A DNA stretch of 64,000 nt from an uncultured Clostridia bacterium (GTDB lineage Bacteria; Bacillota; Clostridia; Oscillospirales; Ruminococcaceae), in the NCBI GenBank assembly GCA_947168885.1, contig CAMVNQ010000003.1, forward strand, positions 1 to 64,000, given 5' to 3'. The notes beneath the pieces were generated by a model. The model was given only the letters and a program-made list of their open reading frames with translations. It was not told the DNA's origin and ran no database searches. A program made the translations under genes and the position numbers. This document shows positions 1 to 64,000 of the stretch, one piece after another. Position 1 is the first letter of the stretch, and every line of letters starts with the position of its first letter.

Positions 1-475
1 TTCTCCGTCCTGTATGTTAAATTCTCGCTGTTATAGCTGTACCGGCTGTCGTCCGCGTTTATGACAGTTTCCGTGTTTACCGCCGTGGTTCCGGTCACAT
101 TCGTCACCGGCGCGGGAACCGGCGTTTCTGCGGCATTCAGAACGTTGTTCACACTCACAACGCTCTGCTCATTCCGGACAGTTATATCGGAGCTCTCCGA
201 TATTCCGGTGTTCTCCGTCCTGTATGTTAAATTCTCGCTGTTATAGCTGTACCGGCTGTCGTCCGCGTTTATGACAGTTTCCGTGTTTACCGCCGTGGTT
301 CCGGTCACATTCGTCACCGGCGCGGGAACCGGCGTTTCTGCGGCATTCAGAACGTTGTTCACACTCACAACGCTCTGCTCATTCCGGACAGTTATATCGG
401 AGCTCTCCGATATTCCGGTGTTCTCCGTCCTGTATGTTAAATTCTCGCTGTTATAGCTGTACCGGCTGTCGTCCG
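1..475. repeat. 210-bp direct tandem repeat (2 identical full copies plus ~55 bp of a third), in frame
   Basis: 1-210 and 211-420 read identically; 421-475 repeats the first 55 bp and then diverges. The two identical 61-aa plus-strand ORFs in the track are shadows of this repeat. Confidence 0.95.
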
Positions 476-1154
476 GGTAACCGGTCGTTCCCGAGATGAT
501 CTCGTTTACGGCATTATCCGTCAGAAGCTGCGAACGCGGCCCCTGTACGGGAAGCTGTGCATCTTCCGCCTCAACCGTTTCTTTCCTGTAAACAAAAACG
601 GGCGGCTCGATATATGAATAAGCGCCGGAATAAGCATAGCTTTCGCTGTTTCCTCCGAAGAAGCGGTTCGTCAGAGCCTTTATATCCACCGCCGAGTAAC
701 GGTAGATCTGTGTGCCCTCCTTAACCTCCGAGATCCGTATATTCTCGCTGAGATCCTCGGTGTTGTTTATATATGTGATCGCATCTGTCGTGCGTATGTA
801 TGCATTGTTGTCCGAAATACGCAGATAATGAAGGCTGCGCTCGATACTGCCCTTAACGGTGTCAGGAAAAAGCTTCGTGACTGTCGGGTCACCGAGTTTG
901 CCTTCAAGCATGAGTTTGCGGACAATGACGAGTTTAAGTATATACGTCGTATCGCTGCGAAGTTTCTGCTCCTGATCAAGACGCTCTCTGAGCGCATTGA
1001 AATATATCAGGGTCTCGCCGCTGAACGGGAAAGGCTCTGTTCCGCTGTATTTCTCGATTATCTCCGCAGCAAACTTACTCGCCTTTGTAAGCGCGGCAAA
1101 GCTCTGCCGCATAGGCGAGACAAGCGCTATACTGCGTGCGGTCATACGATACAT
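1..1154 (-). CDS. Tail/contractile-injection-locus protein with 70-aa tandem repeats (partial, runs off left edge)
   Basis: Minus-strand frame open from ATG at 1154 (MYRMTARSIALVSPMRQSFAALTKASKFAAEIIEKYSGTEPFPFSGETLIYFNALRERL...) to the window edge; lies directly downstream of a tube-protein gene. C-terminal part is made of repeats DDSRYSYNSENLTYRTENTGISESSDITVRNEQSVVSVNNVLNAAETPVPAPVTNVTGTTAVNTETVINA. Not in the ORF track because it is incomplete. Confidence 0.7.
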   Translation of the reverse strand, partial: MYRMTARSIALVSPMRQSFAALTKASKFAAEIIEKYSGTEPFPFSGETLIYFNALRERLDQEQKLRSDTTYILKLVIVRKLMLEGKLGDPTVTKLFPDTVKGSIERSLHYLRISDNNAYIRTTDAITYINNTEDLSENIRISEVKEGTQIYRYSAVDIKALTNRFFGGNSESYAYSGAYSYIEPPVFVYRKETVEAEDAQLPVQGPRSQLLTDNAVNEIISGTTGYPDDSRYSYNSENLTYRTENTGISESSDITVRNEQSVVSVNNVLNAAETPVPAPVTNVTGTTAVNTETVINADDSRYSYNSENLTYRTENTGISESSDITVRNEQSVVSVNNVLNAAETPVPAPVTNVTGTTAVNTETVINADDSRYSYNSENLTYRTE

Positions 1155-1173
1155 AGGCTTTCCCCTCGGTCGG

Positions 1174-1608
1174 TCATATTCCTATCGGAAGCGGAAGCTC
1201 GGTGATGCCCGTGTGCGCTATCTTGAGCGACTGGCAGAGCACGGTGCTTTCAAGTGCATCAAGCGGCGAAAACTCACGCTGGACGATGATTCCGTTCGTG
1301 ATAAAGAACATTCTGACAGTTTTTCCGTCCTTTTTGACTGTAATGGTGATCGCGGTTATCTGCTTGCCCTCTTTGAAGAATGCAAAAGCAACATCCGCCA
1401 TTGTCGAATGAAGAGCACGTTCGAGTATCAGAAAATCGGGACTCTTTTTCGGTTTGCGAAGTATCACGGGCGCATCGTTGTTTCCGCCCTCATTGATAGT
1501 CTCGATCTCCATGGAACCGGAAAGATTGGAGACTCTGCTGAAACTGAACGGAATTCCGTCAAAACTAACAGTGAATGAATAACCGGGAATAAAATCCGAA
1601 GATGCCAT
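1174..1608 (-). CDS. Phage tail / contractile injection system tube protein (T4 gp19-like)
   Basis: MASSDFIPGYSFTVSFDGIPFSFSRVSNLSGSMEIETINEGGNNDAPVILRKPKKSPDFLILERAL... matches the gp19-like tube protein pattern (F.V..DG....F..VSGLS...E....EGG). Confidence 0.8.
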   Translation of the reverse strand: MASSDFIPGYSFTVSFDGIPFSFSRVSNLSGSMEIETINEGGNNDAPVILRKPKKSPDFLILERALHSTMADVAFAFFKEGKQITAITITVKKDGKTVRMFFITNGIIVQREFSPLDALESTVLCQSLKIAHTGITELPLPIGI

Positions 1609-1643
1609 ACAATAACTTCACCACCTGACAGCTATCTGACTTA

Positions 1644-1820
1644 CTAAATCTTGAAAACATTCTCGGGCTCATCGTTGAGCTTGCTGTTAATCCGCGAGAT
1701 CTCGCGGCACCAGCGCTGACGCTCCATGTGGCTGAACTGCTCTATCTCACTGTTCTGCCAGTGCATATAATAACCGATGAACGCCATTTCCTCATATATT
1801 TTCTCTGCCGGATATGTCAC
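1644..1820 (-). CDS. DUF6760-like small protein of CIS clusters
   Basis: GTG start overlapping the upstream TAG; translation VTYPAEKIYEEMAFIGYYMHWQNSEIEQFSHMERQRWCREISRINSKLNDEPENVFKI (58 aa). Missed in the track (non-ATG, <60 aa). Pattern YP.EKLYEE.AFI..Y.HW...E......ERRRW..EIS.IN recalls DUF6760. Confidence 0.75.
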   Translation of the reverse strand: MTYPAEKIYEEMAFIGYYMHWQNSEIEQFSHMERQRWCREISRINSKLNDEPENVFKI

Positions 1821-2188
1821 TATTCTCCGGCTTCCAGAAAATTTACGGGTATCTCTATCGGCTGTCCGCAGTGCGGGCAGACAGATTTATATACGGGCAT
1901 CTCCATAGTGTTTATCTTTGAATACAGATCCTGAAGATACGCAAGGTCTATCGTGTACAGGCCCTCAACAACGCGCGTATCCACTGCGGGAAGCGTTCCG
2001 AGGCTCTTTATCACTCTCGAAAGTATTATGATCGTCAGATAACCGGGGTTCTGCTGAACGCGCGGGTCCTTGAGCGGTATTATCTCATCTCCCGCGTTTG
2101 CAAGGCGCATTACGCCCTCCCGGTGCAGATTTCCGTTCATATCCATATACCCTTTCGGAAGCGTGAATCTGAACTCTGTCTCAAACAT
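1820..2188 (-). CDS. Tail assembly protein with C-terminal CxxC motif
   Basis: MFETEFRFTLPKGYMDMNGNLHREGVMRLANAGDEIIPLKDPRVQQNPGYLTIIILSRVIKSLG...VCPHCGQPIEIPVNFLEAGE; strong RBS GAGGTC upstream of ATG at 2188; the tracked ORF start at 2419 is too long. Confidence 0.7.
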   Translation of the reverse strand: MFETEFRFTLPKGYMDMNGNLHREGVMRLANAGDEIIPLKDPRVQQNPGYLTIIILSRVIKSLGTLPAVDTRVVEGLYTIDLAYLQDLYSKINTMEMPVYKSVCPHCGQPIEIPVNFLEAGE

Positions 2189-2791
2189 AGAAATGACCTC
2201 TTTTCTCCGTAGGCAATACCGCACAAAGAGTGTACGGAAAACGCAGCATCGCCTTAATATCGTTCCGGCTTTTCCTGCCGGACAATTACTTTTTGCGTGT
2301 AAACCGGTCCGATTTTCCCGCCGTATGCAGCGGAAAACAGGTTTTTCCGTCGATGCGGTCACATATCCCGGAAATAGCAAGGGTTCATATCGATTTACCA
2401 CATAAAACAGCAAAAGCAAGCCCCGCAGAACGGAGTTCCGCGCAGAGTTTGCTTTCAGATCGGAATATTATAAAGCGGCGACAAAAATGGTTTTGATGTA
2501 TCGCAAATAAATATTTTATCACATACAAGCACTTTTGTCAACCCCTTTTCGGCATATTTCACAAATGTTTCATAAAATCAAGTTAGCCTATATGTATTAT
2601 ATCACATTTCGGGGCGGATTTCAAGTCTTTCATAAAAAAGTAGTGTGTAAAATCGTTTTTTCCCCATCCCGTTTTTTTCGCCATAAAACGGCAGCTGCGT
2701 CTCCCCGTACCGAGCCGGAGAAACGCAGCGCTGCACATTTACTGTATCACAGACAGCGAAAAGCTTCACTGTCTCTTTCCGGGCGCAGTCC

Positions 2792-4690
2792 TCACTTCTC
2801 CTCAAAATGCGCCCATGCTATGAAGTTCAGTTCCGTCTTTGACGACATCGACGTATTGCCCGCGGTGAGCACAGCCGAGTCGATCCCGCTTCCGAAGCCG
2901 GAAAGCACGAATGTCATAAGGGGATAAGCCTTCCCGCGCGGCGGAATGGCTATCTTCTTCCCGTGAAGTACAAGATTGTACGAAGCGTCCACAGCTCCCG
3001 ACGACGTATCTATCGTAACCGTAAGCGTTCCGGACGAAGATGCAGGTGCCGCGAACTCGAAGTACGCCGCAGAGCTTCCGGCAAGCGTCATCTGCGGGGT
3101 CGCCGCCGTGTCAGAATCGTCAAACGAAGCCATTATCGTTCTTGACGCTTTTTTTCTTATTATCTTCGACGGATTCGTCAGATCGGTTATACCATAGAAA
3201 TCGGTGTAGGAATTCTTATCCTTGAACCCCGCGAAGAGCTTTGCGAACGTGTAATTGCTGTTTGTTGCCTTAAGTCCGTTGTTTATCGCCTTATACGCGC
3301 TCGTCGTCTTTGCATAGGCGGTGAGGATATTCTTTATTGCCTCAACGCCGCCGTAATTCTTGTGTATGTAGAGCGGCAGAAGGAACGCGCCGTACTGCCG
3401 GTTCCTGTATGACGAGCTGCTGCTCAGAGGATAGTCCGTGCTTTTAAGGTAGTTGGTCATGTGAGTATTCAGCGAACCGAAAGACCCGCCTATGCACAGA
3501 TATGAACCGTAATTCGCGAACGCTTCCTTGAACCAGCCCGCCTGATTCTTTCCGATGTATCTGTACATTATGCAGTGGAACATCTCGTGCCCGAGCACCC
3601 ACTTGAATTTGAGCGTGTCCCCGGGCGAGAGCACTATGTAACAGCCTTTTGCCGGATCTTCGGGATCTATCTTCTTAGTCGTGCCGAGAACGTTCTTCGG
3701 CGCTACCTCGGAGTCTATCCTTATAACGTCGTTGTCAACTATGTAGATATGGAAGTATTTTTCGCGAACCGACGAGCTTCCGTTCACAAATTCGTGATAC
3801 GGCTCAAGGAAGCCGTATTTGCGGAAGTAAACATCCACCACCTCATCCACCACGCGCTCAAACTGCTCGATTCCCGGTGTACCCTGCTCACTGTGCAGCA
3901 TGAAATTTCCGGCGGTATATGTTCTTTCACTGACGAAATCGGGTCTCGGATCCTCGACGGGCGCAGTATCTTCCGCATAAACGTCGATCATCTCATCTTT
4001 CATCTCTTCGTCGATGATGCCGTATTCAAGAAGCTTGTTGAGCTTTCCCGAGACCGTGCAGTTCGATATGTCAAGGTTGAACGTCCTGCTCTTTGTAAGT
4101 CCGCCCGCGCGCACAGCTACAGTACGGTCGAGCCGGACGGAATTGAGCGTATCGTACGTGATATTGACCGCATTTGTCGTCACAGTATCGCTGACATCAT
4201 AATCCGCAAACAGCGGTGTTCCGTCCGCTGCGGTAAGCTCTACCTTATAAACGCTTCCGTCGCCCGACTTGCCAATACCTATCCTGTTTATGTACGAAAG
4301 CCTGAACGTATCGTCGTACCGCGATGAAACAAGCCGCGTCTGCGCATTTACACCCGTACCGGAAGGAAGCGAACCGAGATCGACCTTCAGAAGTGTCTTT
4401 GTCGAAGGACGGGCGAACGTGAATGCGCCGCTGCTGTCCGTCTTTACGGTGCGGCAGTAATAATGCTCATAGCGTTTCAGACCGTTTGCCGACGACCGCA
4501 GCGTTGAGCCATAGATGTCTATGGATATGCCTCCGACAGCGATTCCCGGCTCGTCCGCGTAAACATATCCCGTAAAATATGAGCCCGCCTCTGCTCTTAC
4601 GTAAACAAAGCACAGTATCATAACCGCAGACATAAGCACTGCGGTCAGTTTTCTTGAATAAATGAGTATTGTTTTCTTCAATCCCGTCAC
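2792..4690 (-). CDS. Secreted protein with gluzincin-type (HExxH) metallopeptidase domain
   Basis: Signal-peptide-like N-terminus; LGHEMFHCIMYRY followed by GWFKEAFANY. Confidence 0.7.
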   Translation of the reverse strand: MTGLKKTILIYSRKLTAVLMSAVMILCFVYVRAEAGSYFTGYVYADEPGIAVGGISIDIYGSTLRSSANGLKRYEHYYCRTVKTDSSGAFTFARPSTKTLLKVDLGSLPSGTGVNAQTRLVSSRYDDTFRLSYINRIGIGKSGDGSVYKVELTAADGTPLFADYDVSDTVTTNAVNITYDTLNSVRLDRTVAVRAGGLTKSRTFNLDISNCTVSGKLNKLLEYGIIDEEMKDEMIDVYAEDTAPVEDPRPDFVSERTYTAGNFMLHSEQGTPGIEQFERVVDEVVDVYFRKYGFLEPYHEFVNGSSSVREKYFHIYIVDNDVIRIDSEVAPKNVLGTTKKIDPEDPAKGCYIVLSPGDTLKFKWVLGHEMFHCIMYRYIGKNQAGWFKEAFANYGSYLCIGGSFGSLNTHMTNYLKSTDYPLSSSSSYRNRQYGAFLLPLYIHKNYGGVEAIKNILTAYAKTTSAYKAINNGLKATNSNYTFAKLFAGFKDKNSYTDFYGITDLTNPSKIIRKKASRTIMASFDDSDTAATPQMTLAGSSAAYFEFAAPASSSGTLTVTIDTSSGAVDASYNLVLHGKKIAIPPRGKAYPLMTFVLSGFGSGIDSAVLTAGNTSMSSKTELNFIAWAHFEEK

Positions 4691-4933
4691 TCCTTCGAGA
4701 TATTGATCTGATTTGATTATAACATTTTATTGCGGGAAATACAATAGTTTTCTAATATTTGCCGGACATCGGGACAAAAAAGCCCGTTTATGAATATATG
4801 AGACGTTTTATTTGTTTAACCAGCGGCTTTCGCTGAGAAAAAACATACAAGGGATTCGCGGTGGGGCGTTACCCGCCGTCTGTACCGAACGATTTGGATT
4901 CTTTTGACAAATCCGGACTGCGAGGCAGAAAAA

Positions 4934-4964
4934 AATCCCGTCCCGGAAAAACCGAGACGGGATT
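4934..4964 (-). terminator. Rho-independent terminator
   Basis: aatcccgtc...gacgggatt stem preceded on + strand by A-run (U-tail on minus strand). Confidence 0.7.
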
Positions 4965-5035
4965 CACAGCCCGCTGTTGCGGCTGTCTGTGCCGAACGAT
5001 TTGTATTTTTACAAAACTTGCGTGATACAACAAAA

Positions 5036-5067
5036 AATCCGCCCACAGATGAAACTGTAGGCGGATT
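5036..5067 (-). terminator. Rho-independent terminator
   Basis: aatccgcc...ggcggatt stem with A-run on + strand. Confidence 0.65.
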
Positions 5068-5190
5068 CGCGGCGGGGCGTTCCCCGCTGTATCTGCTGAA
5101 CGCTTTAGATGTTACTCTGGACAGCGAGGCAGAAAAATACCGCCTCGAACAAAGTCCGAGACGGATTCGCCGCCGCGCGTCCGCGGCTGG

Positions 5191-5261
5191 AGGCGCCACC
5201 CAGATTTGAACTGGGGATCAGGGTGTTGCAGACCCACGCCTTACCACTTGGCTATAGCGCC
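5191..5261 (-). tRNA. tRNA-Cys(GCA)
   Basis: GGCGCTATAGCCAAGTGGTAAGGCGTGGGTCTGCAACACCCTGATCCCCAGTTCAAATCTGGGTGGCGCCT, encoded CCA follows. Confidence 0.95.
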
Positions 5262-5337
5262 GTTGCTTTTACTTTTGCAGAACGCGAACATTTTTGCAAA
5301 AATAAAAGCATTGCCCCCGCTTTTGCAAGGGCTGTGG

Positions 5338-5410
5338 AGCGGATTACGAGGCTCGAACTCGCTACCTCCACCTTGGCAAGGTGGCGCTCTACCAGATGAG
5401 CTAAATCCGC
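5338..5410 (-). tRNA. tRNA-Gly(GCC)
   Basis: GCGGATTTAGCTCATCTGGTAGAGCGCCACCTTGCCAAGGTGGAGGTAGCGAGTTCGAGCCTCGTAATCCGCT + CCA. Confidence 0.95.
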
Positions 5411-5476
5411 GAAAAATATATGCCCGCTGCAATAAATACGATCCTTGTGGGTACCGTTTCTACAGTAAAGATGTGG

Positions 5477-5550
5477 CGACCCGAATGGGGCTCGAACCCA
5501 TGACCTCTAGCGTGACAGGCTAGCGTTCTAACCAGCTGAACTACCGGGCC
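5477..5550 (-). tRNA. tRNA-Asp(GTC)
   Basis: GGCCCGGTAGTTCAGCTGGTTAGAACGCTAGCCTGTCACGCTAGAGGTCATGGGTTCGAGCCCCATTCGGGTCG + CCA. Confidence 0.95.
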
Positions 5551-5578
5551 GAATTTCTCAAAAAAATCACTTGATTGG

Positions 5579-5651
5579 TGGGAGTTACAGGGCTCGAACC
5601 TGTGACCCTCTGCTTGTAAGGCAGATGCTCTCCCAGCTGAGCTAAACTCCC
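5579..5651 (-). tRNA. tRNA-Val(TAC)
   Basis: GGGAGTTTAGCTCAGCTGGGAGAGCATCTGCCTTACAAGGCAGAGGGTCACAGGTTCGAGCCCTGTAACTCCCA + CCA. Confidence 0.95.
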
Positions 5652-5871
5652 ACATATCCAAGCGACTACTACATTATAAACTATCCGGACCGATTTGTCA
5701 AGTGTTTTTTAAAAATTTTATTCGAAAATACGCTTTTGACATATTTCAACAAGGTAATTTATGCAAAATCAATGAATATGGAACGAATATCGGTGCATAA
5801 TACATTCAGCCGCTTTTCACGGGTACTTAATTCACGCGAACGCGGCAAAAACAGCAAAGGAACCTGATAAT

Positions 5872-6087
5872 ATGAGGATAATCGATAGAATAGCGCTTTT
5901 CCTTCTTGTCGTCGGCGGACTCAACTGGGGACTTGTCGGACTTTTCGAGTTTGACCTTGTTGCATGGCTCTGCGGCGGTTCCGAAAGCGTTATAAGCAGA
6001 ATCGTATATGTTCTTGTAGCCCTTTCTGCTTTGTGGAGCATTTCTCTGTTCTTCAAGCACAACGAGCTGCTCGAAACGGAATCATAA
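5872..6087 (+). CDS. DUF378 family small membrane protein
   Basis: MRIIDRIALFLLVVGGLNWGLVGLFEFDLVAWL..., typical DUF378. Confidence 0.85.
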   Translation: MRIIDRIALFLLVVGGLNWGLVGLFEFDLVAWLCGGSESVISRIVYVLVALSALWSISLFFKHNELLETES

Positions 6088-6131
6088 CGGCAGAAAAGCA
6101 CGGCGGTGCCGAAAGGCATCGCCGTGTTTCT

Positions 6132-7058
6132 TTATTTCAGGAATCCGTTTATTATCTGCTCTTCGGCCTCAGCTTCGGTAAGTCCGAGAGTCATGAGCTT
6201 TATGAGCTGCTCACCCGCGATCTTTCCTATAGCCGCCTCGTGTACGAGCGCAGCGTCAACGCTGTTCGCTTCAAGGGCAGGAAGCGCAAGTATGCGCCCG
6301 TTGTCCATGATTATCGAGTCGCACTCGGTATGACCGCTGCACGCAGCATTTCCGATGATGCAGGCGTCAAATTTCTGGTATGACCTGTCTCTTGCAACGG
6401 AACGGGAAACCACATCTGCACTTGATCCGTCCTCGTTGAGCGACACTTTATATGTGCTTATAGCTGTCTGTTCGCCGTGGGTCATAAGTCTCTCGCGTAC
6501 AACGAGCTTCGCGTCCTTTTTAAGCTCCGCCACGGTAGCGCGCTCGGTGGAATCGACGCCCTTTATCTGCGCCATCTCCATTTCCATGGAGCTTCCTTCC
6601 TCCATATAAACTTCGGTAACGGGGTTCAGGATACGCTTTCCCATACCGTCACCGGAGCCGTAATGCTTCTCGACATAGCGGACGTGTGAATTTTTGCCTA
6701 CATAGAAACGGTGGATACCGTCGTGCTCGGAATCCTGCTTGCCGCAGTTATCGATGCCGCAGCCCGCAACAATGAGCACATCGCAGTCCTCGCCTATGAA
6801 GAAGTCATTATAAACCGTCTCTGTAATTCCGCTTTCGCTTATGACAACGGGGATATGCACGCTCTCGTTCTTCGTACCGTCCTTGATGCGTATGTCGATG
6901 CCGCTTCCTTCGGTCTTTGACTGAATATCAATGTTTGCAGTGGTGTTTCTGCCGACAGACTCGCCGTTGGCACGGAAATTGTACGCGCCTTCGGGGACAT
7001 CATGGAGTTCGGCGATCTCGCGTATAAGCTGCATCTGAACAGGGTCCATCTTAAGCAT
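6132..7058 (-). CDS. SufB/SufD-family Fe-S assembly protein (short form)
   Basis: SufBD core-like sequence, ~308 aa; start at 7058 overlaps the end of sufC (tracked start 7103 also possible). Confidence 0.85.
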   Translation of the reverse strand: MLKMDPVQMQLIREIAELHDVPEGAYNFRANGESVGRNTTANIDIQSKTEGSGIDIRIKDGTKNESVHIPVVISESGITETVYNDFFIGEDCDVLIVAGCGIDNCGKQDSEHDGIHRFYVGKNSHVRYVEKHYGSGDGMGKRILNPVTEVYMEEGSSMEMEMAQIKGVDSTERATVAELKKDAKLVVRERLMTHGEQTAISTYKVSLNEDGSSADVVSRSVARDRSYQKFDACIIGNAACSGHTECDSIIMDNGRILALPALEANSVDAALVHEAAIGKIAGEQLIKLMTLGLTEAEAEEQIINGFLK

Positions 7059-7800
7059 TCTCACCAGCTCCTTCCTTAAGTTTGTAGCAAGCTCCCGCCG
7101 CATATTTCGTGCCGATTATCTCCGGCAGTATCTCTTCTTTCGTGCCCTGTTTCTCGACCTTGCCGTCCGCGAGAACGATTATCTCGTCCGCGATGTTGAG
7201 AATGCGCTCCTGATGCGAAATAACGACTATGGTGCGTTCCTTGTCCGACTTCTGCATATTCTCGAAAATACGGATGAGGTTATTGAAGCTCCAGAGGTCG
7301 ATACCGGCTTCCGGCTCGTCAAAAAGCGCGAGCTTCACATCTCTCGCAAGGACAGTGGCTATCTCTATGCGCTTTAATTCGCCGCCGGAGAGGGAAGCGT
7401 TGACTTCACGGTTGATATAGTCCTTTGCGCAAAGTCCGACTTCGGAGAGGTACTCGCACGCCTTGTCGATCTTGATAGGCTTACCTGCCGCGATACGAAG
7501 CAGGTCAAGAACGGTAAGTCCCTTGAAGCGCACAGGCTGCTGGAAAGCGAAGCCGATACCGAGACGGGCGCGCTCGGTAATGCTCATATCCGTGATGTCG
7601 CTTCCGTTCCAGAAAATCTTTCCGGCGGAAATTTTTTCGATACCGGCGATAAGTTTAGCGAGGGTAGATTTTCCGCCGCCGTTCGGACCGGTGATGACGA
7701 TGAATTTGTTATCGGGAACAGTGAGCGTTATATCGCGCACTATCTCGACCTTGCCGCGTTCTCCTTCGGCATTGAAGGAAATATTTTTCAGTTCGAGCAT
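7051..7800 (-). CDS. sufC: SufC Fe-S assembly ATPase
   Basis: ABC ATPase, GPNGGGKSTLAKLIAG, LSGGELKRIEIA, DEPEAGIDL. Confidence 0.9.
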   Translation of the reverse strand: MLELKNISFNAEGERGKVEIVRDITLTVPDNKFIVITGPNGGGKSTLAKLIAGIEKISAGKIFWNGSDITDMSITERARLGIGFAFQQPVRFKGLTVLDLLRIAAGKPIKIDKACEYLSEVGLCAKDYINREVNASLSGGELKRIEIATVLARDVKLALFDEPEAGIDLWSFNNLIRIFENMQKSDKERTIVVISHQERILNIADEIIVLADGKVEKQGTKEEILPEIIGTKYAAGACYKLKEGAGENA

Positions 7801-8058
7801 TTTTTATCTCCTTTTGTTTATTTTATATACATTGTTTTAGCAGTAAATACCGGCTGCGAGGCAGAGAGCAGTCCGTTGAAGGATCCGACATACGGACTGC
7901 GGGGCGCGACGGCGCCCGCCGAATAGCCGCCCGGGGTTTGCTGCGACGGACAAGATTCCGTAACGGCGGCTGCTCTTTCGGCGGGTGCAGAGCGATTTAT
8001 GATCCCGGCTTTATTGACAGATACGTAAATCGGGTTAGAGTGAGTCAGAGCTTTGGAT

Positions 8059-9075
8059 TCACTTCTCCGTTCCTGCGGATAATTGTCCGCACGCAGCAGA
8101 AATGTCATCTCCGAGCGAGCGCCGCATCGTTACACCGACACCGCGTTTCTTCAGCACATCATAAAACCCCATTATCCGCTCGTGAGGACTGCATTTAAAG
8201 CCGCTCTCCGGCGAAGAATTATAGCGTATGATGTTGACATACGCGTTCATACCGCCGATAAGCTCCGCGAGCCTTTCCGCACACTCATCGCTGTCGTTTA
8301 CCCCGTCAAGCATAACATATTCGAGCGTGACACGTCGGTTGAGCTTCTCAGAGTAGTACCGCGCAGCTTCCATTATCTCCGCAAGCGTGTATCTCTTCGC
8401 CACAGGCATTATCGTCTCACGAAGCGCGTCGTCCGGCGCATGAAGACTTATCGCAAGGTTCACGGGGTATGCGCTGTCAGCAAGCTCGTATATCTTAGGG
8501 ACTATCCCGCAGGTCGAGAGCGTAATGTGCTTTATGCCGATCGCAAGCCCTTTCGGGTGAGTCATTATTCCGATAAAGCCGAGCACATTCGCAAGGTTCT
8601 CCATAGGCTCACCTATCCCCATTACCGAGATCCCACCTATCCTGCACCCCGAATGCTTCGCGATTCCGACGACCTGACCGGTCATTTCCGAAACGGTAAG
8701 GTCGCGCCGCCGCCTGAGCCGTCCGCTGAGGCAGAACTTACAGCCCATATTGCATCCGACCTGTGTCGATACACATACATTATATCCAAATTCGTGCTTC
8801 ATAAGCACGGATTCCACCGTACAGCCGTCGTTCAGTTTCCACAGATACTTGTCCGCAGTCTCAGAAGTCCGCACATCGAGCAGTTCCGGCGCATCAAACG
8901 AGAAATTTTCGCGAAGCCGGGCAAGCGTTTCGCCTTTGAGCGGCAGCCCGTCGAACACGTCCGCAAGACCGCCGTAAACAGCGGGATATATTATCCCCGC
9001 GCGTGAGCTTTTCTCGCCGATGTTCACAAGTTCCGCTTCAAGCGCTTCGTATGTAAGTCCGTAGATGTCAGTCAT
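8059..9075 (-). CDS. rlmN: 23S rRNA (adenine2503-C2)-methyltransferase RlmN
   Basis: Radical SAM CNMGCKFC, GIGEPMENL, C-terminal MRRSLGDDISAACGQL. Confidence 0.93.
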   Translation of the reverse strand: MTDIYGLTYEALEAELVNIGEKSSRAGIIYPAVYGGLADVFDGLPLKGETLARLRENFSFDAPELLDVRTSETADKYLWKLNDGCTVESVLMKHEFGYNVCVSTQVGCNMGCKFCLSGRLRRRRDLTVSEMTGQVVGIAKHSGCRIGGISVMGIGEPMENLANVLGFIGIMTHPKGLAIGIKHITLSTCGIVPKIYELADSAYPVNLAISLHAPDDALRETIMPVAKRYTLAEIMEAARYYSEKLNRRVTLEYVMLDGVNDSDECAERLAELIGGMNAYVNIIRYNSSPESGFKCSPHERIMGFYDVLKKRGVGVTMRRSLGDDISAACGQLSAGTEK

Positions 9076-10024
9076 CTTTCTTCGCCTGTTTTTTCGCCGC
9101 ATTGGTCCGCCGGAACATCTCTTTTCGCTTCTCACGCTTCTCACGGCTCTTCAGGCGGGACTGATAGATGCTGTCAAGCTCGCTGTTGAGTTCGAACGCC
9201 GAAATGCGAATATAATCGTCCTTCAGTGTATAGCGGAAAAACAGAGGACCCAGATCCTCACACTCCGCAACGCCGACGAAGGAGTTCTTTCCCTGCCGTA
9301 CAGGCTCGGCTCCGCAGAAATCCAGACCGCACCACGGACAGCAGTAATGAAGCTTCCTTATTGCCCCGACAAGAGCGCTCGGGCTCTTTCTGTACTCCGA
9401 TTTTGCGGTGAAGAGCGGCTTCTCCGACTCCCAAGGCGGGCTCTTCTTGGCCATCTCCTCGTTGAACCCCGCATACCGTTCCATTCCGAGCGCAAGATCA
9501 AGCTTCTTCGCGATAAGATAGGTCATATATGCGTCGTTGAGCGCATCGTGCGCCTTTATCTCGTCCGTTATGCCGAGAGCTTCGAGCGCAGTCCGGAGCC
9601 CCGTCTGCCTCATGTGCGACTCGGTCTGCGACGCGAAAATGCGCTGTAAATTGTAGTGTTCGGGAAGAGTTGTCTCGTCCATGCCGTGAAACCGCATATT
9701 ATCGCGCAGTATCGGCATATCGTCGTCGCCCCACGTTATAAGCACGGTTCCGTCGGTGAAATGCGCGGACATCTTCGCGAAAGCCTCCGGGAACGGAAGC
9801 CCCGCGTTTATGTCGGACTGCTTTATGCCGGTGAGCGTGCTGACATAGGGATTCATCGTCTTATAGACCACGGGCTTTATCATAACGCTCTCGCGGTGGA
9901 GTATCTCAAGGCTCTCGTCAAGAACGAGGAAGCCTGTCTGTATTATCTCGCCGTGCGCGAGCTTTTCCGAACGCTCGGAGTTCACGGGCTGGTTCCATTC
10001 AAGGTCAAAAATAATATAATTCAT
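9068..10024 (-). CDS. DEDDh 3'-5' exonuclease family (KapD-like)
   Basis: FDLEWNQ, ...HDALNDAY motifs. Confidence 0.85.
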   Translation of the reverse strand: MNYIIFDLEWNQPVNSERSEKLAHGEIIQTGFLVLDESLEILHRESVMIKPVVYKTMNPYVSTLTGIKQSDINAGLPFPEAFAKMSAHFTDGTVLITWGDDDMPILRDNMRFHGMDETTLPEHYNLQRIFASQTESHMRQTGLRTALEALGITDEIKAHDALNDAYMTYLIAKKLDLALGMERYAGFNEEMAKKSPPWESEKPLFTAKSEYRKSPSALVGAIRKLHYCCPWCGLDFCGAEPVRQGKNSFVGVAECEDLGPLFFRYTLKDDYIRISAFELNSELDSIYQSRLKSREKREKRKEMFRRTNAAKKQAKKDD

Positions 10025-11418
10025 CAGGATCGTCTTTCTTCAAGAGGGATATAGTCAAGATGCTCGGCAACATACTTATAGGCAGGGCGGATGATCTTTC
10101 CGTTGTTGATGATCTCTTCGAGCCTGTGCGCCGACCAGCCGGAAATACGCGAGATCGCGAATATAGGCGTGAAGAGCTCTTCGGGAATGCGGAGCATATC
10201 ATACACAAAGCCGCTGTAGAAATCGACGTTGGCGCAAATCGGCTTGAAGAGGTGACGCTTTTCGGCGATGACCTCTTTCGCTATTCTCTCGACGCGGTCG
10301 TAGAACTTGTATTCCGCCGTTCTTCCCTTCTCCGCCGCAAGCTTTTTCGCGTACTCTTTCAGTATGATCTCTCTCGGGTCGGAGCGAGTATATACCGCAT
10401 GCCCGATGCCATATACAAGACCGGTGCAGTCAAACGCCTTCTTATCGACTATTTTCTCGACGTACTCTCTTATCGCGGTCTCGCTGTTCCAGTCGAGAAC
10501 GTGGGTCTTTATATCTTCGAGCATATGCTTCGTTTTAAGGTTCGCGCCGCCGTGACGGAAGCCTTTGAGCGACGCTATCGCCGCCGCGACAGCCGAATAA
10601 GTGTCGGTGCCGGAGGACGTAACGACGTGGGTAGTGAACGTAGAGTTGTTGCCGCCGCCGTGCTCTGCGTGGATAACGAGCGCCGTGTCAAGCACAGCCG
10701 CTTCGAGCTCGGTGAACTCGCCGTTGTCGCGAAGCATATACAGTATGTTCTCCGCGGTGGAGTAATCGGGGCGCGGGTTGCGTATCATAAGGCTCTCATG
10801 GAGCTTGAAGTGCTTGTACGCACAATAAGCGTAAACGGAGATGAGCGGCATCTTCGCGATTATCTGTATCGACTGGCGCAGTACGTTCGGCGCCGAGATG
10901 TCCTCGGGGTCGCTGTCGTAGGAATAAAGCGTAAGGATGCTCTTCTGAAGCGCGTTCATGATGTTCGAGCTCGGCGCTTTCATGATGACATCACGGGTGA
11001 AGTTGGTAGAAAGCGTCTGATAAGCGCTTATAAGCTTGTCGAAGCGTTCGAGCTGTTCTGCGCTCGGAAGCGCGCCAAAAAGAAGCAGGTATGTTGCTTC
11101 CTCGAAGTTGTAGCGCCTGCCCTCAAAGCCCTTCACAATATCCACGATGTTGTAGTTGTGGTAATAGAGCCGTCCGTCACAGGGTATCTTCTTGCCGTCG
11201 ATAATATCGTATGAAACGACATCGGAGATCTCGGTGAGTCCTGTAAGCACGCCCTTACCGTTGCTGTCGCGAAGCCCGCGCTTGACATCATATTCGACAT
11301 AAAGCGACGGGTCTATCCTGCCTTCTTTGAGGCAGGAATCGTAAAGCTCTTCAAGAAGCTTCTTCTCGTCCTCCTTAGGGGTGACTATCTCCTTGTCGGT
11401 ATCTCTTTCTTTAAGCAT
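10024..11418 (-). CDS. gltA: Citrate synthase
   Basis: HAEHGGGNNSTFTTHVVTSSGTDTYSAVAAAIASLKGFRHGGAN; MLKERD start at 11418 preferred to 11577. Confidence 0.92.
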   Translation of the reverse strand: MLKERDTDKEIVTPKEDEKKLLEELYDSCLKEGRIDPSLYVEYDVKRGLRDSNGKGVLTGLTEISDVVSYDIIDGKKIPCDGRLYYHNYNIVDIVKGFEGRRYNFEEATYLLLFGALPSAEQLERFDKLISAYQTLSTNFTRDVIMKAPSSNIMNALQKSILTLYSYDSDPEDISAPNVLRQSIQIIAKMPLISVYAYCAYKHFKLHESLMIRNPRPDYSTAENILYMLRDNGEFTELEAAVLDTALVIHAEHGGGNNSTFTTHVVTSSGTDTYSAVAAAIASLKGFRHGGANLKTKHMLEDIKTHVLDWNSETAIREYVEKIVDKKAFDCTGLVYGIGHAVYTRSDPREIILKEYAKKLAAEKGRTAEYKFYDRVERIAKEVIAEKRHLFKPICANVDFYSGFVYDMLRIPEELFTPIFAISRISGWSAHRLEEIINNGKIIRPAYKYVAEHLDYIPLEERRS

Positions 11419-11670
11419 TTCAAAATTCCTTTCCGAATAGGTACAGATATAATTTATTATATAGGAAATCCGGGAAATAATCAATATATATTTCAAAACG
11501 TTGTGCACTTTTACTACATCGCGCTCAAAATATGCGCCGTTTAGTCGGCAGTTCGCACAACCGTTTTCAAAGAACATATACCCGCCCGCGGCTGCATATA
11601 AATTGAGAGACCAAAGATTCGGGCGAACATATCACGACCGTCCGACAAATAAACAAAAAGGGGCGAGTTC

Positions 11671-11973
11671 ATGTCACACAGCAAGATCACAGGAATGAAC
11701 GATCCGGCAACCGGGTCGAAACAGGAAAGATGTGTAAGCCTCGCACAGTACATTATCGAAAACAACGCGACGGTGAGGACGGCGGGAAAGGTATTCGGGA
11801 TAAGCAAAAGCACGGTTCATCAGGATATTACGGTAAGGCTCGCGAGGATAAACCCGGAGCTTCACCGACAGGTAAGGAAGGTCCTCGAAAAGAACAAGCA
11901 GGAACGCCATATCCGCGGAGGTCTTGCCACCAAGCGGAAATACGCAGCAGCGGGAGGAGATACCACTTCCTGA
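11671..11973 (+). CDS. spoIIID: Stage III sporulation protein D
   Basis: ERCVSLAQYIIENNATVRTAGKVFGISKSTVHQDITVRLARINPELHRQVRKVLEKNKQERHIRGGLATKRKY. Confidence 0.95.
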   Translation: MSHSKITGMNDPATGSKQERCVSLAQYIIENNATVRTAGKVFGISKSTVHQDITVRLARINPELHRQVRKVLEKNKQERHIRGGLATKRKYAAAGGDTTS

Positions 11974-11994
11974 CGGAAGCGGTATCTCCTCCCG
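11951..11994. terminator. Long near-perfect hairpin between convergent genes
   Basis: gggaggagataccacttcc-tgac-ggaagcggtatctcctccc; overlaps the last spoIIID codons. Confidence 0.6.
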
Positions 11995-12012
11995 CGATCA
12001 TTGCCGTGAGAT

Positions 12013-13932
12013 TCAGGCCTCTTTCCGGAAGAACTTCCGGAGCTCACTTATAGGAACGGGCTTTGAGTATTTGTAGCCCTGTAAATATTTCGCGAACATA
12101 CCGCGGCAGTGCTCCTCGTCGCGTTCATCTTCGACACCCTCGAAAAGCACCGAGTAATTGAGGTCGTTGAACATACTCGCGAACGTCGAGACCATATACT
12201 TCGACGAATCGTTCTTGACAGATTCGAGAAGAAGCGAACGGTCGAACTTGATTATATCGAACGGTATCTCCATAATACGCTCGAAATTTGAATAGCCTGT
12301 GCCGAAATCATCGAGATAGAACTTTATTCCGAGCCCCTGAAGCTCCGTGACCTGTGTTTTCAGGCGGTTGAACTCGGTATCGCTCCTGCTCTCGGTCATC
12401 TCGATAGCTATCTTGTCGAACGGAATGTCGTTTCTGATGATTATATCCTGCACCTCTTCGCTGAAATTTTCGTATTTCAGGTCAAGGGTCGAGAAGTTCA
12501 CCGAGATACGGTTGAGCATATAGCCCTCTGCGATAAGCTCTCGTATCACACCGCAGGTCTTGTTTAGTATCGTAAGGCTTAGCTGGTGGATCAGGCCGTA
12601 TTTTTCGGCTATCGGAATGAATTTGTCGGGGAATACGAGCCCCACATCCGGAAGCTTCAGTCTCATAAGTGCTTCCGCCGTGTCATAGCTTCCCGAAACA
12701 ATGTTGAATACAGGCTGACAGTAAACAAGGACTCTCTCGTCTTCGAGGTCGCGTTTTTTTGTGATGTCCTCAAGCTCGGTAAGTATGTACCGCGTGCTTA
12801 TGAAGCGCTTTACGTCGTCGTCCGTGACCCAGTGTGTCTCGTTCGACTTCATATCGCTCTCAATGAGGTCGAAAAACCTGACATAGTCGGAAGGATCGGT
12901 TATTTCCGGGACTATCTCGGAGACTATAAGCTTATAATCTATGCCGATCTCGTCATACTCAAGGTAGAAATTGTCGAGCATATTGCTTACAACTCTATCA
13001 AAGTTGCCTTTTTTGCTCTTTCTGACAGTGAGAAGGAGCTTTCCGTCGGACGCGCGGTAAAGAACGCCGCGCTTTACGGACTGCTTGAAGAAACGGTTGA
13101 ACGCGAGACGAAGCTCGGGCTTGTGTCTCATCTGATTATTGAAGTCGCTTATGCAGCACCGTATCATAACGAGCGGTATTTTTCTTTCAAGGCAGTCTTT
13201 GAGCTCGTTGAAGTATAGGCTCGCGCTTACCGCACCCGTCTCGGCATCATACGGGTTGCCGTGGAACAGGAACAAAAGTCCGACCGCGGGTATGATATGC
13301 ACAAAGGTAGTGAAGGACGCCTGATTGAACATACCCTGTACAGCGGTAAGAATGAGCGACAGGGCGTTGACCGCGATAAGGCAGAAGAACACCTGCTTTA
13401 TGATACGGTTCCGGTATCGGATTATCAGATAGAACATTATAAGCTCGAAAGCCGAATATGAAATGGGATAGATCGTAAAATCCGAATGTATCACCGAGCC
13501 GTCGATATAGAAACCGAACCGGAACACAATGCCGATTATGTCTATGATTATCGGTGCGGCAGCTATTACCGTTATCACAGCGATAAAGCGCTTGTAGCCG
13601 TCTGTCTTCATCCATAGCGGTTCTCGCAGGTAAAGCACATTCGTGACCTGAAGGAAGCTCAGGAACGTATGGTTCGCGATACGCGTCACATATACGAACA
13701 AAGGGTCAATAACGTCGGCGAACATAGCCATACGGTATAAAATGCTTGTGACAGAAGCGAAGTATATCGTGATTATCATAGCAGCCATTATCCGATAGCT
13801 GCTTCCCTTACGCATACGGTTTATAAAAAGAACGACAGACATGACAATACAGAGCGCCAGCACCATTATGTCGCCTACCGGAGTATAATCATTCGGGTTA
13901 AGTATTTTCGGGTTAAATTCAGCGCCGCTCAT
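12013..13932 (-). CDS. Multi-TM protein with degenerate GGDEF and intact EAL domain (c-di-GMP phosphodiesterase)
   Basis: ~7 hydrophobic N-terminal helices; EALMRL, EMTES, DDFGTGYSNF, KFDRS, EGVED. Confidence 0.88.
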   Translation of the reverse strand: MSGAEFNPKILNPNDYTPVGDIMVLALCIVMSVVLFINRMRKGSSYRIMAAMIITIYFASVTSILYRMAMFADVIDPLFVYVTRIANHTFLSFLQVTNVLYLREPLWMKTDGYKRFIAVITVIAAAPIIIDIIGIVFRFGFYIDGSVIHSDFTIYPISYSAFELIMFYLIIRYRNRIIKQVFFCLIAVNALSLILTAVQGMFNQASFTTFVHIIPAVGLLFLFHGNPYDAETGAVSASLYFNELKDCLERKIPLVMIRCCISDFNNQMRHKPELRLAFNRFFKQSVKRGVLYRASDGKLLLTVRKSKKGNFDRVVSNMLDNFYLEYDEIGIDYKLIVSEIVPEITDPSDYVRFFDLIESDMKSNETHWVTDDDVKRFISTRYILTELEDITKKRDLEDERVLVYCQPVFNIVSGSYDTAEALMRLKLPDVGLVFPDKFIPIAEKYGLIHQLSLTILNKTCGVIRELIAEGYMLNRISVNFSTLDLKYENFSEEVQDIIIRNDIPFDKIAIEMTESRSDTEFNRLKTQVTELQGLGIKFYLDDFGTGYSNFERIMEIPFDIIKFDRSLLLESVKNDSSKYMVSTFASMFNDLNYSVLFEGVEDERDEEHCRGMFAKYLQGYKYSKPVPISELRKFFRKEA

Positions 13933-14171
13933 AACTATAACCTCTTTTGTATCTGTATAAACTTCCACAACCAACACTTATATATATTGATTATACCACA
14001 CCATCGGCATTTAGTCAAGCGAATTTAACAAAATATGCATGAATCGTCAACTTCTTTTATGCAGTTTCACAACAAATTCGGCCGATTTTATAAAAACGTT
14101 ATCACGCGGGACGCGGTAATAAAACAAACGGGTGCACCCCGGCAATTACGGATAAGGCATCACGTATTTCA

Positions 14172-14200
14172 TTGACATGACCGGTGATTTGTGCTATAAT
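14172..14200 (+). promoter_or_regulatory. Consensus sigma-A promoter
   Basis: TTGACA-17 bp-TATAAT. Confidence 0.85.
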
Positions 14201-14491
14201 TATAGGGAACCCCTAAAAACCCATTTGAGAGAAAAAGAGCTACTTGCACCGATAGCTGCGTCAAGCCTCCTCACCGTGCGTGGTCTCCCCGGCAGCGGGG
14301 AGGTGTCGAGCTTGCGAGACAGAGGGGCTGACCGACAGACCAGCAAGCATTCGGAGCCTTTCCTTGCATTTGGCGCCAGAGCAGGATGCTCTGACTATGC
14401 CGCCAGAAGAGCGCAAGGATGCGCTTTTGAAAGCGGCATAAGAATTATACTCATTTTCTCTTTTCAAAGCGGTTTTTAGAGGTGCCCTATA
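14201..14491. mobile_element. MITE-like element, 21-bp TIRs (19/21)
   Basis: Left TATAGGGAACCCCTAAAAACC; right end reverse complement TATAGGGCACCTCTAAAAACC; no transposase ORF within. Confidence 0.75.
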
Positions 14492-14522
14492 TAAAAATGA
14501 CAACGAAAGGAAGTCCAAGCAA

Positions 14523-15791
14523 ATGAAAATAGAAACCAAATGCCTTCACGAAGGCTATACCCCCAAAAACGGCGAACCCCGTGTCGTTCCGATAGTACAG
14601 AGCACGACCTATGTATATGACTCGACCGACGAGGTAGCCGCAGTATTCGACGACCCCACAAAGAGCCTTATCTATTCGCGCTTCGAGAATCCCACCACGG
14701 ACGCTGTCGAGAAGAAGATAGCTGCTCTCGAAGGCGGTGTCGCAGCTATGTGCACCTCCTCCGGTCAGGCGGCGACCCTCATCTGCATCCTCAACCTCTG
14801 CAGCGCGGGCGACAGCTTCATCTCCACCACCGCTATCTACGGCGGCACGATAAACCTGTTCAATATCACTATGAAGAGACTCGGCATCGAGTGCATCTTC
14901 GTTGACCCCGACTGCTCGGAAGAAGAGCTCAACGCCGCTTTCAAGGACAACACCAAGCTCGTTTTCGGCGAGACTATCGCAAACCCCGCGCTTACCGTAC
15001 TCGACATCGAGAAGTACGCAAAAGCCGCTCACGCTCACGGCGTACCGCTCATAGTCGATAACACCTTCGCTACCCCGTACCTCTGCCGCCCGATAGAGTG
15101 GGGCGCAGACATAGTAATGCACTCGACATCGAAGTATATGGACGGTCACGCTGTACAGGTCGGCGGCGTCATCGTCGATTCCGGCAAGTTCGACTGGACG
15201 GCAAGCGGAAAGTTCCCGTGCATGACCGAGCCGGACGAAAGCTACCACGGCACGGTATATACCGAAAAATACCCGTTCGCGCCGTTCATCGTAAAGGCAA
15301 GAATGCAGCTCATGCGCGACTTCGGCTGCTACCCCGCGGCAAACTCGTCGTTCCTGCTCAACCTCGGACTTGAGACCCTGCCCGTAAGAATGAAGCAGTA
15401 CGTCGAGAACGCGAAGATCGTAGCCGAGTACCTCAACGGGAACGACAAGGTCGCTTCGGTATTCTATCCGGGTCTTGAGGGCAACAAATACTACCCGCTC
15501 GTTCAGAAATATCTGCCGCTTGGCTGCTCCGGCGTTATCTCGTTCTCCGTCAAGGGCGGACGCAGCAATGCCGTGAAGCTGATGGACAGCTTGAAGCTCG
15601 CGTCGAACGAAGTCCATGTTGCGGATATAAGAACGTGCGTTCTTCACCCCGCATCGGCAACTCACCGCCAGCTCACCGATGAACAGCTCGTTGCGGCAGG
15701 CATCGACGGCGGTATGATACGCTTATCCGTCGGTCTCGAAAACGTCGAGGATATACTCGACGACCTGAAACAGGCATTTGAAAAGATATGA
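14523..15791 (+). CDS. O-acetylhomoserine sulfhydrylase / Cys-Met PLP family
   Basis: MKIETKCLHEGYTPKNGEPRVVPIVQSTTY..., STSKYMDGH. Confidence 0.88.
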   Translation: MKIETKCLHEGYTPKNGEPRVVPIVQSTTYVYDSTDEVAAVFDDPTKSLIYSRFENPTTDAVEKKIAALEGGVAAMCTSSGQAATLICILNLCSAGDSFISTTAIYGGTINLFNITMKRLGIECIFVDPDCSEEELNAAFKDNTKLVFGETIANPALTVLDIEKYAKAAHAHGVPLIVDNTFATPYLCRPIEWGADIVMHSTSKYMDGHAVQVGGVIVDSGKFDWTASGKFPCMTEPDESYHGTVYTEKYPFAPFIVKARMQLMRDFGCYPAANSSFLLNLGLETLPVRMKQYVENAKIVAEYLNGNDKVASVFYPGLEGNKYYPLVQKYLPLGCSGVISFSVKGGRSNAVKLMDSLKLASNEVHVADIRTCVLHPASATHRQLTDEQLVAAGIDGGMIRLSVGLENVEDILDDLKQAFEKI

Positions 15792-15800
15792 TTTAACCGG

Positions 15801-15835
15801 ACGCTCCGCGGCAATACTGTCTGCGGAGCGTTTTT
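15801..15835 (+). terminator. Rho-independent terminator
   Basis: acgctccgcggcaatactgtctgcggagcgttttt. Confidence 0.85.
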
Positions 15836-15886
15836 GCCTTTATAGCCGGCTGTTGAAGCGAAAACGCCGCAACATGAAAAAAAGAC

Positions 15887-15915
15887 TTGCAAAATTTGTT
15901 ATTATATAGTATAAT
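15887..15915 (+). promoter_or_regulatory. Putative sigma-A promoter of site-2 protease/scpAB operon
   Basis: TTGCAA-17-TATAAT. Confidence 0.65.
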
Positions 15916-16024
15916 ATAGAAAGATATTGCTGTCAACAGCCTGTTAATGCGTATGCTTTCCCGCTTTCGGCGGTGAAGCGTACAGAAATATACCCCGATA
16001 CAGAGAAAAGAATTGAGGTAAGTT

Positions 16025-16690
16025 ATGATACGTGCACTAATGAGCGGCGACTTCCTTACTATGGTGCTGACCGCGTTTTCAATACTTGTTATGCTGTTCG
16101 TGGTCTTTCCCGTCCACGAATGCTCCCACGCGCTCATGGCGAAAGCCCTCGGCGACGACACAGCGGAAAGACAGGGTCGTATAACCCTTAACCCCTTCGC
16201 TCACCTTGACCTGCTCGGAACGATCGGTATCGTGCTGTTCCGCGTGGGCTGGGCAAAGCCCGTCCCCGTCAACACGGCGCGCTGCCGCAAGGTAAAGAGC
16301 CAGAAAACGGCCATGGCGCTCACTGCTGCGGCGGGACCTCTCGCGAACGTTGTTTCCGCGCTTGTATTCATGATAATCGAAAAGATACTTATGGTCACCT
16401 GTCCTGCCTCCACAACGCTGTATTATATCCTCACGGCGCTCGAAATGATAATAGAGCTCGACCTTTTCAACGGAGTGTTCAACCTCCTGCCGATACCGCC
16501 GTTCGACGGGTCGCGCATATTTCTCGCGTTCCTTCCCCAGAGAACGTACTTCAAGATAATGCAGTATGAGCAGTATATCATGATAGGGCTTCTGATACTT
16601 ATGTACACGGGCATTCTCTCGATACCGTTCCAGTTCCTCTCGAACGCTATCTACTCGTTCCTCGACCTTATCACGAAATTCATCTGCTGA
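16025..16690 (+). CDS. Site-2 protease family (M50) protein
   Basis: HECSHALMAKALGD, NLLPIPPFDGSRI. Confidence 0.9.
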   Translation: MIRALMSGDFLTMVLTAFSILVMLFVVFPVHECSHALMAKALGDDTAERQGRITLNPFAHLDLLGTIGIVLFRVGWAKPVPVNTARCRKVKSQKTAMALTAAAGPLANVVSALVFMIIEKILMVTCPASTTLYYILTALEMIIELDLFNGVFNLLPIPPFDGSRIFLAFLPQRTYFKIMQYEQYIMIGLLILMYTGILSIPFQFLSNAIYSFLDLITKFIC

Positions 16691-16691
16691 T

Positions 16692-17423
16692 ATGGAAGAA
16701 TTAAGCTTCAAGCTCGAAATATTCGAGGGTCCGCTCGACCTTATGCTTAACCTTATAGCAAAGCATAAGCTGAATATACGGGATATCGAGATCTCCGTCC
16801 TGCTCGACCAGTTTCTCGATTATCTCGACAAGATGCAGGAAGCGGACATTGATATTGCGGGAGAGTTCGTCGAAATGGCGGCTCACCTCATATTCATAAA
16901 GACCGCCGAGCTTCTCCCGAAGCACGACGTCGAACAGCTCAAAAAAGAGCTCTCCGGACGGCTTATCGAATACGCGCTGTGCAAGGCGGCCGCCGAGCGC
17001 TTAAGGCGCCATTTCTGCGGCGACACGGTCTTCGTCCGCGAGCCGCTCGAACTCCCCGTTGACAGCACCTACCGCCTGTTCCACGACCGCTACGAGCTGC
17101 TTGACAGCTACACCGCGGTAAGCAGCAAGACCGAAAAACTCAAACGCGACGCAAAGCAGATCTTCAAGCCGATAGTCGCCCAGACTTATGTAAGCGTGTT
17201 CTCGCGGCTGATACTTGTGGTCAGAAAACTGCGCACGGGAGAAAAAGTGCAGGTAAGAAGCCTGTACAAGGGACAGACGCGCTCTGCACAGGTCGCTGTA
17301 TTCCTTGCCCTGCTCGAACTCTCGAAGCGCGGCAGAGTTGAGTTCTCGGAGGACAGCGAGTACATCACTATGTCACGCGGAGAACACAGCGGAACAGATA
17401 CAACGGAGGTGAGCGAAGAATGA
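16692..17423 (+). CDS. scpA: Segregation and condensation protein A
   Basis: LEIFEGPLDLMLNLIAKHKLNIRDIEI. Confidence 0.93.
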   Translation: MEELSFKLEIFEGPLDLMLNLIAKHKLNIRDIEISVLLDQFLDYLDKMQEADIDIAGEFVEMAAHLIFIKTAELLPKHDVEQLKKELSGRLIEYALCKAAAERLRRHFCGDTVFVREPLELPVDSTYRLFHDRYELLDSYTAVSSKTEKLKRDAKQIFKPIVAQTYVSVFSRLILVVRKLRTGEKVQVRSLYKGQTRSAQVAVFLALLELSKRGRVEFSEDSEYITMSRGEHSGTDTTEVSEE

Positions 17424-18076
17424 CACTTGCAGAGGGAATAGCCGCGATAGAAGCGGTCATGTTCGCCTACGGCGACCCGATAACGATAGAAAAACTCTCC
17501 GAAGCGTCCGGTGTTGACGCAGAGACCTGCGTAAAGCTCGTTGACCGCCTTGAACAGCAGTATAACGTCCGTGAAAGCGGACTTCGCATACTCCGCATAA
17601 ACAACGGCTTCCAGATCGCCGCAAGAACGGAATACGCAGACAACATAAAGAAGGCTCTCGAAACGAAGAAGCAGCAGCCCCTTACACAGGCGGCCATGGA
17701 AACTCTCGCGATAGTAGCCTACAATCAGCCCGTGACCAACGCTTTCGTAGAGCAGGTCCGCGGCATAGACAGCAGCAGCGTAATGCGGAATCTCGTAGAG
17801 CGCGGGCTTCTCGAAGAAGCCGGAAGGCTCGACCTTCCCGGCCGCCCTATATCATACCGCACAACAGATACTTTCCTGCGCTGCTTCGGGCTGTCAAGGA
17901 TAGAAGAGCTTCCTCCCCTTCCCGACCAGGAAGGTCAGCTCGACTTTGACGAGCTCGAAGAAATGGAGAAGGAGAAAGAGCTTGAATACCCCGACAGCGG
18001 TCAGGAAAGCCTTTTCGACTACGACAGCTATACTGCGGACGATGCGGAAGATACAGATGAAAACGAACAGGAATGA
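17420..18076 (+). CDS. scpB: Segregation and condensation protein B
   Basis: IEAVMFAYGDPI..., ETLAIVAYNQPVT, 4-bp overlap with scpA. Confidence 0.93.
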   Translation: MTLAEGIAAIEAVMFAYGDPITIEKLSEASGVDAETCVKLVDRLEQQYNVRESGLRILRINNGFQIAARTEYADNIKKALETKKQQPLTQAAMETLAIVAYNQPVTNAFVEQVRGIDSSSVMRNLVERGLLEEAGRLDLPGRPISYRTTDTFLRCFGLSRIEELPPLPDQEGQLDFDELEEMEKEKELEYPDSGQESLFDYDSYTADDAEDTDENEQE

Positions 18077-18091
18077 AAGGTTGATTGATAA

Positions 18092-18937
18092 ATGACAGGC
18101 TGGATAATAGCCGGAAGCATCCTGCTTGTCCTGATACTTCTTTTTGCCCAGTCGGTAAAAGTCACGGCTATATACGACGAGCACCCGGAGCTCCGCGTGA
18201 AATTCCTTTTCTTCACGATAGTTAAGGTGCCGCCCGATCCCGAAAAGCAGAAAAAGAAAGCCGCGAAGCTGGCGAAAAAAGAAGAAAAGAAGAGACGAAA
18301 AGAAGAAAAAAAGGCTGCAAAAGAAGCGAAAAAGCATCCGCACAGCAACTCCGCTCTGTTTCAGACCGAAGGAGCTGAGAACTCCGCGGACAAGCAGGAG
18401 AGCTCGCAGGAAAGCTCCGGCGACGGTGCGGAAGCGGGAAACGCAAAGGAAGCAAGTACCGGAGAAACCGCAAAGGAAAAGCCGGCAAAAGCGCCTAAGA
18501 AGAAAAAGCCGAAGCGTAATTACGCACTAATGGATATGATCCTCGATTATGTCAAAAGCGCCTCGCCGCCGATAAAACGGCTCTTCAAAAAGATCAGGAT
18601 AAGGGATGTATATATCGACTATGTCGTCGGGAGCGACGACGCGGCAAAGACCGCTCTGAAATACGGCGGGCTCTGCGCGGCAATATACTCACTTTTCGGA
18701 ACGCTCCAGACATACATGGACACAAAAGTCAAGGAAATAAACATAGAAGCGGATTTCTCGGCGGAAAAGGACGACATCTTCGCGTACCTCACCGTGAAGC
18801 TCCGCGTAAGCACGGCGATAGGCTGTGCACTCTGGCTCGGCGTGAGAATGCTTAAAACGTATCTTAAATACAACAAGAACACCGCGCCGAAGCACAAAGG
18901 AAAACAAGGTTCAAAAGCACGCCCCGCAAGGGCATAA
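18092..18937 (+). CDS. DUF2953-type protein with Lys/Ala/Glu-rich linker
   Basis: N-terminal TM, low-complexity KAAKLAKKEEKKRRKEEKKAAKEAKK, position between scpB and ytfJ as in other Clostridia. Confidence 0.65.
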   Translation: MTGWIIAGSILLVLILLFAQSVKVTAIYDEHPELRVKFLFFTIVKVPPDPEKQKKKAAKLAKKEEKKRRKEEKKAAKEAKKHPHSNSALFQTEGAENSADKQESSQESSGDGAEAGNAKEASTGETAKEKPAKAPKKKKPKRNYALMDMILDYVKSASPPIKRLFKKIRIRDVYIDYVVGSDDAAKTALKYGGLCAAIYSLFGTLQTYMDTKVKEINIEADFSAEKDDIFAYLTVKLRVSTAIGCALWLGVRMLKTYLKYNKNTAPKHKGKQGSKARPARA

Positions 18938-18952
18938 GAAAGGATAACAGTT

Positions 18953-19378
18953 ATGGCACAGCATCTCGAAGGACTTATGAACACATCAATGGAGAAAATA
19001 CGTGATCTTGTCGATGTAAACACTATCATCGGCGAGCCGATAAGCTCTCCCGACGGCACGACGATAATCCCGATCTCGAAGGTATCGTTCGGCTTTGTTT
19101 CCGGCGGTTCCGATCTTCCGACAAGCGTTCCGAAGGACGTTTTCGCCGGCGGTGCAGGCGCAGGCATCTCGATAAAGCCCCAGGCTTTCATAGTTATAAG
19201 CAAGGACGGCGATGCAAAGATACTCGAACTCGGCGGCAAGTCAAGCCCGATCGACGGCATAATCGACAGCGCTCCCGCTCTCCTCAACAAGATAAAGGAA
19301 ATGTTCGGCAAGAAGAAGGACGGAGAAGGATCCGAAGAAGATGCCGACGAAGAGTCCGGGGACAGCGAAGAGGCATGA
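18953..19378 (+). CDS. gerW: GerW family sporulation protein (YtfJ)
   Basis: MEKIRDLVDVNTIIGEPISSPDGTTIIPISKVSFGFVSGGSD. Confidence 0.93.
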   Translation: MAQHLEGLMNTSMEKIRDLVDVNTIIGEPISSPDGTTIIPISKVSFGFVSGGSDLPTSVPKDVFAGGAGAGISIKPQAFIVISKDGDAKILELGGKSSPIDGIIDSAPALLNKIKEMFGKKKDGEGSEEDADEESGDSEEA

Positions 19379-19438
19379 TCCCATCACCCGCTGAATAATC
19401 CGCGCGTTTCTGCACAGACTATCGGCGAGGTGAACATA

Positions 19439-20575
19439 ATGAAGGTATTATCCGTTTTTGTTGCAGTTATGACGGCTCTGCTCTTTATGCCGGTCACGGC
19501 GCACGCCGAAGACATCACGGTATCCGCGGACAGCGCCGTAGTCATCAACGCGGACACCCTCGGCGTCCTTTACGGAAAGAACGAGTCGAAGCGCCGCGCC
19601 ATGGCGAGCACGACCAAGATCATGACAGCGCTCCTTACGCTTGAAGCGGGCGATCTTGATACGCCTTTTGTCGCAGACAGCATGGCGATACGCGTCGAGG
19701 GAACATCAATGGGGCTTCGCGAGGGCGACACGGTCACTCGCCGCGCTCTTTGCATCGGTATGCTGCTCCCGTCGGGGAACGATGCCGCAAACGCTGCGGC
19801 AGTAAACGTCGCCGGAAGCATTCCCGCTTTTGCGGAGCTGATGAACAGGCGCGCTGCCGAGATAGGTATGCGCGACACGCATTTCGTCACTCCCTCCGGA
19901 CTTGACGCGGACGGGCACTGCACCACAGCCTACGACATGGCTCTGCTAACGGCGGAAGCTCTGAAAAATCCCGATTTCCGCGCGATATGCAGTCAGAAAG
20001 CCATGACAGCAGAGTACGGTGCTCCGCCGCAGACACGCACCCTGTACAATTCGAACAAGCTGCTCAAGATGTACGACGGCTGTATCGGCGTAAAGACCGG
20101 CTTTACCGACAGTGCCCGCAGATGTCTCGTTTCCGCTGCGGAACGTGACGGCTGCACGATCATAGCCGTAACGCTCAACGCACCGGACGACTGGAACGAC
20201 CACATGAAGCTGCTCGACTACGGTTTTGAGCGCGTGAAGCCGTTTAATGTGCGGCTCGACACGTTCTCCGCGGAGGTAGTCGGCGGTGAGGCGGAGACTG
20301 TCACGCTGGCTCCGCCGGAAAACGTTACGATCGGATTTACCGCCGGCGAACGGAAAAATGTATCCGTCCGGTACGATGTTCCGGAGTTCGTTTACGCGGA
20401 CATCGAAAAAGGCGAAACGCTTGGTCACGCGGACATTTATCTTAACGACAGGCTGCTGAGGCGTGTACCGCTTACGGCGTTTGAAGCTGTCCCGCGCGTA
20501 AGACCGAAGCAGGGTCCGTTCGGCTGGATGATAAGGCTGTTCACGGGCGGCGCGGTCAATATCGGCGGGATATGA
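19439..20575 (+). CDS. D-alanyl-D-alanine carboxypeptidase (DacF-like)
   Basis: STTKIMTALL, SGND, KTGFT motifs; ATG at 19439 chosen over GTG 19430. Confidence 0.92.
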   Translation: MKVLSVFVAVMTALLFMPVTAHAEDITVSADSAVVINADTLGVLYGKNESKRRAMASTTKIMTALLTLEAGDLDTPFVADSMAIRVEGTSMGLREGDTVTRRALCIGMLLPSGNDAANAAAVNVAGSIPAFAELMNRRAAEIGMRDTHFVTPSGLDADGHCTTAYDMALLTAEALKNPDFRAICSQKAMTAEYGAPPQTRTLYNSNKLLKMYDGCIGVKTGFTDSARRCLVSAAERDGCTIIAVTLNAPDDWNDHMKLLDYGFERVKPFNVRLDTFSAEVVGGEAETVTLAPPENVTIGFTAGERKNVSVRYDVPEFVYADIEKGETLGHADIYLNDRLLRRVPLTAFEAVPRVRPKQGPFGWMIRLFTGGAVNIGGI

Positions 20576-20606
20576 CAGAATTAACAACAGACAGTTTTGG
20601 TGAAAT

Positions 20607-21413
20607 ATGGACAACAAGATAAGAATACAGAAAATAATCGCTGACAGCGGCTTCTGCTCCCGCAGAAAAGCCGAACAGCTCATATCCGAGGGCGAGGTAA
20701 AGGTGAACGGTCACCCCGTAAAGCTCGGAGACAAGGCTGACCCGAAAAGTGATATAATCACGGTGAGCGGCGAAAAGATAAAGGCAGAGGGCATACCTCT
20801 GCGCTACATAAAGCTGTACAAGCCGCGCGGCTATGTCACTACCATGTCGGACGAGCTCGGACGAAAGAGCGTCATAGAGCTGCTCACGGACGTTGACGAG
20901 CGCGTATATCCTATCGGAAGGCTCGACAAGGATTCCGAGGGATTGCTGCTCCTGACGAACGACGGAAGCTTCGCGAACGATATAATGCACCCGCGCAAGC
21001 ACGTCACAAAGACCTATCGTGTAACCGTCGCGGAAAAGGTCAGCGAAACGATGATAAACACGCTTATGAACGGCGTTGAGATAGAAGAGAACGTAAGAAC
21101 GGCGCCCTGCACTGTGATCGTAATAAATGAGGAGCCCGACCGCACCGTGCTTGAATTCACTATAGCCGAGGGCAAGAACCGCCAGATACGAAAGATGTGT
21201 GAGGCGGTCGATCTCACGGTAAAACGTCTTCGCAGAACGAATATAGGCGGTGTGAAGCTCGGTATGCTCAAGCCCGGTCAGTACGCCGACCTCACAAAGC
21301 AGGAGATGCAGGCGCTCCGCAACGCCATGGGCGTATCAAGCAGGACGGAATACGGCGGGACAAAGGCTTCGCCGAAGAACAACGCAAATCGTGGAGGTAA
21401 GCGCAAATGGTAA
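20607..21413 (+). CDS. Ribosomal pseudouridine synthase RsuA/RluB family
   Basis: S4 domain and GRLDKDSEGLLLLTNDG. Confidence 0.93.
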   Translation: MDNKIRIQKIIADSGFCSRRKAEQLISEGEVKVNGHPVKLGDKADPKSDIITVSGEKIKAEGIPLRYIKLYKPRGYVTTMSDELGRKSVIELLTDVDERVYPIGRLDKDSEGLLLLTNDGSFANDIMHPRKHVTKTYRVTVAEKVSETMINTLMNGVEIEENVRTAPCTVIVINEEPDRTVLEFTIAEGKNRQIRKMCEAVDLTVKRLRRTNIGGVKLGMLKPGQYADLTKQEMQALRNAMGVSSRTEYGGTKASPKNNANRGGKRKW

Positions 21414-21733
21414 CTATCCTACGCAACACCGAGATAGCGGACAAGCTCGTTTTCGACATGAACGAGGACGGAAAGCGCGTCGGCGGCATAACCGCGAAGC
21501 TCTCGGGCGACGGCGATATTGTCATAACCGACCTCGAAAGCGACAAGGAGCTCTACTACGACGGGCTCTGCCGTACAGTCCTCGCTTACGCGAATGTCCG
21601 CGGCATAGACCGCGCAGTATTCGAGATAACCGATGAACGCCAGCTCTATCGTCTCCGCGGCTTCGGCTTCATCACCGAGGAAAGCAAGGTTATGGAAAGC
21701 ATCACCGATTTCTTCTCCAAAGACTGCTCCTGA
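21407..21733 (+). CDS. Small hypothetical, possibly GNAT-like
   Basis: Overlaps end of pseudouridine synthase; weak resemblance to GNAT C-terminal half. Confidence 0.5.
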   Translation: MVTILRNTEIADKLVFDMNEDGKRVGGITAKLSGDGDIVITDLESDKELYYDGLCRTVLAYANVRGIDRAVFEITDERQLYRLRGFGFITEESKVMESITDFFSKDCS

Positions 21734-21900
21734 CCGGCGCGTCTGCGGACGCGCGCACGGGGTTCCGCCCCGTGACCCCGCGGGGGAGAGGGAACCCCTT
21801 TCGTAGTACAAAAGGGCGTTCCCTCTCCCCTCAACCCCTCACCCTCCCCAAAGAACTTTAATAGCTTTGCTTGAGCAGACCTGAAAGATTCTGCACAACA

Positions 21901-21945
21901 AAAAAATACAGCAGACCCGAAGTAACGAGTCTGCTGTATTTTTTT
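21901..21945. terminator. Bidirectional terminator between convergent genes
   Basis: aaaaaatacagcagac...gtctgctgtatttttt. Confidence 0.85.
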
Positions 21946-21948
21946 GAT

Positions 21949-24900
21949 TTACTTTATCTCTGAATGGTATTCCTGAAGCGACTTAACGCCGATATGATCG
22001 TTTGAGCGGATAGCCTTGATGCCCTCTGCGCTCGCCTTTGCGGCAGCCATTGTGGTGATATACGGGATGCGGTGCTTGATAGCCGCCTGACGTATATAGC
22101 TGTCGTTGTGGATGCTCATCTTGCCGACAGGGGTATTGATGATAAGCTGTATCTCGCCGTTGGTTATCGCGTCGGTGATATTCGGGCGGCCCTCATAGAG
22201 CTTGTTGATGCGCTCTGCCTTTATTCCCGCGCCGACTATCATCTCATAAGACTTGCCTGTCGCGAGTATTCTGAATCCGAGCTCGTCGAACGCCTTCGCT
22301 ATATCAATGAGGTCGCCTTTATCACGGTCACATACGCTGAGCAGAACCGTACCCTCGGACGGAAGTCTCGTCTGGGTAGCTTCCTCCGCCTTATAGTACG
22401 CCTCACCGAACGACTTCGAGATACCGAGTACCTCTCCGGTCGAACGCATCTCGGGTCCGAGAACGGGGTCAACTTCCTGGAACATATTGAACGGGAACAC
22501 CGCTTCCTTTACGCCGTAATGCGGGATAACGCGGTCTTTGAGCTGCTCTACGGGCGACGGTAAGCCTGTGAGCTCCGATGTCATTATCTCGGTCGCGATC
22601 TTGACCATATTGATGCTGCATACCTTTGATACGAGCGGAACGGTACGGGAAGCACGCGGGTTGGCTTCAAGCACATACACCGTGTCGTCCTCGATTGCGT
22701 ACTGCATATTCATAAGTCCGCAGACATTCATCTCTACCGCGATCTTGCGGGTATAATCCTTTATTGTGTCGATGTGTTTCTGCGAAAGATTTTTCGACGG
22801 GAGTATGCACGCAGAGTCGCCGGAATGTACACCCGCAAGCTCGATATGCTCCATTACCGCAGGCACGAAGCAGTGCTTTCCGTCGGAGATCGCGTCCGCC
22901 TCGCACTCTGTAGCGTTGTGCAGGAAACGGTCGATAAGTATAGGTCTGTCGGGGGTTACGCCGACCGCAGCCGACATATAAACCTTCATCATATCGTCGT
23001 CGTGTACTATCTCCATTCCGCGTCCGCCGAGAACGTAAGACGGACGAACCATTACGGGGTAGCCGATCTTGTTCGCTATGCTGAGAGCGTCATCAACAGT
23101 TACCGCCATTCCGGATTCGGGCATAGGAATGCCGAGCTTGTCCATCATAGCGCGGAAATGATCTCTGTCCTCTGCGAGATCTATCGTCTCGGGCGAAGTT
23201 CCGAGAATGCGCACACCGTTCTTTTTGAGGTCTGCCGCGAGGTTGAGCGGGGTCTGACCGCCGAACTGAGCGATAACGCCGACCGGCTGCTCCTTTTCGT
23301 AGATGCTGAGTACATCTTCAAGGGTGAGCGGCTCGAAATAGAGCTTGTCGGAAGTATCATAGTCGGTGGATACAGTCTCGGGGTTGCAGTTTACGATTAT
23401 CGACTCGAAACCGAGCTTCTTGAGCGCGAGAGCCGCGTGAACGCAGCAGTAATCGAACTCGATGCCCTGACCTATACGGTTCGGACCGCCGCCGAGTATC
23501 ATTATCTTCTTCTTGTCGTTGTTAACGGGACTTTCATCCTTGTCGAGATGATAAGTCGAGTAGTAGTAAGCGCTGTTCTCGGTGCCGCTTACATGGACGC
23601 CCTCCCACGCTTCCTTGATGCCGAGCTTATTGCGCTCCGCCCGGATATCGTCCTCTTTTACGCCGAGGAGCTGCGAGAGATAACGGTCGCTGAAGCCGTC
23701 GAGCTTCGCCTGCTTAAGCACTTCGGGAGCGGGAACACTGCCCTTGTTCGCGAGAAGCTTTTCTTCCTCTTCAACGAGCTCCTTCATCTGCTCGATGAAC
23801 CAGTGCTTTATCTTTGTAAGCTCGTACAGCTCATCAACGGTAGCACCCTTGCGGAGAGCCTCGTACATAACGAACTGGCGCTCGCTCGTCGGATATGTGA
23901 GCTTAAGGAGCAGCTCTTCCTTGGTGAGGTCATGGAAATTCTTCGCGAAGCCAAGACCGTAGCGTCCTGTTTCAAGGCTTCTTATCGCCTTCTGGAAAGC
24001 TTCTTTATAGGTCTTGCCGATGCTCATTACTTCGCCGACAGCGCGCATCTGCGTACCGAGCTTGTCCTCTGCGCCCTTGAACTTCTCGAATGCCCAGCGT
24101 GCGAACTTTATAACGACGTAATCGCCGTCGGGAACGTACTTGTCAAGCGTTCCGTACTTGCCGCAGGGTATCTCGGAAAGCGTAAGACCGCAGGCGAGCA
24201 TTGCCGAAACGAGAGCTATCGGGAAACCCGTCGCCTTCGACGCGAGCGCGGACGAACGCGATGTACGGGGATTGATCTCGATAACGACTATACGTCCAGA
24301 AACGGGGTCATGTGCGAACTGGCAGTTGCAGCCGCCGATAACTTCTACCGCCTTTACTATCTTATAGGAATATTCCTGTAACTTCTTCTGAACGTCCTCG
24401 GAAATGGTGAGCATAGGCGCGGAGCAGAACGAATCTCCGGTATGAACGCCTATCGGGTCGATATTCTCGATAAAGCAGACTGTGATAACGTTGTTTTCCG
24501 CGTCGCGGACAACTTCGAGCTCAAGCTCCTCCCAGCCGCTTATCGACTCTTCAACGAGCACCTGTCCGACGAGACTCGCCTGTAAACCGCGGGCACAAAC
24601 CACCTTGAGCTCATCGACGTTATATACAAGTCCGCCGCCGGCGCCGCCCATAGTATAAGCCGGGCGGAGAACAACGGGGTAACGGAGCTGCTCTGCGATC
24701 TTCACAGCTTCTTCAACGGAGTAAGCCACCTCGCTTCTCGGCATCTCGATACCGAGCTTCTGCATCGTGTGCTTGAATTCTATTCTGTCCTCGCCGCGTT
24801 CGATAGCATCTACCTGAACGCCGATGACCTTAACGCCGTACTTATCGAGTACACCGGCTTTTGAAAGCTCGGAGCAAAGGTTAAGACCCGACTGTCCTCC

Positions 24901-25170
24901 GAGGTTCGGAAGAAGCGCGTCGGGACGCTCTTTCTCGATTATCTGGGTAAGTCGTGCGAGATTGAGCGGCTCGATATAGGTTATATCGGCAACGTCCGGA
25001 TCGGTCATTATAGTTGCGGGGTTCGAGTTCACGAGAACTATCTCATACCCGAGCTTACGGAGCGCCTTGCACGCCTGTGTGCCGGAGTAGTCGAACTCGC
25101 ACGCCTGACCGATGATAATAGGTCCCGAACCGATTATCATTATTTTGTTGATGTCCTGTCTTTTTGGCAT
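21949..25170 (-). CDS. carB: Carbamoyl-phosphate synthase large subunit
   Basis: 1073 aa, MPKRQDINKIMIIGSGPIIIGQACEFDYSGTQACKAL, duplicated ATP-grasp. Confidence 0.97.
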   Translation of the reverse strand: MPKRQDINKIMIIGSGPIIIGQACEFDYSGTQACKALRKLGYEIVLVNSNPATIMTDPDVADITYIEPLNLARLTQIIEKERPDALLPNLGGQSGLNLCSELSKAGVLDKYGVKVIGVQVDAIERGEDRIEFKHTMQKLGIEMPRSEVAYSVEEAVKIAEQLRYPVVLRPAYTMGGAGGGLVYNVDELKVVCARGLQASLVGQVLVEESISGWEELELEVVRDAENNVITVCFIENIDPIGVHTGDSFCSAPMLTISEDVQKKLQEYSYKIVKAVEVIGGCNCQFAHDPVSGRIVVIEINPRTSRSSALASKATGFPIALVSAMLACGLTLSEIPCGKYGTLDKYVPDGDYVVIKFARWAFEKFKGAEDKLGTQMRAVGEVMSIGKTYKEAFQKAIRSLETGRYGLGFAKNFHDLTKEELLLKLTYPTSERQFVMYEALRKGATVDELYELTKIKHWFIEQMKELVEEEEKLLANKGSVPAPEVLKQAKLDGFSDRYLSQLLGVKEDDIRAERNKLGIKEAWEGVHVSGTENSAYYYSTYHLDKDESPVNNDKKKIMILGGGPNRIGQGIEFDYCCVHAALALKKLGFESIIVNCNPETVSTDYDTSDKLYFEPLTLEDVLSIYEKEQPVGVIAQFGGQTPLNLAADLKKNGVRILGTSPETIDLAEDRDHFRAMMDKLGIPMPESGMAVTVDDALSIANKIGYPVMVRPSYVLGGRGMEIVHDDDMMKVYMSAAVGVTPDRPILIDRFLHNATECEADAISDGKHCFVPAVMEHIELAGVHSGDSACILPSKNLSQKHIDTIKDYTRKIAVEMNVCGLMNMQYAIEDDTVYVLEANPRASRTVPLVSKVCSINMVKIATEIMTSELTGLPSPVEQLKDRVIPHYGVKEAVFPFNMFQEVDPVLGPEMRSTGEVLGISKSFGEAYYKAEEATQTRLPSEGTVLLSVCDRDKGDLIDIAKAFDELGFRILATGKSYEMIVGAGIKAERINKLYEGRPNITDAITNGEIQLIINTPVGKMSIHNDSYIRQAAIKHRIPYITTMAAAKASAEGIKAIRSNDHIGVKSLQEYHSEIK

Positions 25171-25282
25171 AAGCCATTCCCCCGTTCGTTATCAATGCCG
25201 TTATCAAGGCGAAAGGCGCAGCCGCCCTATTGTCCCGGCCTGTCGGCATTGTTTATCAGATTACCAAAATACATACTAAAAT

Positions 25283-25311
25283 ATTATAGCACAATTTGTC
25301 TGTAATTGCAA
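25283..25311 (-). promoter_or_regulatory. carB promoter
   Basis: Minus strand TTGCAA-17-TATAAT. Confidence 0.6.
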
Positions 25312-25331
25312 GATTTTTTCTAACGATTTGC

Positions 25332-25361
25332 AAAAAAAATATCCCCGACAGTGTCGGGGAT
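25332..25361 (-). terminator. Terminator of signalling operon
   Basis: Minus strand tccccgacactgtcgggga followed by T-run. Confidence 0.8.
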
Positions 25362-25370
25362 AAGATCTTT

Positions 25371-26228
25371 CTATCTGAACTCGAAAAATTCTTCGAGTCT
25401 TGTGAGAAGAGCCTTTCTGTCAAAGGTTTTGAGCAGGTAGCCCTCGGGGTTGAGCTTTAATATCTCCATGACCGCATCACGGGCGCTGTTGCCGGTGAGG
25501 AAGAACACGGGTATGGTCTTGGTCTGCGAGTCGTTCTGGAGCATAGCGAACATCTGTGCACCGGAACATACCGGCATCTTGTAATCGAGCAGTATCAGAT
25601 CAACATCGTTCTTAGCGAGCCACATTATCGCCTGTAAAGCCGAGCTCGCCACGCCGACCTCATAGCCGTCCTTGAGCCAGTTACGGATAATCCTCAGATA
25701 TGACGCGTCGTCGTCAACGAGCAGTATGCGTCTCTTGCGCACCGCCACCATATCCGATGTCATCTTTCTCTTTGCCGGAGTCGCCTCTGCGCCCTCTGCG
25801 GGAACATCTTCCGGCTTCTTGTCTTTGTCTTCGATACGCTTCTCGCCCTCGTTCATGTACTCAAATATCGTCTGCACGAACGCTTCCATATTCATAGGGC
25901 GGTCAAAGAACTGAAGAATAAAATCCTCTGAGATATAGCGGAGAGCTATCTCGTAATCCTTGCGCTTGGCTATGACAATAAGCATCTTGTTGGACTCATA
26001 GAGCTTGTCGTTTAGGTATGAGAGCATATTCTGCAGCGAAGCGGTCATAGCCGCCATTCTCTCGTCAAGGTAGAGAACGATAAGACCCGCGCGGTCGATA
26101 TTGCTGCCTATATCGGTGGTTCTCGCGACTACCTGATAGGCGCTTATCTCCACAGCGATGAGCTTCTGTTCCATGGACTTTATCGCGAAGCTCTCGGATG
26201 TACTGATTATCATTACGTTCTTAAGCAT
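25371..26228 (-). CDS. Response regulator: N-terminal pseudo-receiver-like domain + C-terminal REC
   Basis: RRILLVDDDASYLRIIRNWL...DLILLDYKMPVCSG. Confidence 0.85.
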   Translation of the reverse strand: MLKNVMIISTSESFAIKSMEQKLIAVEISAYQVVARTTDIGSNIDRAGLIVLYLDERMAAMTASLQNMLSYLNDKLYESNKMLIVIAKRKDYEIALRYISEDFILQFFDRPMNMEAFVQTIFEYMNEGEKRIEDKDKKPEDVPAEGAEATPAKRKMTSDMVAVRKRRILLVDDDASYLRIIRNWLKDGYEVGVASSALQAIMWLAKNDVDLILLDYKMPVCSGAQMFAMLQNDSQTKTIPVFFLTGNSARDAVMEILKLNPEGYLLKTFDRKALLTRLEEFFEFR

Positions 26229-26281
26229 TTTTGTATTTTCCTTTCGTATAAATGTAGCTTTTATTCAACGCAGATATTCGT

Positions 26282-27343
26282 CTATCCGCTGTCTTCTTCA
26301 TCAACCGCGCCGTCTCCGTACAGCTTCTCGATGTACCTGTGAGCCGCCGTCCTTAGCGCGTTCCAGTCAAGTGTCAGGAACGCCGCGTTCACTGCATCGA
26401 ATATCTCCTGATTTTCGGGTTCAAGACTGTATTCTTCTAACGAGCCGATAACCATTTCGACCATATCGTAATCCATCTGACCCGCAAATTCTTCAAGCGA
26501 CGAGAACGCGTCTTCGAGGAAATCCTGATCGGCAGGTGGTTTCTCTTTTTCATCTTCATCGCCGCCCGTCAGCCGCGCGAGCTTCTGCTTATATGACATA
26601 TACCACGAGAGCAGATGCTCGGTCTCCGCATGGATGAAATCGAGGTCGCCGCCGTCGCCCGCAGCTTCAAGCTTCTTCGCAAGCTCCGACAGGTCGGCAA
26701 GCCCGATTATACGCGCCGAGCTTTTCAGAGCGTGTACCTTTATCGTATAGTCCGTCCAGTTCTCACTGCTGTAATAGCTACGGATCTCATGCGCCATATT
26801 ATCGACAGAGTTGTAGAATATACCGAGGGCAGACATGAATCCTTCCTCCGTGCCGCAGTTCTTTATGCCGTCTTTTATATTGAGTTCCTCTATATCCTTC
26901 AGCCATCCCGGTATCACAGATGCCGCGCCATCCGTTTCCGCCTCCGCCAAGCCGATCTCGGCACGCTTCATATCCGGAAGATAAAGCAGCAGCGCCGCGT
27001 GCAGGAGCTCGTGATCCACGGGCTTTTCGAGATAGTTTATAAAGCCCTGCATCATGAAGAAGTCGTCACCGAGCACGGGATCCGCCGTTCCGAGCGCGAT
27101 CGCGGGGGTTCCGACATTGCGCGAATCCGTCATGGTACGTATCTCCTTAAGCGCGTGAACACCGTCGGAATCCGGCATGAAATAGTCTATGAACATAAGG
27201 TCGTATTCCTGCTGACAAGCCTTGAATACTCCGTCGTCACAGTTCTCCGCAGTCTCCGGCGTTACACCGAGCCGTCCGAGAAGCCCGGCAAGATAGTTAC
27301 GTTCGACCTTGCTGTCATCGACAACAAGCACATTTACACTCAT
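26282..27343 (-). CDS. REC + Hpt domain protein
   Basis: VLVVDDSKVERNYL, MFIDYFMPDSDG; Hpt motif VHALKSSARIIGL with intact His. Confidence 0.85.
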   Translation of the reverse strand: MSVNVLVVDDSKVERNYLAGLLGRLGVTPETAENCDDGVFKACQQEYDLMFIDYFMPDSDGVHALKEIRTMTDSRNVGTPAIALGTADPVLGDDFFMMQGFINYLEKPVDHELLHAALLLYLPDMKRAEIGLAEAETDGAASVIPGWLKDIEELNIKDGIKNCGTEEGFMSALGIFYNSVDNMAHEIRSYYSSENWTDYTIKVHALKSSARIIGLADLSELAKKLEAAGDGGDLDFIHAETEHLLSWYMSYKQKLARLTGGDEDEKEKPPADQDFLEDAFSSLEEFAGQMDYDMVEMVIGSLEEYSLEPENQEIFDAVNAAFLTLDWNALRTAAHRYIEKLYGDGAVDEEDSG

Positions 27344-27357
27344 CAGGCTCCCCCTTT

Positions 27358-30198
27358 CTAACCGTGAAGTTTATAGTTCGTATCCTCGTCTATTATCTGG
27401 AGCATAGCGTCCGCGATTATCGGGTCGAACTGTGTACCCTTGCAGCGAATGATCTCCTCACGCACATCTGACTGCGGTTTAAGCGCCTGATACGCTCGCC
27501 TCGACGTCATAGCGTCATACGAGTCCGCAACACAGATGATACGTGCCATTTCGGGGATATCCGTCCCCGCGAGACCGTCCGGATAACCGCGTCCGTCGTA
27601 TCTCTCATGATGCCAGCGCGCACATTTCGCGGCTTCCGGCATCTCGGTTATTACATTCAGTATCTCAAACCCGACCGTGGTATGGGACTTGATCTCCTCA
27701 TATTCCTCGTCGGTGAGCGGTCCGGGCTTGTTTATTATCTCCTCATGTACGCCTATCTTGCCGACATCATGCAGCAGACCTATTATGTACAGGTCGTCCT
27801 GCTCCTTCTTGGTCATACCGAGGATCTTTCCTATCCGCGAAGCGTACTTCGCGACGCGCTGTGAATGGTCGTTCGTGTATTTGTCCTTCGCATCGACAGC
27901 CTTTGAAAGCGCGATCATCACTTCGTTAGAGAGATGACCTATCTTCTCCGTCTGGCGCATTATCTCACGCCGCAGATGCTTCTGAAGACCGCTGAGCTCC
28001 ACTATCTTACGGACGCGGCTCAGGAGCACCTCGGGAACGAACGGCTTTCTTACGAAATCCGCCGCGCCGCTCTGGAAGCCCTTTACCTCCGCTTCGCCGC
28101 TGTCGTCTGCCGTCATAAGCACGACCGGGATATCGGCGGTCTCCTCGACGGAATTAAGCGCACGTATAACGTCGAACCCGCTCATGCTCTCAAGGTTCAC
28201 ATCAAGAAGTATCAGCGCGGGGTTGTCCTCCTGCGCGCGGATTATGCCGTCTTCCGCAGTCATGACCGTCTCTACGCGGTATAGCTTCTTTAGTATCTCC
28301 CTTATCATGGTGCAGATGACCATTTCGTCGTCGATAACGAGTATAAGCGGTCTCGAATCCGTCTGCCCCGTGCCTATGGCTGTCTCGGACTCACTCTCCG
28401 TAAGATAGAGTGCCGCTCCGAGCTGTTTTAACATCTTCTTCGTATTCTCTATGAAAACGATGTGCTTTGCCTTTAATTCCTCGATATTTCCCCTGATATA
28501 GAGCTTTTCGAGCGATTCTGCGCGATCCGCGAGCATATCCGCGCCTATGAGCTTGGACGCGTCCTTGACTGCGCAAAGACAAGCGCGGTAGTTATAGTAG
28601 TCGCCGGTCTCGATGTATTCCTCAAGCTTCGGAACGATAGGAGAAGTCGCGTAGTCGTACAGTGTTGCTATGAAGAAGTCTGCGTCGGAAAGGAAGCGCT
28701 CTTTCGCGACGGAAAGCCGCAGGAACGGGAGTTCTTTCTGGAGATATCTCCATTCCGGTGCCCAGCTTGACTGGTTTATGCGTTCCTCATCAACAGGGAG
28801 ATATTTTAGCACGACCTCCTTTATCGACTGGTCGGTGAACGGCTTCGTGAGGTACTCGTCGAAGCCTGCCTCGATGTACTTTTCCTTTTCGCCCTTTATG
28901 GTGTTCGCTGTGAGCATGATAACGGGAATATCCTCACAGAGCTTTTCCTCGCGTATGATCTTCATGGCTTCCATTCCGTCCATTACGGGCATCATGTGAT
29001 CCATGAATATAAGGTCGAAGTGTTCTTTTCGTATGTGTTCGAGAGCCTTTTCGCCGTCCGGCGCGGTATCGGTCTCAAATCCCATGGAACGCAGTATCCT
29101 CACAAGAAGATCTACGTTCATCTCTGTATCGTCAACAACAAGGATACGAAGGTTAACTGCGCCGGAAAGCGGCGTTCGGCTGCGTTCCTCGACGATCTCA
29201 TCACCGAACTCGTCAGGATCTCCGCCTGCGGCTATATCCTTCAGCACAGCCTCGCTGTCCACATCAACGTACTCGAAAACGCTCTCGAAGAAGTCAAGGA
29301 GTCGTCTTGCGGCAAGCCTTGCCTTTCGTGAATACTCTCTCGTGAACTCTTCCTGCGTGTCGTCCATTATGATGTTGTTATAGCCCATGATAGCGTTTAT
29401 AGGCGTTCTTATCTCGTGGGACATCTGTGACAGGAACTGGGTCTTCGCCTCGTCCGCAGCTATGGCCTTGATCTTTGCCTGCTCCTCCTCCTCACGGGAC
29501 TTACGGAGCGCTTCCATAGCGTTGGTAAGGTTATAGCTCTCCGGCGTTTCGTGCGAAAGGAAGATAAGGAACAGACCGAACACGGCTCCGGACATGGACA
29601 TAAGATACTTGTTGTCAAGGACGAGCTGTATAACGGTCACGATACCGATAATGAAGTTCGCGATCATCATCATTATAAGCTGCGCGCGCCTGAAATTCTT
29701 ACGATAAACTATCGAAGCCACCATTCCGTAAACGTTGAAATATACGGGTGCGCCGTAAGCCGCAAGCATGAACAGCGGTCCTTCATAGTAGTTGCCGCTT
29801 TCGTCAAGACCGAAAATATTGCCCGTTATAAGGTTCTGGAGCATAAGCACCATTACGCCCACAAGAAGGATCTGATTTACGGCGATCATAACCTTCTTGG
29901 CTCTTCCCGGGTGATCTATATATTCATACACATATATTATCAGACAGAATGACGAGGAGGTCGCCGCGATATGGTCGAGAGTATTTACGACTATGATAAG
30001 ACCGGTCGGTACATTTTCTGCTCCGGTAAGGAATCCGACCAGTACGTCAAAAGCGCTTGCGAGTATGACGAAAAACACCATTCTCCTGAACGCATTTTCC
30101 TTTTTTGTGGCGTTTTTATAGCGCACCCACAGGAATACATACAGGGTTATGACGAACGGAAGCGTTATAAGTTCGGGTATTGGATTGTAATAAATCAA
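27358..30198 (-). CDS. 7TM / H-box / REC / Hpt-like / REC / HD-GYP protein
   Basis: FLSQMSHEIRTPINAIMGY H-box; two REC domains (DLIFMDHMMPVMDG; ALILLDVNLESMSG); HD (LLHDVGKIG) and HHERYDGRGYPDGL. Confidence 0.88.
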   Translation of the reverse strand: MIYYNPIPELITLPFVITLYVFLWVRYKNATKKENAFRRMVFFVILASAFDVLVGFLTGAENVPTGLIIVVNTLDHIAATSSSFCLIIYVYEYIDHPGRAKKVMIAVNQILLVGVMVLMLQNLITGNIFGLDESGNYYEGPLFMLAAYGAPVYFNVYGMVASIVYRKNFRRAQLIMMMIANFIIGIVTVIQLVLDNKYLMSMSGAVFGLFLIFLSHETPESYNLTNAMEALRKSREEEEQAKIKAIAADEAKTQFLSQMSHEIRTPINAIMGYNNIIMDDTQEEFTREYSRKARLAARRLLDFFESVFEYVDVDSEAVLKDIAAGGDPDEFGDEIVEERSRTPLSGAVNLRILVVDDTEMNVDLLVRILRSMGFETDTAPDGEKALEHIRKEHFDLIFMDHMMPVMDGMEAMKIIREEKLCEDIPVIMLTANTIKGEKEKYIEAGFDEYLTKPFTDQSIKEVVLKYLPVDEERINQSSWAPEWRYLQKELPFLRLSVAKERFLSDADFFIATLYDYATSPIVPKLEEYIETGDYYNYRACLCAVKDASKLIGADMLADRAESLEKLYIRGNIEELKAKHIVFIENTKKMLKQLGAALYLTESESETAIGTGQTDSRPLILVIDDEMVICTMIREILKKLYRVETVMTAEDGIIRAQEDNPALILLDVNLESMSGFDVIRALNSVEETADIPVVLMTADDSGEAEVKGFQSGAADFVRKPFVPEVLLSRVRKIVELSGLQKHLRREIMRQTEKIGHLSNEVMIALSKAVDAKDKYTNDHSQRVAKYASRIGKILGMTKKEQDDLYIIGLLHDVGKIGVHEEIINKPGPLTDEEYEEIKSHTTVGFEILNVITEMPEAAKCARWHHERYDGRGYPDGLAGTDIPEMARIICVADSYDAMTSRRAYQALKPQSDVREEIIRCKGTQFDPIIADAMLQIIDEDTNYKLHG

Positions 30199-30225
30199 AT
30201 CATCTCACCGCCATCCTGACCGGAT

Positions 30226-32487
30226 CTATTTGTGTACACGCTTCATGAGGGTCTGTACCGCATCATAAAGCCCGCCTTCGTCACCGATGTACTTTCTTAG
30301 CTCTTCTATGTTCTTTTCGGTATTCTGTGTTTCCGTGCTGTCGGCTTCTTCAATGTGCTTAGGCTCGGCGAGCTTCCTGCTCATGACGATCTTATCCTTG
30401 GGAAGATAGCGAAGCAGCATCTTTTCGAGCTCTGCCGCGTCGATAGGCTTTGAAAGGTAATCCTCAAAACCCGCTTTGATATAGGATTCTCTCGCACCCG
30501 CTATAGCGTTCGCGGTAAGCACGATACAGGGTTTGGTACAGTTCGGGTTCTTTTTGCGGGAACGAAGCTCCTTAAGCATCTCCGTGCCGCCCATACCCGG
30601 CATACGGTCGTCTATGAAGATAACGTCATAGTCCTTCTTCTCCGTATGTATAAGGGCGTTCTTCGCGCTGAGCGCGGTATCTATCCTTATCTCCGTGTTC
30701 TTCAGAAGCCCCGCCGCGACCGTAAGGTTCATCTCGATATCATCCACGATCAGTATGCGGGCATCGGGAGCCGTGAACTGTTCGTGATATGTCTGCTCCG
30801 ATTCAACAGAATGTATGTAGCTCTTTTCATAGTCGCCCATGGGCGCGTCGTCGCGGACTTCCTGCCTTACCGTAAACGAGAACTCCGAGCCTCTGCCGTA
30901 CTCACTTGTCACCTTAAGCTCCGAACCCATCATTGCAAGAAGCCGCTTGACTATGCTTATACCGAGACCCGTACCCTCGATAGTACGGTTTCTTTCTTCA
31001 TCCACACGCTCGAACGGCGAGAACATTCTCTCCATATCCTCGGGCTTTATGCCGATACCGGTATCTTTTACCGAGATGCGAAGGTCGATGTACCCGTCGA
31101 GGGTATTTTCATAGTCCGCAGTGAGAATGACGCTTCCCTTCTGGGTGTACTTCACCGCGTTGGTCAGAAGGTTCAGGATACACTGCTTGAGACGTATGTT
31201 GTCTCCGAAGAGACCGCGCGGGATATTGCTGTTGACGTTGGCTATGAAGCTAAGCCCCTTGCTTTCTGCACGCGGTTTCATCATGCTCACGAGGTCATAC
31301 ATCACGAGTGAAAGGTCATATACAACGGGGATAAGCTCCATTTTGCCGGATTCTATCTTCGAGAAATCAAGAATATCGTTGATAATGGACAGAAGCGTAT
31401 TTCCCGCGTTCCTTATGTTAAGCGCGTACTGCCTCAGATCGGGGTCGTCGTACTCGCGTATTATCATTTCGTCCATACCGAGAATAGCGTTTATCGGCGT
31501 TCTTATCTCATGGGACATATTCGCAAGGAAATCGCTCTTCGCGCGGGATGCCTCTTCGGCTATCTGCTTTGCGCGAAGGAGCTCGTCGTTTTCGTGGATC
31601 TTGCTCGACGTGATTATCAGATATACCGAACCCACGATGAAGAGCACGATTATGAGTCCGAACACTCGCGTTACAAGGTTTACTATGTTATAAGCGCCTT
31701 CCGCGGCGACATCCGCGGACACATATCCCGCGAGATAGAAGTCTGTTTCGGGTATCTCCGCCGCAAAAACAAAGAACTCGCCCTGCGACGTATCAACTCG
31801 CTTCGACGATGCCACGGACACACCGAGCTCTTTCGTTATATTCGGGAAAACGACAGATATCTCTTCTCCGAAAAAGAAGTTCACATCGTCCGGTGTGGCT
31901 TTTTCAAACGGTATTATAAGTTCGTCATTCCGCGAAAGCACGAGAGCCTTTCCCATGCCGTCATAGCATGACGCGGAAAAGCGCTTGGTTATCATAGGTT
32001 TCGGACAAAGCTCATAGAAAACATATTTTATGTTCTGTCCGTTGTATATCGGGCAGGTGAACAGAAGCCCCTTCGAGGCGTTATAGCTTATTACCTTGCT
32101 TCCGCGGAAAGAGGACTGGATACCGGGGAAATCCGCCGTGTTTATCTTTTCGCCGAATAAGGCCGTGCCGTCTGTCGCAAGTATGCCTATCCTTACATCG
32201 GTGTTCGCGTTCACCATGGCGTCATACGCCTGCTCTATCCTGTCCGGTGTCTGCTGAAAAATTGCGGACCGGTATGTTATGCTCAGTATCTCGGTATTCA
32301 GCTCTTTCGACATCTTTTCGGCGATAGTCGCAGCCTGACGCGAGACCTGACCCTCGACAAAGCCGTAAAGAAGCGTCTTTATGCGGCTGTTCAGAAGAAG
32401 ACCTACCGCAAGCAGGACTATGATGAAAACGATGTTTACCGCCGAGCGGGAATTATATACAGATGCTTTGATATTACTTATCTTCAT
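30226..32487 (-). CDS. Hybrid sensor histidine kinase (extracellular sensor, HisKA, HATPase, REC)
   Basis: MSHEIRTPINAILGMDEM, LLTNAVKYTQKG, DTGIGI, GTGLGISIV, FIDDRMPGMGG. Confidence 0.92.
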   Translation of the reverse strand: MKISNIKASVYNSRSAVNIVFIIVLLAVGLLLNSRIKTLLYGFVEGQVSRQAATIAEKMSKELNTEILSITYRSAIFQQTPDRIEQAYDAMVNANTDVRIGILATDGTALFGEKINTADFPGIQSSFRGSKVISYNASKGLLFTCPIYNGQNIKYVFYELCPKPMITKRFSASCYDGMGKALVLSRNDELIIPFEKATPDDVNFFFGEEISVVFPNITKELGVSVASSKRVDTSQGEFFVFAAEIPETDFYLAGYVSADVAAEGAYNIVNLVTRVFGLIIVLFIVGSVYLIITSSKIHENDELLRAKQIAEEASRAKSDFLANMSHEIRTPINAILGMDEMIIREYDDPDLRQYALNIRNAGNTLLSIINDILDFSKIESGKMELIPVVYDLSLVMYDLVSMMKPRAESKGLSFIANVNSNIPRGLFGDNIRLKQCILNLLTNAVKYTQKGSVILTADYENTLDGYIDLRISVKDTGIGIKPEDMERMFSPFERVDEERNRTIEGTGLGISIVKRLLAMMGSELKVTSEYGRGSEFSFTVRQEVRDDAPMGDYEKSYIHSVESEQTYHEQFTAPDARILIVDDIEMNLTVAAGLLKNTEIRIDTALSAKNALIHTEKKDYDVIFIDDRMPGMGGTEMLKELRSRKKNPNCTKPCIVLTANAIAGARESYIKAGFEDYLSKPIDAAELEKMLLRYLPKDKIVMSRKLAEPKHIEEADSTETQNTEKNIEELRKYIGDEGGLYDAVQTLMKRVHK

Positions 32488-33616
32488 ATATCTCCACCCC
32501 CTGTATATACCAGTCCATGCCGAAGATCAGAGATCTGTCGCCGACAGCCTCACCTTCCGCACAGCGCAGTACTCCGTTATTATCGAAGATCTCGCCGGAG
32601 AACACATTCATACCGGCCTTTATTTTTTCTGCCGCGAACGAGACTTCATAGCGCGCACGGAGTGAAACTTTCTCCGAGTAGTCGGAAAGTTCCACAGCGT
32701 CTTCCGACATACCGGGCCAGTAGATATTGTCCGTTATCTTCTTGCGGTTCCGTATATCGCGGAGTATGTTGCCGTAAACTTTTTCCCAGTTACATTCTAC
32801 ACTTGTGAGACAGTGCGCCGAGTAATCGCCCGCCATCTCGTAGCAGCCTATGAAATCTATCCCGAGATCTTCACACGCCGCGGGAACATTCTCCCTGTCC
32901 TGATGATAAGCGATAATGTCCGCCGATGCAGACTTAAGCGCAGAGACCGCTTCTGTTTCCTTTTCGATGCTGCTCCACGAACCGGTGAATACGACCTTTA
33001 TACGCGCGTCGGGGTTCACTTTTCTGACACCGAGCGCGAAAGCGTTTATTCCGAGGTTCACCTCGTTGTTCGGCATCGCCGCGACATAGCCTATAACGTC
33101 TGTCTCTGTGGTGATTCCCGCAACGATTCCCGCAAGATAGCGCCCCTCGTAAGTCCTCCCGAGATAGTATATCAGGCGGTCGTCCATAGTTTCCGAACCG
33201 GTCACGCAAAATCGCACATCGGGGTATAATGACAGAAGCTTCCCGGTATAATTCTCATAACCATAGCTCACAAGGAATATGATCTCACATCCGTCCGCTG
33301 TGAGCGAACTCGCGGCGCTCAGACACGCCATTTCATCCTCGGGGACATTGTCGCGCACCGAAAGCTCAAGACCGGCGGACCTGCACGCGGCACTTATGCC
33401 GTCGAAATTCGCGCCGTTCCAGCCCGGCTCGCTGACACTCCCGTTAAGGATGCAGCCGACTTTTACAGGGTATTTCTCTTCGGACGTCGCCGTAAGTATC
33501 TGCACCACGACAAGCGTGACTATGACCGACATTATAACGACATACAGAATGTGGTATATCTTGTCAGCCCTGATCTTCTCACCCTTCAATCTCAACGCCC
33601 TCCACATACCAGTCAA
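32474..33616 (-). CDS. Membrane-anchored BMP/PnrA-like ligand-binding protein
   Basis: N-terminal TM; KVGCILNGSVSEPGWNGANFDGI..., YEGRYLAGIVAG, NLGINAFALGVRKVNP, DWYIQGVEI. Start uncertain (33616 or 33607). Confidence 0.8.
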   Translation of the reverse strand: MTGMWRALRLKGEKIRADKIYHILYVVIMSVIVTLVVVQILTATSEEKYPVKVGCILNGSVSEPGWNGANFDGISAACRSAGLELSVRDNVPEDEMACLSAASSLTADGCEIIFLVSYGYENYTGKLLSLYPDVRFCVTGSETMDDRLIYYLGRTYEGRYLAGIVAGITTETDVIGYVAAMPNNEVNLGINAFALGVRKVNPDARIKVVFTGSWSSIEKETEAVSALKSASADIIAYHQDRENVPAACEDLGIDFIGCYEMAGDYSAHCLTSVECNWEKVYGNILRDIRNRKKITDNIYWPGMSEDAVELSDYSEKVSLRARYEVSFAAEKIKAGMNVFSGEIFDNNGVLRCAEGEAVGDRSLIFGMDWYIQGVEIYEDK

Positions 33617-34703
33617 TGCTGTTCATCATAATGTCGTCCGGCAGAGACTCGCCGTCGCCGACGCGGACATTGCCTTCGTTATCGGTGACAGGTCCGTAGA
33701 ATACATCGAACGAGTAGTCCTCAAAGCGCTGTCTCGCATTTTCAAGAGGCTCTTTGTACTCCGGAGCGGCGTTACCGTTCCTTTCCGGATCGGTAAGTTC
33801 CATTATCCCGCTCTCTGCCCCGAGCCAGTTGTTCTTCCCGCGGAATTTTCTCTGAATGCAGGAAAGTATCTGTTCTTTATAGTATCCGTCCCAGTTCCAT
33901 ACACAGCCCGTAAGATAAGAGCCCTTGTATCTGTCTGAATTGTCAAAATTATAGCCTATCGACCAGACCCCGTGCTTCTCCGCCTCGTCAAGCGGTGCGA
34001 GAGAATCGGTATGCATAGTGATGATGTCCGCGTCAAAGTCCGTGATAAGCTTATCCGCACATTCGCCCGCAGCCTTGTCGTCCGTCCACGTGCCGCAGAA
34101 GGAAACGTGTACCACAGCTTCGGGATTGACGCTGCGCACGCCGAGAGTGAATGCATTTATCCCGCGGACGACCTCCGGTATCGGGTACGACGCGACATAG
34201 CCGATACTTCCGGTCACGGTGCGTGTCCCCGCGATAATACCGCTGAGATAGCGGTACTGATACATTCTTCCGAAATATGAGCCGGTGTTGCGTCCCGCCG
34301 ACGTTCCAGCCGTGTTAAGAAAGTACATTTCCGGATATTCCGCGCCGCATTCATCTATGTATCTGCTGTAATCATAAGAAGCCGCAACAACGACAAGACA
34401 GCCCTCGTTGGCGAGCGAACGTACCGCGTCCGTAAAACCCTCCGCCGTGACATTCTCACGGCAGATCACCTCAAGGTTCAGCTCCTCCGAGATGCGCACA
34501 AGAGCGTCGAAATGAGACTGGCTCCAGCTCATATCACTCACAGAGCCGCGCGTAATAAGCCCGACGAGGGTTTTATCCCTGAGCACGTCCACGTTAACGT
34601 TCTTCTTTGTGAAATTAAGTATGATAAATACCGCAATAAGCAGTATCGTGAAAACGCTTCCGCTCACGATAAGGCTTATCTGCTTCATGCTAAGCTTGCG
34701 CAT
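33579..34703 (-). CDS. Membrane-anchored BMP/PnrA-like ligand-binding protein (paralogue)
   Basis: N-terminal TM; VGLITRGSVSDMSWSQSHFDAL, RYLSGIIAG, GINAFTLGVRSVNP, DWYVEGVEI. Confidence 0.82.
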   Translation of the reverse strand: MRKLSMKQISLIVSGSVFTILLIAVFIILNFTKKNVNVDVLRDKTLVGLITRGSVSDMSWSQSHFDALVRISEELNLEVICRENVTAEGFTDAVRSLANEGCLVVVAASYDYSRYIDECGAEYPEMYFLNTAGTSAGRNTGSYFGRMYQYRYLSGIIAGTRTVTGSIGYVASYPIPEVVRGINAFTLGVRSVNPEAVVHVSFCGTWTDDKAAGECADKLITDFDADIITMHTDSLAPLDEAEKHGVWSIGYNFDNSDRYKGSYLTGCVWNWDGYYKEQILSCIQRKFRGKNNWLGAESGIMELTDPERNGNAAPEYKEPLENARQRFEDYSFDVFYGPVTDNEGNVRVGDGESLPDDIMMNSIDWYVEGVEIEG

Positions 34704-34745
34704 AATATCAGTACCTCAACAACCGACCGGACACGCTGCGTTCTG

Positions 34746-37070
34746 TCAGAAGCGCGGCCCCGCGCTGTCCGTTCCGGACAGTATATTCATAATATCGGCA
34801 GAGATCGCGTGCTTTAAGTCCATTATCGCCTCAAGATCCTCTTTTACGCCGAATCTGTCATAGTAAAAATAAAGTATGTCACATTTCCGGTACGCGAGCT
34901 CGTGGTCTTCAAGCTCATGTCCGCGCCGCTCTATCTCACCCGTGTACGCAAACACGGATCTGCGGCTCTCGTTGACCTCATTCATGAAAAGCCCGAACCA
35001 GAAATCGTAAAGGTCCTTTCTCGTCTCTGAGAAGGGTATCGTTACGAATTTGTATATAAGAAGCTTGTCCAGGCTGTATTTTTCAAGTTCCCTGCTGAGC
35101 ATTACCTCGCGCTCGACGGTGTTTTTCGTGAAAATCCCGTCGTCCGGTATGGTCCCCCAGCGCAGAAGTATCTCTGAAAGCGGCATATCCACCGCAAGTA
35201 TCGACTCCGGTATGCGAAGCCGCGCACGCACTATGTCGTGGCTGTTCCGCGCGAGTTTACGCACAATATCGTCCTTGAACTCGGCGGCGTTGTAATAGCC
35301 CACATCGTACATTCCCATACGCCCCGCGCGCCCGGCTATCTGTTTTACCTCCGTGCCGTGCAGGAAGCGTCTTCTGCGCCCGTCGTACTTATAGGCTTCG
35401 AGGAACACAACGCGCTTTATCGGAAGGTTAAGTCCCATTCCCACCGCGTCGGTGGCTACGACAACATCAGTCTCGCCGTGAACGAAGCGTGAGACCTCGC
35501 TCCTTCGCACGTCATAAGGCAGGTCGCCGTATATGACGCTCGCCTTTATGCCGACTGCCCTTAGCTGTTCGGCATAGGAAAGGACCGCCTTTTTCGAAAA
35601 CGCGATAAGAGCGTCCTCTTTTTCGACATCACGCGGGAAAACGAAATCCCGCTTGTCACATTTGAGCGGCACAGAGCGCTCGTGGTAAACTATCTCATAG
35701 CTGTCGTGACACAGCTCTATCAGCGAAATAAGTATGTTCTTCGCGTTGACCGCCGCACACAGATGTATCTCGTCCGCCATAACGCCGAGTATCGCCGCTG
35801 TCCACGCACCGCCGCGCTCTTCGTCCTCGATGAGCTGGCATTCATCTACTACCGCGACATCATAGCGCTCGTTCACGTTGAGCATCTCGACAGTCGATGA
35901 AGTGTGTGTTGCGAACGGTATGTCTATCTCCTCTTCACCGGTTATCATACGGCACGGAACGCCCTCTTTGTTGAAGCGTTCGCATATCTCGTAGGCGAGC
36001 AGTCTGAGCGGCGCGAGATATACTCCGCGTTCCGCTTTTCTGCAGGCTTCGAGAGACTGATAGGTCTTTCCCGAATTCGTGGGTCCGAGATGCAGGATAA
36101 AGTGCCTTCTCATACCTCTCGCGCCCGGATAGAGCTCGGTAACGTCCTCCGGTATCTCCTTGAGGATAAGCTGATGTGCCGATTCCGAAGCCTTTATCTG
36201 CGACTGCATATATTCGACGGCTTTTTTATATCTCATACTGCCCGTGATAAGGGCGGTAACCGTTTCTCTGTCATATTTCTTTATAAGACGTGCGTAAATA
36301 TGGTCGAGGCGCGGATAGCGCGGGCAGTACCGGTCAAGAAGGTCACCGGCGATGCTGTCTGCGGAGGAGCCTGTGATTCCGGCTTCGGACAGGACTACAT
36401 ACGCCGCCGCCGCCATTACGAGCTCATTTAAATTCCCGCATGGCATACCCGACATATACACGACGTTGTCGATACGTTTCCTGTTGAGTGCCGCTTCGTC
36501 GTAAAGGCGGCGGTTGAACTTGCCGAACAGAGTCTCGTTTACGAACTCGCTCAGGGCTTCACGCAGGAACTTGTGCGGAAGTATGTTCTCTATATCCGAA
36601 TAATGTGCCTCAATAAGCCCCGAAGCGACAGCAACGATATGCTCCTCGTCATCGGGGGTTATAACGTATTCCCTGTATTTCTCAAAAACGGCATTGCGCT
36701 TCTCGCGTTCTTTTCTCTTCTTGTTCTCTTTCTTGCGCTTGTTCTTGGTTTTACGGCGCTCTGCCTTATCTGCGGCGGAGGGCACGTTCATTCCGGAGAT
36801 ATGACGCTTGTATGCGTTCACAACGCGCGGCTGTTCGGCAGCATTTTCCGAGCAGAGCAGCTTATAGAACTTCTCGCTGTTCAGAGCCTTTTCTACCTCC
36901 GCTTCGCCTTCGGGAGTCCCGAGATACGCGTTCGCGCATTCACCGGCAGCTTCCTCGCCGTTTTCCCCGGAATGCGCGATGATGTAGCGCCTTTTCACTG
37001 TAAGCACGGCGCTTGCGCGGCAGTTCACCTTACTGCGTTCTATAAACTGTTCTATTGTCGGGACTGCCAT
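34746..37070 (-). CDS. SUV3-like RNA helicase
   Basis: HLGPTNSGKTYQSLEA, VAVVDECQLIEDEERGGAWTAAILG, IAGRAGRMG. Confidence 0.85.
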   Translation of the reverse strand: MAVPTIEQFIERSKVNCRASAVLTVKRRYIIAHSGENGEEAAGECANAYLGTPEGEAEVEKALNSEKFYKLLCSENAAEQPRVVNAYKRHISGMNVPSAADKAERRKTKNKRKKENKKRKEREKRNAVFEKYREYVITPDDEEHIVAVASGLIEAHYSDIENILPHKFLREALSEFVNETLFGKFNRRLYDEAALNRKRIDNVVYMSGMPCGNLNELVMAAAAYVVLSEAGITGSSADSIAGDLLDRYCPRYPRLDHIYARLIKKYDRETVTALITGSMRYKKAVEYMQSQIKASESAHQLILKEIPEDVTELYPGARGMRRHFILHLGPTNSGKTYQSLEACRKAERGVYLAPLRLLAYEICERFNKEGVPCRMITGEEEIDIPFATHTSSTVEMLNVNERYDVAVVDECQLIEDEERGGAWTAAILGVMADEIHLCAAVNAKNILISLIELCHDSYEIVYHERSVPLKCDKRDFVFPRDVEKEDALIAFSKKAVLSYAEQLRAVGIKASVIYGDLPYDVRRSEVSRFVHGETDVVVATDAVGMGLNLPIKRVVFLEAYKYDGRRRRFLHGTEVKQIAGRAGRMGMYDVGYYNAAEFKDDIVRKLARNSHDIVRARLRIPESILAVDMPLSEILLRWGTIPDDGIFTKNTVEREVMLSRELEKYSLDKLLIYKFVTIPFSETRKDLYDFWFGLFMNEVNESRRSVFAYTGEIERRGHELEDHELAYRKCDILYFYYDRFGVKEDLEAIMDLKHAISADIMNILSGTDSAGPRF

Positions 37071-37144
37071 GCGCTTTCACCGCCTTTTTGTATTTTCGTC
37101 CTGAATTCCGCTTTTCCTTTGCGGAATCCAGAGCAGATGCCATG

Positions 37145-37510
37145 CTATTCACTTATATGCTCCATGCCCTGTCCGAGAATGGAACGGACGTGGTCGTCGG
37201 CGAGCGAGTAATAGACGCTCTTGCCGTCACGCCTGAAATTCACAAGGCTTGCCTGCTTTAATATGCGAAGCTGGTGCGACACCGCGGAAATGCTCATCCC
37301 TATGAGCGTCGCTATGTCGCATACGCACAGCTCGGCTTCAAACAGGGCGTAAAGTATCTTTATGCGCGTACTGTCGCCGAATATCTTGTAAAGCTCTGCG
37401 AGGTCGAAAAGAGAATCCTCGTCCGGCATTACCTCACGAATTTTCTTTACCGTGTCCTCGTGAGCGTGCTGAAGCTCGCAAGAGGGCGCGTTTTCTTCCG
37501 AAAAAAGCAT
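37145..37510 (-). CDS. ArsR/SmtB-family metalloregulator
   Basis: ELCVCDIATLIGMSISAVSHQLRILKQASLVNFRRDGKSVYYSL. Confidence 0.88.
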   Translation of the reverse strand: MLFSEENAPSCELQHAHEDTVKKIREVMPDEDSLFDLAELYKIFGDSTRIKILYALFEAELCVCDIATLIGMSISAVSHQLRILKQASLVNFRRDGKSVYYSLADDHVRSILGQGMEHISE

Positions 37511-37529
37511 AGTTTCATTCTCCGATCTG

Positions 37530-38621
37530 TCAGTCGGTAAATATCTGTACCCAGTAAACGTAGCTGCCGGCTTTATAAACGCCGATACCGACCCTTCCAA
37601 AGCTCGTGGAGAGAATATTGTTTCTGTGTCCGCGTGAGTTCATCCATTTTTCCATGACTTCCGCCGGAGTAAACATAGTATTCATGCCCTTAGCAATATT
37701 CTCACCCACCGCATTACGGATAATACCATAATCATCAAGCACCGTGAAACAATCCTTACCGTCCGGGCGGAAATGGCTGTATTGCTTTTCAAGCTCCTTT
37801 GCCCTTACCGCTGCTGCCGCACAAAGCATAGAATCGAGCGTGAGCTTCGATACGCCGACTTTCGTGCGCTCTTCGTTAATGATGCGCAGAACGCCGTCTA
37901 TATCGGATTCGGCAGGCTGTACGGGCTCTTCGTAAGTGTCGCCGCTCTGATCGTCGGTGATATTATCGCCTGTCTCAACGTCTATGTATCCTGTAAGATC
38001 GACAGTCTCGTCCGGATCGGAGGCGGAAGGCTCCGGCTGTGTCGTGACGGCAGTCGCCGGCTTCTTCACGGTGTACTGCGTGATCTTGCTGTTATTCATG
38101 TTTTTCTTGAAGGCGCGCGCTCTTATGACCGTACCGACCTTGCATTTTATCGCGCCGGTGTAGAGCTTTGACTTCTTCGTAGGCTTGCTTCCGTCGGTGG
38201 TGTAGTATATCTTCGCGCCCGGTGTCGCGGACGTGAGTGTGACGTAAACACTGTTTCCGGACGAGGTAACGGACGTCTTCGGTCTTCTGACGCGGGGCTT
38301 TATCACGATATTGAGCGATGCGACTTTCTTGTTGTTCTTCGTATATTCAACGACTCTGATGAAAGACATGGACTTCGCCGCGAGAACATTCTTGTAGCGT
38401 GTTGACTTTCTTGTCGCCGCAGTTCCGTCGGTGGTGTAGTATATCTTGTTCGTGCTGTTCCGGGGGATAAGTTTCAGATATACATAGTTTCCCGAGTATC
38501 CGACCTTATACTTCACCTGTGACGCTGCGGATGCGTTCACGGGCGGGATCAGGACAAGCGATGCCGCTGCCACGAATAAAACGAGAAGTAACGAAATAAC
38601 TCTTTTCAAAGCCGTGCTCAT
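37530..38621 (-). CDS. Secreted CAP-domain protein with CHB_HEX_C-like repeats
   Basis: Signal peptide; KIYYTTDGSKPTKKSKLYTG; CAP domain ...KELEKQYSHFRPDG...GENIAKG...W.NSRGHRNNIL. Confidence 0.87.
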   Translation of the reverse strand: MSTALKRVISLLLVLFVAAASLVLIPPVNASAASQVKYKVGYSGNYVYLKLIPRNSTNKIYYTTDGTAATRKSTRYKNVLAAKSMSFIRVVEYTKNNKKVASLNIVIKPRVRRPKTSVTSSGNSVYVTLTSATPGAKIYYTTDGSKPTKKSKLYTGAIKCKVGTVIRARAFKKNMNNSKITQYTVKKPATAVTTQPEPSASDPDETVDLTGYIDVETGDNITDDQSGDTYEEPVQPAESDIDGVLRIINEERTKVGVSKLTLDSMLCAAAAVRAKELEKQYSHFRPDGKDCFTVLDDYGIIRNAVGENIAKGMNTMFTPAEVMEKWMNSRGHRNNILSTSFGRVGIGVYKAGSYVYWVQIFTD

Positions 38622-38669
38622 ATCATTTTCCCTCCGCTGATAGCCTTATATTATATCGCTTAATATCGC

Positions 38670-39623
38670 TTATTGTCTCTTGAAAAGCTGTACCCAGTAA
38701 TGGATACCGTTCGCATAGTAATGCCCGATGCCGATGCTGTCGAAATCCTCATTCAGAAGTGCCGCTCTGTGCGATTCCGATGCCATCCACGCCGCGACAG
38801 CCTGTGCTGCGGTAGTCTGCTTTCTTGCTATGTTCTCGCCGCGCACGGTAAAGGATATACCGAGCTCGTCAAATATCTCGACACCTCTTGTTCCGTCGGG
38901 TCGCTTGTGGTCGTAGAGTGTCGCGAGCTCCTTTGCTCTTGTTTCCGCAGCCGCGCAAAGCTCCGGGTCGAGTATGAGATCGGACGAACCGTGTGCCCTG
39001 CGCTCTTCGTTGGTGAGCTTAAACACATCGCTGACCTCTGCCGAGGGCTTGAAATCGAGCGCTTCCGGCGTCACGCTGAATGTTACGACCTTGCTTGCGG
39101 TCATTCCGCTCTTGTAAGCGCGCGCGGAAACGACCGTACCTGCGGTATAGGGTACCGGTCCGGTGTAGAGCGAAGACTTCTTCGTAGGCTCGGAACCGTC
39201 GGTGGTATAGTATATCTTGGCGCCCTTGACAGCTGTTATCTTCACATACTTCTTTCCGTCAACAGTAACAAGTCCGGTATCGGGAGCCTGGACACGCGGC
39301 TTTATCGTTATCTTGAGGGACGCGGCACGCTTTCCGCTCTTGTCGAGCTCTATCGCCTTTACAGTGACTTTTTTCGATGCCTTTATGGCTCCGGTAAGCA
39401 CCTTTGACTTAGCTGTCGGGGTCTTTCCGTTCGTCGTGTAGTATATCGTATCCGCGCTGTCCTTAGGCTCGATAGTGAGATAAACGTACTTTCCCTCATA
39501 TCTCAGCCTGTAGCCGAGCGAATACTCCGCGGACGCGTTCACGGGCGGTATCAGCACAAACGCCGAAACTGCGATGAACATAACGAGAAGAAGCGAAATG
39601 ATTCGTTTAATAGCTGTTGACAT
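38670..39623 (-). CDS. Secreted CAP-domain protein with CHB_HEX_C-like repeats (paralogue)
   Basis: KIYYTTDGSEPTKKSSLYTG; GENIARKQTTAAQAVAAWMASESHRAALL; start MSTAIKR at 39623. Confidence 0.87.
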   Translation of the reverse strand: MSTAIKRIISLLLVMFIAVSAFVLIPPVNASAEYSLGYRLRYEGKYVYLTIEPKDSADTIYYTTNGKTPTAKSKVLTGAIKASKKVTVKAIELDKSGKRAASLKITIKPRVQAPDTGLVTVDGKKYVKITAVKGAKIYYTTDGSEPTKKSSLYTGPVPYTAGTVVSARAYKSGMTASKVVTFSVTPEALDFKPSAEVSDVFKLTNEERRAHGSSDLILDPELCAAAETRAKELATLYDHKRPDGTRGVEIFDELGISFTVRGENIARKQTTAAQAVAAWMASESHRAALLNEDFDSIGIGHYYANGIHYWVQLFKRQ

Positions 39624-39638
39624 AAGATCTGCCTCCAT

Positions 39639-40907
39639 TCAGCGGTCTATTCTTCTGCATTCCATATAAAATCTCTTGTCGGCGGCGTGTCCCATTGAGA
39701 ACGTCTTTCTCGGGAGAGCGCCGTCCTTGATTACTGTCCTGAACAGCTCGGATTTCTGCATATCCGGCAGGATAAAGCCGACGGTGTTGTCCTTGCGCGA
39801 GAGCTGCTTGACAACGTCTGCGCCGTGAATGTAGTCCACCTTGCCGCCGTTCTCGGCGATATAGCCGTCGATGAAGTCCTGCAAGCTTCCGACAGAAAGC
39901 TCTGAGGTCGGATAATGTATGTAGCCGAGACGCTCTGTGCCCTTGATGACGGAGATAACGCGCTGATTTGAAAGCGTGTTGTTAAGACCGAGCTTTTCTT
40001 CCGCCGCAGCCATGAATTTCTGCGGATCAACGCCCATGACTATGCGCTGGATAGCCTCGAAGCGGATCGCGGGGCTGTGGAGATTTACTATTTCCGCGAG
40101 AGCATATCTTGCGGGGTGGTTCGAGAAGTCCTTATCGGGGTTCGCGGCTTTGAGACGCTCATAGTATTCCTTCGCCGTGGCAAGTGAGTGGTTGCCGTCG
40201 CCGACAGCGAAAAGAAGTGTCGGATAGCCGGAGATACCGTACTTGCGGTTGAAAGCGGCATTGTCGTTGAGCTTTTCAAGAGCCTCGGTAACATTCTCTT
40301 TTTCCTTTTCTCCGAGCAGATAGCCCTTTATGCGTCCGCCGCCCTCCATGAGCGGGGTATCGTAAACAGGCTTAGAGTGTTCCTTTATCGCGGAGCAGGG
40401 CTCTATGACCGTCTTTTCGACGTCATCGATGAGCACGAGAACGTGGGGAAGCTCGATCTTCGCGCCGAGACGCACCTGAAGACGCGGGGGTATGCGCTCG
40501 GGTACGGTAGCCTCTGTCGCACGGACAAGAGAACTGCTTCCGACGTGATAATCATACCGTTCGAGGTCGATAGCGCCGACAATACCCTTACGTACCATAC
40601 CGTCGGACTGTACGCGCTCGACATATATCATCGCGTCGCTGTAATAAGCAAAAAACCCGCTTTCGAGCATAGAACGCATATTGTCGTGGATCCTGTCTAT
40701 GCGCTTATCGACATCGGGCTCTTCAAGATAGACCTCGGGCAGTATCAGTCCGAGTGTCGAGGGCTCGTCGCCGATACGCTTCTCAACTCTCGCCCAGTAT
40801 TCGGGCTCACCTGTGTACTGGTCGCAGGCAGCAACCGCCCATTTTTCCATGTTCGCTTTTGCAGGCAGCAGTATATCTGCCGCACGAAACGCTGTTTCCA
40901 TAATCAT
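39639..40907 (-). CDS. DUF1015 family protein
   Basis: AACDQYTGEPEYW, FAVGDGNHSLATAK. Confidence 0.85.
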   Translation of the reverse strand: MIMETAFRAADILLPAKANMEKWAVAACDQYTGEPEYWARVEKRIGDEPSTLGLILPEVYLEEPDVDKRIDRIHDNMRSMLESGFFAYYSDAMIYVERVQSDGMVRKGIVGAIDLERYDYHVGSSSLVRATEATVPERIPPRLQVRLGAKIELPHVLVLIDDVEKTVIEPCSAIKEHSKPVYDTPLMEGGGRIKGYLLGEKEKENVTEALEKLNDNAAFNRKYGISGYPTLLFAVGDGNHSLATAKEYYERLKAANPDKDFSNHPARYALAEIVNLHSPAIRFEAIQRIVMGVDPQKFMAAAEEKLGLNNTLSNQRVISVIKGTERLGYIHYPTSELSVGSLQDFIDGYIAENGGKVDYIHGADVVKQLSRKDNTVGFILPDMQKSELFRTVIKDGALPRKTFSMGHAADKRFYMECRRIDR

Positions 40908-41135
40908 ACCTCCGGAATGTAAGCATATATATGTTAATTATAACACATATTTATATACAATGCAACATTTTTTTGAAATTTAATCCATACAGGAACCGCC
41001 GCTCTGACGCTTCAAGCCGGGAAGCGAATGAAAGGCAGATGCCGGCTTTACATATTTTACAATTCTCCGCGCAGTTTCACCGATTGTAACCAAAATGTTA
41101 CCATTTGTATAATATGCCAAATTTGCTCACAGGTA

Positions 41136-41164
41136 TTGAAAAATGTTTGAAAATTTGATATAAT
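41136..41164 (+). promoter_or_regulatory. Putative sigma-A promoter
   Basis: TTGAAA-17-TATAAT upstream of EAL gene. Confidence 0.7.
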
Positions 41165-41237
41165 ACCAGTAGCACTTTGGATATGTTATGCCAAAACTGC
41201 GTTATGCAGACATTTTTTCAGGACAGGAGATGTTTAT

Positions 41238-42506
41238 ATGCCCGACAGTTTAACAGGTTTGATGGGATTTGAAGAGTTCCTGTCACAGGCAGGTGCGGAA
41301 ATATGCAGCAACCAAAAGCCGTATCTCATCGCGGCGGCAGATGTCGGCGATTTCCACTATATAAACACCGAATACGGATACGACATCGGCGATACCGTTC
41401 TCAAGGATATAGGCGATTTTCTGCGTATGTTCCTGCCGAATATGGTGTGCGGCTGCCGAAGCCATTCCGACCACTTCATCGCCCTTATATGCATCCAGGA
41501 CGTTGACAGCGAGCGCGTTTTCCGCGAAGTCAAGCGTCTGAAGGAGCTTCTCAAGAACATAGTCGCAAAAAACGCAAAGGGCGTATCGCCGAACCTTAAC
41601 GTCGGGATATACTTCCTGAGCGAAAATGAAAACAACATAGTTGCCGCGGTCGATAAGGCGAATATCGCCAGACGTACCTGCAAGGGCAACTATAATCTCC
41701 CCTGTGTGGTTTACTCGGAGCATTTAATGGATCTTAAAGAAAACAGCGCAAAAATACTGCCGATATTCGACGATTCATTCAGAAAAGAGTCTATACGCGT
41801 TTATCTCCAGCCCAAGATCTCTTCGGAAACAAAGAAACTTGTCGGAGCCGAGGCGCTCTCGCGCCTTGTTGACGCGGAAGGCAACATCATACCGCCGACA
41901 AAGTTCATCGCGGCACTCGAAAAGACCGGAAAGATCGTCGATCTCGACTTCTACGTCCTCACGTTCGTCTGTAAGCTTATCAGAAAGTGGATAGACGCGG
42001 GCATAGAGCCGGTGACTATCTCTTTCAACCTCAGCCGTGTGCACTTCTACAACGCGTCCGTTGTCGAGGATATATGCAAGCTTGCGGAACAGTACAACGT
42101 CCCGCCGCAGTATATCGAGATAGAAGTCACCGAGTCGGTATTCTTTGAAGCATCGGAAATGATCGTCTCGAAAGTCCATAAACTCCGCGAATACGGCTTC
42201 AAGGTCAGCGTTGACGACTTCGGCACGGGCTACTCGTCACTGAGCCTTATCGGCGTTCTGCCTGTCGATGTCGTAAAGCTCGACAAAAGCTTCGTCAAGG
42301 AAAGCCTTAAATCAGAGCGCGGAAACGAGCTCATGAAGGGCGTTATCAGGATACTCAACGAAATACAGCTTGAGATCGTGTGTGAAGGTGTCGAGACCCA
42401 CGAAGAAGAAAAGATCGTCACAAGCTACGGCTGCGACGAGATACAGGGCTACCTTTACGACAAGCCCATCCCGACCGACGAATTTGAGAACAAATACATA
42501 CACTGA
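41238..42506 (+). CDS. Degenerate GGDEF + EAL domain protein
   Basis: GGDEF site reads RSHSDHF; EAL site AEALSRL, EVTES, DDFGTGYSSL, KLDKSF, CEGVET. Confidence 0.9.
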   Translation: MPDSLTGLMGFEEFLSQAGAEICSNQKPYLIAAADVGDFHYINTEYGYDIGDTVLKDIGDFLRMFLPNMVCGCRSHSDHFIALICIQDVDSERVFREVKRLKELLKNIVAKNAKGVSPNLNVGIYFLSENENNIVAAVDKANIARRTCKGNYNLPCVVYSEHLMDLKENSAKILPIFDDSFRKESIRVYLQPKISSETKKLVGAEALSRLVDAEGNIIPPTKFIAALEKTGKIVDLDFYVLTFVCKLIRKWIDAGIEPVTISFNLSRVHFYNASVVEDICKLAEQYNVPPQYIEIEVTESVFFEASEMIVSKVHKLREYGFKVSVDDFGTGYSSLSLIGVLPVDVVKLDKSFVKESLKSERGNELMKGVIRILNEIQLEIVCEGVETHEEEKIVTSYGCDEIQGYLYDKPIPTDEFENKYIH

Positions 42507-42534
42507 CAGGCCGAAGACTTGTAATTATTCATAA

Positions 42535-42695
42535 GGCAATACCGCACAAATAGACGCACGCATCTTGCTTGCATATTATTCCGTCATCTTGACCAAATTT
42601 TCCTTGACTTGCGTCAGCAAGCCTGCGTCAAATTTAGCCAATCTGACGAAAAATCTGACTGCGCAATCTCCGCACGCTCTTTGTGCGGTATAGCC
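42535..42695. mobile_element. 161-bp MITE-like element, 16-bp TIRs, ATAA target duplication
   Basis: GGCAATACCGCACAAA ... reverse complement GGCTATACCGCACAAA; flanked both sides by ATAA. Confidence 0.8.
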
Positions 42696-42748
42696 ATAAT
42701 TGTCGCTGCCGCCTCCGGCAGCAGATCCGAATTGTGACAAAAATACAA

Positions 42749-42793
42749 AACTGTGCACAGACCCGCCGATAGGGTCGTGTGCACAGTATTTTA
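42749..42793 (-). terminator. Hairpin terminator downstream of pyrE
   Basis: ctgtgcacagaccc..gggtcgtgtgcacag with A/T-rich flanks. Confidence 0.6.
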
Positions 42794-42835
42794 ATTATCA
42801 TCGCGTAAGGTGATACCACAGTTGTGTATCAGGTC

Positions 42836-43495
42836 TTAAGCTTTTGCTCCGTACTGCTCGCGGTAGGCTTTCATAGCGTCGAGGTACTGCTTTCCGTCAA
42901 CGATGCCGTTTTCGATAGCGTCGATGATGTCGTTTATCGTAACGATAGAGCAGACTTTCACGCCGAATTCCTTATAAGCGGACTGGACAGCGCTCATATC
43001 GCTGTCGAGAGCCTTTTCCATGCGGTCAACGGTGATGACCATACCTGTGATGTTCACGTCAGCAGCGCCTTTGAGCTTCGGGAGCACCTCACGCAGTGCC
43101 TTTCCGGAGGTCATAACGTCCTCGATTATGACTACCTTTTCGCCGTCGGTGAGCTGTTTTCCTACGAACATACCGCCTTCGCCGTGATCCTTGGCTTCCT
43201 TTCTGTCGAAGCAGTAGTTCACCTCCATGCCGTACTTTTCGTAAAGTGCGACAGCCGCGCTTACTGCGAGCGGTATGCCCTTGTACGCGGGTCCGAAGAG
43301 GGTGTCGGCTTCGAGACCGTTTTCCTTGATGCACTCGGCATAGTATTTTCCGAGCTCGGCAAGGTGCTTTCCGGTCTTATAGTTGCCGGTGTTGATGAAA
43401 TAGGGTGCTTTTCTGCCGCTCTTGAGGGTGAAGTCGCCGAACGTGAGCACTCCGCAGTCTGCCATGAATTTAATGAAACTTTCTTTGTAAGTCAT
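42836..43495 (-). CDS. pyrE: Orotate phosphoribosyltransferase
   Basis: MTYKESFIKFMADCGVLTFGDFTLKSGRKAPYF, VVIIEDVMTSGKAL; start at 43495 rather than 43720. Confidence 0.93.
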   Translation of the reverse strand: MTYKESFIKFMADCGVLTFGDFTLKSGRKAPYFINTGNYKTGKHLAELGKYYAECIKENGLEADTLFGPAYKGIPLAVSAAVALYEKYGMEVNYCFDRKEAKDHGEGGMFVGKQLTDGEKVVIIEDVMTSGKALREVLPKLKGAADVNITGMVITVDRMEKALDSDMSAVQSAYKEFGVKVCSIVTINDIIDAIENGIVDGKQYLDAMKAYREQYGAKA

Positions 43496-43599
43496 AGTTT
43501 TCGTTCCTTTCGCGAAAAATTTATCAATAGCATTATAACATTTTTCTGCGGATTTTGCAATAGCCCGAGCCAAAGTATTTCGTAACGCAAAGAATAACG

Positions 43600-43790
43600 A
43601 CCGCGAGGCTGAATTGCGCCCTTTGATGAATGTAGCATTCAAAATTCGAATAATCTCTGGACTGCGAGGCTGAATTGCGTCCCTTGATGAATGTAACATA
43701 CGGACTGGGTGCAGCGTCACGCTGCCGCGACACGCAATCCGTATGTTACTCTCTGCGAAATGTAAGTTTCTGCCTCGATGTCGTTATATA
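43600..43790. repeat. Intergenic repeat cluster (direct repeats GCGAGGCTGAATTGCG..CCTTTGATGAATGTA and inverted repeat around TACGGACT)
   Basis: Two direct copies ~65 bp apart, followed by acatacggact...aatccgtatgt hairpin. Confidence 0.7.
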
Positions 43791-43820
43791 CTGCAAATTA
43801 CATGTCAGAAGGAGAAAAGT

Positions 43821-44168
43821 ATGCTGTTTTTCAGGAAAAAAGAAAAAGACGCGCCGTCTAATGAGAAGAAAGCGGCAAAGGCAATGCCGAAAACAAAAAA
43901 AGTGCAGTTCCTTCCGGTAAAGATACCGGAGCTCACCACACTTCTGAACGGTGACCTTTACGAGCTCACAAAGCTCGAACCCGTCAATTACTACGCGTCA
44001 AAGGACTCGTATCTCCAATGCACGTTCTTCTACAATGAGGATTACAGCGAGGTCTATTTCGTCGTCGAACAGTATGACAACGATTTTCTGCGCGCCTCGA
44101 CCCCGTACTATAAAGCGGACTACGAGCTCATGCGCAGGACTGTCATAAAATTCGGTCAGCGTATTTAA
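43821..44168 (+). CDS. Hypothetical protein
   Basis: MLFFRKKEKDAPSNEKKAAKAM...; RBS AGAAGGAG upstream. Confidence 0.65.
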   Translation: MLFFRKKEKDAPSNEKKAAKAMPKTKKVQFLPVKIPELTTLLNGDLYELTKLEPVNYYASKDSYLQCTFFYNEDYSEVYFVVEQYDNDFLRASTPYYKADYELMRRTVIKFGQRI

Positions 44169-44725
44169 TTGCGCAGGACATAGAACATCACGCGTTTTTC
44201 GATGTCCTCGGCTTTCTCGCTGCAAATGAGGTAGTACACATCGTTGATGCTTCCTACTATCGCCGCGTCAGCCGCAGCCACCTGCTGCGGGTAGAACGCC
44301 GCCTTCTCGCGAAGGTCGTCCCGCCGCTTCTCAAGCATCTGCGTGATGAGATTACCGTTCCTGCTCTGGGCGCGTATAAGCGTAAACTCGAACAGGTCAG
44401 TACTTATCATCTGCATATAGACACAGTAGTCGTCCGCAAGGCTCATGTCATATCCGAGTACGTCCGTAAGCATCACATCATCTGTGACCTCCATTGTGTT
44501 CGGTATATCGTCCTTGTGGTCGGCAAGCGTCTTTTCCGCTATCTCGGCACAGGTTATGATGTACTTTTTCAGTTCGCCCGCCGTGGTCGTTTCCGCAGGA
44601 GCAGACGTTGTCTCCCCGGTCATGGTATTGTGCACGACCTCGGTCGGCTTTTCGTTTTTTTCGCCGCAGCCCGCCAGCAGCATTGCCGCAGCCGTTAATG
44701 CAGCGGCTGTTTTTATTTTCCGCAT
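44165..44725 (-). CDS. DUF4358-type lipoprotein
   Basis: Lipobox LLAGCG; DUF4358-like C-terminus. Confidence 0.75.
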   Translation of the reverse strand: MRKIKTAAALTAAAMLLAGCGEKNEKPTEVVHNTMTGETTSAPAETTTAGELKKYIITCAEIAEKTLADHKDDIPNTMEVTDDVMLTDVLGYDMSLADDYCVYMQMISTDLFEFTLIRAQSRNGNLITQMLEKRRDDLREKAAFYPQQVAAADAAIVGSINDVYYLICSEKAEDIEKRVMFYVLRN

Positions 44726-44726
44726 T

Positions 44727-45836
44727 TTACTTCTCCGTGAATTTATCCGGCAGCTCGCCCGTGAACGACGGAAGGCTTTTAAGCGTCACGACACTTCCGT
44801 CCGCGAATGTGGAGCGCAAAAAGCTTCCCTTCATGTACTTTCCTGACTTCTTCGCCTTTCCGTCCGCGTCAAGCACCGGATGATGCTTTTCGTCCATTTC
44901 GTAGGTGAAGCTTCCCCACCACGGGAGCCACCAGAGCCACATCGCCCCGTCCTTCCGCATTTCTTCCGGCGCGGGGATATATCCGCATTCCGACAGGGTT
45001 ATCATCTTTCCGTGCGCAAGGGTGCGCATATACTCAAACCGCGCCTTCTGCGAAGAATGATCGTCTTCCTTCTCCGAATAGATGTCGTCGCCGACAATGT
45101 CAAATGTGTTCGGGTGAACGAGCATATCCTTATCCTGACCGTTCCAGACCCATATTATGTTTGTAAGCTTATGGTAATTCTCGATACGGTCGAATATCAT
45201 ATACCAGAGCTTTTTATACGCTTCGACGCTCGCACCGCCGTCGTTCTGCCGTTTTCCCCACCAGAACCACGAGCCGTTCGCTTCGTGAAGCGGACGGAAA
45301 AGCACGGGTATCCCCGCCTCGCCGAACCGCCAGAGCTCCGCGGCAGCCTTGTCTATCCGCGAGACAGCGAATTCATACTCCTTCGTACCGTATTCCACAG
45401 CTTTCAGGAGATCAAACGAAGTCTTGCGGTCATACGATGTGGTCTTATAGTAGAATGACCAGTCGCAGCCGCTCATATTGTCCATATCGTCCGGCGCGTA
45501 CCAGTGCCAGCACATCGTTATGATGCAGCCCGTCCTTTTCGCCCATTCTATCGCGCGGCTTACCTGATCGTCGCCGTGTTCCTTGTCCATGTCCATAAGG
45601 TCATAGCCGCGTATTGCGGGGAAATCGCCTGTCTCCGCGAGGTAAACATCATCTTCGTGCTCGGGGCGCTGGAGATACTGCTGACCGGAAAGGTGCTTTT
45701 TCCCATAAATGCTTCTGAGGTATCCAAACAGCTTTACGGCAGCCTCGTCCGCGTTCTCCGAAACGGGAGTCTCCGCATCAACGGGCTTGCTGTCAAGCTT
45801 TTTCATAAGTTTTTCAAGATCGGTTATATATTCCAT
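44727..45836 (-). CDS. GH26 family beta-mannanase, no signal peptide
   Basis: YGKKHLSGQQ, ITMCWHWYAP, PVLFRPLHEANGSWFWWG, ITLSECG. Confidence 0.88.
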   Translation of the reverse strand: MEYITDLEKLMKKLDSKPVDAETPVSENADEAAVKLFGYLRSIYGKKHLSGQQYLQRPEHEDDVYLAETGDFPAIRGYDLMDMDKEHGDDQVSRAIEWAKRTGCIITMCWHWYAPDDMDNMSGCDWSFYYKTTSYDRKTSFDLLKAVEYGTKEYEFAVSRIDKAAAELWRFGEAGIPVLFRPLHEANGSWFWWGKRQNDGGASVEAYKKLWYMIFDRIENYHKLTNIIWVWNGQDKDMLVHPNTFDIVGDDIYSEKEDDHSSQKARFEYMRTLAHGKMITLSECGYIPAPEEMRKDGAMWLWWLPWWGSFTYEMDEKHHPVLDADGKAKKSGKYMKGSFLRSTFADGSVVTLKSLPSFTGELPDKFTEK

Positions 45837-45886
45837 AATTCAATATCCGTAACAGTTGAGCCGAAGTGACCGGAACTTTGCGCTGT

Positions 45887-46678
45887 TCAGGCGTTGTCAA
45901 GCTCGTGCTTTTCCCTGAGGGTGCGAAGCGCGAGATAGATCGACGAACCTACAACAACGAAGATGCTGATGAACTGAGAGGTCGAGAGACCGAGAACAAA
46001 GCCGCGGTACTCGTCGCCGCGGAAATATTCGATAACGAAGCGGAAAACCGCGTAAAGCAGGAGATAAAGCGCGATCAGCCTGCCTTTCAGCCTGCCCTTT
46101 TTCAGCAGATACGAAAGCACGAAGAAGAGTATGAACTCATAGCCGGACTCAAAAAGCTGCACCGGAAGCCGTCTGACGCCGTTTGCGGACGAGTTGAGCG
46201 AGTGCGTGAAAACAAAGCCGAAGTCGCTCTCTATACCGTAGCAGCACCCGCCGAGAAAACAGCCTATCCGCCCGAAAGCATGGAACAGAGCTGCCGACGG
46301 CGCTGCGACATCGGTTATGAGCTCTCCGGGGTACTTGTTGACCTTTATGACGATGCCCGCGGCGATCATACCGCCGAAAAGCCCGCCGTAGAACACAAGA
46401 CCGCCGAAGATGGCGCCGATAAGCTTTATCGCAGTCCAGAGATCCTGTGCCTCAAAGATATAGTGCCAGTAATCAATCCTTGTGATACCGTAAAGTATCG
46501 CACCGCCTAGCATTATACCTATCGTCGAGAAGAGCATTACGATAAGCATGGGATAGTTCGAGCCGGTCAGCTTCCTGTATCTGACCATAGCTGTTATACC
46601 GGCGGCGAAAATGCCGACAGCAGCAGTCACCGCATAGCTGCTGATAAACGTACCGAATAAAGTAAAACCCGGAAACAT
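45887..46678 (-). CDS. lgt: Prolipoprotein diacylglyceryl transferase
   Basis: GGLFGGMIAAG, HAFGRIGCFLGGCCYG, RFVIEYFRGDEYRG. Confidence 0.92.
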   Translation of the reverse strand: MFPGFTLFGTFISSYAVTAAVGIFAAGITAMVRYRKLTGSNYPMLIVMLFSTIGIMLGGAILYGITRIDYWHYIFEAQDLWTAIKLIGAIFGGLVFYGGLFGGMIAAGIVIKVNKYPGELITDVAAPSAALFHAFGRIGCFLGGCCYGIESDFGFVFTHSLNSSANGVRRLPVQLFESGYEFILFFVLSYLLKKGRLKGRLIALYLLLYAVFRFVIEYFRGDEYRGFVLGLSTSQFISIFVVVGSSIYLALRTLREKHELDNA

Positions 46679-46766
46679 CGCAACACCTCATATCATAAAA
46701 ATGTTCCCTGCATTTAAGTGCAGGGAACATCGAAATGCATAACGACCGAAATGTATATCCGTGTTT

Positions 46767-47141
46767 TTATGATTTCATAGCCTCATTAAGAGCTTCACCG
46801 AAAGCGTTGCCGAAATCATTTGCCCACTTTTCGATCTCCTCGCCGTTATTTGCGATTGCGCTGTCGAGAGTGCTTCTCATCTGGTTGACAGCTATACAGC
46901 CAACAATGTCGCAGATACCGCAGATCGTACCGATAAGTCCGAATACCGCGCCGACGATGCCGCATACGAGACCTGCGATAGCCATACCGTTACCGCTCAT
47001 CTCCTTCATACCCATTGCTCCGAAGATAATAGCAACGACAGCAACAGCAAGGCTTATCAGACGAGCATAGGGGATGAATACGAGCACTATGCTGACTATA
47101 CCACAGACCATACCTACAATTGATTTGGTTTTTGTATCCAT
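46767..47141 (-). CDS. DUF4190-like small membrane protein
   Basis: MDTKTKSIVGMVCGIVSIVLVFI..., GMAIAGLVCGIVG. Confidence 0.75.
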   Translation of the reverse strand: MDTKTKSIVGMVCGIVSIVLVFIPYARLISLAVAVVAIIFGAMGMKEMSGNGMAIAGLVCGIVGAVFGLIGTICGICDIVGCIAVNQMRSTLDSAIANNGEEIEKWANDFGNAFGEALNEAMKS

Positions 47142-47335
47142 ATTGATCTCCTCCAAAAAACTGGTTCTTTCCGAACGGACTTTAGCAAATTATATCACAC
47201 AATAAAATGAATGTCAACAAATTGTGAAAAATATGTGAAAACGGCACAAAGCGGACATAGCCGCTGTCCGCTTATTGTGCATTTTGACATAGCAAATTAC
47301 CGTGCTATCGCTTTTATCCGACAGAGTGTCCGGTA

Positions 47336-47572
47336 TTACTCAAAGCTGTCCTCTTCGTCGCGGGAATTGAAGAGCTCTACGAGCTTCTCCATCTCCTCTT
47401 CGGTCAGGGACGTTCCCTTGCCCATTCTGCTGTGGTCGGGTGCCCAGTCACGGATATCGTACTTCGGAGCGTTGTCGTTCCAGCTTATAAGGTTGAGTTC
47501 CTTTGACCAGCCTCTTGCGCCTTCGGAGATGACTCCGAGTTCTTTTACGATCTCATACTTGAATTCTGCCAT
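47336..47572 (-). CDS. PC4/YdbC-family ssDNA-binding protein
   Basis: MAEFKYEIVKELGVISEGARGWSKELNLISWNDNAPKYDIRDWAPDHSRMGKGTSLTEEEMEKL. Confidence 0.88.
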   Translation of the reverse strand: MAEFKYEIVKELGVISEGARGWSKELNLISWNDNAPKYDIRDWAPDHSRMGKGTSLTEEEMEKLVELFNSRDEEDSFE

Positions 47573-47727
47573 TTTATTTTCCTCCAAAACTATTTGATTC
47601 ATAATTCATAATCCGGTGTGTCATGTTACGTTTATAATCCGCAGAATGCATTTTCCGCAGCCGTTCGTCCGGTTCCCGTCACGATCCGGATATTGCGCGA
47701 AGCACTCCATAATTACGAATTATGAAT

Positions 47728-48408
47728 TTATTTAAGCGTTTCCGCATTAAGAACATTATCGAATACCGCAGTGAATTTCGGCGGTATCTGCTTGTTGAGG
47801 TGGTGTTTTCCGAAAAACCACTGGGTAAACTTAAGCTCGCCGCGCTTCCGGTCGAGATAAACGCCGACCGTATCCGTAGCCGAGACTTTCTGGTCAAGGA
47901 ACTCCGCCATAGTCACGGGCGGTTCGTATGTAATGATGTAATCGACGGTATTCCCGCATTCCGCAAGCTTCCGGTCGCTTCCGGCAAGTTCTTCTTCCGA
48001 AGCAAGCTCATATCTTGACGCGGTAGCCTCGCTGCACGGCGCTTTTCCTCCGTTTTCCTCGCCGGAGCCTCCGCCGAACGCGAACACGCGCTTCCCTTCT
48101 ATCGTGAACACGTTACCGCGGACGAGATGACGGAGATTACCGCTTATAACGCGCACCGTACCGCCGTTCCACTGTTCCGTCGGGTATTTCTCAAGCTCGT
48201 CAAAGTTCTCGTGAGCGCCCTCAACGAACAGGATATTGTATTTCCGCTTTCCAAGCCGCTTCAGCAAGCGTTTTTCCTTGTCCGAACCGTCCCAGACAAG
48301 CCCGAGATCGCCGCAGATCAGCAGCGTATCACCTTTGCGCAGTTTTTTGACGCGCTTGTCCGAGAACCGTTCCGTGTCGCCGTGAATGTCTCCCGTTACC
48401 AATATCAT
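47728..48408 (-). CDS. Metallophosphoesterase
   Basis: VTGDIHGD, LLICGDLGLVWDG, VEGAHENFDEL. Confidence 0.88.
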   Translation of the reverse strand: MILVTGDIHGDTERFSDKRVKKLRKGDTLLICGDLGLVWDGSDKEKRLLKRLGKRKYNILFVEGAHENFDELEKYPTEQWNGGTVRVISGNLRHLVRGNVFTIEGKRVFAFGGGSGEENGGKAPCSEATASRYELASEEELAGSDRKLAECGNTVDYIITYEPPVTMAEFLDQKVSATDTVGVYLDRKRGELKFTQWFFGKHHLNKQIPPKFTAVFDNVLNAETLK

Positions 48409-48558
48409 AGCGTTTTTTCCTGTTTTTTTATAAAAAATCAATAAACCTTTAAAAAAGGGCTTTTATTTTTCAGAAAAATATGATATAATATTTTATTATA
48501 TTGTGACTTTCCGAAAATATCTTCATATATTATATACCAAAAAGGTGGTTTTGTCTAT

Positions 48559-50007
48559 ATGCGAAATATAAAATTTATAGCCGTGTTTATGTCAATTCTG
48601 ATGATTTTTTCACTAATTCCGTCGGGACTGGGCAGCATCACGGCTTCCGCTGCGTTTACGCCGGACATAGATCTGTACAGCGACGCATATTATATGGTAA
48701 ATCTTGACCTCGGGACAGTAATAGCCGCCAAGAACGAGAACAAAAAGTGCTGGCCCGCGTCGATAACCAAGCTCATGACCGCGATAGTCGCTTATGAGAA
48801 CTGTGCCGACCTCTCTATGCCTATGGAGGTCACCTACGACGCGACAAATGAGTTCTGGGAGGGCGACCCCAACAAGGAAGGCGCAGGCACCGCCGGTCTT
48901 GCGGCAGGTCAGCCGAACCTCACAATGAAGGACTGCTTATACGGACTTCTGATAAAATCCGGCTGTGAAGCGGGAAATGTAATAGCCTACAACATCGGCA
49001 AGAAAAACATACCCGCGTTCATCGAGCTCATGAACAAGAAAGCCGCGGAAATAGGCTGCAAGAACACTCACTTCGGCAACACCCACGGTCTCTGGCAGGA
49101 AGACAACTACTCAACACCCTACGACCTCTTCCTCATCGGAAAGTACATCTACGACAAGCTTCCCGAGCTTTTCGAGATATGCAACACCTACAGCTATGTA
49201 ATGCCCGCGAACAAGTACAATCCGAGCCCCTATTCCATCTACAACGTAAACTCCCTCGTCAACAACGTCGGCGATAACCCGTACTACTATGAGTACGCGA
49301 GCGGTCTCAAGACCGGAAGTATGGGCGAATACTACACCAAGGACGCATCCGGCGCATGGACGGTATATCATCCGGGATTCGCGAACATCATCTCGACCGC
49401 TTCACAGAACGGCTTCAACTATATGCTCGTGACATGCGGCGCGCCCTATGCGGACGCAGACGGCAACCGCATCAACGGTCACTTCAAGGACAGTATCGCG
49501 CTGTATAAATGGGCGTTCCGCACATTCGACATACGCGAAGTCATGAACGAAAACACTTTCGTCGCCAACGTCAAGGTCGATATGGGCGAAAACGCAGACG
49601 TTGTGATATTAAAGCCCGCTGCCGCGTTCTCCACACTTCTCCCGAAAGACCTCGACCCGGCAGTCATAGAGCAGAAAATAACCATTACCGCCGAGAAAAA
49701 CAACAACGACGCGGTCGTGGCTCCCATACAGAAGGGTCAGGTCATGGGAACGCTTGAGCTTAAACTCGACGGAGAGACGCTCTGGACAACTAACCTCGTG
49801 GCATCGCAGAACATCGAATTATCGCAGTTTGAATACACTATGCGTATGATAAACAGCATATTCGATAAATGGTGGTTTCGCCTTTGCGTCCTGGGTCTCG
49901 CGCTTCTCATCATCGCCGACGTTGTTCTGAACGCCGTGCAGAAAGCCCGTATTGCGAAGCTTGAAGCAAGAAAGTCGCGTAAGGCGAATATAAGGGCAAA
50001 ATGGTAA
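48559..50007 (+). CDS. D-alanyl-D-alanine carboxypeptidase with C-terminal TM
   Basis: PASITKLMTAIV, SGCEAGN, LKTGSM. Confidence 0.9.
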   Translation: MRNIKFIAVFMSILMIFSLIPSGLGSITASAAFTPDIDLYSDAYYMVNLDLGTVIAAKNENKKCWPASITKLMTAIVAYENCADLSMPMEVTYDATNEFWEGDPNKEGAGTAGLAAGQPNLTMKDCLYGLLIKSGCEAGNVIAYNIGKKNIPAFIELMNKKAAEIGCKNTHFGNTHGLWQEDNYSTPYDLFLIGKYIYDKLPELFEICNTYSYVMPANKYNPSPYSIYNVNSLVNNVGDNPYYYEYASGLKTGSMGEYYTKDASGAWTVYHPGFANIISTASQNGFNYMLVTCGAPYADADGNRINGHFKDSIALYKWAFRTFDIREVMNENTFVANVKVDMGENADVVILKPAAAFSTLLPKDLDPAVIEQKITITAEKNNNDAVVAPIQKGQVMGTLELKLDGETLWTTNLVASQNIELSQFEYTMRMINSIFDKWWFRLCVLGLALLIIADVVLNAVQKARIAKLEARKSRKANIRAKW

Positions 50008-50480
50008 TAAAGATAATCGCTGTCGGTAAGCTGAAAGAAAAATACCTGCGGGAAGCGTTCTCCGAGTACGAAAAACGGCTAAGCGCGTTCTGCAGGCTCA
50101 CTGTCGATGAAGTCGAACAGGAAAAGCTTCCCGACGAGCCCTCCGAAAAGGAGATAAACAAGGCTCTTGAAACCGAAGCCGAGCGGATACTTGCGAAAAT
50201 ACCCGCCGGAAGCTATGTTATCCCGATGTGCATCGAAGGAAAGCAGTTTTCGAGCGAGAAGTTCTCTGAGCTTATAGCAAGAGAGACCGCGAACGGCAAA
50301 AACACTTTCGTGTTCATAATCGGCGGTTCCTGCGGACTTTCGGAAAGGGTGAAGCAGAAAGCGGACTTCAGACTGAGTATGTCGGAAATGACGTTCCCGC
50401 ACCGCCTCGCGAGAATCATGCTCGCGGAACAGCTTTACCGTGCTTTTGCGATAATCAATAACAGAAAGTACCACAAATAA
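50001..50480 (+). CDS. rlmH: 23S rRNA (pseudouridine1915-N3)-methyltransferase RlmH
   Basis: MVIKIIAVGKLKEKYLREAFSEYEKRL, FIIGGSCGLSE, RIMLAEQLYRAF. Confidence 0.95.
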   Translation: MVIKIIAVGKLKEKYLREAFSEYEKRLSAFCRLTVDEVEQEKLPDEPSEKEINKALETEAERILAKIPAGSYVIPMCIEGKQFSSEKFSELIARETANGKNTFVFIIGGSCGLSERVKQKADFRLSMSEMTFPHRLARIMLAEQLYRAFAIINNRKYHK

Positions 50481-51844
50481 TGTACAGAATGTACCTCTAC
50501 AAAGCAGCGCTGTTCGCTTTCGGCGCAGCCCTGCTGACTCTCGGTATAATAATCGTCTCCCAGCGCGAGGTGCTTGTGAACCCGCTCGCATATTTCGCGG
50601 GTACGGTGCTGCTAATACACGGCGCACGCAACTTAGCGGGGTTCATAGCCCACAGCGGACGGCTCGGTCAGAAGCGCAAGACCGCGAAGCTTATGACCGC
50701 GGCGGCAAATATTCTGATCGGTGTGCTCATAATGGTGCTGCCGGAACTCACATTCTCGCTCGCGTCTTACCTTCTTGCGGCGTACCTGATCTTCAATGCG
50801 GCATCGAAGCTTGCCGACTTCATCGTAGCAAAGAGCGCCGGAGAGCACGGACACTGGCTTGAGCTTATCGCGTTCGTGTTCTATATGGTGTTCGCGCTCC
50901 TGCTTGCGGATTCGGGGCCCGGCAACAGTACGTTCCTCGTTATATCCGGCGTTTACTGCATTCTGTTCGGCGCGGAGACACTTTCGGATTTCATAACTCT
51001 CGTGGTGCCGCAGCGCATCAAGAACGACCTCAAACGGCATATACGCATCACCCCGCCGGTATTTGTATCAACATTTCTGCCGCTCGGGACGCTTAGATAT
51101 ATCAACGAATACATCTCGGTCAACGACCGCCTTCCGGAGTTTGCGGGAGACGACCGCGGCGACGGAGCACCTCCGGATATCGAGATCATGGTACACGTCT
51201 CGAACAACGGCTCGGGTAAGATAGGTCATCTCGACCTTTACTTCGGCGGCGAGGTAATTTCATTCGGCAACCACGATCACGCTTCGCACAGACTTTTCGG
51301 CGTGTTCGGCGACGGTGTCATGTTCACCACGGCGGACAAGGAGACCTACCTCGACTTTTCCGTGAACCACGACAGGCAGATAATCTTCTCGTACGGACTG
51401 CGGCTCACACAGGACCAGCTTGAAGCAGTGCAGAAGGAAGTCGATCTGCTCAAAGCCGACGCGGTGGTCTGGAAGCCGCCGTATCAGATCGCCTGCGAGG
51501 AAAAAGGCGCGGAAAACGTTAAACTCTCCGCTTTCCACGATTACTGCAGCGAGCTCTGGAACGGCACCCACGCAAACTTCTACAAATTCACACGCGGCAA
51601 GTTCAGAACATACTCAATACTGAGCACGAACTGTGTGCTGCTTACCGACGAGATACTCGGTAAAGCGGGAACGGACATAGTCTGCATAAGCGGCGTGGCT
51701 TCACCGGGAATATATTTCGATTATCTCGAAAGACTTTATATGACGCAGAAAACAATGGTAATATCCAAAACCATATATGACAGAAAAACCATGAGGAAAC
51801 TCAAAAAAGGAAAGGAAGAAAAAAATGAGCGAAGTGTATCTTGA
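50480..51844 (+). CDS. HdeD/DUF308-like membrane domain fused to a possible papain-like domain
   Basis: Paired TM helices in first ~190 aa; C-terminus contains ...GHLDLYFGG..., ...STNCVLLTDEIL. Confidence 0.6.
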   Translation: MYRMYLYKAALFAFGAALLTLGIIIVSQREVLVNPLAYFAGTVLLIHGARNLAGFIAHSGRLGQKRKTAKLMTAAANILIGVLIMVLPELTFSLASYLLAAYLIFNAASKLADFIVAKSAGEHGHWLELIAFVFYMVFALLLADSGPGNSTFLVISGVYCILFGAETLSDFITLVVPQRIKNDLKRHIRITPPVFVSTFLPLGTLRYINEYISVNDRLPEFAGDDRGDGAPPDIEIMVHVSNNGSGKIGHLDLYFGGEVISFGNHDHASHRLFGVFGDGVMFTTADKETYLDFSVNHDRQIIFSYGLRLTQDQLEAVQKEVDLLKADAVVWKPPYQIACEEKGAENVKLSAFHDYCSELWNGTHANFYKFTRGKFRTYSILSTNCVLLTDEILGKAGTDIVCISGVASPGIYFDYLERLYMTQKTMVISKTIYDRKTMRKLKKGKEEKNERSVS

Positions 51845-52919
51845 CGACCGTTTCAAAGGAGTAATGCTCGGACTCGCGATAGGAGACGCTTTCGGTTATC
51901 CGATCGAGCTTATGGACTATGACGCGATCTGTGAAAGATTTGAAAAGAAAGGATGTCTCGACCTTGCGGTAAGCAAGCGCACAGGAACGGCGCTTTTCAC
52001 CGACGATACCCAGCTCTCGCTGTTCACAGCGGACGGTCTTCTCTGGGCACACAGCGCAGGCGCTGATGACGGTCAGGTGAACTATGAGGACTACATCTTC
52101 CTCGCTTATCAGGTCTGGCTATACACCCAGACCAAGACCGTTGCGGGAAAGGAGTACGCGTGGCTCTTCGACCCCGCACAGAACGCGTACAAGCTCCGTC
52201 TCCTCAAAGCAAAGGGACTGTACAAAAAGCGCACCGCGGACACAAAGAACATAGACGCTCTGCTTAAAATAAAGAATATGGCATACGGCACGCCCGAGCG
52301 CCGTCTCAACGACAACAAGGACAACGGCGCGGTAAAGCGTTCCGCACCTATCGGTCTTTACTTCTACAAGGATACGAAAAAGGCGTTCGATATGGGCTGC
52401 AGAGCTGCTGCCATAACCCACGGCGACCCTGTCGGCTACATCTCGGCGGGCTGCTATTCCGCTATCATTGCCGAAATAGTAAGCGGCGCGGAGATCGAGG
52501 ACGCGGTAAAGACCGTCATAAGCCTGCTCGACAGCGTTGCTGACGGAGAAGTCCTCAAAAAGACGCTCCAGTACGCTCTTGACCTTGTTGATAATGAGGA
52601 CGTTGACCCCATGTCCGCAGTCAAGAAAATGGGATACGGCTTTGAAGCGTATGAAGCTCTCGCTATATCCGTTTACTGCGCGGTCCTGCATTGCGACAGC
52701 CCGCGACACGCTATCCAGCTTGCTGCGAACCACGACGGCGCAAGCGACACCTGTGCGTCCATGACCGGCGCTATGCTCGGTGCTTATTTCGGAGTACAGG
52801 GCTTCCCGAAAAAGTGGGTGGATAAGCTTCAGTACAAGAATCTTATTTCCGCTATCGCGGACAAGATGCTCAAGGTCGTTTATTCGTCCGAGGACGACGG
52901 GACGACAGAAGAAGAATAA
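51825..52919 (+). CDS. ADP-ribosylglycohydrolase family protein
   Basis: GVMLGLAIGDAFGYPIE, FTDDTQLSLFTADGL, ANHDGASDTCASMTGAMLGAYFG. Confidence 0.9.
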   Translation: MSEVYLDDRFKGVMLGLAIGDAFGYPIELMDYDAICERFEKKGCLDLAVSKRTGTALFTDDTQLSLFTADGLLWAHSAGADDGQVNYEDYIFLAYQVWLYTQTKTVAGKEYAWLFDPAQNAYKLRLLKAKGLYKKRTADTKNIDALLKIKNMAYGTPERRLNDNKDNGAVKRSAPIGLYFYKDTKKAFDMGCRAAAITHGDPVGYISAGCYSAIIAEIVSGAEIEDAVKTVISLLDSVADGEVLKKTLQYALDLVDNEDVDPMSAVKKMGYGFEAYEALAISVYCAVLHCDSPRHAIQLAANHDGASDTCASMTGAMLGAYFGVQGFPKKWVDKLQYKNLISAIADKMLKVVYSSEDDGTTEEE

Positions 52920-52930
52920 TGATATTGTGG

Positions 52931-53310
52931 TAAATGCGCGCTGCGGCGCGCTGATGAGGCTCTGAGTCTGTCGGTCAGCCCCTCTGGCACTTCGTGCCAC
53001 CTCCCCGCTAACGGGGAGACACCTCAAACTCCGCCGGAGCTTCGCCCCGGACTCGACCCGTTGCAGGATGCAACGCAGTTGAACGCCCAACGCGCACACG
53101 ATGTGCGCATTAAAGCGTTCAACGAAAGGCATCCGCCTTGGATCTGGGTAAGTTTTGGGAGAGAGATCGCTCCGCTCAGGATTCAGGGGCTCTGCCCCTG
53201 TGACCCCGCGAGGGCTCACGCCGCCCTCGACCCGCGCCAGCGTGACGCTGGACCCGGTCCGAACGTAACTCTCTGCTGAACAATAACTTCTGCCACGCAG
53301 CCGTAATTAT
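52931..53310. repeat. Hairpin-rich intergenic repeat mosaic
   Basis: Contains gtcggtcagcccctct...cctccccgctaacggggag (also at 14.28 kb, inverted), gttgcaggatgcaac, gcgcacacgatgtgcgc, caggggctctgcccctg, and family motif ctctctgct...tgccacgcagccg. Confidence 0.75.
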
Positions 53311-53364
53311 ACCGGAGAATGTGATTCATAAAATAATGTGTATAGCAAAAGGAGCTGAGAAAGT

Positions 53365-55524
53365 ATGCTTTATACGATAGAATACCTTACCGAAAAGATA
53401 CAGACAAGCGAGAAAGCCTACGATCTCGAAAAGATCACGGCGGCTTACGAGCTTGCCGAAAAGGCTCACAAGGGCGTAAAAAGAAGCTCCGGCGAGCCGT
53501 ATATCACTCACCCTATCGCCGTTGCGTGCATACTGCTCGAATTCTGCATGGACACGGACACTATCTGCGCCGCGCTGATGCACGATGTAGTAGAAGACAC
53601 CGATGTCGATCTCGAAACCATACGCAAGAAGTTCGGCGAAGATGTGGCAAACCTCGTTGACGGCGTAACCAAGATTGGTCAGGTCCCGCTCAACACGACA
53701 AAAGAAGAGCAGCAGGCTGAGAATATCCGCAAGATACTCATAGCTATGTCCAAGGATATACGCGTTATCATCATAAAGCTCGCCGACCGGCTCCACAATA
53801 TGCGCACGATAATGTACCGCCCGCCCGAGAAACAGCGCAAGAAGGCTCTCGAAACCATGAACATCTACGCGCCTATCGCTCACCGCCTCGGTATGAGCGC
53901 GGTCAAGGAGGAGATGGAGGACATCTCCATAAAGATACTTGACCCCTACGGTTCGAAGATGATCGAGGAGATGCTCGACAAGCACAAGGAGCAGCGCGAT
54001 ACTTTCATCGACATAATCAAGTCACGCATAAGAGAGAGAATAAGCGACATCGACCCGCCGCCGACTATCGAAGGCAGAGTCAAGAGCGTTTACAGCATAT
54101 ACAAGAAGGTTTACGTCAAGGGCAAGAGCTTCGATGAGATATACGACATATACGCGGTGCGCGTCATCGTTCAGACCGTTATCGAGTGCTATAATGTCCT
54201 CGGTATAATCCACGATATATTCAAGCCTATCCCCTACCGCTTCAAGGACTATATCGCAACACCAAAGCCCAACCGCTATCAGTCGCTCCACACGACAGTT
54301 ATCGGACGTGAGGGTATTCCGTTCGAGGTGCAGATACGCACCTATGAGATGCACAATACGGCGCAGTACGGTATCGCCGCGCACTGGAAGTACAAAGCCG
54401 GTCTTACCGGAAGTGTAGCCGGCGAAAAGCGTTTCGACTGGATACGCCACATCCTTGAACAGCAGCAGGATTCCGACGACATCGACCAGCTCGCCGATGC
54501 GATAAAGGTCGATCTCGCACCCGACGACGTTTATGTTTTCACGCCTAAGGGCGACGTTGTTACGCTTCCGACAGGCTCGACGATAATCGACTTCGCCTAC
54601 GCGATACACACCCAGGTCGGCAACACCATGACCGGCGCGAAGGTCGGCGGACGAATGATACGCTTCGACTATCGCTTAAAGACCGGCGACATTGTCGAGA
54701 TACAGACCTCGTCGAACGCAAGACCGAACCGCAACTGGCTTGAAATTGCAAAGACTACCGAAGCTCGTGCGAAAATACGCGCGTGGTTCAAGCGCGAGTG
54801 CCGCGAAGAGAATATCTCGGAGGGCAGAAACTCGATAGAGCTTGAATTCCGCAGGAACAATATGATCCCGACCGAGGACTTCATACTCGAACTCGCGGAG
54901 CTCCAGCATTTCGACAACGCGGACGATTTCTATGCTGCGATAGGCTACGGCGGCGTGATACTGTCGAAGATAATGCAGCGCGCCAAGGATCTCTACAACG
55001 CGCGCAATGCCGACAAGGTAAAGGAGAACGATGAGGACTTCCTCGCAACGAGCATTTCGAGACGCCGCAGAGGCGGTGTCGTTGTCGAGGGCATCGACAA
55101 CTGCCTGATAAAGTTCGCGAAGTGCTGCAACCCGCTGCCGGGCGACGATATAATCGGATTCATCACGCGCGGCTACGGCGTTTCCGTGCATAAACGCGAC
55201 TGCGTTAACGTCGTTCATTCTCCGGATTCGGAAAAAGAACGCTGGATAAACGTAATGTGGGCGGGCGGAACCGAAAGCGAGAGCTACAACGCAACTATCG
55301 ACATAGTCGCGGAAGACCGTACCGCGCTCATAGCGGATGTTACTGCATCGATAGCGGCAAGCCGCCTTCCGATACGTCAGATCACGGCTCACCAGCTCAA
55401 GAACAGCAACGCGAATATCATAGTTACGGTTGAAGTAGCAAGCGTCGAACAGCTCAATGCCATGATCGGCAGGATAAGCAAGATACAGGGTGTCATAAGC
55501 GCAGAAAGAACAGGTATAGTCTGA
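53365..55524 (+). CDS. relA: Bifunctional (p)ppGpp synthetase/hydrolase (Rel/SpoT)
   Basis: HD, synthetase, TGS and ACT domains; HDVVEDTD, ADRLHNMRT, PKPNRYQSLHTTV. Confidence 0.95.
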   Translation: MLYTIEYLTEKIQTSEKAYDLEKITAAYELAEKAHKGVKRSSGEPYITHPIAVACILLEFCMDTDTICAALMHDVVEDTDVDLETIRKKFGEDVANLVDGVTKIGQVPLNTTKEEQQAENIRKILIAMSKDIRVIIIKLADRLHNMRTIMYRPPEKQRKKALETMNIYAPIAHRLGMSAVKEEMEDISIKILDPYGSKMIEEMLDKHKEQRDTFIDIIKSRIRERISDIDPPPTIEGRVKSVYSIYKKVYVKGKSFDEIYDIYAVRVIVQTVIECYNVLGIIHDIFKPIPYRFKDYIATPKPNRYQSLHTTVIGREGIPFEVQIRTYEMHNTAQYGIAAHWKYKAGLTGSVAGEKRFDWIRHILEQQQDSDDIDQLADAIKVDLAPDDVYVFTPKGDVVTLPTGSTIIDFAYAIHTQVGNTMTGAKVGGRMIRFDYRLKTGDIVEIQTSSNARPNRNWLEIAKTTEARAKIRAWFKRECREENISEGRNSIELEFRRNNMIPTEDFILELAELQHFDNADDFYAAIGYGGVILSKIMQRAKDLYNARNADKVKENDEDFLATSISRRRRGGVVVEGIDNCLIKFAKCCNPLPGDDIIGFITRGYGVSVHKRDCVNVVHSPDSEKERWINVMWAGGTESESYNATIDIVAEDRTALIADVTASIAASRLPIRQITAHQLKNSNANIIVTVEVASVEQLNAMIGRISKIQGVISAERTGIV

Positions 55525-55624
55525 TACGCTTGCAAAAACGATACTTTTGTGATATAATTCAGAAGATGTGGTGTTCTTACCCGCATACCGCGCACAGAAC
55601 AACGAAAAATATTCGGAGGTACAA

Positions 55625-55996
55625 ATGAACTTACAGGAATCCGGAGAGATGTATCTCGAAACGATACTCGTTCTCTCAAAGAAGAAAAACGACGTCCGCT
55701 CAATAGATATATGTGAGGAAATGGGTTTCTCAAAGCCGAGCATAAGCCGCGCAATACATCTTCTCGAAGACGGCGGCTACCTCACGATAGACAACAACGG
55801 CTATATCACACTCACAGATCTCGGTCTTGAGATCGCAGAAAAGATATATGAGCGCCACACCGTGCTCTCTGCATTTTTCGAGGCTCTTGGTGTCGATAAG
55901 GATACAGCCTCCGAAGACGCCTGCCGCATAGAGCACGTCATAAGTGACACAACGTTTACTGCGATAAAAAAGCATATAAAGAAACACAATATATAA
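55625..55996 (+). CDS. DtxR/MntR-family metal-dependent regulator
   Basis: MNLQESGEMYLETILVLSKKKNDVRSIDICEEMGFSKPSISRAIHLL. Confidence 0.87.
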   Translation: MNLQESGEMYLETILVLSKKKNDVRSIDICEEMGFSKPSISRAIHLLEDGGYLTIDNNGYITLTDLGLEIAEKIYERHTVLSAFFEALGVDKDTASEDACRIEHVISDTTFTAIKKHIKKHNI

Positions 55997-56010
55997 GGAA
56001 GATAACGTAA

Positions 56011-56892
56011 ATGGAAAAGAAAAAACGAGTTGACGGCATTTCGCTCGCCATTGTTATACTCAATATCGCTATCGTCGCAGTGCTCATACTGCTTGTCGTG
56101 CTCATATATCTGTATATGACCGGAAAGCTTGAACCTACCGACGTTGCAAATATGGAGCAGTCGGAACAAACTGCCGCAGCTATTACCACGACCGCGGTGA
56201 CAACAGAGACTGTCGAGCACACGACCGAACCTACGGAAGCGACCACAACCGCGCCCGAGGAAACGGACGAGCCGGAAGAGACCGAAGAAACGGAATCTTC
56301 TGTCGTTGAAGCGGTGGAATCCGACAGCTATGATGAAGAGTTCTTCGCCAACGACTTCTTCATCGGCGACTCGATTTATACCGGACTTGTGAACTACGGC
56401 TACTTCCCGTCGAAGCAGGTGTTCGCTATGATCGGACTCAACCCCGAGAGCGCACTCACCAAGACCGACGAAAACGGTCTGACTGCCGTTACGAAAGCAC
56501 AGGAAATGCAGCCCAAGCGCATCTTCATAATGCTCGGCTCTAACGGTATAGCGTTCATGGGCAACACCCACATGGCGGAGAAGATGAAAGAGCTCGCGAC
56601 CCAGTTGAAGGAAGCCTGCCCCGACAGCTATATCTACATCGTATCTATCCCGCCTGTCACAAAGGCGCACGACTCCGAGGGCCAGGAGACCATGGTAATG
56701 GTCAACGGCTATAACAAGCTCCTCAAGGGTATGTGTGAGGAAGAAGGAATAGTATTCCTCGACCTCTGCCGCAAGCTTCAGGACAATACCGGCTACTTCT
56801 CCGCAGATTACGCGGAAGCCGACGGTATGCACTTCCTCGGCTCGGCATATAAGAGAATGCTGAGCTTCTTCCAGAAGTCTATTGAGCTTTAA
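56011..56892 (+). CDS. Membrane-anchored SGNH/GDSL-like hydrolase
   Basis: N-terminal TM, Thr/Glu-rich linker, FIGDSIYTGLVNYG, DGMHFLGSAYKRM. Confidence 0.8.
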   Translation: MEKKKRVDGISLAIVILNIAIVAVLILLVVLIYLYMTGKLEPTDVANMEQSEQTAAAITTTAVTTETVEHTTEPTEATTTAPEETDEPEETEETESSVVEAVESDSYDEEFFANDFFIGDSIYTGLVNYGYFPSKQVFAMIGLNPESALTKTDENGLTAVTKAQEMQPKRIFIMLGSNGIAFMGNTHMAEKMKELATQLKEACPDSYIYIVSIPPVTKAHDSEGQETMVMVNGYNKLLKGMCEEEGIVFLDLCRKLQDNTGYFSADYAEADGMHFLGSAYKRMLSFFQKSIEL

Positions 56893-57092
56893 GCCGCGGA
56901 CGCGCGGCGGCGAAACCGTCTGTGACTTATCATCAACGGACAAATCACTGCCTCGCAGCCGTTATACTCTGCAATATGATTATCGCGATTCGGCCGCGGA
57001 CGCGCGGCGGCGATTCCGTCCGTAACTTATCAGCAGCGGACAAATCACTGCCTCGCAGCCGATATACTCTGCTGTATAATATCATGCCTGAT
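56893..57092. repeat. Two-copy 100-bp direct repeat
   Basis: gccgcggacgcgcggcggcga..ccgtc.gt.acttatcA.CA.CGGACAAATCACTGCCTCGCAGCCG.TATACTCTGC at 56893 and 56993. Confidence 0.9.
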
Positions 57093-57144
57093 CCCCGCAA
57101 CAAGCGGAGAAAGATATAAATGTTCAAAAGAAAGGAATAAGAAA

Positions 57145-57660
57145 ATGAAAAGAAAGATTATCTGTGCATTCCTGCTCGCGGCACTTGTCTGCGGTGCAGC
57201 ATCCTGCGGCGGCAACACACCTGCCGCAACTACGACAAAGGCAGCGGAAACGACCGCAGCACCCAAGCCTGCCGCTTCCGCCGGCGAGATAGCACAGGCT
57301 GTGCTTGAAGCTGTGCCGATAAACTCGTCTTTTGAGAAGAAAAAGGAGTCCCTTGAAGACTACTTCGACGACCTCGATGTAAACACTCTCGCAGACCAGT
57401 CGTACTTCATCTGCGCTTCCGGTGCTTATCCGGACGAAGTTGCGGTATTCAAGTTCAACAGTGCCGATGATGCACAGAAAGCAGTCCCCGCGATAGAAGC
57501 GAGACTTGAATATCAGAAATCGACGTATAAAGACTATACACCCGAGGAATACTATAAGCTTGAAGACGCTGTTATCGAGCAGCGCGGCGAGTGGATAATA
57601 TACACCGTAACAAGCGACAACACAAAGGCAAAGGAAATAGCTCTCGGATTTATTTCCTGA
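57145..57660 (+). CDS. DUF4358-type lipoprotein
   Basis: Lipobox CGAASCGG; DUF4358-like. Confidence 0.75.
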   Translation: MKRKIICAFLLAALVCGAASCGGNTPAATTTKAAETTAAPKPAASAGEIAQAVLEAVPINSSFEKKKESLEDYFDDLDVNTLADQSYFICASGAYPDEVAVFKFNSADDAQKAVPAIEARLEYQKSTYKDYTPEEYYKLEDAVIEQRGEWIIYTVTSDNTKAKEIALGFIS

Positions 57661-57713
57661 CCGGCCGGCAGACGGGCGTAAATTGACAGAAAACAAGTAA
57701 GGGTGGGTGACAA

Positions 57714-58079
57714 ATGGCAGAAGAATGTCTTGTAATATCTCTGATACTCGGCGCTCTGATTATCGGATTTTTCCGTGCGAACAGAAAAAACTGGGGGCTT
57801 GCCGTGCTTCCGCTCGGATTTGTCCCTTTCATTACCGGAATTGTTTTGTTTATCATCGGTAAGTTCTTCAAATACGAATACGGCTTTGTACTGCCGATGG
57901 TGCTTATCGTCGCTTCTCTGTTTATTTCCTGCGTATGGATCGGTATAGCCTGCTGGATACTGATTAAAACGAAGCGAATGAGGATATATTACCTTATCGC
58001 CTCGATAGGTTTTGTCTTTATCCTCTCGCTCATAATGCTGCTGAAATTCTATTACGCTGTGCCTGTACCGACGGTATGA
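57714..58079 (+). CDS. Small multi-TM membrane protein
   Basis: Four hydrophobic segments; RBS AGGGTGGGTG upstream. Confidence 0.65.
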   Translation: MAEECLVISLILGALIIGFFRANRKNWGLAVLPLGFVPFITGIVLFIIGKFFKYEYGFVLPMVLIVASLFISCVWIGIACWILIKTKRMRIYYLIASIGFVFILSLIMLLKFYYAVPVPTV

Positions 58080-58090
58080 TACGAAATACG

Positions 58091-58127
58091 AACAATCCCT
58101 CCGTGAAAAAACGGAGGGATTGTTTTT
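58091..58127. terminator. Rho-independent terminator
   Basis: caatccctccgtgaaaaaacggagggattgttttt. Confidence 0.85.
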
Positions 58128-58137
58128 GTGTTTTTCT

Positions 58138-58953
58138 TTATCTTTCCTTGACTTTACCGACAAGGGCGAATATCAGGAATACCGCGAGATTGACCACAAC
58201 GATACCCGCGCCGGTGGGAACATCTATGAAGTACGACCCGATAAGACCCGACGTAAAGCATACCACCGAGATCACCGCAGAGCATATCGTCACGCTCTTG
58301 AAGCCCTTGCAGACACGCATTGACGACAGCGACGGAAATATCATCAGACTCGATATTAAAAGCGCGCCCATGAGCCGCATTCCCACTACGATCACTACTG
58401 CTGTGAGCACAGAGATGAATGAGTTATAGACACCCGTGCGTATGCCTGTTGCGCTTGCGAAGCTCTCATCGAACGTCACCGCGAAAATCCGGTGATAAAG
58501 CAGAATGAACGTTACGCACACGATCACCGAGCATATCACCGAAAGCACCACATCCTCTTCGCTGAGGGCTAAAATGCTTCCGAACATATAGCTGTTTATG
58601 TCTATCGACACTCGGTTGAGCGCAAGGACTATCATTCCTATCGCAAGCGCGCTGCTCGACAGGATAGCGATAGCGCTGTCACCGCCCATTTTTCCCTTGC
58701 GGGTGATGTAAAGCAGCAGGAACGCCGACGCTATGACCACCGGTATCGCAAAGCCGAGCGGAGCTATCCCCGCCGCGGCGGCTATCGCGAATGCGCCGTA
58801 GCCGACATGGGAAAGCCCGTCGCCTATCATAGAATAGCGCTTGAGCACAAGACTTGTACCGAGAAGCGCCGCGCACAGCGACACGAGGATACCGACGACA
58901 AGAGCGCGCTGCATGAACGGGTAAGAAAAGACTGCGATAAGTTCATCTGCCAT
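58138..58953 (-). CDS. Zn/Mn ABC transporter permease (ZnuB-like)
   Basis: Multi-TM ABC-3 family; YSMIGDGLSHVGYGAFAIA. Confidence 0.9.
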   Translation of the reverse strand: MADELIAVFSYPFMQRALVVGILVSLCAALLGTSLVLKRYSMIGDGLSHVGYGAFAIAAAAGIAPLGFAIPVVIASAFLLLYITRKGKMGGDSAIAILSSSALAIGMIVLALNRVSIDINSYMFGSILALSEEDVVLSVICSVIVCVTFILLYHRIFAVTFDESFASATGIRTGVYNSFISVLTAVVIVVGMRLMGALLISSLMIFPSLSSMRVCKGFKSVTICSAVISVVCFTSGLIGSYFIDVPTGAGIVVVNLAVFLIFALVGKVKER

Positions 58954-59674
58954 GAGTAAAACAGCCCCCTTCCCCATGAAAACAGCCGCGCGACATAAGG
59001 CGGAACGACTCGGTGGTGATGTACTCGTCGGACGTTCCGAAAAAGTAGTCGTTTTTGGACATATTGAGTATCTTGCTTCCGTAGTGAACGGCGTTGTGTA
59101 TATCGTGCGTTACCATTATAACGGTAACACCGCTGTGGTTGAGCTCATGAATGACCTCATACATCTCGGAGGTCACTATCGGGTCGAGACCGGAGACAGG
59201 CTCATCGAGCAACAGCAGTTTCTCCGTCGCGCACAAAGCTCTTGCAAGCAGAACGCGCTGCTGCTGACCGCCGGAGAGATCACGGTAGCTCTTATCTGCA
59301 ATGCTCTCTATCTTCATACGTTCTATCTCACGTTTTGCACGGGCTTTGTTTTCCTTCGTGTAGAACGGGAAAAGCGCGTTGCGGTTAAGGCAGCCGGAAA
59401 GCACGACTTCCCGGACTGTTGCGGGGAAATCCTTCTGCGCGGCTGTCTGCTGGGGGAGGTAGCCTATCTCTTTGGGCTTTACGCCGCCGAACTCGATACT
59501 GCCGGAGCTGTATTTTTTGAGCCCGAGTATGCCCTTGACGAGAGTTGACTTACCGGAGCCGTTTTCTCCGACGATGCAGAGGAAATCGCCCTCATCTATT
59601 GAGAAAGAGAGGTTCTCGAAAGCGGGAACGCCCTCATATTTCATGCATAGGTCTTTGCATTCTATAAGTTTCAT
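58943..59674 (-). CDS. Zn/Mn ABC transporter ATPase (ZnuC-like)
   Basis: GENGSGKSTLVKGILG, LSGGQQQRVLLARAL, DEPVSGLD. Confidence 0.9.
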   Translation of the reverse strand: MKLIECKDLCMKYEGVPAFENLSFSIDEGDFLCIVGENGSGKSTLVKGILGLKKYSSGSIEFGGVKPKEIGYLPQQTAAQKDFPATVREVVLSGCLNRNALFPFYTKENKARAKREIERMKIESIADKSYRDLSGGQQQRVLLARALCATEKLLLLDEPVSGLDPIVTSEMYEVIHELNHSGVTVIMVTHDIHNAVHYGSKILNMSKNDYFFGTSDEYITTESFRLMSRGCFHGEGGCFTHGR

Positions 59675-59938
59675 TTCGCACCTTCTTACTGCGGAACGTT
59701 ATTCATAAAGTTTATTATAACATATAATCCCGCAGGTGTCAACAAAATCGTATATCGAGAAAATTTTATCGTTTTTCGATAAATTTCTATTGACAAACAG
59801 ATATTTATGTGATATAATGCAGTTGTTGGAAGAATGCGTTGCACTGTAGCTTTTCGTCCCGCAGAGTGCGGTTGCCTTTTCGCCCCGCGACGAGAGCAGA
59901 TTATCTGTTGTCATTTCGCGACGTCGGTGGCGACTTCA

Positions 59939-60667
59939 TTTCTGTCACCAGCGACAGAAACGAAGCAAAGAACGCCGCCCGCTTCGTGATCAAAGAAGCT
60001 CGACGAGTGTATCAGGCTTTTGGAAAACTCTGCGAATAAATCACTCGCCGGTTTCCGCCGAGCCTTGTTCAGCGAGCTCTTTGAAAACTCGCGGGGAGAT
60101 GTTAAGCGGGAAGGCGCAGACTTATCAGCTTCGCGCGGTTTATCACACATTCTCGCTTCACATCAAGTCATCGCAGCAAGATAAGTGGAGACCACCGATT
60201 CTTTCCCATAGGGCGCTCGCTTCGACGAGGGGCACTTCAATGGACTTTACGATTGCGCTTCCGATTAATGGACAAGTTTAGCACCCGCCTTCGTTAGTTA
60301 AATGGCTCTGAAAAGTAAGAAAGTATGCTGCAAACCTTTCATTTTTACCGAACCCTAACCACCATTCTACGCAGTACATATTTCGAGTTGATGAATCATA
60401 TTAACATGGAACAAGACCGTGACCCTAAAAGCCCATTGAAGCGGCTTTGACCGAGCCGAGCACCCAGAATAGCATATCGGTGATAACTTATGCGCTCGTC
60501 GGGGATAGCGGAGGTGAAGGGTCTGTAACAGGAACGTGCGAGAGCGAGATCGCTGCGGTCTCAAATCTTCGCCCCTTCGTTTCGCGGTTGTCAAAGAGTT
60601 TGCCTGCAAACTTCTTTGACACTGCGGAACACGCGTTCTTTGCTACTTTCTGTCGCTCGGACAGAAA
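59939..60667. mobile_element. Non-coding ~730-bp element bounded by long degenerate inverted repeats
   Basis: Left TTTCTGTCACCAGCGACAGAAACGAAGCAAAGAACGC...GATCAAAGAAG...GGAAAACTCTGCGAA; right end reverse complement TTTCTGTCCGAGCGACAGAAAGTAGCAAAGAACGC...GTCAAAGAAG...GGCAAACTCTTTGAC. Confidence 0.6.
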
Positions 60668-60727
60668 GTAGGAGAAACCCAGTCGGTGCGGTTGCGGCAA
60701 ATTCCTGTTTTTAATGGAGAAACCGTT

Positions 60728-61060
60728 ATGGCAAAAAAGAAAAAGATCATTACTATCGCAGCGATAACTGTGCTGATAACAGCTATATCCGCGCTGTCGT
60801 ACATATTATGGGACAACAGCCTTAAACGGGCTGATTACACCTTCGACGGATATGAGATCGACGGAGCGGAATATACAGCTATGGGCTTCCGCTGGCAGGA
60901 AGAAGTCGGAGACTACAAGGAGACATGGAATATCGTCTGCAAAACGACCGACGGGCGCTGGACTTTTTATGAGATCGACAAGTTCCCGAACCGCGAATAT
61001 CTTGTCGCACGGTGCTTTTACAACGCCGAAGTAATAAAACGTAAAGGAGAACCGTTATGA
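60728..61060 (+). CDS. Hypothetical single-TM protein
   Basis: MAKKKKIITIAAITVLITAISALSYILWDNS...; RBS upstream. Confidence 0.7.
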   Translation: MAKKKKIITIAAITVLITAISALSYILWDNSLKRADYTFDGYEIDGAEYTAMGFRWQEEVGDYKETWNIVCKTTDGRWTFYEIDKFPNREYLVARCFYNAEVIKRKGEPL

Positions 61061-61458
61061 CCAAAAAGAAGAAAACTATAATTATTGTGACACTCGCCGG
61101 TGTGTTCGTCATCATCGGTCTTATCGTTTTCGGTGTCTGGGCGATACAGCAATATATGGACAAGAATACATGGGCGACTGTCCGCGTTACCGGAGCTGTA
61201 CAGTCCGACACCGCCGACGCTTTTGAGAGCGAACAGGAATGCCTCAAAGGCGACACACTCTCGTTCGCGGGAGTTATACTCCGCATTACCGACATACGCC
61301 ATGACGGAACGGTCTCGTTCTCCGTCGAACAGGGCAAACTGCTCAACGAAAACGGCGCGGCTGTGAGCTCCGGAATGCTCGTCAAAAAAACCGGTACAGA
61401 CTACAGGCTCGATAACGGGTATGTTACGCTGACCGTCACAAGCAACAGGTACAGATAA
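61057..61458 (+). CDS. Hypothetical single-TM protein
   Basis: MTKKKKTIIIVTLAGVFVIIGLIVFGVWAIQQ...; 4-bp overlap with previous gene. Confidence 0.7.
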   Translation: MTKKKKTIIIVTLAGVFVIIGLIVFGVWAIQQYMDKNTWATVRVTGAVQSDTADAFESEQECLKGDTLSFAGVILRITDIRHDGTVSFSVEQGKLLNENGAAVSSGMLVKKTGTDYRLDNGYVTLTVTSNRYR

Positions 61459-61484
61459 GCCGAATCAGAAAAAGGAGACAACCT

Positions 61485-61937
61485 ATGAACATAAAATGGA
61501 CGAAAGAACGCTCGCTTATGCTTTCACGCGCACTGACGTGGGCTGTGCTGATACTCGCGTGCGCTATACTTTTCCTTATCCCCGTGATAACGATGTGGTA
61601 TGACGCGGTGTCCGGTAAACCGCCGATAATGCCTATCCTTACGGTATGCTGCTATCTCTGCGACTTTCTCGCGATAATCGCGCTCTGGGAGCTTAAAACG
61701 ATGCTCGCGAACATCTCGAAGCAGGAGCTCTTCACCGAGCGCAACACCCGCTGCGTGCGCATAATCTCGTGGTGCTGCTTCGGGGTAGCCGCAGTAATGT
61801 GCGGGCTTACGTTCTGGCGGCTCCTCGCGCTTCTCGTCGCAATAATCGCCGCATTCGTCGGGCTTATCCTGCGCGTTGTGAAGAATATGCTCGCGGCAGC
61901 CACCGAGCTTCGCGAAGAGAACGACTTCACGATATAA
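61485..61937 (+). CDS. DUF2975 membrane protein
   Basis: Four TM helices; followed by YozG-type HTH as in DUF2975 pairs. Confidence 0.8.
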   Translation: MNIKWTKERSLMLSRALTWAVLILACAILFLIPVITMWYDAVSGKPPIMPILTVCCYLCDFLAIIALWELKTMLANISKQELFTERNTRCVRIISWCCFGVAAVMCGLTFWRLLALLVAIIAAFVGLILRVVKNMLAAATELREENDFTI

Positions 61938-61949
61938 GGGGGTCTTGAT

Positions 61950-62162
61950 ATGCCGATAATCGTAAATCTCGATGTGATGATGGCAAAGCGGAAAATCTCG
62001 GCGGGCGAGCTCGCCGAACGCGTTGACATAACACCCGCCAACCTCTCTATCCTCAAAAACAACAAAGCCAAAGCCGTGCGCTTCACGACACTCGAAGCGA
62101 TTTGCCGTGAACTCGACTGTCAGCCCGGAGATATTCTCGAATTTGTGAAGGACGACAGGTGA
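61950..62162 (+). CDS. Cro/CI-type HTH regulator (YozG-like)
   Basis: MPIIVNLDVMMAKRKISAGELAERVDITPANLSILKNNKAKAVRFTTLEAICRELDCQPGDILEF. Confidence 0.92.
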   Translation: MPIIVNLDVMMAKRKISAGELAERVDITPANLSILKNNKAKAVRFTTLEAICRELDCQPGDILEFVKDDR

Positions 62163-62166
62163 GAAT

Positions 62167-62691
62167 ATGCGCAAAACAGAGATTTTTACAGCCGTGATAT
62201 TCTCTGCAATTATCTCGGTTCTGTTCGTGTCTGCGGTCTTTCTCGCCGACATCATATCCTACGGCAGCTTTGTCCTGTCGCTCGCATATATCATTATTGT
62301 CGCAGCTCTGTACGGCTTCTGCCTTATAAGCAGGAACAAGATATTATGGCTGATAAAATGGGGAGCTTCCCTCCCGATGTCATACGTCGTGTTACGTTAT
62401 TTTCAGGTGTACCATTACACCATAAGAGCGCTAAACTGGGCATTTCCCGACTACGGCAGACAGACAGCCGGCGGCGCGTTCTCAATGGTCGGTCTGTTTT
62501 ACTTACTCGCGTTTTTCTGCGCGGTAAGCGGTATTGCCGCTATGTTCGTCAGACCGAAAAGCTTTGATAAATTCGGCAAGATGCAGCTAATCATCGCACT
62601 TACCGCTGCGGGAGCCGCGATAGCCGCTGTTCTGATACTTGAACGGCAGTTCCCGCCGTATGAGTACATCGAAGCGTATATCAACAGTTAG
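62167..62691 (+). CDS. Hypothetical multi-TM protein
   Basis: Hydrophobic segments, directly after HTH gene. Confidence 0.65.
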   Translation: MRKTEIFTAVIFSAIISVLFVSAVFLADIISYGSFVLSLAYIIIVAALYGFCLISRNKILWLIKWGASLPMSYVVLRYFQVYHYTIRALNWAFPDYGRQTAGGAFSMVGLFYLLAFFCAVSGIAAMFVRPKSFDKFGKMQLIIALTAAGAAIAAVLILERQFPPYEYIEAYINS

Positions 62692-62702
62692 GGAGAATTA
62701 AA

Positions 62703-63101
62703 ATGAAAGAAAAGAATAAACCGCTGCGCCGCCTTATAATAGGCGTGATCGCTGCGGCAGGTATTGCTGCGCTCTTTTTCTGGGTCACGCGCCCCAGAGT
62801 CATCGACACGAGCGTGAACGGAGAGTACACCGCCGAGCTGCTTGCAGTCTCCGGTCCGGACTGGCCGTTCGGTTCACAGGACGGAAGGCTCATGCTGAAA
62901 AAGGGGATATGGACTGTCTGTGCGCAGGACTTCACCCTGCACAACGACGGGAAAAGTATGGGTATATCAAACTGGTCGATCACGTGGGACGACGAGAAAG
63001 CGGTCGTCACGATAAACGGCGAGGAACAGCCCGACGCGGTGTATCATCTTTATTACAACGGTACTGCATTCAGAGTAAAAAGCGAAAAGGGAGTGAGATA
63101 A
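62703..63101 (+). CDS. Hypothetical single-TM protein
   Basis: MKEKNKPLRRLIIGVIAAAGIAALFFWVTRP...; stop overlaps next ATG (TAATG). Confidence 0.7.
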   Translation: MKEKNKPLRRLIIGVIAAAGIAALFFWVTRPRVIDTSVNGEYTAELLAVSGPDWPFGSQDGRLMLKKGIWTVCAQDFTLHNDGKSMGISNWSITWDDEKAVVTINGEEQPDAVYHLYYNGTAFRVKSEKGVR

Positions 63102-64000
63102 TGTACATCAAACTTATACAGCCGAAAATGCGCCGCCGCCCTATGGACACGGACATAAAGCTTCACATGTCGCCGCCGCTCGGGCTGCTCACTATCGCGG
63201 CTATGCTCCGGAATGACCACAAGGTCGTTATAGAGAACGAGAACATCGGGCGCATACATTTCGACGACAAGCCTGATATTGTCGGTATATCAGTGACCGT
63301 CGATACCCTTCCCCGCGCTATGGAAATATCGGCGGAGTTCCGAAGCCGCGGGAGCATCGTTGTCGCCGGCGGCATACACATCACAACTGCGACTGCGTTC
63401 GTACCGAAGGACGCATTCGATGTGCTCTGTGTCGGAGCCGCCGAGGGTACATGGCTCGACATCGTCCGCGACGCACAGCGTGGGGAGCTGAAACCCGTTT
63501 ACCGCTGCCGGCATGACCTGTGCGGCGCGGAGATAGTCCCGCCAGCCTACGATATGCTCGAAAAAGGAGAGTACCTGTACTGCAACGTTGTCCACACGAG
63601 CCGCGGATGTCCGTTCCGCTGCGATTTCTGCTACAACAGCTCGTCCGAACGGCGGTACATCAGACGCGAGATACCCGATGTGGTAGCGGAGATAAAGTCG
63701 CTTGGCACCGATCACGTCATGTTCATCGACGACAATCTTGCGGGCGACCCGAAGTGGACACGGGAATTCCTGCACGCAATAATGCCGCTTGGTCTCAGGT
63801 GGCAGGCGGCAGTCTCGATAAATGCGGCGAAGGACGGCGAGCTTCTTGACCTGATGAAAGCGAGCGGCTGCCGGAGCTTGTTCATCGGCTTCGAGAGCAT
63901 CACGCCGGAGTCCGTCAGCGGAGTTCATAAGGTGCAGAACAGCGCTGCAGACTACGACGCGGCGGTCAGGGCTATACACGACCGCGGGATAATGATAAAC
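63101..64000 (+). CDS. B12-binding-domain radical SAM protein (partial, runs off right edge)
   Basis: MYIKLIQPKMRRRPMDTDIKLHMSPPLGLLTIAAMLRNDHKV..., SRGCPFRCDFCYN, MFIDDNLAGDPKW; open to window end. Confidence 0.88.
   Translation, partial: MYIKLIQPKMRRRPMDTDIKLHMSPPLGLLTIAAMLRNDHKVVIENENIGRIHFDDKPDIVGISVTVDTLPRAMEISAEFRSRGSIVVAGGIHITTATAFVPKDAFDVLCVGAAEGTWLDIVRDAQRGELKPVYRCRHDLCGAEIVPPAYDMLEKGEYLYCNVVHTSRGCPFRCDFCYNSSSERRYIRREIPDVVAEIKSLGTDHVMFIDDNLAGDPKWTREFLHAIMPLGLRWQAAVSINAAKDGELLDLMKASGCRSLFIGFESITPESVSGVHKVQNSAADYDAAVRAIHDRGIMIN

Follow-up and report, generated by a model that had tools for sequence, protein, structure and literature searches.

A six-gene operon in an uncultured Clostridia bacterium reads best as a phosphorelay that senses purine bases outside the cell and acts on c-di-GMP, a reading to which we give a probability of roughly 0.6. 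The operon lies within the 64,000-nt stretch of DNA that we analysed, which we call the window. It encodes two paralogous binding proteins of the BMP/PnrA family (BMP-a and BMP-b), a hybrid histidine kinase (C), an HD-GYP protein (D), a REC-Hpt protein (E), and a two-receiver protein (F). In the proposed mechanism, transmembrane (TM) helices would hold BMP-a and BMP-b on the outside of the membrane, where a purine nucleobase (guanine, hypoxanthine, xanthine or adenine) would bind to them. The ligand-bound BMPs would dock on the dCache domain of C and alter its autokinase activity. Phosphate would then pass from the His of C to the Asp of its receiver, on to the His of the Hpt in E, and from there to receivers in both D and F. 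In D, this phosphorylation would switch the HD-GYP domain and thereby the c-di-GMP level; the highly conserved F would be a second output.

Organisation of the operon

The six ORFs are all on the minus strand, in the order (5' to 3') BMP-a, BMP-b, C, D, E, F, with spacings of -38, -14, +27, +14 and +53 nt. The features, with the evidence for each, are:

34746-37070, minus strand: Suv3-like helicase gene, 42 nt upstream of BMP-a (PF22527, E 2.7e-61)
33579-34703, minus strand: BMP-a, TM-anchored BMP/PnrA-family binding protein, 374 aa (Pfam PF02608, AlphaFold2/Foldseek)
34605-34688, minus strand: BMP-a N-terminal helix, residues 6-33, predicted uncleaved membrane anchor, no lipobox (predicted helix)
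32474-33616, minus strand: BMP-b, second TM-anchored BMP, 380 aa (Pfam PF02608, E 2.2e-34)
30226-32487, minus strand: C, hybrid histidine kinase, TM-dCache-TM-HisKA-HATPase-REC, 753 aa (Pfam, AlphaFold2 and Foldseek)
31633-32385, minus strand: dCache sensor region of C, approximately residues 35-285 (AlphaFold2 and Foldseek)
27358-30198, minus strand: D, 7TM-DHp-REC-pseudoHpt-REC-HD-GYP, 946 aa (Pfam, motifs)
29254-29448, minus strand: HisKA (DHp) of D, H box intact (SQMSHEIRTPINA), without HATPase domain (Pfam, motif)
28354-28776, minus strand: degenerate Hpt of D, His replaced by Cys (ortholog comparison)
27421-27909, minus strand: HD-GYP of D, predicted c-di-GMP phosphodiesterase (PF13487, E 8.5e-31)
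26282-27343, minus strand: E, REC-Hpt protein, 353 aa, Hpt His in YTIKVHALKSSA (Pfam, 13/13 orthologs)
25371-26228, minus strand: F, receiver-like domain without acidic pair plus canonical REC, 285 aa (hhalign, Pfam)
25340-25362, minus strand: intrinsic terminator after F (10-bp stem, then T8)

The terminator (25362-25340) begins 8 nt past the last stop codon, and a promoter-like site belonging to carB itself lies at 25311-25283. A preliminary description had proposed six contiguous genes on one strand, closely spaced or overlapping and closed by a terminator; the ORF coordinates, the spacings of at most 53 nt, and the stem with its T8 bear this out. The domain make-up that it gave agrees with Pfam (BMP twice; HisKA/HATPase/REC; two REC and HD_5; REC and Hpt; REC) but was incomplete, as D also has a HisKA lacking an HATPase and a degenerate Hpt, and F has a receiver-like N-terminal half. 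Relatives keep the arrangement as a whole, which is therefore more than chance.

The transcription unit may begin farther upstream, because only 42 nt separate the helicase gene from BMP-a, and in two relatives the genes overlap by 4 nt. The helicase gene is kept beside BMP-a in most close relatives and is a possible leading gene of the operon transcript. It was not found in 14 members of the genus, a set without a positive control in which most members are without the BMP-kinase system.

Two BMP proteins with a predicted membrane anchor and no importer

Both binding proteins are clear members of the BMP family (PF02608, gathering cut-off 24.1), with 160.8 bits for BMP-a (E 4.9e-47) and 119.2 bits for BMP-b (E 2.2e-34). 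Each has a hydrophobic N-terminal segment and no lipobox, as the preliminary description had noted. We compared 164 kinase-linked BMPs (88 BMP-a and 76 BMP-b) with 28 ABC-linked BMPs. A lipobox is found in 25/28 of the ABC-linked proteins versus a single lipobox-like match amongst the 164 kinase-linked ones, of which 163 have a hydrophobic N-terminal segment. For the BMP-a relatives by themselves, the N-terminus is hydrophobic in 87/88, and the lipobox-like match occurs in 1/88. In a phylogeny, the kinase-linked BMPs fall into two sister clades, with SH-aLRT supports of 96 (BMP-a) and 100 (BMP-b), and the 28 ABC-linked proteins lie outside both. Judged by their sequences, the kinase-linked BMPs have exchanged the lipobox for a predicted TM anchor. 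The BMP-b gene is missing in some close relatives (L042, L090-L094).

BMP proteins normally serve ABC importers, and ABC-linked BMPs with the same type of pocket are common in the order and class, so one could take the window BMPs for orphan scavengers that serve an importer elsewhere in the genome, their proximity to a kinase being incidental or a matter of co-regulation. We find this very improbable. The absence of an ATPase and permease, claimed from the start, holds for the operon, which has no BMP-type ABC genes. The host genome, which is 97.9% complete, has only two BPD_transp_2 permeases, both in one operon with its own sugar-type binding protein, leaving no importer able to use the window BMPs. 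Their anchor type and phylogeny also set the kinase-linked proteins apart from transporter BMPs, and the linkage to a kinase spans three phyla.

Conservation of the BMP-kinase linkage, like the lack of a cognate importer, had been set beforehand as a test on which the proposal could fail; it withstood both. At least 80 genomes from gut and rumen carry the BMP-kinase unit, isolates of Selenomonas ruminantium amongst them; the strain HD4 (L156) has BMP-a, BMP-b and the kinase. In the 76 testable loci from the 80 closest relatives, a C-type kinase lies directly downstream of the BMP gene(s) on the same strand in 75 cases by the automated criterion and in all 76 by eye; the median gene overlap is 8 nt, and no BMP-type ABC permease is found near any of them. 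When we searched 388 sampled genomes of the same class with a BMP-a profile, the strong matches examined beyond the window were all ABC-linked. The kinase-linked form is thus patchy, and a high score alone cannot identify a kinase-linked BMP.

The ligand pocket

The AlphaFold2 model of BMP-a (pLDDT 92.8) has Foldseek matches to AtzT, 3S99 and PnrA. The best PDB matches are AtzT and 3S99, purine-binding BMPs of ABC importers (PMC6834077), with TMt of 0.94-0.95, versus about 0.80-0.88 for nucleoside binders. The residues that contact guanine in AtzT have been described (PMC6834077). At the corresponding positions both window BMPs have W,S,E,W,H,D, exactly as in purine-bound 3S99. Written in full, W,S,Y,E,W,H,D, the pockets have the composition of a purine nucleobase site, an aromatic sandwich with Ser, Glu, His/Asn and Asp/Asn. 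The six-residue pattern is strongly conserved in the 88 BMP-a and 76 BMP-b proteins. The ABC-linked BMPs have the same pattern in 28/28 cases, with Tyr replacing the first Trp, and several of them adjoin genes resembling xanthine phosphoribosyltransferase, two of which are confirmed. At the ABC-linked loci L044-L047, an Rfam search found no purine riboswitch at the gathering score, so the purine link there rests on the adjoining xpt genes.

Because the two window BMPs have the AtzT/3S99 type of pocket for purine bases, their predicted ligand is likelier a nucleobase than a nucleoside. The original suggestion of purine or nucleoside sensing is narrowed by this, as pocket and fold resemble those of purine nucleobase binders more than those of nucleoside binders.

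A different ligand for these receptors of C (such as an analogue of a purine, a compound like vitamin B6 or a cytokinin, or some other metabolite of the gut) is an unlikely but credible alternative. AtzT takes triazines as well as guanine (PMC6834077), indicating a pocket that tolerates other flat heterocycles, and the only NCBIfam match of the window BMPs is to a model of putative B6-binding BMPs. As an identification we rejected that match, which at 53-59 bits is far under the cut-off of 400. Against a non-purine ligand, all six side-chain contacts equal those of 3S99 in both BMPs at only about 29% overall identity, and ABC-linked BMPs that adjoin xanthine phosphoribosyltransferase genes show the same pattern save for Tyr in place of the first Trp.

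Kinase, predicted relay and output

C has intact H, N, G1 and G2 boxes. A sequence search of its sensor region against the PDB gave nothing useful, but fold comparison (AlphaFold2 with Foldseek) identifies it as a dCache domain. The operon therefore places solute-binding protein genes beside a kinase with an extracytoplasmic sensor domain, the arrangement of a histidine kinase activated by a solute-binding protein.

That C senses a ligand of its own, with the BMPs merely modulating it, or that the BMPs report to the 7TM region of D instead, we regard as improbable. The dCache of C could sense a ligand by itself, as such domains often bind small molecules directly, purines included (PMC11245519). 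The 7TM region retained in D is a separate input and may bring another signal, and at two loci (L101 and L103) the BMPs adjoin a kinase-free Reg_prop-HD-GYP protein. On the other side, by eye we saw no dCache purine motif in the compact distal module of C, and in the 80-locus set a C-type kinase always follows the BMP genes, while most of these loci lack the 7TM D protein. A more general caution for the purine-sensing relay comes from P. aeruginosa, where no interaction was detected between the products of neighbouring solute-binding protein and kinase genes (PMC11113362).

Intact motifs in C, E, the receivers of D, and the REC of F predict a multistep phosphorelay. The Hpt histidine of D is a Cys in 13/13 orthologs, and that of E is conserved in 13/13. 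By its motifs, D is without both an ATPase domain and an Hpt histidine, and E provides the predicted working Hpt. The related L169 and L142 retain the HATPase, and in other taxa an Hpt is fused to C. The N-terminal half of F lacks the acidic pair, and hhalign relates it to REC with 91.7% probability. F is the most conserved protein of the operon, with 77-95% identity to its orthologs versus 50-66% for BMP-a.

The HD and HHExxDGxGYP motifs of D are intact in all orthologs, which predicts a c-di-GMP phosphodiesterase. The coupling to c-di-GMP degradation first proposed stands to that extent for the window, but in relatives GGDEF proteins also adjoin the BMP-kinase unit, so the shared theme is control of c-di-GMP more broadly than its degradation.

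A broader interpretation, held tentatively and at somewhat less than even odds, is that BMP-a and BMP-b each make up one half of an obligate receptor for extracellular purine bases. These ancient paralogs would have left transport, replaced a lipid anchor by a TM helix, and become the sensory module of a family of hybrid kinases of gut bacteria, through which c-di-GMP could be driven up or down. In the lineage of the window the relay would have been split further, with D reduced to a phosphoacceptor that has neither an ATPase nor a live Hpt, and F retained as a strongly conserved hub.

Relation to known systems

Kinases activated by solute-binding proteins are already known. In XylFII-LytS (a clostridial xylose sensor), LuxP-LuxQ and TorT-TorS a binding protein serves a histidine kinase, and LuxQ also combines a dCache-type domain with an Hpt relay. 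Those systems use binding proteins of the sugar-binding type (Peripla_BP), whereas the window has two paralogs of the BMP family and c-di-GMP enzymes as the predicted output. Med of B. subtilis, for which we know of no adjacent kinase or c-di-GMP module, resembles the window BMPs as a BMP-family protein in a regulatory role. It is a PnrA-like activator of comK (PMC12892991). The dCache_1PU receptors (PMC11245519) likewise tie extracellular purine sensing to kinases and c-di-GMP enzymes, but they bind the purine through the sensor domain itself, a task predicted here for separate BMP proteins. CuaD and its two neighbouring genes in Ruminiclostridium cellulolyticum are reported to act in cellobiose and cellulose utilisation alongside a separate ABC importer (PMC10384115), a case of an extra solute-binding protein with both signalling and regulatory roles in a related clostridium. 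From AtzT and 3S99, whose fold and six contacts they share, the window BMPs differ in being TM-anchored instead of lipobox-bearing or exported as soluble proteins, in being linked to a kinase with no ABC genes, and in forming a paralogous pair.

According to a 2022 review, SBP_bac_3 is the only family of the periplasmic-binding-protein clan studied in c-di-GMP networks (PMC8846402). Amongst the open-access papers searched, we found none whose title or abstract describes a BMP-kinase/c-di-GMP system, and a dedicated, transporter-free BMP pair for a kinase appears undescribed. If the purine-sensing relay is correct, purine bases outside the cell would help to set c-di-GMP, and so probably attachment or motility, in many rumen and gut bacteria, by way of a receptor family that is annotated only as transport proteins. 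The BMP family would join the receptor-linked binding proteins, and ligand candidates would be at hand for a large number of orphan kinases.

Variation of the predicted output in relatives

In favour of the purine-sensing relay, a c-di-GMP gene is immediately adjacent in 40/68 loci of relatives. In about 40% none is so placed, which together with the patchiness of the kinase-linked form weighs against the purine-sensing relay. The host genome itself has 46 GGDEF matches and 19 HD_5 domains. At one locus (L153), C and an HD-GYP hybrid are fused in a single ORF of 1842 aa.

Operon layout and conservation of the BMP-kinase linkage

All six ORFs of the operon are read from the minus strand and are flanked by carB and a Suv3-like helicase gene. 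Their Pfam assignments, with the position of the helicase gene, are:

BMP-a, BMP-b: minus strand, PF02608
C: minus strand, HisKA-HATPase-REC
D: minus strand, weak 7TM, HisKA, two RECs, HD_5
E: minus strand, REC and Hpt
F: minus strand, REC
Suv3-like helicase gene: window 34746-37070; in most close relatives it directly precedes BMP-a

The intergenic spacings are -38, -14, 27, 14 and 53 nt. Transcription would stop at a strong terminator 8 nt past F. This agrees with the contiguous, closely spaced gene set of the preliminary description. The start of the operon is uncertain: the helicase gene ends 42 nt upstream of BMP-a (the two overlap by 4 nt in relatives L040 and L041), and a search of the gap for promoter-like sites on the minus strand found none. 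A search of 14 genus members, most without the BMP-kinase system and with no positive control among them, did not find the helicase.

From a scan of GTDB genome contigs we kept the best 80 of at least 589 relatives; being picked by BMP-a similarity, they describe the BMP-a clade, not BMPs at large. Their record titles place them in Lachnospiraceae, Oscillospiraceae and Selenomonadaceae, with a few others, two Synergistota and one Spirochaetota among the set, and many of the titles mention the rumen or gut as sample source. For the 76 of these best 80 loci with enough sequence for a linkage test, a kinase lies directly downstream on the same strand in 75 by script and in all 76 by eye, the sole exception (L124) being an ORF-start artefact. 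Two BMPs are present at 67 loci and a single BMP at eight loci; none has a BMP-type permease. The association of BMP and kinase noticed in the window is conserved in these relatives. Across the class (an even sample of 388 genomes), 28 of 29 examined BMP matches, among the strongest besides the window, have an ABC ATPase alongside, and the remaining one is at a contig end; the kinase-linked form is therefore patchy in distribution.

Strong BMP-a matches occur in about 21 of 71 genus genomes by protein search, in two main layouts. Layout I opens with BMP-a, to which BMP-b may be added, and continues with C, D, E and F; the helicase and carB often flank it. L042, L090-L094 and probably also L041 lack BMP-b, so part of the genus manages with BMP-a alone. 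Layout II has BMP-a, BMP-b, a longer Hpt-ended kinase, and a REC-REC-HD-GYP protein or split versions of it. In a third arrangement, a TM-anchored BMP with the same purine-type pocket as the operon BMPs adjoins a Reg_prop-Y_Y_Y-HD-GYP protein, without any kinase:

L101:5093-9852
L103:8932-13679

SBP-activated kinases are an established kind: according to PMC11113362, the two genes lie side by side for 10 of the 11 SBP-kinase couples that have been characterised, and receptor activation is reported for at least 13 SBP families. Our search of the open-access literature, mostly by title and abstract, turned up no description of a kinase-dedicated BMP pair.

Predicted ligand and membrane anchoring

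AtzT binds guanine with a KD of 110 nM, sandwiching the ring between Tyr45 and Trp194, with side-chain contacts from Ser97, Glu165, Asn218 and Asn220 (PMC6834077). Both window BMPs carry W, W, S, E, H and D at these six positions, exactly as does Brucella 3S99, whose site is occupied by a purine. The pattern is nearly kept in 88 BMP-a and 76 BMP-b proteins, where the commonest change is from D to N at the sixth position. Within the order, each of the 28 ABC-linked BMPs has it with Tyr first. Several of these 28 adjoin an ORF resembling a xanthine phosphoribosyltransferase, confirmed by NCBIfam in two loci. The other BMPs of the window's own genome lack this pocket. The BMP-a model (pLDDT 92.8) is closest to AtzT and 3S99 (TMt 0.94-0.95), followed by Lbp-guanosine (0.88) and PnrA/BmpD (0.80-0.85). 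Taken together, pocket, phosphoribosyltransferase neighbours and TMt ranking make a purine nucleobase our best guess for the ligand. Of the purine or nucleoside sensing first suggested, the purine part is favoured and a nucleoside appears less likely.

In a tree of 124 BMPs (quick method, SH-aLRT support only), the 48 BMP-a and the 42 BMP-b each cluster together, both apart from the 28 ABC-linked BMPs. By simple regex and hydropathy, a lipobox is found in 25/28 ABC-linked BMPs versus 1/164 kinase-linked ones, where the single match is a Cys within the TM helix; 163/164 have an N-terminal hydrophobic segment. The predicted TM anchor in place of a lipobox, noticed in the window, recurs in the kinase-linked relatives.

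Proposed relay and c-di-GMP output

C has intact H, N, G1 and G2 boxes and a sensor region modelled as a dCache fold (pLDDT 88.3). In all layout-I orthologs the HisKA of D retains an intact phosphoacceptor box, yet D has no HATPase; L169 and L142 share its architecture plus a HATPase, which gives D the look of a hybrid kinase that has been reduced. The middle domain of D aligns with Hpt, its His replaced by Cys in 13/13, and the Hpt His of E is kept in 13/13 (in the window's own E the pattern match fell on an upstream HEIR, and the HALKSSA motif is present). In other taxa the Hpt forms the end of protein C itself. The simplest relay would run from the His to the Asp of C, to the His of E, and on to D and F. 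In L153, C and an HD-GYP hybrid form one 1842-aa ORF, on a single MAG contig.

The HD-GYP motifs of D are intact, in keeping with the c-di-GMP degradation originally proposed as output. In 40 of the 68 loci that could be tested, a GGDEF or HD-GYP gene is either fused or the direct neighbour on the same strand. The window's own genome has 19 HD_5 domains and 46 GGDEF matches, which in 3.78 Mb seems many for the lineage. F is the operon's most conserved protein, at 77-95% identity; BMP-a reaches 50-66% and true BMP-b orthologs 45-59%. F-like proteins lie directly downstream of other Hpt-ended hybrid kinases in the same genome:

L224:5217-10192
L225:3487-8507

Other BMP proteins of the genome

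A lipoprotein BMP on contig C2 (L036:5874-7001) has the pocket letters of the ABC-linked L053 BMP. It lies, by eye, near a peptidase-domain ABC exporter pair, and no suitable permease was found for it in the genome. On C5 (L038:4558-6480), and in L256-L261, a 640-680 aa protein with no evident export signal fuses an N-terminal region of ~290 residues to a BMP domain. This region has an EGNKRVSVLKY-like motif, ParB-like by eye, and the gene adjoins a small gene whose start resembles a metallophosphoesterase. The fusion recurs across sampled genomes of the class.
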